A stretch of DNA of 34,527 bases from Myxococcales bacterium. GTDB lineage: Bacteria > Myxococcota_A > Polyangia > Haliangiales > Haliangiaceae. The translations under genes were made by a program, and so were the position numbers. The notes beneath the pieces are model-generated. The model ran no database searches, was not told where the DNA came from, and was given only the letters and a program-made list of their open reading frames with translations. Where the stretch lies: assembly GCA_016794525.1 (NCBI GenBank), contig JAEUJY010000110.1:1-34527 (forward strand). Reading direction: 5' to 3'. Position 1 is the stretch's first letter. The number at the start of each line of letters is the position of its first letter. This document shows positions 1-34,527 of this stretch, piece after piece.

Positions 1-219
1 CAGCGCGGGCGCGAGGCCGGCGTCGAGCAGCGCGGGGGCGGGGCCGGCGTCGCCCGGCAGCGCCGCGACCGGCGCGGGCGCGGCGTCGAGCGCGCCCGCC
101 GGCACGGGTGGGCTCGCCGCGCCGGCGTCGAGGCCCTGCGCGCGCGCCCGCCCGGCGGCGGCGGCGATCAGGGCCAGGGCGACCGCGACGGCGATCGCGA
201 AGGGCGCACGACCAAGCAC
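1..219 (-). CDS. Partial secreted protein with Ala/Asp/Pro-rich region
   Basis: This gene begins with GTG at 219 and runs off the window edge, so only about 73 N-terminal residues are visible. The first 28 residues look like a signal peptide: a short basic start (VLGRAP), a long Ala/Val/Leu core, then RARAQ. The rest is a low-complexity stretch rich in Ala, Pro and Gly with recurring LDAG/LDAA units. Such units are common in extracytoplasmic linkers of myxobacterial proteins. The catalytic or structural part must lie outside the window, so no function can be given. It lies 23 bases downstream of the neighbouring Cys-rich lipoprotein gene on the same strand and may be co-transcribed with it. 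The start is inferred from the signal-peptide pattern; no strong ribosome-binding site is seen. Confidence 0.6.
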   Translation of the reverse strand, partial: MLGRAPFAIAVAVALALIAAAAGRARAQGLDAGAASPPVPAGALDAAPAPVAALPGDAGPAPALLDAGLAPAL

Positions 220-242
220 GCGCGCAGCTTAGCCCAGGGGCG

Positions 243-839
243 TCACCAGGCGCAGCGTTCGAGGGCGTCCATCGACGTGGCGGCCAGCACGCACAGCTCG
301 AACGCGCGCGTCGGCACCTCGCTCTTGCAGCGCTCGATCAAGCGATCCGCGGGCGTCACCAGGTACGCGTCGACGCCGCTCTTGAGGCGCAGCTCGTCGG
401 CGGCCTTGGTGATCTTCTTGCAATCGCCGAGGCCGATCGGGTGCGGGCACGCGTTGATGTCCTGCCGGGTCTTGGCCCGGCTCAGGCACTCGCCGTCCTC
501 GCGGGTGAAGCTGGCGCTCTCGCACTCGCGGCGCACGTCGGCGGCGAAGCGATCGCGCTCCTCGCGCGGCGTGTAGTTGTCGAGAAAGATCGGGCCCAGC
601 GCGTCGGCGACCTTGGCGCAGTCGGCCGGCGGCGGCCGCACGCACAGGTTCGACAGGCAGGTCAGGCCGGGATCACACGAGCGATCGGGCCGGCAGTCGC
701 CGCGCTCCTGCCCGGCGACCGGCGCGGCGCTGCCGCCGGCCTTGCCGCCACCACCTCCGGCGCCCTTGCACGCCACCGCGCCGCTGGCCAGGGCCGCGAC
801 GATCACCACGACGAACGAACGGCGCACCGATGTCATCAC
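243..839 (-). CDS. Cys-rich secreted lipoprotein, unknown function
   Basis: This is a 198-residue protein. Its hydrophobic N-terminus ends in a lipobox-like GAVAC at about residue 24, so it is probably a lipoprotein. A Gly-rich linker follows, then a compact Cys motif at about residues 48-67 (DCRPDRSCDPGLTCLSNLC). This C-x5-C-x5-C-x4-C pattern resembles short disulfide modules common in myxobacterial surface proteins. The C-terminal 125 residues are mostly helical with six further Cys, suggesting a disulfide-stabilised extracytoplasmic domain. The start is MMTSVRR or one codon later. It lies 71 bases downstream of the small-lipoprotein array on the same strand, but its sequence does not clearly match that family. 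I do not recognise a named family. Confidence 0.8.
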   Translation of the reverse strand: MMTSVRRSFVVVIVAALASGAVACKGAGGGGGKAGGSAAPVAGQERGDCRPDRSCDPGLTCLSNLCVRPPPADCAKVADALGPIFLDNYTPREERDRFAADVRRECESASFTREDGECLSRAKTRQDINACPHPIGLGDCKKITKAADELRLKSGVDAYLVTPADRLIERCKSEVPTRAFELCVLAATSMDALERCAW

Positions 840-910
840 GAACTCCTGTCACGGGACCCGCGCGAGGTGTCGCGCGGCGGTTGGACGACCCGGCGGCGAG
901 CCGGCTTGGG

Positions 911-1378
911 TCACATGTTGTCGAACTTGGCCATCGCGGCCTGCACCGCAGGATCGCCGCCGCACTTCTCGAGGCCAGGCCGGAGCTTCCCGGTCGCGGC
1001 CTCGACGCGGTCCTTGTGCGCGTCCATGTACGCGTCGGCCTTGGCGTCGACCTCCTGGTTGCCCTCGAGCTGCTTGGCCTTCATCAACAGCGGCTGGTGC
1101 TTGTCGATCGCGGCGGTGATCGCCGTGGCCATCGCGCCGCAGCTGGCCTGGTTGGCGTCGACGGCGACGCTGAGCTCCTCGAGGAACACGACGGTCTGCT
1201 CGAACATGCTCTCGAGCTCGGCGTCGGTCGGCGTCGCCGCCGGCGGCGGCGTGGCCGGGTCGGTGCCGGCGTCGGTGACCGCCGGCTCGGTGGGGGCCGG
1301 CGGCGTGGTCGCGGCGGGCTTGGGCTTGCTGCAGCCGAGCGCGGCGACGGCGATCAGGGACGCGACGAACATACGCAT
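911..1378 (-). CDS. Small lipoprotein, divergent member of six-gene array
   Basis: This is a 155-residue lipoprotein starting at MRMFVASLIA, with lipobox VAALGC at about residue 16. A Pro/Ala/Thr-rich linker runs to about residue 50. The helical C-terminal domain starts TDAELESMFEQ and keeps the two family cysteines, one in NQASCG and one in LEKCGG. Compared with its neighbours it lacks the WM..HM..MP block, having DAYMDAHKDR in the same place, and it ends AAMAKFDNM where the others have AMKR. It is therefore an early-diverged paralog. An upstream in-frame ATG at 1414 would add 12 basic residues ahead of a good signal peptide and is rejected. Function is unknown; anchoring in the envelope is inferred from the lipobox. 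Confidence 0.85.
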   Translation of the reverse strand: MRMFVASLIAVAALGCSKPKPAATTPPAPTEPAVTDAGTDPATPPPAATPTDAELESMFEQTVVFLEELSVAVDANQASCGAMATAITAAIDKHQPLLMKAKQLEGNQEVDAKADAYMDAHKDRVEAATGKLRPGLEKCGGDPAVQAAMAKFDNM

Positions 1379-1457
1379 GCCCCGACGATGGCACGGGCCG
1401 CGAGCGCTCGCCACCGCCGGCGCCGGTCGATCGCCGCCGGGGCGACGTCGAGGTTGG

Positions 1458-1931
1458 CTACAGGTCGGTGAGCCGCTTCATCGCCGCGTCGAAGGCGGGC
1501 TGCCCGGCGCAGGTCTGCCCGGCGTTGCTCACCTTCATCACGTGCGGCATCACGTCGTCCATGTGCGCCTGCATCCATACCTCGATCTTCTGATCCATCG
1601 CGGGGTTGTCCTTCCAGGTCCTGGAGACCGCGACGAACTCGCGGTTCGCGTCGATCGTGGCGTCGATGCCGGCGGCCAGCTTGCCGCAGTCGCTGCCGGC
1701 GGCGTCAACCGCGTCGCCTACCGCGATGAACATCGCCATCGCCTGGCGCATCACCGCCTCGACCTCGGCGTCGGTCGGCACGCGGGCGTCGGCCGGTGGC
1801 GGCGTCGGCTCGGCCGGCGGTGGCGCATCCTCAGCGGGCTTGTTGGCGAGTGTCGGTTGTCCCGCCGGCGGCTTCGACGAGCCACCGCACGCGATCACGG
1901 CCATCATCCCGAGCGCGACGAGCTGCTTCAT
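1458..1931 (-). CDS. Small lipoprotein, array member
   Basis: This is a 157-residue lipoprotein starting MKQLVALGMMAVIACGGSSK, with the lipid-modified Cys probably at residue 15. A Pro/Ala-rich linker covers about residues 16-50. The helical domain has the array signature: TDAEVEAVMRQAMAMF, then DAAGSDCGKL, a WK.NP.MD segment, VWMQAHMDDVMP, and AGQTCAGQPAFDAAMKRLTDL. Two Cys are conserved across all array members and could form one disulfide. The gene is very similar to the next two upstream, including about 20 bases before the start codon, which indicates tandem duplication. I do not recognise a named family; a periplasm-facing anchored role is inferred only from the lipobox. Confidence 0.9.
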   Translation of the reverse strand: MKQLVALGMMAVIACGGSSKPPAGQPTLANKPAEDAPPPAEPTPPPADARVPTDAEVEAVMRQAMAMFIAVGDAVDAAGSDCGKLAAGIDATIDANREFVAVSRTWKDNPAMDQKIEVWMQAHMDDVMPHVMKVSNAGQTCAGQPAFDAAMKRLTDL

Positions 1932-1976
1932 AGGCCGCCGAGCATCGCACGCCCGCGCGCGGCGTGCGGCGCGCGA

Positions 1977-2456
1977 TCAGAGCTCCTCGAACCGCTTCAT
2001 CACTGCGTCGAAGGCGGGCTGCCCGGCGCAGGTCTGGCTGGCGGTGCCGACCTTCATCACGTGCGGCATGAGCTCGTTCATGTGGACCTGCATCCACGCC
2101 TCGGCCTTCTGGTCCATCGCGGCGTTGCCCTTCCACTGCTTGGCGGTGGCCAGGAACTCGCGGTTGGCGTCGAGCGTCGCGCTCAGGCCAGCCGCGATCT
2201 TGCCGCAGTCGCTGCCGGCGGCGTCGACCGCGTCGCCCATCGCGATGAACATCGTCATCGCCTGGGCCATCATCGCCTCGACCTCGGCGTCGGTCGGCCC
2301 GCCGGTGTCGGCGGCCGGCGGCGGCGCGGGCTCGGTCGGTGGCGGCGGCGCCTCCTCGGCCGGCTTGTTGGCCAAGGTCGGCTGTTCCGCCGGCGGCTTC
2401 GACGATCCGCCGCACGCGATCAGACACATCAACCCGGCCGCGACGAGCTGCTTCAT
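1977..2456 (-). CDS. Small lipoprotein, array member
   Basis: This is a 159-residue lipoprotein starting MKQLVAAGLMCLIACGGSSK. An ATG at 2495 would add 13 residues (MAARRIACDAGQH) and is rejected, because MKQL aligns with the starts of the two flanking paralogs. A Pro/Glu/Ala linker precedes the helical domain: TDAEVEAMMAQAMTMF, DAAGSDCGKIAAG, WKGNAAMDQKAEAWMQVHMNELMPHVMKV, and SQTCAGQPAFDAVMKRFEEL. It is probably the closest relative of the 1458-1931 gene, sharing the AGQPAFDA tail and the NKPAE linker. The product is presumably anchored to a membrane facing the periplasm; its function is unknown. Confidence 0.9.
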   Translation of the reverse strand: MKQLVAAGLMCLIACGGSSKPPAEQPTLANKPAEEAPPPPTEPAPPPAADTGGPTDAEVEAMMAQAMTMFIAMGDAVDAAGSDCGKIAAGLSATLDANREFLATAKQWKGNAAMDQKAEAWMQVHMNELMPHVMKVGTASQTCAGQPAFDAVMKRFEEL

Positions 2457-2510
2457 ATGCTGACCAGCATCGCACGCGATCCGGCGCGCGGCCACGGGTC
2501 GAGTCGCGCG

Positions 2511-2987
2511 CTACTCCAGCTCGTCGAAGCGCTTCATCACGGCCTGGAACTCGGCGTCGTCAGCGCACTTCTGACCGGCGGTGCCGATCTTGATCATCGC
2601 GGGCATCATCCCGTCCATGTGGACCTTCATCCACGCCTCGGTTCGCGCGTCCATGTCGGCGCTCCCCTTCCAGCGCTTGGCGGTGTCGATGAACGCGTGG
2701 TTGTCGTCGAGCACCCCGACGAACCCGACCGACAGCTTGTGGCAGTCGCCGGCGGCGGCGTCGGTGGCGGCGGCCATGGCGTCGAACATGGCGATGGCCT
2801 GGTTCATGGTCGCCTCGAACTCGGCGTCGGAGACGCTGCTGGCGTCGAAGGCGGGCGCGGGCTCGGGCGCCGGCGCGGGCTCGGGGACCGGCGGTGGCGC
2901 GTTGGTCACCGTCGGCTGCTGCGCCGGCTTGGACGATCCACCGCACGCGATCACGCACATCAACCCAACCGTGACGAGCTGCTTCAT
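2511..2987 (-). CDS. Small lipoprotein, array member
   Basis: This is a 158-residue lipoprotein starting MKQLVTVGLMCVIACGGSSK. An upstream start at 3044 is rejected because the extra 19 residues are polar and precede a complete signal peptide. The linker is rich in PEPAPAPEP units. The domain has SDAEFEATMNQAIAMFDAMAAATDAAAGDCHKL, then WKGSADMDARTEAWMKVHMDGMMPAMIKIGTAGQKCADDAEFQAVMKRFDELE. It is intermediate between its neighbours: the N-terminus matches 1977-2456, while the C-terminal AGQKCA...MKR matches 3136-3729. This fits stepwise tandem duplication. Upstream, at 3065-3094, lies a terminator-like hairpin, so this gene may need its own promoter in the 2988-3064 gap. I could not identify one. 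Confidence 0.9.
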   Translation of the reverse strand: MKQLVTVGLMCVIACGGSSKPAQQPTVTNAPPPVPEPAPAPEPAPAFDASSVSDAEFEATMNQAIAMFDAMAAATDAAAGDCHKLSVGFVGVLDDNHAFIDTAKRWKGSADMDARTEAWMKVHMDGMMPAMIKIGTAGQKCADDAEFQAVMKRFDELE

Positions 2988-3064
2988 AGGCGGGTGAGCA
3001 TCACACGCCGACAGGCCCGCTGCCACGGACTGGCACGCTCGCACGCGCGGGGCCCAAAACGCCG

Positions 3065-3094
3065 ACGAGCCGACCGCGGGTGCGATCGGCTCGT
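3065..3094 (-). terminator. Hairpin terminator after the 3136-3729 lipoprotein gene
   Basis: Arms ACGAGCCGA (3065-3073) and TCGGCTCGT (3086-3094) are perfect complements. An inner CGC/GCG stem closes a four-base loop, with one mismatch between the two stems. On the minus strand the hairpin is followed after seven bases by four T residues (plus-strand AAAA at 3054-3057). It sits 41 bases past the stop codon at 3136. The short T-tract makes it a modest intrinsic terminator. Confidence 0.5.
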
Positions 3095-3135
3095 GGTGAG
3101 CGTCGGCGCGTCGAGCGCGCGTCGGCTGGGAGGAC

Positions 3136-3729
3136 CTACTTCAGGTCGTCCATGCGCTTCATCACCTCGGTGAACTTCGCGTCCGAGGCGCACTTCTGAC
3201 CGGCGGCGCCGATCTTCATCATCGACGGCATCATCGCCTCCATCTTCCCCTTCATCCACTCCTCCGCCTTCTTGTCCATCTCGGGGTTGTCCTTCCACTT
3301 CTTGGCCGACTCGATGAAGTCCTTGTTGTCGTCCATCACCTTGGCCATGCCGTCGGCGAGCTTGCCGCAGTCATCGCCCGCGGCGTCGACCGCCTTGGCC
3401 ATCCCGTCGAACATGGCGAGCGCCTTGTTCATCATCGCCTCGAACTCGGCGTCCGACGGCATCGCGGCGCCACCGGCGGGGGCGGCGGTGTCGCCAGCCG
3501 GAGCGGCGGTGCCCGCGGCCGGGTCAGCCGGAGCGGCGGTGCCCGCGGCCGGAGCGGCGGTGCCCGCGGCCGGAGCGGCGGTGCCCGCGGCGGGAGCAGC
3601 GGTGCCCGCGGCGGTGCCAGCGGCCGGCTTGTTCTCGGTGGTCGCGGGCTTGTTGCCCTCGTCCTTCTTCTTGCAGCCGGTGAAGGCGATGGCGGACGCG
3701 AGGAGGGCAATGACAGTCAGGCGCTTCAT
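3136..3729 (-). CDS. Small lipoprotein with AAPAAGT repeat linker, array member
   Basis: This is a 197-residue lipoprotein starting MKRLTVIALLASAIAFTGCKKKDEG, with the lipidated Cys probably at residue 19 followed by a Lys-rich patch. About 60 residues of linker are built from AAPAAGT-type heptads. The helical domain shows the array signature most cleanly: SDAEFEAMMNKALAMFDGMAKAVDAAGDDCGKLADGM, then WKDNPEMDKKAEEWMKGKMEAMMPSMMKIGAAGQKCA, then MKRMDDLK. It is unusually Lys-rich for this region, where Arg normally dominates. Lys-rich, low-bias coding can mark high expression, which is inference. It has its own leader: an AAAGGA Shine-Dalgarno at 3741-3746 and a candidate promoter further upstream. 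An ATG at 3954 is rejected because it reads through non-coding bases and the neighbouring gene. Confidence 0.92.
   Translation of the reverse strand: MKRLTVIALLASAIAFTGCKKKDEGNKPATTENKPAAGTAAGTAAPAAGTAAPAAGTAAPAAGTAAPADPAAGTAAPAGDTAAPAGGAAMPSDAEFEAMMNKALAMFDGMAKAVDAAGDDCGKLADGMAKVMDDNKDFIESAKKWKDNPEMDKKAEEWMKGKMEAMMPSMMKIGAAGQKCASDAKFTEVMKRMDDLK
3496..3615. repeat. 21-bp tandem repeats encoding AAPAAGT linker
   Basis: Several near-identical 21-bp units of the type gccggagcggcggtgcccgcg run in tandem inside the lipoprotein gene at 3136-3729. Two units are interrupted and the last copies are degenerate. Because 21 is a multiple of three, gain or loss of a unit keeps the frame and only changes linker length. 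This is a coding minisatellite with no spacers, and is not a CRISPR array. Confidence 0.85.
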
Positions 3730-3777
3730 GTTCGGTTTGATCCTTTCGCGCGCGAGGCGCGTTCGTGCGCGGTCTAT

Positions 3778-3807
3778 CCCATAGCCGCGCGCGGCCGGCA
3801 AGAACAA
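3778..3807 (-). promoter_or_regulatory. Possible sigma70-type promoter of the 3136-3729 gene
   Basis: Read on the minus strand, TTGTTC (3807-3802) and TATGGG (3783-3778) are separated by 18 bases. The stretch is relatively A/T-rich in an otherwise extremely GC-rich region. A start near 3771 would leave a leader of about 42 bases containing AAAGGA. The -10 match is only partial, so this is a weak prediction. Confidence 0.3.
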
Positions 3808-3835
3808 CAATGTCATCGCGCGCTTACAGCCGCGA

Positions 3836-4270
3836 TTACAAGTTGAGCGTCGGCATCCGCTCCATCGCGTCCATGACGGAGGGCTCGTCCTTGCAGCGCA
3901 CCAGCCCGGGGCCCATCGCCTCGACCAGCGGGTCCACCTCGGCGGCGCGCGCATTCATGGCCGCGACCAACAGCTTGGACGACTCCGGATCGTGAGCCAG
4001 CGTCAGGGTCTGGTCGAACAGCGGCTGGCTCCGATCGAACAGCTGGCCCAGGGATGTACCCATCGCCTTACAATCGTAGCCCTGGGAGATCTGCACCATC
4101 GTCGCCAGCACCTCCACGAAGGCGTCGGCGACCTCTGCGGCCCCGGCCTCGTCCACCGCGGGGGTCGGCGCTGGCGCGGGCGGGGTCGGGGACGCGGGCG
4201 GGGGGGCCTTGCCGCCGCCCCCGCAGGCCGCGAGCGCACCGATCAGAAGGAGTCGGGGGGCGTTGGTCAT
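3836..4270 (-). CDS. Small lipoprotein, most divergent array member
   Basis: This is a 144-residue lipoprotein starting MTNAPRLLLIGALAACGGGGK, with lipobox LAAC and Cys at about residue 16. A Pro/Ala linker (PPPASPTPPAPAPTP) precedes a helical domain with two Cys at the same relative places as in the other array members: GYDCKAMG and LVRCKDEPSVMDAMERMPTL. The middle of the domain has diverged, lacking the WM..HM block. Its ATG overlaps the TGA of the upstream 625-residue lipoprotein gene (ATGA at 4267-4270), so the two are probably translationally coupled. This ties the array to that large lipoprotein. Function is unknown. Confidence 0.88.
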   Translation of the reverse strand: MTNAPRLLLIGALAACGGGGKAPPPASPTPPAPAPTPAVDEAGAAEVADAFVEVLATMVQISQGYDCKAMGTSLGQLFDRSQPLFDQTLTLAHDPESSKLLVAAMNARAAEVDPLVEAMGPGLVRCKDEPSVMDAMERMPTLNL

Positions 4271-6144
4271 GGTTGGGGCCTGGGGCGCGTGAGGTCGTAG
4301 GTGGCCAGGCCGTTGCTCCCGGTCACGAGCAGCTCCTGCTTGCCGCCGCCCGCGGCGGTGTCGACCAGCCGGATCGGGCGGAGGCTCTGGTCGGTCCCGA
4401 CCACGTCGACGATGGTCATCGCCGACAGCTCGTCGCCAGCGACCCGGGCGCCCAGCGTCATCGACAGGCCGAGCGCGCCAGGGAGCGTCTCGATCGCCAG
4501 CGTGTCGACGTAGGGATCGCGGTTGGCGAGCATCGCCGCCAGCGCGCGCGGGACGTCGGGCAGGGCGTGGTCGATCACGCCGTCGGGGACCAGGCGCGGC
4601 GCGGCGCCGTCCTGGTATTTGAGCCGATACGACTGGACCCGGACCCCGGTCGCGGTGCGCACGCCGGCGACCAGCGCAGCGCCGACGTCGAGGGGCATCG
4701 CGCTGACAGCACCGACGAAGTCGGTGGCGATCGGGGCGACGTCGGGTGTCGTCAGGTAGATCTGCGCGCGTCCGGCGAGGGTCTGGCGCACGGCGACCAC
4801 GGGCGTGGCCACGCCGACGCTGGTGACCATGCAGACCGCGCCGAGGGGCTCGAGCGTCGCGCCGCCGGCCGCGAGGCTGGTGAGGTCGGCGGCGAGCTTG
4901 GCGATCGGCGAGGTCGCGGCGGCCGCGGTGGCGACCAGGTCCTCGTAGCCCGTGAACACCGCGCCGGTGCCGACTAGCAGGCCGATGCTCGCCGCACCGC
5001 AGGGCGGGATCGCGAGGAGCTGGTCGGCCGCGGTGGTGGTCTCGGTGGTCAGGCGCATCGCGGTCGGCGGATCGGTCTGCCACGCCAGCTGGACCCAGCC
5101 GGTCGACACCCGGGCGACGATCGACGGGCGGAGCGTCGCATCGAGATCGCGGCGGAAGGTGGCGAGCGCCCGCACCTCCGGGGCCGGGACCGGAGGTTGC
5201 CGCACCAGCGTGTCGTCGGCGCCCTCGCGGATGACCACCAGCTGCGTGGTGCCGGCGGCGCCCTTGAACAGCGCGGCGGCGACCACCGCCGGTTGGTTGG
5301 CGGCGTCGCGGGTCTCCATCACCGCCCACGACGGCGCGATCGTGTTGGGCACGTCGGCCGGGCCGATCATGATGGTCTGGAGCTTCAGCGGCGGCACCGC
5401 GGCCGAGATCCGGTTGACCTGATCCGACCAGGCGCCGCGCACCACCAGCTCGATGGGGCCCACCGCGGAGACCGGCTGGTCGAGCCCGGTGATCGTGAAC
5501 AGGCCGCTGGCCTGGTCGGCGGGGGTGGTCGGCGGGCTCACCGCACCGTAGGTCACCTCGCCGCCGATCCCGCGCAGCGTGGTGCGCAGGCTGCCGACCG
5601 GGACCAGATCGCCGCCGGCGCGTCGCTCGCGTGCGATCACCTGCACCGCGCCCAGCGCCTCCTCGGCGGGCGTCAACGGCAGCCGCAGGCTGGGCGAGGT
5701 CAGCGGGCCGGGCACCACCCGGGTGATCAGCGCGGGCTCGACCTGCACCTCGACGACGACGTCGCCCTCGATCGCGAGCACGTCCTCGCAGCCACCGGCG
5801 ATCACCGCGCCGCTGGCGTCGTAGCCGGTGAGCACGAACACCTTCGGGTCGAGCCGCGGCACGTCGGTCAGGGCCACCGGCGTGAAGCCGTCGTCGCCGC
5901 GGTCCAGCCGGGCCGTCGTCCTTCGCCCCAGCGCGAGCTCGTCGGCGGTGACGGTGCCGTCGATGATCGCGGCGCAGGGCTTCGCGGTCAGCACCGCGAC
6001 GGTCAGATCGATCCGCTGTAGGTCGTCGGCGAGGGCGGTGACCGCGCCCAGGCCCTTGGGTGGGAACACCAACGTCACGTCGACGCTGGGATCGGTGCAC
6101 GCGCCCAGCGTGACCGCGCCGACCATCGCGAGCGTTCCGCGCAT
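4267..6144 (-). CDS. Large secreted lipoprotein, unknown function
   Basis: This is a 625-residue protein starting MRGTLAMVGAVTLGACTDPS, with lipobox TLGAC at about residue 16. An ATG eight codons upstream (6168) is possible but would put acidic residues ahead of the signal peptide. The remainder is rich in Val, Thr, Ala and Gly, with the alternating hydrophobic pattern of beta-sandwich or beta-propeller domains. An N-terminal segment (about residues 20-130) reads VDVTLVFPPKG, then FVLTGYDASGAVIAGGCED, and resembles an Ig-like carbohydrate-free domain. I recognise no catalytic motif and no named family. The stop overlaps the start of the small lipoprotein gene at 3836-4270. The 75-base gap to the divergent sigma54 activator gene at 6220 must hold promoters for both. 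Confidence 0.85.
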   Translation of the reverse strand: MRGTLAMVGAVTLGACTDPSVDVTLVFPPKGLGAVTALADDLQRIDLTVAVLTAKPCAAIIDGTVTADELALGRRTTARLDRGDDGFTPVALTDVPRLDPKVFVLTGYDASGAVIAGGCEDVLAIEGDVVVEVQVEPALITRVVPGPLTSPSLRLPLTPAEEALGAVQVIARERRAGGDLVPVGSLRTTLRGIGGEVTYGAVSPPTTPADQASGLFTITGLDQPVSAVGPIELVVRGAWSDQVNRISAAVPPLKLQTIMIGPADVPNTIAPSWAVMETRDAANQPAVVAAALFKGAAGTTQLVVIREGADDTLVRQPPVPAPEVRALATFRRDLDATLRPSIVARVSTGWVQLAWQTDPPTAMRLTTETTTAADQLLAIPPCGAASIGLLVGTGAVFTGYEDLVATAAAATSPIAKLAADLTSLAAGGATLEPLGAVCMVTSVGVATPVVAVRQTLAGRAQIYLTTPDVAPIATDFVGAVSAMPLDVGAALVAGVRTATGVRVQSYRLKYQDGAAPRLVPDGVIDHALPDVPRALAAMLANRDPYVDTLAIETLPGALGLSMTLGARVAGDELSAMTIVDVVGTDQSLRPIRLVDTAAGGGKQELLVTGSNGLATYDLTRPRPQP

Positions 6145-6219
6145 CGCCGCGATCCTACCATCGGTCATCGCGGCGCCCGCCACCGACGCGCGCGACGCGG
6201 ATGCGTTATCCTCGCGCTC

Positions 6220-7581
<1,362 letters not shown>

Positions 7582-7599
7582 TCGCCTGACCGGGGTCGC

Positions 7600-9306
7600 A
7601 TGATCGGCACGCGCCTCGGCGACTACGAGATCCTGCACGCGCTCAAGTCGGGCGGCATGGGCGACGTGCTGCTGGCGCGGCGCCGCGGCGTGGCCGGCTT
7701 CGAGCAGCTGTGCGCGATCAAGACGGTGCGCGCCGAGCTGGCGGCGACCGAGGTGGCGCGGGCGATGTTCCTCGACGAGGCGCGCCTGCTGGCACGGCTC
7801 ACCCACCCGGGCATCGCGCAGATCATCGACTTCGGCGACCTGGGCGGCACCGCGTACATGGTGATGGAGTACGTCCCGGGCATGAGCTTCCGCACGCTGG
7901 GCGAGCGGCGGCCGCCGCCGGCGGTGCTGTGCCAGGCGATGGCGGCGGCGTGCCGCGGGCTGCACGCCGCCCACGAGCTGCGCGATCTGGTCAGCGGCCA
8001 GCTGCTCGGCGTGGTCCACCGCGACATCAGCCCCGACAACCTGATGCTCGGCTACGACGCGCGGGTCAAGGTGCTCGACTTCGGCATCGCGCTGGTGCGC
8101 GGGCGGCAGGCGCCGGTCACCGAGTTCGGCACGCTCAAGGGCAAGCCGCCGTACATGTCGCCCGAGCAGATCAAGAACCAGCCGATCGATCGCCGCTCGG
8201 ACGTGTTCTCGATGGCGGTGGTGCTGTGGGAGCTGGCGACCGGGCGCCACCTGTTCTCCGGCGACTCGATCTACGCGGTGGCCAAGGCGGTCGAGGAGCA
8301 GCCGATCGTGGCGCCGTCGACGATCGCCGGGCCGCTGCCCGACGGCCTCGACGACCTCGTGCTGGCCGCGCTGGCGCGCGACCCCGACGCGCGGCTGGCC
8401 ACCGCGGCGGCGATGGCCGAGGTGCTCGAGCGCATCGCCGGCGCCGCCACCAGCGTCAGCCTCGAGGCGTGGGCCGAGCGCGCGCTGGCCGGCGAGCGCG
8501 AGCACCACCACCGCTGGCTGGCCCGCGTGCTCGGCGATGGCGGCGGCGGCGGCGCGGCGATCGGGCGGCCCAGCGGCGTCGCGACCGCGGTCGACCTCGC
8601 CGCGGCGGCCACCGGCGCGGGCCGGGTCCCGACCGGCATCGACACCCGCGGCGCGACCGTGCTGGCGACCGGCGAGCGCACCGCGCCGGCCGGCCCGTCG
8701 ACGCGCATGGACGCGGTCACCCACGTCGACGACGGCGAGGCCGCGCCGCCGCGGTCGCGGCGCGGCGTGGTCGCGGCGCTGCTGTTCGTGGCGGTCGCGC
8801 TGGGCGGCGGCGGCGTGTGGCTGGCGACCCGCGGCGGTGGTGGCGCGGCGGCGGCGGGCGGCGACGTCGACGCGGCGATCGCGATCGACGCCGCGGTCGT
8901 CGTGAGCCTCGACGCCGCGCCGGCCGACGCGGCGGTGGTCGTGCCCGCGGTCGTCGACGCCGCGGTCCCGCGCGACGGCGGTGGGCGCGGCCGGGATGGC
9001 GGCGGGCGGGCCGTCGACGCGAGCCGGGCGCCGCTCCCGGTGGACGCCGCGCCGGCGAGCGCGCCGCCGGTCGACGCTGCGCCGGCCGCGGTCACCGCCA
9101 CCGGCTTCCTCGCGGTCGGCGAGTGGACGCCGGCCGCGCTGGTCGTCGTCGACGGCGTCGCCTGGGGCGAGACGCCGATCCTCAAGCGCAAGCTGCCGGT
9201 CGGCAGCCACACGGTCGTGCTGCAGGACCCGCTCGATCGCGCGGTCGTGCACCGCGAGACCGTCGAGATCGTCGCCGGCGAGACCGCCCGCGTGCGGCCG
9301 CGCTGA
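7600..9306 (+). CDS. Transmembrane Ser/Thr protein kinase with PEGA-like tail
   Basis: This is a 568-residue Pkn2-family (Hanks-type) kinase. The cytoplasmic kinase domain (about residues 9-285) has the Gly-loop KSGGMGDV, catalytic Lys41 (AIK), HRDISPDN with Asp142, DFG at 160-162 and MSPEQ. A juxtamembrane linker leads to one membrane helix (about 389-410, [12 protein letters not shown]). An Ala/Asp/Gly-rich stretch with many DAA repeats follows. The C-terminus (about 500-568) resembles a PEGA domain: [38 protein letters not shown]. The layout suggests that an extracytoplasmic cue controls phosphorylation. Its likely substrate is the FHA-sigma54 activator encoded immediately upstream, which is inference from gene order. 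The start ATG has no strong Shine-Dalgarno, but the Gly-loop spacing is right. Confidence 0.95.
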
Positions 9307-9320
9307 CGGCCGCGGCCACG

Positions 9321-10469
9321 TCACCGCGGCGGGACGATCCGGAACTCGATCCGGCGGTTGCGCCGGCGGCCGTCGGGGTCGCGATCGTCGGCGACCGGGC
9401 GGTCGGGACCGTAGCCGATCGCGGTGAGGCGGTCGGCGGCGACGCCGTGGGCGACCAGGTACGCGGCGACCGCCTCGGCGCGCGCCCGCGACAGCGCGAG
9501 GTTGTCGTCGCGGTCGCCGTCGCTCGACGTGTGGCCGCTGATCTCGACGTGCAGCGCTGGCGCGCGGGTGAGGATGTCGATCGTGCGGTCGAGGATCGGC
9601 CGCGACGCGCTGGTGATGCGCGCCGAGCCGCGCTCGAACTCGATGCCGGCCAGCTCGGCGAGGATCTCGTCGGGACAGCCGTCGTCGTCGTTCCAGCCGT
9701 TGATCGACTCGGCCACCAGCGGGCAGTGATCGACCAGGTCGGCGAGCTGGTCGCCGTCGTTGTCGGGCTCGGGGCAGCCGTCGGCGTCGTCGAAGGCGTC
9801 GAGGTCCTCGGCGTCGGCCGGGCAGCGGTCGTCGCCATCGATCAGGCCGTCGCCGTCGCGATCGCGGGCGACGACCGATGGCGGCGGCGCGGCGACGACG
9901 ACCGCGCGGGCCGGCGGGGCGGCGCCGAACGTCCAGGTCAGCCCGAGCTGGATCTCGCCGTCGCTGGTGGCGCCACGGGTGGTCCGACCCGGGACGATCA
10001 CGTGGCGCAGGTCGAGCCGGGCCGCCAGCGCGCGGGTCAGCCCGATCCGGACGCCGCCGCCCCAGTGCAGCGCGCGATCGACGTCGTCGTCGAGCTGCGG
10101 CGCGCCGCCGCGGACGCCGATCACGCCGGCGCCGGCGACCACGAACGGCCGCACGCGGCCGCGGGTCAGGTACGCGACGCCCTGCAGCCGCGCCGCGAAC
10201 ACCGTGGCGGCGTCGCCGACGACGTCGTCGGTGGTGGGCACGACGACCAGCTCGCCCTCGACGGCGAAGCGCCGCGCGACGGGCAGGCCGAGGCGGACGC
10301 CGAGCAGCGCCGACGACGCCGGGCCCGGCTCGGGCATCCAGTCCTCGACGCCCAGCTCGACGTCGTCGGCGAAGCCGTGGCCGCCGGTGACGACGCCGAC
10401 CTCGATGGGGCCGGCGGCGGCCGCGCCGGCCAGCGCGGCGAGGACGAGCGCGATCCGCGCGGCGATCAC
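9321..10469 (-). CDS. OmpA-family outer membrane protein with TSP3-like repeats
   Basis: This 382-residue protein has a signal peptide (VIAARIALVLAALAGAAAA). A beta-barrel-like region covers about residues 20-190, with alternating strands and repeated GVRIGL/VVVAGAGV segments. Calcium-binding TSP3-type repeats follow (RDGDGLIDGDDRCP, DADGCPEPDNDGDQLADLVDHCP). The OmpA/MotB peptidoglycan-binding domain is at about 265-382 and has VEISGHTSSDG, LSRARAEAV and RRNRRIEF. It probably sits in the outer membrane and tethers it to peptidoglycan. The GTG start overlaps the upstream TGA (GTGA at 10466-10469), indicating translational coupling to the Cys-rich lipoprotein. It converges with the kinase gene, with 14 bases between stops. 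Confidence 0.92.
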   Translation of the reverse strand: MIAARIALVLAALAGAAAAGPIEVGVVTGGHGFADDVELGVEDWMPEPGPASSALLGVRLGLPVARRFAVEGELVVVPTTDDVVGDAATVFAARLQGVAYLTRGRVRPFVVAGAGVIGVRGGAPQLDDDVDRALHWGGGVRIGLTRALAARLDLRHVIVPGRTTRGATSDGEIQLGLTWTFGAAPPARAVVVAAPPPSVVARDRDGDGLIDGDDRCPADAEDLDAFDDADGCPEPDNDGDQLADLVDHCPLVAESINGWNDDDGCPDEILAELAGIEFERGSARITSASRPILDRTIDILTRAPALHVEISGHTSSDGDRDDNLALSRARAEAVAAYLVAHGVAADRLTAIGYGPDRPVADDRDPDGRRRNRRIEFRIVPPR

Positions 10470-11230
10470 AGGCACACCCCCCACTCGACGCTGGCGACCA
10501 CCAGCGGCGTGTTGGTGAAGCCGTAGCAGGTGGTGCCGCCGGTGCAGTCGGCGGCGACGCCGACGCGGCACGAGCGCTCGCAGGTCGTCGCGCCGTGCGA
10601 GACGCAGTCGTGGCCGATCGCGCAGTCGAGCTGGTCGGTGCAGGCCGCGCCACGGGTGCCGCTGCCCGCCGGCAGGCACCGGGTGTAGTCGCCGCCGGCG
10701 TCGTCGAAGACGCCGCAGTTCCAGGTGGCCGGGCAGCCGGCGCCGGAGCGCGGCGCGCAGGCCTGGCTGCAGTAGCGGGCGCCGGGGATCGCGGCGCCGG
10801 TGCCGTCGAGGACCTGGATCACGCAGCGGCTGCCGCTCGCGGGCGCGCAGCCGCCATCGCCGAAGCACAGCGCCAGGCACGAGTCGCCGCTGGCCGTGCC
10901 GACGCAGCTGTAGCCCGCCGCGCACTGCGGCGCGCTGGCGCACGCGTCGTCCTCGACGCCGGCGGCGGTGATCTCGCGGCAGGCCGTGGTCCCGTCGGCC
11001 CGGACGTCGCAGGCGCGACCGCCGGCGCAGCCGCTCTGGGGTACCAGCGTGCACGCCACCGGCGGCGCGTCGGGGCCGGCGTCGACCGGCGGGCGCGCGT
11101 CCGGGGCGACCGCGGCGTCGGGGGAGGCGGCGTCGACGTCGTCGAGGCCGAGGTGAGGGGGATCGTCGCCGAACGCGCAGCCGGTGGCCGCCGCGGACGT
11201 GACCGCTGTCAGCAAGAGGAGTCGTCGCAT
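10466..11230 (-). CDS. Cys-rich secreted lipoprotein
   Basis: This 254-residue protein starts MRRLLLLTAVTSAAATGCAFGDDPP, with lipobox AATGC at about residue 18. An Asp/Ala/Pro linker contains DAG/DAP units. From about residue 60 on there are more than twenty Cys in short modules such as CAAGYSCVGTASGDSC and CPATWNCGVFDDAGGDYTRC. This composition is typical of disulfide-rich surface proteins in myxobacteria that have no known enzymatic role. It is the middle gene of a sigma factor, lipoprotein, OmpA set; the last codons overlap the OmpA start. The sequence supports secretion and heavy disulfide bonding, but not a specific function. Confidence 0.88.
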   Translation of the reverse strand: MRRLLLLTAVTSAAATGCAFGDDPPHLGLDDVDAASPDAAVAPDARPPVDAGPDAPPVACTLVPQSGCAGGRACDVRADGTTACREITAAGVEDDACASAPQCAAGYSCVGTASGDSCLALCFGDGGCAPASGSRCVIQVLDGTGAAIPGARYCSQACAPRSGAGCPATWNCGVFDDAGGDYTRCLPAGSGTRGAACTDQLDCAIGHDCVSHGATTCERSCRVGVAADCTGGTTCYGFTNTPLVVASVEWGVCL

Positions 11231-11289
11231 CACGACGATCGATGCCGGCGGCGGGCCCGAGTCGCACGCCGACGCGACCGGCGGCGCGA

Positions 11290-11892
11290 TCAGCGCGGCG
11301 CGCGGGGGGCGCCGACCAGCCCGGCGGCGGTGGCGGCGCGGCGCAACCGCGCCTTCAACCGCGAGAAGCGCTTGCGCACGACAGTGGCGGCGGTCGGCCC
11401 GCGCACGCCGAGCACGACCGCGACCTCGTCCCACGTCATGCCGCGATCCAGCCGCAGCACGAGCAGGGTCTGGTCCTCGGGCGCCAGGCTGGCGCGCAGC
11501 TCGTCGAGGCGGCGCGCCGCGGCGGTGTGATCGAACGACCGGCGCGCCGACGCGATCGTCGCCACCAGCTGGTGGTACTCGCTGTCGCGCAGCGGGCGGG
11601 TCCGCCGCCGGGCCCGGGATCGCTTCGCGCGCAGCGCGCAGCGGAACGCGATCGCGTAGGCCCAGCTCGTGACGCTGCTGGCGCGGGCGAACCGCGGCAG
11701 CGCCCGCCACAGCGCCTCGCCGAACGCCGAGAACGCGTCACGAGCGAGGTCGTCGTCGCGCAAGAGCGCGCCGAGGTAGCCGAGGATGCCGGGGCCGAGC
11801 CCGGTGATCACGCGGGTGGCCGCGGTCGCGCGGTCGCCGACGTCGAGCGCGGCCAGCACCTGGGCCTCGACCTCGGCGTGTCGCGTGCTCAT
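11290..11892 (-). CDS. ECF-like sigma70 family RNA polymerase sigma factor
   Basis: This is a 200-residue protein. Region 2 is recognisable at about residues 45-100 (DDDLARDAFSAFGEALW, SVTSWAYAIAFRCALRAKR). Region 4 is at about 130-190 (LAPEDQTLLVLRLDRGMTWDEVAVVLGVRGPTAATVVRKRFSRLK), which has the helix-turn-helix spacing. No region 1 or 3 is seen, as expected for ECF-type factors. It is followed after 59 bases by the lipoprotein and OmpA genes and probably controls or co-regulates envelope components. There is no adjacent classical anti-sigma factor; the downstream lipoprotein has no cytoplasmic part and so is a poor candidate. The start ATG at 11892 is supported by the alignment of region 2. 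Confidence 0.88.
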   Translation of the reverse strand: MSTRHAEVEAQVLAALDVGDRATAATRVITGLGPGILGYLGALLRDDDLARDAFSAFGEALWRALPRFARASSVTSWAYAIAFRCALRAKRSRARRRTRPLRDSEYHQLVATIASARRSFDHTAAARRLDELRASLAPEDQTLLVLRLDRGMTWDEVAVVLGVRGPTAATVVRKRFSRLKARLRRAATAAGLVGAPRAPR

Positions 11893-11912
11893 CGTTCCGA
11901 TAGCTTACGCGA

Positions 11913-11928
11913 GCACGACAGATCGTGC
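11913..11928. promoter_or_regulatory. Small inverted repeat between divergent sigma factor and P450 genes
   Basis: Arms GCACGA (11913-11918) and TCGTGC (11923-11928) flank a four-base spacer in the 93-base gap between the divergent start codons. The position would suit a shared operator. A 6-bp dyad is, however, common by chance in DNA this GC-rich. Confidence 0.25.
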
Positions 11929-13162
11929 GGTCACACCGCGCGGCAGCGGGAACTACGGGGGCGGCGCCGCACGCCAGGAGCCCCCATGACCTCGATCGAC
12001 GTCCCGACCTTCAGCTTCTTCGATCCCGCGTTTCGCCGCGATCCGCACCCGGTGCTGGCGCGGTTGCGCGCCCTCGACCCGGTCCACAAGACGCCGTTCG
12101 GCTGGATCGTGACCCGGCACGCCGACGTCGCGCGTCTCAACCGCGACCCGCGCTGCGGGCGCGACACCCGGACACTGCGCGGCGGCGGGCTGGCCAGCCG
12201 GGTGGCGGGGTTCGCCGGGCTGGCCGAGACGCTGGCGACCTGGATGTTCCACCTCGACGGCGCCGACCACGCGCGCATCCGCAAGCTGGTGGCGCACGCG
12301 TTCACGCCGCGCGCGATCGCGGAGATGGAGCCGGCGGTGACCGCGGTCGCCGCGCGCCTGCTCGACGCGCTGCCCGACGGCGACCTCGACCTGATGGCGG
12401 GCTTCGCGGTCCCGCTGCCGGTCACGGTGATCTGCGCGCTGCTCGACGTGCCGACCGCCGACTACCCGCAGATCGCGCGCTGGAGCCACGACCTCGCCGA
12501 GCAGGTCGAGCTGACCGCGTCACCGGCGCAGCTGGCCGCCGCCGACGCCGCCTACCACGCGTTCAAGGCGTACCTCGCCGAGTTCGTGGCGGGCCGGCGG
12601 CGTCAGCCGGGCGCCGGGCTGGTCGATCGGATGATCGCCGCCGAGGCCACCACCGACGCGCTGACGACCGACGAGCTGCTCGCCAACATCATCCTGTTGC
12701 TGGTGGCGGGCCACGAGACCACGACCAACCTGATCGGCAACGGCGTGTGGGCGCTGCTCGGGCACCCCGACCAGCTCGCGCTGTTGCGCGCGCGCCCGGC
12801 GCTGGCGGCGTCGGCGGTCGAGGAGTGCCTGCGCTTCGAGAGCCCGGCCAACACCAACGGCCGGTGCCCGCGCGAGGACGTCGAGGTCGGCGGCCACACG
12901 ATCCGCGCCGGCCAGCTGATCGTGTGCATGCTGGGCGCTGCCAACCGCGACCCCGAGGTGTTCGCCGATCCCGATCGCCTCGACATCACCCGCGATCCCA
13001 ACCCGCACCAGGCGTTCGGCGGCGGCCCGCACCACTGCATCGGCGCGGCGCTGGCGCGGCTCGAGGGGCGGGTGGCGCTGCGCGGCCTGCTCGAGCGGTT
13101 CGCCGCGCTCGAGCTCGATCCGGCGCGCGTGCGGTGGCGCGATCGCATCAACCTGCGCGGGC

Positions 13163-14968
<1,806 letters not shown>

Positions 14969-15004
14969 GCCGCCCGACTGTACCGCGGCGCGCCGCCGCG
15001 ATGG

Positions 15005-15703
15005 TCAGAAGCTCGCCACCACCAGCTCGGCGCTGACGCCGCTGCCGGCGAGGCGGCCGCGGTCGGCGCCGACGGTGACCTCGGTCGTCGTGAACGCCGT
15101 GGCCTCGACGCGCAGCGTGAGGTCGATCGACGGCGTGCGGCGCAGCACCAGCGCCGCGCCGGCCAGCGCGCGCGGCTGGTGCGCGTCGGCGCTCGTGCTC
15201 GCGCCGCCGGCGTCGGGCGTCGCGGTGATCGTGCCGATCGTGGCGCCGACCCCGGCGTGGACCGCGAGCCGGCGGCGCAGGCCCCACGCGAACCGCAGGC
15301 TCGGCGCGACGCCGCGGTACGCGATCGTCGCGTCGTCGTACGGCAACGACTGGAACGCGTAGCCGAGGCTGGCGGTGAGGGCCCAGCGATCGCTGACCGG
15401 CACGAAGCCGAGGTCGAGGTGCGGCTCGCCGGCGAGGCCGACGACCGCGCCGCGGTCGCCCAGCGCGCCGCGCACGACGCCGAGCCGCGCACCGACCGCG
15501 ACCTTGAGGCCGGGGCCGTCGCGCCGGATCAGCCCGTCGCGCAGCGACACCCGACACCAGCCGACGCAGCCGGGCTCGACGTAGGCGCCCGGGCCGCGCA
15601 CCCGGATGACGCCGGCCGCGCCGGGGCCGGGGGCGCCGAACCCGGCGGCGCAGCCGGCGAGCGCGGTGAGCGCGACGCCGCCCGCGATGATCGCGCGCCG
15701 CAT
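15005..15703 (-). CDS. Predicted outer-membrane lipoprotein, beta-barrel-like
   Basis: This is a 232-residue protein starting MRRAIIAGGVALTALAGCAAG, with lipobox ALAGC at about residue 18. The remainder is a series of alternating hydrophobic strands with Gly/Tyr/Trp turns (ALTASLGYAFQSLPYDDATIAYRGVAPSLRFAWG, VHAGVGATIGTITAT) ending in ELVVASF. The terminal Phe and the strand pattern suggest a beta-barrel or beta-sandwich outer-membrane protein. The start overlaps the previous stop as TGATG at 15701-15705, indicating coupling to the 15703-16422 gene. Function is unknown; no enzymatic motif is seen. Confidence 0.85.
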   Translation of the reverse strand: MRRAIIAGGVALTALAGCAAGFGAPGPGAAGVIRVRGPGAYVEPGCVGWCRVSLRDGLIRRDGPGLKVAVGARLGVVRGALGDRGAVVGLAGEPHLDLGFVPVSDRWALTASLGYAFQSLPYDDATIAYRGVAPSLRFAWGLRRRLAVHAGVGATIGTITATPDAGGASTSADAHQPRALAGAALVLRRTPSIDLTLRVEATAFTTTEVTVGADRGRLAGSGVSAELVVASF

Positions 15704-16422
15704 CACCGACCCACCAGCACCAGCTCGAGCATCAGCGCGCGCGCCGCGAGCCGGGTCGCGCGTCCGCCGAGCGCGACCTCGTCGACCCGCGCGCCCTGCA
15801 GCTCGGCGGTGACGACCAGGTCGTTGCCGTGGAGCCGGGGCCAGGCCCAGTCGAGGCCGGCGCTGGCGCGCCAGCCACCGACGCTGGCGCGGTCGTCGCC
15901 GCCGGCGGTGGCGAGGCGGGCCTGGCCGTAGAGCCGCCCGACGGCCCCGCGCACCGCCAGCGACGTCGTGAGCCCGACCGCGGCCGACAGCTCGCCGCCG
16001 GCGGCCAGGTAGCGCGCCGACGCCATCGTCTGGTCGTCGCCGCTGCCGTAGCCGACCGCGACGACGTTGCCGCCGAGCACGACGCGGTCGTCGAGCACGG
16101 CGTGGGTCAGGCCGGCGTGGCCTTCGAACGCGTACACCGCCGCGGACCACGCGCCGTCGTCGACGCGGGTCTGGCTGGCGCCCTGCTTGACGCCGAGGTA
16201 CAGGCCGCCGTCGAACGCGTACATCGGGGCGGTCCCGCCGCCCAGCTCGGGCAGCGTGAGGCGCTTGGCCGTCTGGTGGGCGACGCGGCGATCCTGCTCG
16301 TCGAAGTGGAGGTCGGGGCGCGCGCCGCCGGCGGTGGCCCAGGCGTCGCGGCGCGGCTGGTACGGCCCGACCCCGGCGGCGCACGCGGTCAGCGCGACGA
16401 GCGCGAGGCCGGCGTGGGTCAC
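15703..16422 (-). CDS. Predicted outer-membrane lipoprotein
   Basis: This 239-residue protein begins with GTG at 16422, reading VTHAGLALVALTACAAGVG, with lipobox ALTAC at about residue 15. A GTG two codons earlier is also possible. Beta-strand-like repeats follow (GGLYLGVKQGA, AAVYAFEGHAGLTHAVLDDRVVLGGNVVAVGYG, ASAGLDWAWPRLHGNDLVVTAELQG), consistent with a surface barrel or sandwich. The start overlaps the upstream TGA (GTGA at 16419-16422) and the stop overlaps the next start by one base, so this is the middle of a tightly coupled three-gene set. I do not recognise a family. Confidence 0.83.
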   Translation of the reverse strand: MTHAGLALVALTACAAGVGPYQPRRDAWATAGGARPDLHFDEQDRRVAHQTAKRLTLPELGGGTAPMYAFDGGLYLGVKQGASQTRVDDGAWSAAVYAFEGHAGLTHAVLDDRVVLGGNVVAVGYGSGDDQTMASARYLAAGGELSAAVGLTTSLAVRGAVGRLYGQARLATAGGDDRASVGGWRASAGLDWAWPRLHGNDLVVTAELQGARVDEVALGGRATRLAARALMLELVLVGR

Positions 16423-17012
16423 CGACACACCGCGGGGTTGGGCGACTTGCCGACCTTGGCCAGGATGCCGGCGCGGCTGCCGAGCTCGAGCTTGACCAGC
16501 TGATCGACGTCGGGGGCGACCAGCATCAGCTCGAAGATGCACTGGCCCTGCTCGGCGACGATGATCTCGCCGATCACCGCGCCGTTGCTGGTCTGCTCCA
16601 TGATCGTCGGCAGATCGAACGACGCGAACACGCCCTTGAAGTAGTCGGGCTTGCGGTGGACGTTGAGGTTGCGCAGCTCCTCGGCGATCAGCGTCTTGGC
16701 GGTCTCGCCGGGACGCTTGCGCCGCATCGTCAGCAAGAAGTCGCCGTTGATCGGATCGACCTGGCCCCCCTTGGTGCTGTCGACGATCAGCTGGTCGGCG
16801 GTCTCCGACACCGCGACGGTGCTGGGGTCGACCAGCAGCGTGACCTCCCAGGCGTCGTTGACCATCGTGCCGGTGCCGAAGACCTTGCCGTCGACCTCGG
16901 GCTTGGCGGGGGCGGACTTCTTGCCGCCGGTCCCCGGCATCGGGAACAGCGAGATGCACCCGGTCAGCGACAGGGTGGCGGCGAACAGAGCGAGCGAGCG
17001 TAGGTTGCGCAT
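16419..17012 (-). CDS. Predicted lipoprotein, unknown function
   Basis: This is a 197-residue protein starting MRNLRSLALFAATLSLTGCISLFP, with lipobox SLTGC at about residue 19. A GTG four codons upstream (17024) is in frame, but it would fall inside the dyad described at 17021-17088 and would have no Shine-Dalgarno. The ATG at 17012 has AGAGGAGG almost touching it. The mature part has VFGTGTMVNDAWEVTLLVDPSTVAVSETADQLIVDS, FLLTMRRKRPGETAKTLIAEELRNLNVHRKPDYFKGVFASFD and a late Cys pair (GQCIFEL, PAVCR). It is the first gene of a minus-strand run that includes two surface lipoproteins and the kinase-hydrolase. I do not recognise a named family. Confidence 0.85.
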   Translation of the reverse strand: MRNLRSLALFAATLSLTGCISLFPMPGTGGKKSAPAKPEVDGKVFGTGTMVNDAWEVTLLVDPSTVAVSETADQLIVDSTKGGQVDPINGDFLLTMRRKRPGETAKTLIAEELRNLNVHRKPDYFKGVFASFDLPTIMEQTSNGAVIGEIIVAEQGQCIFELMLVAPDVDQLVKLELGSRAGILAKVGKSPNPAVCR

Positions 17013-17020
17013 GCCTCCTC

Positions 17021-17088
17021 TCACGAGGCGGCGCGGCGAAGCGTCAGGCCGACGATCGCGCCTGACGGCGGGGCGGGGCGCCTCGTGA
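17021..17088. promoter_or_regulatory. 68-bp nested dyad between divergent genes
   Basis: Outer arms TCACGAGGCG (17021-17030) and CGCCTCGTGA (17079-17088) are perfect complements. Inner arms CGTCAGGC (17042-17049) and GCCTGACG (17060-17067) are also perfect. Both pairs share one centre at 17054.5. The dyad occupies almost the whole gap between the start at 17012 (minus) and 17108 (plus). It also places a GGAGG-type ribosome-binding site just outside each arm. It could be an operator for a dimeric regulator acting on both genes, or a leader hairpin. The function is inferred from position. Confidence 0.6.
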
Positions 17089-17107
17089 TGGTCGGAGGAG
17101 GACCCGC

Positions 17108-17840
17108 ATGGAAAAGACAGCTCACATCGTTCGTGCCGCGCTCGTCGCGGCGATCCTGGCGCCGGCCGCCGCCCAGGCTGGCCAGCCGCTGGTGTGCAAG
17201 GAGGCCGCGCTGGCCGAGGCGCCGACCCAGGACCAGCTCGACGCCTGCGTCGCGCCGGCGCCGGTCAGCGTCGAGGTCGCCGTCGGCTACGCGATCGGCG
17301 GCAGCCTCACCGGGTTCGCGCGCGTCGACAAGCAGCTGGGGCCGCTGTGGCTCGGTGGCCGCGCGCGCTACGACCTCGGCGGGACGTCGCAGCTCGACGC
17401 GCTGGCCGGGCTGGTGCTGTGGCACCGCCACGGCGTCGCCTGGGATACCTGGTCGACCGCGCCGTCGGGCGGGACCCGCACCGTGATCTCCAACAAGACG
17501 GTGATGCGCAAGGCGCTGATCCTCGCCGGCGGGATCAAGGGCGCGCTGGTGCCCGCGCCGAGCGATCCGATGTCGACCGAGCCCAGCGGGCTCACGCCGG
17601 TCGCCGCGGCGGGCCTCCAGTACCACTCGGTCGGTGGCTTCCGCGATCACGCGGTGCGCGAGCTGTACGTGCTCTACAACCTGGCCAGCGGCGACCTCGG
17701 TGGAGTGCTGTCGTGGGCACGAGGCGATCCCGCCGCTGGGCCCGTTCACGATCGGCATGGAGCTGGGGGGCGTCCCCACCGAGGGCTCGCACCCCGACTT
17801 CTACCTGGCGCTCGAGGTCGGCTACGCGCGCGACCTGTAA
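17108..17840 (+). pseudogene. Outer-membrane-type protein gene with one-base frameshift
   Basis: The gene starts MEKTAHIVRAALVAAILAPAAAQA, a clean signal peptide, with GGAGGAG at 17094-17100 as Shine-Dalgarno. About 200 residues of beta-rich sequence follow (VAVGYAIGGSLTGFARVDKQLGPLWLGGRARYDLGG). The frame holds to about 17714 (YNLASGDLGGVLSW) and then becomes nonsense. The sensible continuation, HEAIPPLGPFTIGMELG...YLALEVGYARDL and a stop, lies one base over. An extra G in GGG at 17715-17717 would explain it. Removing one base gives 244 codons including the stop. It may be a true frameshift or a sequencing error. Uncorrected, the frame runs into the downstream kinase gene. Confidence 0.8.
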
Positions 17841-17854
17841 GCTGGGGATCGGCG

Positions 17855-21301
<3,447 letters not shown>

Positions 21302-21764
21302 CCGCCGGCGCCCTTGAGGCCGACGCCGACCTTGGTCGCGGCGCGCGCGGTGACCAGCGCTTGCCGCAGCACCTCGACCCCGTCGACCGACACCCGCACC
21401 TCGGCGGCGTCCTGCCGCACGCCGATCGTGTGCTCGCGGTGGGTGTCGAGCCCCGGCACCGCGGTCCACCCGCGCGCGGCCAGCGCGGCCTCGTCGTAGG
21501 TGTAGAGCGCGAGGCGACCCGACTGCACCAGCACGATGCCGCTGGCGATGATCACGTGCAGCGAGCGCCCGGCCTCGGGGCCGATCCGCCGCCAGCGCAC
21601 GTCGAGCTGGAACGGCAGGCGGACGTCGGTGGTCGACAGCACGTCGCCCCAGGTGAACCGGCCCGGCACCGGATCGGTGGTGACCCAGAAGCTGCCCGGC
21701 GCGCGCCCGGGCTCGAGCGCGCCGTGGGTGGCGACCCAGCTGAGCACGAGCGCGATCACCGCGT

Positions 21765-22532
21765 TCATGGGAACAGCGGCGCGCGACCGCGGAAGCGATC
21801 GCGCAGGCGGGCCTGGCCGGCGCGCACCAGCGCCCGGGCGGCGTCGGCGTCGGCGAGGGTGAGCGCGGCCGCGATCTCGGCGAAGCCGTGATCGTCGAGC
21901 CACAGGTCGAGCGCGGCCTGCATCGGCGCGGGGAAGGTGGCCATGTGCGCGCGCACCTCGGCGACCAGCCGGCCGACGGTGAGGCGATCGGTCAGCGGCG
22001 GTCGCGCGCCGGCGTCGGCGACGCCGTCGAGCCGCGCCGCGTCAGTGCCGAGGTCGCGCTTGGTGGGGCCGGCGTCGGGCTCGGCCCACCCGAACCGCCG
22101 GCGCACGTGATCGCGCGCGACGTAGTCGAGCAGCCGCAGCAGCCACGCCTTGACCGGCGCGTCGTCGGGCGGCGCCTCGTCGGGCGGCGCCTCGGCATCG
22201 GCCTCGTCGAGCCGCCCCAGCCGGGCCAGATCGGCCATCAGCGCGTCGGCCTCGGCCTCGGCGGCGGCCTCGCGCGCGGCGAACGCGCGCAGGTTGGCAT
22301 GGTCGCCGGCGGCCAGCCGCTCGAACACCGCGACCATGACCGCGCGGGCGTCGTCGTCGCCGGCCAGTCGACACCGCCGCAGCAGGCGGTTGCCGCGCGC
22401 CCACGCCTCGAGGTGCGGCGCCAGCAGCACCATCAGGCCGCGCCACGCGCCGACCCGCCCGTCGCCGCCCGCGAGCACGCCGTCGATCAGCGCGCGGGCG
22501 CGATCGTCGACCTCCCGGGGCCAGCGGCTCAT
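21765..22532 (-). CDS. Divergent sigma70-family-like protein
   Basis: This is a 255-residue protein. A helical N-terminal half (WRGLMVLLAPHLEAWARGN, DDARAVMVAVFERLAAGDHANLRAFAA) fits a region-2-like segment. WLLRLLDYVARDHVRRRFGW resembles the end of region 2. The C-terminus (about 190-250) has MATFPAPMQAALDLWLDDHGFAEIAAALTLADADAARALVRAGQARLRDRF, with the spacing of sigma region 4. An acidic Pro/Asp insert (EAPPDEAPPDDAPV) sits between. It is too divergent to place in an ECF group from sequence alone, and a non-sigma helical regulator is possible. It is coupled to the ConA-like secreted protein gene and lies after a double hairpin. Confidence 0.7.
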   Translation of the reverse strand: MSRWPREVDDRARALIDGVLAGGDGRVGAWRGLMVLLAPHLEAWARGNRLLRRCRLAGDDDARAVMVAVFERLAAGDHANLRAFAAREAAAEAEADALMADLARLGRLDEADAEAPPDEAPPDDAPVKAWLLRLLDYVARDHVRRRFGWAEPDAGPTKRDLGTDAARLDGVADAGARPPLTDRLTVGRLVAEVRAHMATFPAPMQAALDLWLDDHGFAEIAAALTLADADAARALVRAGQARLRDRFRGRAPLFP

Positions 22533-22595
22533 CGCCCGCAGGATATCGCAGGCCCGGCGCGGCCGGGGCCGCGCGTCTCGCGTCGCGGGGGGAGG

Positions 22596-22643
22596 CTCGG
22601 CGGGGACCTGGCCCCGCCGAGGGAGGTGCGGCGACGCACCTCC
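22596..22643 (-). terminator. Two tandem perfect hairpins after the CxxCH lipoprotein gene
   Basis: The first hairpin on the plus strand is CTCGGCGGGG (22596-22605), a six-base loop, and CCCCGCCGAG (22612-22621). The second is GGAGGTGCG (22622-22630), loop GCGA, and CGCACCTCC (22635-22643). They abut, and lie 7 bases past the stop at 22650. No T-tract follows on the minus strand, so they are not a classic intrinsic terminator. They may protect the 3' end or pause polymerase ahead of the sigma-like gene at 22532. Confidence 0.5.
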
Positions 22644-22649
22644 TGGAAC

Positions 22650-24149
22650 TCAGTTCGGCGCGCCGACCGGGGAGCCGCCGACGGTGCGGCCGTCGGCGAT
22701 GGCGTCAGCGATCGCGGCCGGGCCGAGATCGAGCTCGCCGGCGGCGCGGCCGGTGGCGGGCGCGCAGCGGGCGTTGATGAACGCCTCGAGGATGATCCGG
22801 CGGCGCGGCAGGAACGCGGTGGTCAGCGCCGGCGACAGCCGGTGGTTCTCGTCGATGTGGGTGAACTCGAGGCTGGCCGGCCACACCAGGCCGCCGCCCA
22901 GCGCGACGTTGCTCGACTGCTGGTGGCAGCCGGCGCAGGTCTGGGTGGTGGCGCGGTTGAGGATGTCGGTCGCGCTGAGGCTCGAGCCCAGCTGCCGCAG
23001 CTTGGTCTGGACCTCCGACGGCAGCGGCTCGAACGCGAACATGTTGTAGTTGACCTCGGCCCGCGACGACACGCTCTCGTACTCGTTGAACTGATCGCCG
23101 GGCGCGATCGACAGCGCGTTGACCGACGCGCCGGTGAGCCGCGACACCTGCGCGACGAACTGCGAGCGGAACGACGCGCTCTTCGGGTGGCCGCCGGTGA
23201 ACAGCTCCTCGGCGGGGTTGGCCTTGACCGTGACGTGCGCGAACGCCAGCCGGCACGTCGTCGGGTCGGCCGAGTTGGTGCAGGTGCGGCGCAGCTTGAA
23301 CTCGCGCAGCTGCCACTCGATCGAGTCGATGAAGAAGTTGGTCCGCACCTGGCCGGCGCCGTGGGCCGCGGTCGCGCCCAGCGCCAGGCCGTAGCTGTGG
23401 GCGGCCACCACCGGCGGGAAGCCCGGCACCGCGGTGCCGTCGAAGTAGAACCGCTCGAGCTTGTCGGCGCGCGAGACCGGCGACGGATCGGTCGACAGCC
23501 CCTGCCAGAACCGCGCGACCGGCAGACACGCGTCGATGCCGGCGGCCGGCGTCGGGTTGGGCAGCGCGCCCTCGAAGATGATCAGCGCGCGGCCGGCGAT
23601 CGACGGCGTGCGCGACTGCATGCCGAAGACGATCCGGTACTCGCCGCAGTTGCTGCCGTCGGCCGGCGCCAGGTCGAAGCGGTTGAACAGCCCGAGCGGC
23701 ACGAACTCGATCGCGCCGCCGCCGGGCAGGAACGGATCGACGCTCGCGAGCTTGGCCTCGGGCTGCCGCGGGCACGCCAGGCCGTAGTGCTCGGGGTCGA
23801 TGGTCGGGTCGTCGCAGTCGCCGGTCGCCGCGCTCGCGTCGAACGTGCGCATCCACTGCTGGTACAGCGCGCGCGAGGTCTGGCCGGCGCCGATGCTGGC
23901 GGTGGCGCGCAGCTGGTCCATGACCCGGGCGAAGCCGAACCGGGCCAGCGTCGTCGGATCGTTGACGACCAGCGACGGGTTGAACGCGGTGCCGCTGACC
24001 GGGCAGGTCTCGACCGGGCGGGCGTCGATCGGCGCGTCGACGATGACCGGCGTGTCGGGGGTGGCGTCGGGATCGCCGATGACGCCGGGATCGCAGGCGG
24101 CGAGGGTGAGCGCCAGGGCGGCGAGCGAGGTGCGGAGGAGGAGGTGCAC
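22650..24149 (-). CDS. Secreted lipoprotein with c-type heme-binding motif
   Basis: This 499-residue protein starts with GTG at 24149 (VHLLLRTSLAALALTLAACDPG), preceded by GAGG at a six-base spacing, with lipobox LAAC at about residue 19. An Asp/Pro linker precedes a large domain with FNRFDLAPADGSNCGEYRIVFGMQS, GRALIIFEGALPNP and ARFWQGLS. A single CAGCH (C405, C408, H409) is a c-type heme attachment site. It is followed by SLEFTHIDENHRLSPALTTAFLPRRR. Related myxobacterial proteins carry this combination but their role is unknown, as far as I know. A periplasmic or surface electron-transfer role is inference from the heme motif. No distal axial ligand can be assigned with confidence. Confidence 0.87.
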   Translation of the reverse strand: MHLLLRTSLAALALTLAACDPGVIGDPDATPDTPVIVDAPIDARPVETCPVSGTAFNPSLVVNDPTTLARFGFARVMDQLRATASIGAGQTSRALYQQWMRTFDASAATGDCDDPTIDPEHYGLACPRQPEAKLASVDPFLPGGGAIEFVPLGLFNRFDLAPADGSNCGEYRIVFGMQSRTPSIAGRALIIFEGALPNPTPAAGIDACLPVARFWQGLSTDPSPVSRADKLERFYFDGTAVPGFPPVVAAHSYGLALGATAAHGAGQVRTNFFIDSIEWQLREFKLRRTCTNSADPTTCRLAFAHVTVKANPAEELFTGGHPKSASFRSQFVAQVSRLTGASVNALSIAPGDQFNEYESVSSRAEVNYNMFAFEPLPSEVQTKLRQLGSSLSATDILNRATTQTCAGCHQQSSNVALGGGLVWPASLEFTHIDENHRLSPALTTAFLPRRRIILEAFINARCAPATGRAAGELDLGPAAIADAIADGRTVGGSPVGAPN

Positions 24150-24371
24150 GGGGAGCCTCGGGGACTCGGGGGATCTCGACGATCGCGCGATTCGCGGCGG
24201 CGGTGAAGCGAATCTGTCGACGAGCCGCCGCCGGCGTGGCGCCGGTCGCAGGCTGTCGAAAAGCTGATGCGGTGTGTCCGCGGTGACGCGGTGCGCGCCG
24301 GCGGCGGCTCGACGGTGGCGCGGCGCGCCGGCCGGGAGCGGCGCCAGCGTCGCCGAAAAACTGACAGGCCT
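24150..24371. other. Non-coding leader region of the divergent pair
   Basis: No gene is seen here. It must hold the promoter of the CxxCH lipoprotein gene (minus). It has a small inverted repeat, ATTCGC (24190-24195) and GCGAAT (24208-24213). It also has two similar A-rich patches, CGAAAAGCTGA (24257-24267) and CGAAAAACTGA (24354-24364). None can be assigned a function. Confidence 0.4.
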
Positions 24372-24549
24372 AGAACACCGAGCGGTTCGAATGCCGTCGC
24401 GAGACGCGGACGTGCGAGGCGGATCCGGGCGCACGCCCGAAGCGCAGCGAGGAGCGTAGGGGCCTACGTGACGAGCGAGCATCGGACGTACGCCCGGAGG
24501 CGCCCGCAAGGTCGCGTCGCAGCAGGCACTTCGAACCGCTCGGTGTTCT
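24372..24549. repeat. 178-nt imperfect palindrome with perfect 20-bp ends
   Basis: The end arms (24372-24391 and 24530-24549) are perfect reverse complements beginning AGAACACCGAG. The interior remains complementary by eye over most of its length, at roughly three quarters. It closes at a small central hairpin, CGTAGG (24455-24460) and CCTACG (24463-24468), around 24461.5. GGCC lies just outside on both sides (24367-24370, one base away; and 24550-24553). It has no coding capacity. It could be a palindromic miniature mobile element (MITE- or REP-like), or a structured RNA or regulatory site. It sits 49 bases upstream of the next gene. Confidence 0.75.
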
Positions 24550-24598
24550 GGCCACCTGGCGAGGTGACGCTGGCGGGCGCCGGGCGTAGCGTCGGGGC

Positions 24599-25231
24599 AT
24601 GAAGATCGCAGTCCTCGGTTCGGGAACGGTCGGCGAGGTCCTCGCCGACGGCTTTCGCAAGCACGGCCACGACGTGGCCCGCGGGTCGCGCGACCCGGGC
24701 AAGCTCGCCGCGTGGGCCCAGCGCTCCGGCGGCCGCGCCGCGACCTTCGCCGACGCCGCGGCGGGCGCCGACGTGGTCGTGCTGGCGGTCAAGGGCAGCG
24801 CCGCCAGCGAGGCGCTGACGCTGGCCGGCGATCTCACCGGCAAGGTCGTCATCGACGCCACCAACCCGATCGCCGACGCGCCGCCCCAGGACGGCGTGCT
24901 GCGCTTCTTCACCAACCTCGACGAGTCGCTGATGGAGCGGCTGCAGGCGCAGGTACCGGGCGCGCGCTTCGTCAAGGCGTTCTCGTGCGTCGGCAACGCG
25001 TACATGGTCAACCCGTCGCTGCCGGGCGGCCCGCCGACGATGTTCATCTGCGGCAACGACGCCGACGCCAAGGCGGTGGTGCGGTCGATCCTCGATCAGT
25101 TCGGCTGGGACACCGCCGACATGGGCACCGCCACCGCGGCCCGCGCGATCGAGCCGCTGTGCATGCTGTGGTGCATCCCCGGCATGCGCGGCGGCGGCTG
25201 GACCCACGCGTTCAAGCTGCTGCGGGCGTAG
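24599..25231 (+). CDS. NADPH-dependent F420 reductase-like oxidoreductase
   Basis: This is a 210-residue protein. An N-terminal Rossmann fold has GSGTVGEVLADGFRKHGHDV (8-27), a GxGxxG-type nucleotide site, followed by RGSRDP, which is usual for NADP preference. AAAGADVVVLAVKG, VVIDATNPIAD and VKAFSCVGNAYMVNP are the family's conserved blocks. Length and blocks fit the F420_oxidored (NADPH:F420 oxidoreductase-like) family. Many members, including bacterial ones lacking F420, act on other substrates, so the true reaction is open. The start ATG directly follows the 49 bases after the palindrome; no strong Shine-Dalgarno is seen. It is monocistronic by spacing. Confidence 0.9.
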   Translation: MKIAVLGSGTVGEVLADGFRKHGHDVARGSRDPGKLAAWAQRSGGRAATFADAAAGADVVVLAVKGSAASEALTLAGDLTGKVVIDATNPIADAPPQDGVLRFFTNLDESLMERLQAQVPGARFVKAFSCVGNAYMVNPSLPGGPPTMFICGNDADAKAVVRSILDQFGWDTADMGTATAARAIEPLCMLWCIPGMRGGGWTHAFKLLRA

Positions 25232-25348
25232 CCGGGCGCCAGCGCGGCGACGCCGCGGTGAGGGCCTGGGAGCGCGACTGTGATCCGCGGTCGGCGATCG
25301 GGGCGCCGGCCCCCGTCGCCAGGTAGCTGATCGCACACGGGTCGCGGC

Positions 25349-25364
25349 TGGCACGCCGGGTGCT
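25349..25364 (+). promoter_or_regulatory. Near-consensus sigma54 promoter of the GG-leader peptide gene
   Basis: TGGCACGccggGTGCT matches the sigma54 -24/-12 consensus TGGCACG-N4-TTGCW at every fixed position except one (G for T). The invariant GG (25350-25351) and GC (25362-25363) are spaced correctly. Transcription should start near 25375, about 21 bases before the ATG at 25397. GGAG at 25387-25390 serves as Shine-Dalgarno. It lies in the 165-base gap after the reductase gene. Confidence 0.7.
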
Positions 25365-25396
25365 GAAGGCTGGGTGGTCCCCCACCGGAGCCCGCC

Positions 25397-25687
25397 ATGC
25401 CCAAGCCCGCGTTCACCGCCATCGATCCCGCCGCCCTCGACGCCGTCACCGGCGGTCGCCGCTCGTCGACCTCGTCGCGGTCCACCTCCGACGACCAGCT
25501 GCTCGACGCGCTCAACGACATCAAGGGCGCGCTGGCCGACCTGGGCAAGCCGCCGGCGCAGTCCAGCAACGGGCTCGATCAGCTGCTGCCGATCTTGATG
25601 ATGCAGCTGCTCAACCCCAACCGGGGTGGCGGCGGCAGCGGCCCGGGCTGCGGCGGCGGCAACGGCTGCGGCGGCGGGCGCTGGTAG
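25397..25687 (+). CDS. Double-glycine-leader peptide, putative secreted or bacteriocin-like precursor
   Basis: This is a 96-residue protein starting MPKPAFTAIDPAALDAVTGG. The GG at 19-20 with Val17, Leu14 and Ile9 at -4, -7 and -12 is the classic double-glycine leader pattern recognised by peptidase-containing ABC exporters. The presumed 76-residue core has a Ser-rich start, a helical part (DDQLLDALNDIKGALADLG), a hydrophobic run (LDQLLPILMMQLL) and a Gly-rich tail with two Cys (GCGGGNGCGGGRW). No C39-peptidase exporter, immunity or maturation gene is in the window. Bacteriocin, RiPP or another secreted peptide are all possible. A strong Shine-Dalgarno and a sigma54-type promoter precede it. 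Confidence 0.85.
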   Translation: MPKPAFTAIDPAALDAVTGGRRSSTSSRSTSDDQLLDALNDIKGALADLGKPPAQSSNGLDQLLPILMMQLLNPNRGGGGSGPGCGGGNGCGGGRW

Positions 25688-25703
25688 CCCGGCCGCGCCG
25701 CGC

Positions 25704-26768
25704 TCACTCGCCGGTCGGCTCGTCGGCCGGCGCCGCGTCGGGCTTGGCCTCGACCGCGGCGGCGCACGCCTTCCACACCTTCAGCTCGCCGGAGTCGGTG
25801 GTGACGACGCCGATCGAGCCCGCCGACGGCGAGCCGGCGATCACCACCAGCTCGCCCGGACCGCCGCGCACCAGCGCCGACTCGCCGGGGTTGCCGTTGG
25901 CGCGGGTGCCGTCGGTCTTGTCGTCGCCGGCCCACAACGCGACCAGGTCGATCGTCTTGGCGACCGCGCCGGTGGCGACGTCCTGGATCGCGATCGTGCC
26001 GGCGCCTTCCTCGAGGAACGCCCACTGGGTGCCGTCGACCTGGACGCCGCTGGTGCCGAACGTGCCGAAGTCCTTGCCGCCGACGTCGGCGAGCTTCTTG
26101 CCCTTGGCGGTGTACAGCGCGCCGCGCGCGTCGGGGCCGGCGCACACGCTGGCGCTGATGTAGACGGTGTCGCCGAGCATCGCGGCGCTGCCGCACTTGT
26201 AGTCGCCCTTGGCGTACTTGATGGTCGCCAGCTTCCTCTTCTTGCCGACGTCCCACACCTCGGCGACGCCCTTGCCGGCCGCCGCGTCGCCCAGCATCGC
26301 GACGACGGTGGTGCCGGCGTCGTTGGTGACGGCGACGATCGGCTCGCTGGCGCCGCGGCCGACCTTGGGCTTGAGCGTCGTGCAGCTGGCGTCGCCGCTG
26401 TCGGCGGTGACGCACACCTTGACCTCGGTCGGCGTGGTCTGCAGGTAGGCCTTGCCGGCGGCGAGCGACGGGCTCTGGGGCGCGGGCGCCTCGGCCATCG
26501 CGGCGTACTTGCCGTCGGTGAGGCCGACCGAGAAGCACGCCGAGGCGTCGCCGCCGTCGGACGCACAGAACTGCGCGTCGGTGCCGTTCGAGGTCGCGCT
26601 GGCGATCAGCGCCGGCTCGGTGGCCGGCACACACACTGGCGGGGGCGGCGGCGGCGGTGGCTTGGGCGCCTCCACCACGACGGGCTTCTTCACCTCGGCC
26701 GGCTTGCCCTTGCCACCACAGGCGGCGGCGAGCCCGGCCACGGTCACCAGCATCGAACGGAGCTTCAT
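25704..26768 (-). CDS. Secreted lipoprotein with Pro-rich linker
   Basis: This is a 354-residue protein starting MKLRSMLVTVAGLAAACGGKG, with lipobox AAAC at about residue 17. A Lys/Val/Pro linker contains eight Pro in a row (about residues 37-44). The mature domain has repeated beta segments such as VTNDAGTTVVAMLGDAA, VAEVWDVGKKRKLATIKY and QDVATGAVAKTIDLVALW. This pattern suggests a small beta-propeller with several disulfides (FCASDGGDASAC, VCVTADSGDASC). No catalytic motif is seen. It converges with the peptide gene (16-base gap) and is divergent from the 26878 gene. Function is unknown. Confidence 0.85.
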   Translation of the reverse strand: MKLRSMLVTVAGLAAACGGKGKPAEVKKPVVVEAPKPPPPPPPPVCVPATEPALIASATSNGTDAQFCASDGGDASACFSVGLTDGKYAAMAEAPAPQSPSLAAGKAYLQTTPTEVKVCVTADSGDASCTTLKPKVGRGASEPIVAVTNDAGTTVVAMLGDAAAGKGVAEVWDVGKKRKLATIKYAKGDYKCGSAAMLGDTVYISASVCAGPDARGALYTAKGKKLADVGGKDFGTFGTSGVQVDGTQWAFLEEGAGTIAIQDVATGAVAKTIDLVALWAGDDKTDGTRANGNPGESALVRGGPGELVVIAGSPSAGSIGVVTTDSGELKVWKACAAAVEAKPDAAPADEPTGE

Positions 26769-26877
26769 GGGCGCGAAGCTAACACGGGGTCGTCGCGGAC
26801 GAGCCGAGCGCCGGCGCGGCGATTGTCGCGTTCCACGCCGCGCGGACTACCCGGCGGCGCTGGTACGTTTCACCACC

Positions 26878-27714
26878 ATGCAGCGAACCCTGGGACCATG
26901 GCTGGCCGTGCTGACCGTCGCGGCGTGCGGGCGCGGCGCGACGGCGCCGACGACGATCGGCGCGCGCGGCGGCGCCGCGCCGCGGGCGGCGGCGATCGTC
27001 TACTTCCCGTGGGGCCAGGACGCGGTCTTCGAGGCCGACTGCTGGGCGCCGGGCGCCGACGGCTGCGCCGCGCTGCGCGCGCAGGCCGAGGCCGGCGGCG
27101 AGCTCGTCGTCGGCCCGGCGCGGTTCACGCTGACCGGCCGCCGCGACGAGGAGTGCGGCGCCTCGGGCGACGTGGCCTCGGTGGTGGGCTACCGCCGGAG
27201 CGCCGGTCCCGACGACGCCTACCCGACGGTCACCATCTACCCGGCCGGCGCCGACGTCGGGCTGGTGATCCACCCGACCGACGACGCGAGCGTCACGCCG
27301 GCGCTGGCCGCCGGGCTCGCCGCGCGCGCGACCGCCGATCTGGCCGGCACCGAGCGCGCCCGGCCGATCGCCGCCGCCGAGGTGCGGGTGCGGCAGGCGC
27401 TCGAGCTGAACGTCACCGGCGGCCCGGCGCCGGACCTGCTGATCAGCGCCAACGTGCCGCTGCCCGAGGACAACGGCTCGGGCTACACGTGGTCGGCGCT
27501 GGTGCTGGCGGTCGACGGCGATCGCGAGCACCTGAGGTCGCTGTGGACCAGCGACCTCGAGCTGTGGAGCGTCGACGCGAGCTACGACCTCGACGGCGAC
27601 GGCCGGTACGCGTTCATCTGGACCGCGGCCTACTACGAGGGCGCGGCGTCGGGAGCGGCCGAGATCACCGACGGCAAGCTGGTGCTCGGCGCGACCGTCG
27701 GCTGCGGCGCCTGA
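26878..27714 (+). CDS. Secreted lipoprotein, unknown function
   Basis: This is a 278-residue protein starting MQRTLGPWLAVLTVAACGRGAT, with lipobox TVAAC at about residue 17. An upstream reading frame open from 26452 is rejected because it overlaps the divergent gene. The mature part has IVYFPWGQDAVFEADCWAPGADGC, EECGASGDVASVVGYRR, PDLLISANVPLPEDNGSGYTWSALVLAVDGD and ASYDLDGDGRYAFIWTAAYYEG. The DLDGDGRYAF loop could bind calcium, and the Cys pairs fit an oxidised compartment. No enzymatic family is recognised. It is separated by 109 bases from the divergent lipoprotein gene. Confidence 0.83.
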   Translation: MQRTLGPWLAVLTVAACGRGATAPTTIGARGGAAPRAAAIVYFPWGQDAVFEADCWAPGADGCAALRAQAEAGGELVVGPARFTLTGRRDEECGASGDVASVVGYRRSAGPDDAYPTVTIYPAGADVGLVIHPTDDASVTPALAAGLAARATADLAGTERARPIAAAEVRVRQALELNVTGGPAPDLLISANVPLPEDNGSGYTWSALVLAVDGDREHLRSLWTSDLELWSVDASYDLDGDGRYAFIWTAAYYEGAASGAAEITDGKLVLGATVGCGA

Positions 27715-27735
27715 GCGGGCGCGGCGGGGCGCGGG

Positions 27736-29328
27736 TCAGCGCGGCGGCAGCGCGTCGAGGTGCGCGCCCAGCTCGATGCGCACCGCGGTGGCGTCGGCGA
27801 TCGTGCGGGCGCGGGCGCGATCGATCGTCAGCACCGCCGGCGCGGCGTCGGCGGCGACCTGGCGGCCGACGAACAGCGCGGTGAGCACGTCGGACAGCGC
27901 GGCGCCCAGCGCGGCGTGGGTGTCGGTGGTCGAGTCGCGGATCGTCGCGACGACGTCGCCGAAGCACGGCTCGAGCCGATCGGGGCGCGGCGCGCAGGTG
28001 ACGTCGAGGCCGGTCAGCTCGACGTCGGTGGCGATGCGGTCGTCGCCGACGAACGCCAGGCCGGCGCGGCCGACCGCGGTGGCCGGCGTGACCTGCGCGC
28101 GATCGCCGATCGCGACCGCCACGGCGACGTCGAGCCGCAGCCGATCGGGCGGCGCCGGCGCCACCGTCGGTGGCAGCGCCAGCCGCAGCGGCGACAGCCG
28201 CAACGTCAGGTAGGTCTCGACGACCGGGTGGTGGTTGAAGCGGCCGGCGAGGTCGAGCTGGTCGAGCTGGCGATCGAGGAAGCCGGCCCGCCACAGCTCG
28301 TAGAGCGCGCCGTTGATGCCGTCGAGGTCGAGGTCGATCGTGATGCGCGCGTCGGCGGCCGGCGGCGGGAACGCGACCGGGCCGCGGCGCGGCGGCAGGA
28401 TCGGCAGCGCCGGCGCGACCGCCGGGACCGGCGGGGTCAGGCGCCAGCGCAGCGGCAGCGCGGCGTAGCGATCGGCGACCACCTCGACCGGGCGGTCGCC
28501 GCACACCTCGATGACCAGCTGGCCGCCGCCCGGCAGCGGCAGCGGCGGCGGCGGGCCCAGCGCGGCGAGCAGCGCGGTGTCGAGCTGGCCGCGCGCGAAG
28601 CGGGTGGCCAGGCGGTCGATGCCGACGCGATCGACCAGCCACGCCAGCGCGCGGTTGTCGACGTCGACGTGGGCGCGCAGGCCGATCGTGAAGCCGAGCT
28701 GGCCGCGATCGGTGCGCGGCATCGCGCCCAGCACGACGACGATCGCGAGCCGCTCGAAGACGACGCGGGCCTCGGCGCGCAGGTAGCCGGCGGGGCGCGG
28801 CGCGGCCAGCGCGGCCGCCGGGAACATGCCGCTCTCGAACGGCACGTCGAACACGCCGACCCAGCGCAGCGCGACGGTGTCGACCCGCTGGAACTTGCCG
28901 ATGCCGAAGACGTCGAGCGTGCTCAGCTGCGCCGCCAGCTCGCTGCGGACGATCGCCGCGACCGTGCCGTCGCCGCCGTCGAGCAGGCGCTGGCCGACCG
29001 CGAGCCGCCCGGTGCACGGCGGCGCCGCCGGATCCTGGAACGGGCCGACCAGCGTCGGCACCGCGACCGTGCGCTCGATGCCGCCGCGGTAGCGCGCGGT
29101 GTAGCGGGTCACGACCAGCCCGGGCGCGGCGCCGTCGCGGGTGATCGTCGCCGGCACGCCGGCCGGCACCACGCCGGTCGGCGCGACGTCGGCCACCAGT
29201 GGCTGGGCGCCGTCGACGGCGAGCGCCGGGCGCGCGGTGTGGGCGATCCAGGTCGGCACCAGCGCGGCGTGGGCGATCACCAGCGCGACGCCCGCGGCCA
29301 CCGCGATCGCGCCGCCGCGCGCGCTCAT
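27736..29328 (-). CDS. Periplasmic partner of MlaFE, possible TULIP/BPI-like lipid binder
   Basis: This is a 530-residue protein starting MSARGGAIAVAAGVALVIAHAAL, a single membrane helix or signal anchor, then all extracytoplasmic. Its ATG overlaps the TGA of the MlaFE fusion gene (ATGA at 29325-29328), so it is coupled to a lipid transporter. A segment near residues 320-350, ITIDLDLDGINGALYELWRAGFLDRQLDQLDL, recalls the helix of BPI/TULIP lipid-binding domains, which have a similar N..LY.LW.AG.L pattern. The rest is Ala/Leu/Val-rich with beta-like stretches. It shows no MCE domain by eye. The TULIP link is inference from motif and gene order. A substrate-carrier role for lipids is plausible but unproven. 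Confidence 0.8.
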   Translation of the reverse strand: MSARGGAIAVAAGVALVIAHAALVPTWIAHTARPALAVDGAQPLVADVAPTGVVPAGVPATITRDGAAPGLVVTRYTARYRGGIERTVAVPTLVGPFQDPAAPPCTGRLAVGQRLLDGGDGTVAAIVRSELAAQLSTLDVFGIGKFQRVDTVALRWVGVFDVPFESGMFPAAALAAPRPAGYLRAEARVVFERLAIVVVLGAMPRTDRGQLGFTIGLRAHVDVDNRALAWLVDRVGIDRLATRFARGQLDTALLAALGPPPPLPLPGGGQLVIEVCGDRPVEVVADRYAALPLRWRLTPPVPAVAPALPILPPRRGPVAFPPPAADARITIDLDLDGINGALYELWRAGFLDRQLDQLDLAGRFNHHPVVETYLTLRLSPLRLALPPTVAPAPPDRLRLDVAVAVAIGDRAQVTPATAVGRAGLAFVGDDRIATDVELTGLDVTCAPRPDRLEPCFGDVVATIRDSTTDTHAALGAALSDVLTALFVGRQVAADAAPAVLTIDRARARTIADATAVRIELGAHLDALPPR

Positions 29329-30923
29329 CGCGCCAGCACCCACACGACGGTGAGCAGCTCGAGCGCGACGACCCACAGCGTGCACGCGACCACCGACGCG
29401 GTCATGCCGCGGGTCACGGCGTCGGCGTCCGGCTTGGTCGCGGTGCCCTTGGCGACGACGTCGGCGGCGATGCCCCACGCGTACATCCACACCAGCAGGC
29501 CGGCGCGCGCCGCGTAGACCGCGCGCTCGGGCCGCGGGTCGATCAGATCGGCGGTGAGCAGCGCCCACGCGTCGGGCATGCCGAGCGAGCGGCACACCAG
29601 GTAGCCGCCGACGATCATGCCCAGCGCGAACAGGCTGGCGATCGCCAGGTACGCCAGCCCCAGCGCCAGCCACGCCGGCGCCCACAGGTACGCCTTCTGA
29701 TCGATGCCGAGCGCCTCGAGCGCGAGCGTCTGGCGGCCCAGCGCCATCGAGCCCAGCCACGCGTTGGTGGCGCTGCCCGACGCCGCGACGAACAGGATCG
29801 CCGACAGCGCCGGCGCCAGCGCGATCACGTAGCTGCCGCCGATCTGGCGGATCAGCGCGTCGGGGCGCACGCCGGCGCCGCCGATGCGGCTGATGACGTA
29901 CAGCACCGTGTAGCCGATCAGCGTCGACACGATCGCGTAGAACAGGAGCGGGCGGACCAGCGCCTGCGCGCCGACCCGGCTGGCGACGGTGACGCTGTCG
30001 CGCGGGCGGCGCAGCAGCTGTCCCGGCAGGTGGCGCAGCGCCCAGGCCGCGACCGCGAACGGGCGGGTCACCGGCTGCGCCACCTCGGCGGCGCGGTGCA
30101 GGAGCGCGCGGCCGCGCGGCGGGCGGCGCGGCGGCGGCCGATCGCCGTGGGTCTCGAGGTGATCGACCAGCGCGTCCTCGAGCGCGAGCAGCCAGCGGCC
30201 GCGGGTGGCGTCGTCGACGCCGTCACGCTCGACCGGGCCGGGCCAGGTGTCGGGGAACAGCCGGGTCAGCTTGCGGTCCTCGAGCGACAGCAGGTACAGC
30301 GCGTCGGCGACCCCGGCGGCCAGCGCGACGTCGTGGGTGACGACGATCGCCGCGGCGCCCAGCGCCTCGACCTGCTGGCGGATCAGCCGGGCCAGCTGGC
30401 GCACGCGGTGCGGGTCGAGCCCGACCGACGGCTCGTCGAGGAACAGCAGCCGGCGCCCCGACGCCAGCACCCGGGCCACGGCGACCCGCTGGGCCTGGCC
30501 GCCCGACAGCGAGCCGACCGCCACGCCGGGGCGCGCGACGTCGGCGCCCAACCCGACCCGCGACAGCCACGTCGCGGGATCGCCCTCGGGGGTGTCGGCG
30601 TAGCGCAGCGCCAGCGCGATGTTGCCGGCGACGTCGAGGTGATCGAACAGCGCGCCGCGCTGCGGCACCAGGCCCAGCTGGCCGCGGTCGAGCTCGACCA
30701 CCTCCGACTCGACGTGGAAGCCGGCGGCGTCCAGCTCGGCGCGCTCGAACAAGACCCGCGCGAACGTGGACTTGCCGGCGCCCGAGCCGCCGAGCAGCAC
30801 CGCGACCTCGCCCGGCGCCAGCGACAGCGACAGGTCGTCGATCAGCACCCGGCCATCCGGCAGCTCGACGCGCAGGCCGCGGACCTCGAGGCGCGCCGGA
30901 GCGGGAGCGGGTTCGGTCACCAC
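29325..30923 (-). CDS. Fused MlaF-like ATPase and MlaE-like permease
   Basis: This 532-residue protein has two halves. The ABC ATPase (about residues 10-225) has Walker A GGSGAGKS (45-52), signature LSGGQ (139-143), Walker B LLFLDEP (159-165) and His197. A Pro/Arg linker leads to an MlaE permease (about 285-532). This has ASRVGAQALVRPLLFYAIVSTLIGYTVLYVI, then the family core PALSAILFVAASGSATNAWLGSMALGRQTLALEALGIDQ, and helices to the end. Mla proteins move phospholipids between membranes and are normally separate MlaF and MlaE subunits; the fusion is unusual. The gene is followed by a coupled periplasmic protein that may replace the usual MCE component. Confidence 0.93.
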   Translation of the reverse strand: MVTEPAPAPARLEVRGLRVELPDGRVLIDDLSLSLAPGEVAVLLGGSGAGKSTFARVLFERAELDAAGFHVESEVVELDRGQLGLVPQRGALFDHLDVAGNIALALRYADTPEGDPATWLSRVGLGADVARPGVAVGSLSGGQAQRVAVARVLASGRRLLFLDEPSVGLDPHRVRQLARLIRQQVEALGAAAIVVTHDVALAAGVADALYLLSLEDRKLTRLFPDTWPGPVERDGVDDATRGRWLLALEDALVDHLETHGDRPPPRRPPRGRALLHRAAEVAQPVTRPFAVAAWALRHLPGQLLRRPRDSVTVASRVGAQALVRPLLFYAIVSTLIGYTVLYVISRIGGAGVRPDALIRQIGGSYVIALAPALSAILFVAASGSATNAWLGSMALGRQTLALEALGIDQKAYLWAPAWLALGLAYLAIASLFALGMIVGGYLVCRSLGMPDAWALLTADLIDPRPERAVYAARAGLLVWMYAWGIAADVVAKGTATKPDADAVTRGMTASVVACTLWVVALELLTVVWVLAR

Positions 30924-31012
30924 GCGACACTACCCTGGAAGGGACCTTCGCAAAGCCCCTTCCCCTGCTGGCGCGGCGCTTGCTGGTGGTCGGCCCCATG
31001 CACGCCGCCGCC

Positions 31013-31450
31013 ATGACCCAACCCCTCGCGTGTCCGTGGCGCCGCCTCGATCGCGCGACCCGGATGCGCATCACCCTCGAGCGGCGTGCCGCGCTGGTGG
31101 TGGAAGATGAACACACACCTGTGCCGCGGCTCGACGCTCGGGTGTTCGAGGTCGAGCGGGTCGCGCGGCTGGCGCTGGTCGGCGCCGACGGCGCGGTGGT
31201 CGAGCAGCGGCTGGTGGTCGCCGGCGAGCGCGACGCGTTCATCCACCGCGTGACCGAGGCCATCGAGTGGGCGACCGCGGTCGACGGCGCGCTGCGGCTC
31301 GAGCTGTGCCACGACGACGACCCGGCGTGGCAGTGGATGTGCGCCGCGGTGCGCGGCGCGTGGGCGCAGCTCGACGAGCAGGTGGGCCGCAGCGCGCTGC
31401 CGACGCGGCCGTCGGAGCTGGCGCTCGATCGCCGCCGCCGCGTGGCGTGA
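31013..31450 (+). CDS. Small hypothetical protein
   Basis: This is a 145-residue protein, MTQPLACPWRRLDRATRMRITLERRAALVVEDEH. It has DARVFEVERVARLALVGADGAVVEQRLVVAGERDAF, IEWATAVDGALRLEL and WQWMCAAVRGAWAQLDEQVG. It shows codon use like the neighbours and no signal peptide, so it is probably cytoplasmic. Starts at 30998 and 31064 are also possible. The frame on the other strand here is a shadow. The segment RALVVEDEH is not clearly a response-regulator motif and should not be over-read. No family is recognised. It diverges from the MlaFE fusion gene with 89 bases between starts. Confidence 0.65.
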   Translation: MTQPLACPWRRLDRATRMRITLERRAALVVEDEHTPVPRLDARVFEVERVARLALVGADGAVVEQRLVVAGERDAFIHRVTEAIEWATAVDGALRLELCHDDDPAWQWMCAAVRGAWAQLDEQVGRSALPTRPSELALDRRRRVA

Positions 31451-31455
31451 CCGCC

Positions 31456-31986
31456 TTACGGCTGCGGGACCGGCTCGGGCACGCAGCGGACGTAGGCCAG
31501 CCCGCACTCGTCGGGATCGTCGGCGGTGCCGTCGCCGTCCTGGTCGAGCCCGTCGAAGCACGTCGCGGCGGTGCGGTAGGTGGCGCCGCACTGCTCGTGG
31601 CGGGAGCAGCTCCAGGCGTCGAGGCCGGCGCAGCCGGTCACGGTGTCGAGGTTGAGGTCGGTCGGGAAGCAGCCGAGGAACGGCGTCGGTCGGCTGCACG
31701 CGCCGATGCCAAAAAAGCAGTCGTGGTCGTAGGTGCCGCGACACGATGGCGCCGCCAGGCACGCCGGCTCGGCCAGGCCGATGCACGGGCTGGCGCACGC
31801 GCCCCACGACAGCGCCGACGGATCCCAGACGCAGGGATCGGCCGGCGCGTGGAACTCGCAGGTCAGGGTCGAGGGGTTGATCAGGCGATCGGGCGGCGGG
31901 TCGACGCCGCAGCCGGTGTCGTCCGCGAAGTCGAGGGTGCAGGCGGCGAGGGGGAGGGCCGCGAGGAGGGCGAGGAGGGCGCGCAC
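31456..31986 (-). CDS. Secreted lipoprotein with MopE-type metal-binding motif
   Basis: This is a 176-residue protein starting with GTG at 31986 (VRALLALLAALPLAACTLDFADDTGCG), with lipobox LAAC at about residue 16. The rest is Cys-rich. Near the C-terminus, CFDGLDQDGDGTADDPDEC fits the repeated-Asp metal-binding motif seen in MopE and related surface proteins. Earlier it has CEFHAPADPCVWDPSALSWGACASPC and CRGTYDHDCFFGIGAC. It is probably exported and binds calcium or another metal, stabilised by disulfides. Its function is unknown. Its stop lies 5 bases from the convergent 31450 gene. Confidence 0.87.
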   Translation of the reverse strand: MRALLALLAALPLAACTLDFADDTGCGVDPPPDRLINPSTLTCEFHAPADPCVWDPSALSWGACASPCIGLAEPACLAAPSCRGTYDHDCFFGIGACSRPTPFLGCFPTDLNLDTVTGCAGLDAWSCSRHEQCGATYRTAATCFDGLDQDGDGTADDPDECGLAYVRCVPEPVPQP

Positions 31987-32163
31987 GGTGGCTCGATTAG
32001 AGCAAGGGACAGGCCACGGGCACCACCACCGCGCGGGTGAGGCGTGATCAGCGCGACAGGCGTGCGGCAGGCTGCGGCAGCAACCGAGGCTCAGGTTTTC
32101 GCAGCTGTCAGGGGCGGTCCTGAGGAAAAACTGCCGGTCAGATCGAGGTGCTATCCAGGGCCC

Positions 32164-33426
32164 GTGCTGCGGGTCCTGCACACGTCGGATTGGCACCTCG
32201 GGCACGCGCTGCACGATCTGCCGCGCGATCGCGAGCACGCGGCGTTCCTCGACTGGCTGTGCGACACGATCGCCGCCGAGGCCATCGACGCGGTGCTGAT
32301 CAGCGGCGACGTGTTCGACGCCGGTAACCCGCCGGCCCGGGCGCTGGCGGCCTGGTACGGGTTCGTCGCCGCGGCGCGCCGGCACCGGCCGCATCTGACC
32401 GTGGTGGCGATCGCCGGCAACCACGACTCGCCGGCGCGCCTGACCGCCCCGGCGCCGCTCCTGGCCGCGGCTGGCGTTCACGTGATCGGCACGGTCGGGC
32501 GCGACGCCGGCGGCGCGATCGACGCCGGGCCGCTGGTGGTGCCGCTGCGCGACGCCAGCGGCGCGATCGGCGCGCTGGTGGCGGCGGTGCCGTACCTGCG
32601 GCCGGGCGATCTCGACGCCGACGGCGATCGCGGCGACGCGGTGCGCGCGGTGTTCCGCGAGGTGCTGGTGGCGGCGCGGCAGCAGCGGCAGCCGGGCCAG
32701 GCGCTCTTGGCGATGGGCCACCTGCACCTCGCCGGCGGGCTGCCGTCGAAGTCCGAGCGCGGCATCGTGATCGCCGGCGAGGAGGTCATCGGCGGCGCCG
32801 CGTTCGCCGACGACGTGGCCTACGTCGCGCTCGGCCACCTGCACCGCGCGCAGCGGGTGGGCGCCGAGCACGTGCGCTACGCCGGCTCGCCGATCCCGCT
32901 GGCGATGGCCGAGGCCGACTACCACCACCAGGTCGTCGTGGTCGACCTGGCCGGCGCCCAGCTGTCCGGGATCCGGACGTTGCCGATCCCGCGGACGGTG
33001 CCGCTGGTGCGGGTGCCGCGGCGGGGCGCGTCGGCGCTGCCGCAGGTGCTGGCCGCGCTGGCCGAGCTGGCGCCGCTCGACGAGGGCGTCGACCCCGAGC
33101 TGCGGCCGTTCCTCGAGGTGCGGGTGCGGCTCGACGCGCCGGCGCCGCGGTTGCGCACCGACGTCGAGGCGGCGATGGCCGGCAAGCACCCGCGGCTGGT
33201 GAAGATCTCGGTCGAGGCCGGCGGCGCGCGCACCGCCGGCGCGCCGCGCCCGGCCGAGGTGCTGGCGCAGCTCGAGCCGCGCGAGGTGGTGGCGCGGCTG
33301 TGGCAGCGCGAGCACGGCGGCGAGCTGCCGCCGGCGATCGCCGCGGCGTTCGCGGCGCTGCACCGCGGGCTCACCGAGGACGCCGAGCCCGACGGTCGGC
33401 CTGGCCCTCGAGGAGCGGCGTCGTGA
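32164..33426 (+). CDS. sbcD: Exonuclease subunit SbcD (Mre11-type)
   Basis: This is a 420-residue protein starting with GTG at 32164 (VLRVLHTSDWHLGHALHDLPRD). All Mre11/SbcD nuclease motifs are present: DWHLG, ISGDVFDAGNPP, IAGNHDSPARL and GHLH, the last occurring twice (LLAMGHLHLAGG and YVALGHLHRAQ). These coordinate two metal ions for cleavage of DNA ends and hairpins. SbcD acts with SbcC in double-strand break repair and in removal of palindromes and hairpins. The stop overlaps the sbcC start (GTGA at 33423-33426), so they are translationally coupled, as is usual for this pair. The 177-base gap before it contains the promoters of this gene and of the divergent lipoprotein. Confidence 0.96.
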   Translation: MLRVLHTSDWHLGHALHDLPRDREHAAFLDWLCDTIAAEAIDAVLISGDVFDAGNPPARALAAWYGFVAAARRHRPHLTVVAIAGNHDSPARLTAPAPLLAAAGVHVIGTVGRDAGGAIDAGPLVVPLRDASGAIGALVAAVPYLRPGDLDADGDRGDAVRAVFREVLVAARQQRQPGQALLAMGHLHLAGGLPSKSERGIVIAGEEVIGGAAFADDVAYVALGHLHRAQRVGAEHVRYAGSPIPLAMAEADYHHQVVVVDLAGAQLSGIRTLPIPRTVPLVRVPRRGASALPQVLAALAELAPLDEGVDPELRPFLEVRVRLDAPAPRLRTDVEAAMAGKHPRLVKISVEAGGARTAGAPRPAEVLAQLEPREVVARLWQREHGGELPPAIAAAFAALHRGLTEDAEPDGRPGPRGAAS

Positions 33427-34527
33427 GGCTGCTGGCGATCCGCGGCGCCAACCTGGCCAGCCTGGCCGACGAGTTCGAGGTCGACCTGGCCGCCGAGCCG
33501 CTGGCCTCGGCCGGGCTGTTCGCGATCACCGGCGCGACCGGCGCCGGCAAGAGCACGCTGCTCGACGCGGTGTGCGCGGCGCTGTTCAACGTCACGCCGC
33601 GGCTCGAGGGCCGCAGCCGCTTCGAGGTCGGGCGCGACGGCGTCGCCGCGGTCGGCGCCGCCGACGTGCGGTCGCTCCTGCGCCGCGGCGCCGGCGCCGG
33701 CTGGGCCGAGGTCGACTTCGAGGGCCGCGACCAGCGGCGCTACCGCGCGCGCTGGTCGGTGCGGCGCGCCCACGGCAAGCCGACCGGCGCGTTCCAGGGC
33801 CAGGAGACGTCGCTGGTTCGCCTCGACGACGGCGTCCGGATGGGCGGCACGCGGCGCGAGACCCAGCGCGCGATCGAGGACGCGCTCGGGCTGACGTTCG
33901 ATCAGTTCCGCCGCTCGGCGCTCTTGGCCCAGGGCGACTTCGCGGCGTTCCTGCGCGCGGCGCCGGGCGAGCGCTCGGCGCTGCTCGAGCGCATGACCGG
34001 GACGTCGCTGTACGGCGCGCTGTCGGTGGCCGCGCACCGCCGCGGCCAGGAGATCGCCAGCCAGCGCCGTGGCCTGGCGGCGGCCGGCGACCTGACGCCG
34101 GTGCTCGACGCCGACGCCCGCGCGGCGCTGATCGCGCGGCTGGCCGACGCCGACGCCGCGGTGGTGGCCTGCGCCGACGACGAGCAGCGGCTGCTGACCG
34201 CCGGCCGCTGGCGCGAGGCCGCGGCGCGGTGGCGCGCCGATCACGCCGAGGCGGCGACCGCGCAGGCCGCGGCCGACGCGACGGTGGCGGCGCTGGCCGA
34301 CGTCGCGGCGCGGCTGGCGCTGGTCGATCGGCTGGCCGCGGTGCGCGCGCCGTGGGCCGACGCGGCGGCGGCGGCGGGCCGGGTCGAGGTCGCGGCGGCG
34401 GCGGCGGCGGCGGCGGCGGACGCGCAGGCGGCGGCGGTCGCGATCGCCCGCGACCGCGAGGCGGACGCGCAGGTGGCCGAGGCGGCGGCGCGATCGGCGC
34501 GCGAGGCCGAGGCGGGAGCGGCGGCGG
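33423..34527 (+). CDS. sbcC: Exonuclease subunit SbcC (Rad50-type), cut by window end
   Basis: This gene starts with GTG at 33423 (VRLLAIRGANLASLADEFEVDL) and continues past the edge; 368 codons are visible of an expected 1000 or so. The Walker A is GATGAGKST at about residues 39-47. The SbcC hallmark LAQGDFAAFL is near residue 176, followed by GERSALLERMTGTSLYGAL. From about residue 210 on it is Ala/Arg/Glu-rich, consistent with the start of the long coiled coil. The Walker B and signature motif lie at the missing C-terminus. It forms the ATPase partner of SbcD, with which it overlaps by four bases. Confidence 0.95.
   Translation, partial: MRLLAIRGANLASLADEFEVDLAAEPLASAGLFAITGATGAGKSTLLDAVCAALFNVTPRLEGRSRFEVGRDGVAAVGAADVRSLLRRGAGAGWAEVDFEGRDQRRYRARWSVRRAHGKPTGAFQGQETSLVRLDDGVRMGGTRRETQRAIEDALGLTFDQFRRSALLAQGDFAAFLRAAPGERSALLERMTGTSLYGALSVAAHRRGQEIASQRRGLAAAGDLTPVLDADARAALIARLADADAAVVACADDEQRLLTAGRWREAAARWRADHAEAATAQAAADATVAALADVAARLALVDRLAAVRAPWADAAAAAGRVEVAAAAAAAAADAQAAAVAIARDREADAQVAEAAARSAREAEAGAAA
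34391..34419. repeat. GCG trinucleotide run in sbcC coiled-coil region
   Basis: A near-uninterrupted run of CGG/GCG triplets encodes consecutive Ala residues inside the early coiled coil of SbcC. It is in frame and flanked by other Ala-rich codons, so it reflects composition more than a separate element. Length change by one triplet would stay in frame. Confidence 0.6.

What the first reader, a model, noticed from the sequence alone, without database searches (positions are those of the whole stretch)
25397..25687. Double-glycine-leader peptide with no exporter or immunity gene nearby
Leader positions -1/-2 (GG), -4 (Val), -7 (Leu) and -12 (Ile) fit the pattern for peptidase-containing exporters. 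The core is long for a bacteriocin and has a hydrophobic run and a Gly-rich tail with two Cys. It could be an orphan secreted effector served by an exporter elsewhere.
Basis: partly seen in the sequence, partly recalled or inferred. Interest (0 to 1): 0.65.

Follow-up and report, generated by a model that had tools for sequence, protein, structure and literature searches.

The report
Dispersed cargo of a C39 exporter
This small gene encodes a precursor of a secreted protein whose leader is predicted to be cut off and exported by a single secretion machine encoded elsewhere in the genome, which appears to serve at least seven scattered small proteins switched on through the same type of (sigma-54) promoter.

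Summary
Window 25397-25687(+) is a real 96-aa gene with a double-glycine leader (F-15, I-12, L-7, V-4, GG) and no exporter or immunity gene in the window. The same Kofleriaceae-like genome has one C39-peptidase ABC exporter, on contig C135, in a type I secretion cluster (two HlyD-like adaptors, TolC-like channel, FHA/sigma-54 activator). Two paralogues of the window peptide lie ~7 kb from it. I count seven precursors with this leader in the genome, on four contigs. The peptide family occurs in 11 of 317 class genomes; among 56 relatives it tracks the >=70%-identical exporter (9/9 versus 2/47, p=7e-9; p=7e-5 within the two genera). The unexpected part: a sigma-54 -24/-12 promoter lies 48 bp upstream of the window gene, and all five transcription units carrying the seven precursors have one, as do TolC and lipoprotein genes of the cluster. 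This looks like a sigma-54-controlled, one-exporter/many-cargo regulon of a new GG-protein family. What the mature proteins do is unresolved: surface/matrix component slightly favoured over bacteriocin or signal. No wet evidence.

The parts
25349..25364 (+). sigma-54 -24/-12 promoter TGGCACGCCGGGTGCT (published consensus TGGCAC N5-7 TTGCT)
   Evidence: orthologue in G006 has TGGCACATGGTGTGCT at -38; consensus from PMC12316311
25387..25390 (+). GGAG Shine-Dalgarno-like sequence
   Evidence: read from sequence
25397..25687 (+). precursor gene of a GG-leader small protein, 96 aa
25397..25456 (+). 20-aa leader MPKPAFTAIDPAALDAVTGG, predicted cleavage after G20
   Evidence: predicted helix 11-18
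25478..25546 (+). predicted amphipathic helix, residues 28-50 of precursor
   Evidence: moderate confidence, pLDDT ~80
25574..25612 (+). predicted hydrophobic helix, residues 60-72 (DQLLPILMMQLL region)
25625..25684 (+). Gly-rich disordered tail with two Cys and C-terminal Arg-Trp
25704..26768 (-). neighbouring lipoprotein gene (no Pfam match); next to the peptide also in G006 but present in all 7 genus genomes, so not specific to the system
24599..25231 (+). F420-dependent NADP oxidoreductase-like gene; neighbour, not conserved next to the G006 orthologue

Best explanation
The gene encodes a precursor whose 20-aa leader is recognised and cut after Gly20 by the C39 peptidase domain of the single peptidase-containing ABC exporter on contig C135. 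The 76-aa mature protein is exported through a type I conduit (HlyD-like adaptor, TolC-like channel). It is one of at least seven precursors with the same leader scattered over four contigs. Sigma-54 promoters drive them and parts of the export cluster, plausibly through the FHA/sigma-54 activator encoded just behind the exporter. Shown computationally: leader, paralogy, exporter uniqueness, linkage, co-occurrence, promoter sites. Inferred: cleavage, export, and which activator acts. Best guess on role (about 45%): a cell-surface or extracellular-matrix small protein like the cyanobacterial EbfG proteins; a bacteriocin-like toxin (about 30%) or a signal (about 15%) are open. The confidence given is for the export-in-trans and sigma-54 statement, not for the role.
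For: One C39-ABC exporter in the genome with OEP, HlyD, ABC/C39 and sigma-54-activator Pfam matches in its cluster. Two paralogues lie in that cluster. The same arrangement (GG peptides, OM-barrel protein, L-domain lipoprotein, TolC, HlyD, C39-ABC, HlyD, FHA-sigma54) recurs across two genera. Exporter >=70% identical versus peptide presence: 9/9 versus 2/47, p=7e-9; within the two genera p=7e-5. Family found in 11 of 317 class genomes. Sigma-54 sites (score >=12) upstream of 15/32 peptide genes versus 3/308 non-system genes, p=8e-15. At score >=11.5: 19/32 versus 0/32 with reversed consensus or opposite strand and 0.6% of shuffles. In the own genome 5/5 transcription units carrying the 7 precursors have a site, and one rpoN gene is present.
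Against: No biochemical data. Contigs prevent an absolute claim of a single exporter (97% complete). G021 and G027 have peptides but no >=70% exporter was found (draft genomes, 88% and 73% complete). dN/dS for orthologue pairs is only 0.6-0.9, so constraint on the core is weak. Sigma-54-like sites also precede many unrelated envelope-protein genes here, so control by this particular activator is not shown. My promoter weights were set by hand after seeing the window's own site. Related genomes are not independent samples.
Confidence: 0.85

Rival explanations
1. The peptides are class II microcin/bacteriocin precursors exported to kill competitors.
For: Leader type and export cluster are those of class II microcins (PMC9746304). 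The same genome encodes a glycine-zipper, bacteriocin-like precursor with the same kind of leader, next to a small hydrophobic protein (L195:6342-6829). Cores diverge quickly.
Against: No immunity gene beside the window peptide or most paralogues; 5-8 hits per genome in most carriers with low-complexity Met/Gly tails are atypical for microcins. Neisserial GG peptides looking like microcins had no detectable antimicrobial activity (PMC11798529).
Confidence: 0.3
2. The precursor is a RiPP substrate modified (for instance by an ATP-grasp enzyme) before leader removal.
For: One paralogue weakly matches TIGR04497 (ATP-grasp target RiPP), 20.7 bits, below its 32-bit cut-off. A 411-aa protein of unknown fold is apparently co-transcribed with that paralogue and occurs in 11/11 peptide genomes versus 3/45 others.
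Against: No known modifying enzyme was recognised near the peptides or the exporter; the window peptide itself has no family match.
Confidence: 0.12
3. The ORF is spurious or a decayed paralogue, and the GG motif is a chance feature of a GC-rich genome.
For: Weak purifying selection estimate (dN/dS about 0.6); a Gly-rich tail is easily produced at high GC.
Against: Orthologue in G006 with 69% identity and the same tail GGGNGCGGGR[WY], own sigma-54 promoter and RBS, codon-position signal, paralogues at E down to 1e-17.
Confidence: 0.03

Closest known systems
EbfG1-4 / PteB of Synechococcus elongatus (PMC4997328, PMC9981879)
   Same: Several small GG-motif proteins served by one C39-peptidase transporter in a Gram-negative-type bacterium; EbfG proteins are needed for biofilm, EbfG4 is surface/matrix located and EbfG2 forms fibrils.
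   Different: EbfG genes form one four-gene operon; here precursors are scattered over four contigs under sigma-54 promoters. No sequence relationship was tested; function here unknown.
Class II microcins with CvaAB-type exporters (PMC9746304, PMC10233263)
   Same: GG leader, C39-ABC plus HlyD-like adaptor plus TolC-like channel.
   Different: No immunity gene, larger cargo set, no demonstrated killing, exporter in trans.
NHLP/N11P precursors with NHLM transporters and cyanobacterial GG precursors (PMC3140520; TIGR03796)
   Same: The exporter's best NCBIfam match is TIGR03796 NHLM_micro_ABC1.
   Different: 641 bits against a cut-off of 853; no nitrile-hydratase-like or Nif11-like leader match, no second peptidase-less ABC protein in the cluster.
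HetC of Nostoc, a PCAT without a known nearby substrate (PMC10986499)
   Same: A peptidase-containing exporter in a multicellular Gram-negative whose substrates may lie elsewhere in the genome.
   Different: Here the substrates can be proposed from shared leader and promoter.

Membership tests
GG-leader substrates of C39 (PCAT) exporters | short N-terminal leader with hydrophobic residues at -4, -7, -12 and GG/GA/GS at -2/-1 | tested here: met
GG-leader substrates of C39 (PCAT) exporters | C39-peptidase ABC exporter encoded in the same genome and linked to the family | tested here: met
GG-leader substrates of C39 (PCAT) exporters | leader is cleaved after GG and the core is secreted | not testable with these tools
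   needs biochemistry or mass spectrometry
Class II microcin / bacteriocin | dedicated immunity protein encoded next to the precursor | tested here: not met
   no candidate among window neighbours; the neighbouring lipoprotein is in all 7 genus genomes with or without peptide
Class II microcin / bacteriocin | kills or inhibits other bacteria | not testable with these tools
   no activity data
NHLP / Nif11-type RiPP precursors (NHLM export) | exporter above the TIGR03796 cut-off and nitrile-hydratase-like or Nif11-like leader | tested here: not met
   640.9 versus 853.3 bits; no Pfam/NCBIfam leader match
ATP-grasp target RiPP (TIGR04497) | score above 32 bits and a neighbouring ATP-grasp ligase | tested here: not met
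   one paralogue at 20.7 bits, window peptide none; no ATP-grasp among exporter-cluster or neighbouring genes scanned with Pfam
sigma-54 regulon | -24/-12 element TGGCAC N5-7 TTGCT upstream of the gene, beyond chance | tested here: met
   consensus from PMC12316311
sigma-54 regulon | transcription depends on sigma-54 and an enhancer-binding protein | not testable with these tools
   rpoN and an FHA activator are present; dependence untested

The most novel reading that the evidence does not exclude
A lineage-restricted, sigma-54-switched secretion regulon in which one C39 type I exporter serves a dispersed, expanding family of self-assembling Met/Gly-rich small proteins with a conserved basic-plus-Trp/Cys C-terminal end, aided by a co-occurring 411-aa protein of unknown fold, to build cell-surface or matrix structures in myxobacteria of the Kofleriaceae group.
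Probability: 0.3. Interest if true: 0.7.

Novelty: new variant of a known kind. Interest (0 to 1): 0.5.

Why it matters
GG-leader exporters in Gram-negative bacteria often lack an obvious neighbouring substrate (the stated problem for HetC, PMC10986499). Here leader plus promoter identify a set of scattered substrates for one exporter, and predict a common mode of regulation for all of them, so export, processing and function become directly testable. The peptide family itself has no Pfam or NCBIfam match above cut-off.

Tried and rejected
Pfam/NCBIfam gave no family for the peptide. Genome-wide counting of TGGCACN6TGCT shows no excess over the reversed pattern (44 versus 41), so the promoter claim rests on position upstream of genes, not on overall frequency. 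I considered the neighbouring lipoprotein as an immunity gene: rejected as specific partner because it is a core gene of the genus. AlphaFold gave only a low-confidence peptide model (pTM 0.25), so no fold search was made with it. Foldseek on the OM-barrel protein of the cluster gave generic beta-barrels (OpcA, OmpT) and a weak GNA1162 match, not a function. Exporter neighbourhoods at 45-59% identity mostly lack such peptides, except G010, where two larger GG-leader proteins sit at the equivalent place.

Full report
1. Observation. The ORF at 25397-25687(+) codes for MPKPAFTAIDPAALDAVTGG|RRSSTSSRSTSDDQLLDALNDIKGALADLGKPPAQSSNGLDQLLPILMMQLLNPNRGGGGSGPGCGGGNGCGGGRW. Codon-position GC content is that of a gene (0.66/0.58/0.96). 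Neighbours are an F420-dependent oxidoreductase-like gene and a lipoprotein gene without Pfam match. Nothing in the window was recognised as a C39 exporter or an immunity gene.

2. Relatives in the same genome. The window lies in a 9.8 Mb, 97%-complete draft. The exporter's closest named relative is a Kofleriaceae metagenome-assembled genome (89% identity), so the organism is very probably a member of that myxobacterial group. A protein search found three clear paralogues (E 1e-17 to 4e-9) and a weak fourth with a different core. A leader-only profile placed five members far above noise and pointed to two more. Total: seven precursors with an F..I....L..V.GG-type leader (one, C22:73368, lacks the F) on contigs C12, C139, C135 (two) and C22 (three). 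One of the C22 precursors has a glycine-zipper core like class IIb bacteriocins and a small hydrophobic protein beside it.

3. Exporter. PF03412 hits only one ABC exporter in the genome, a 748-aa protein on C135. Pfam identifies C39, ABC membrane and ABC ATPase domains in it, OEP in the TolC-like gene, HlyD domains in two adaptor genes, and FHA plus sigma-54 interaction domains in the gene behind them. By sequence the exporter aligns over its full length with ComA and PCAT1-type transporters of the PDB. The DCG, HFVV and DPAVG segments expected to carry the C39 catalytic Cys, His and Asp are present in its sequence; their identification rests on general knowledge of the family. Two peptide genes lie in the same cluster. 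The same gene order recurs in G006 and in genus g5 genomes.

4. Co-occurrence. Among 56 relatives, genomes with an exporter at least 70% identical all have the peptides (9/9), and only 2 of the other 47 do, both incomplete drafts (p=7e-9). Restricted to the two genera concerned the association holds (p=7e-5). In 317 genomes of the class only these 11 carry the family. A 411-aa protein without Pfam match, apparently in an operon with the C139 paralogue, follows the same distribution (11/11 versus 3/45).

5. Promoter. Upstream of the window gene lies TGGCACGCCGGGTGCT, a sigma-54 type -24/-12 element. Scoring 150 bp upstream of 32 family genes gave sites at score >=12 in 15, against 3 of 308 non-system genes (p=8e-15). 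Controls with reversed consensus or opposite strand gave none at score >=11.5 against 19/32. In the own genome every one of the five transcription units with a precursor has such a site, counting the C135 pair as part of the operon headed by the L-domain lipoprotein gene (operon inferred from short gaps). The TolC gene has one too. Genes without a site of their own are mostly later genes of such runs. The paper used for the consensus reports high numbers of sigma-54 activators in Myxococcota (PMC12316311). Which activator acts is inferred from proximity only, and sigma-54-like sites precede many envelope-protein genes in this genome.

6. Core. Predicted structure: helix in the leader, helix 28-50, hydrophobic helix 60-72, disordered tail (low overall confidence). 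Family tails differ, but 17 of 35 end in Trp or Cys against 5 of 303 other proteins, usually after basic residues. Orthologues between the two peptide-carrying species of the genus are 52-72% identical with dN/dS 0.6-0.9, so the cores evolve quickly or under relaxed constraint; codon bias at this GC content compresses dS, so these ratios are rough.

7. Mechanism and rivals. The best reading is that of a C39 type I secretion substrate in trans. It works like GG-leader export; membership in microcins is not claimed, since the immunity-gene feature was tested and not met. Its role outside the cell is open. I favour a surface or matrix role by analogy with EbfG, because of the multi-copy low-complexity cargo, the lack of immunity genes and the shared promoter type with envelope proteins, but this is inference.

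8. Novelty. Parts are known kinds; the family, the dispersed cargo set and the shared sigma-54 promoters were not found described in the literature searched, which covers open-licence papers only.

Noticed in passing
L195:6342-6829 (own genome, contig C22 about 104,341-104,828, minus strand): Class IIb-like glycine-zipper bacteriocin precursor carrying the same kind of leader (FAAIDLDTLDAVTGG) with a sigma-54-like site upstream and a 69-aa hydrophobic glycine-zipper protein next to it, a possible immunity or partner protein.
   Followed up: partly
own genome, loci L254-L295: Of about 42 TGGCACN6TGCT sites examined, about 20 are followed by a start codon exactly 12-13 nt after the element, mostly of lipoprotein or signal-peptide genes: sigma-54 promoters that would give leaderless or nearly leaderless mRNAs.
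   Followed up: partly
L012:6622-7857 and relatives: 411-aa protein without Pfam match, directly behind a GG peptide gene in two species (overlapping or 4 bp apart) and present in all 11 peptide-carrying genomes but only 3 of 45 others.
   Followed up: partly
L011:6415-8088 and relatives: Conserved protein of the export cluster: N-terminal alpha/beta domain, long acidic low-complexity linker, C-terminal outer-membrane beta-barrel; a weak structural match to lipoprotein GNA1162.
   Followed up: partly
L230:15512-17677 (G010): Beside a 59%-identical exporter, at the equivalent place, two larger proteins (204 and 391 aa) with GG-type leaders.
   Followed up: no
window 911-3954: Tandem array of related small lipoproteins (MKQLV..ACGGSSKP type) on the minus strand.
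   Followed up: no
window 24373-24391 and 24531-24549: Inverted repeat GAACACCGAGCGGTTCGAA / TTCGAACCGCTCGGTGTTC about 140 bp apart upstream of the oxidoreductase gene; could be a small mobile or terminator-like element.
   Followed up: no
window 6220-9306: Another FHA/sigma-54-activator-type gene directly followed by a protein-kinase-like gene.
   Followed up: no
window 25704-26768 and L303-L308: Lipoprotein gene present in all seven genus genomes; only in the two peptide-carrying species does it lie next to the peptide gene, in opposite relative orientations.
   Followed up: yes
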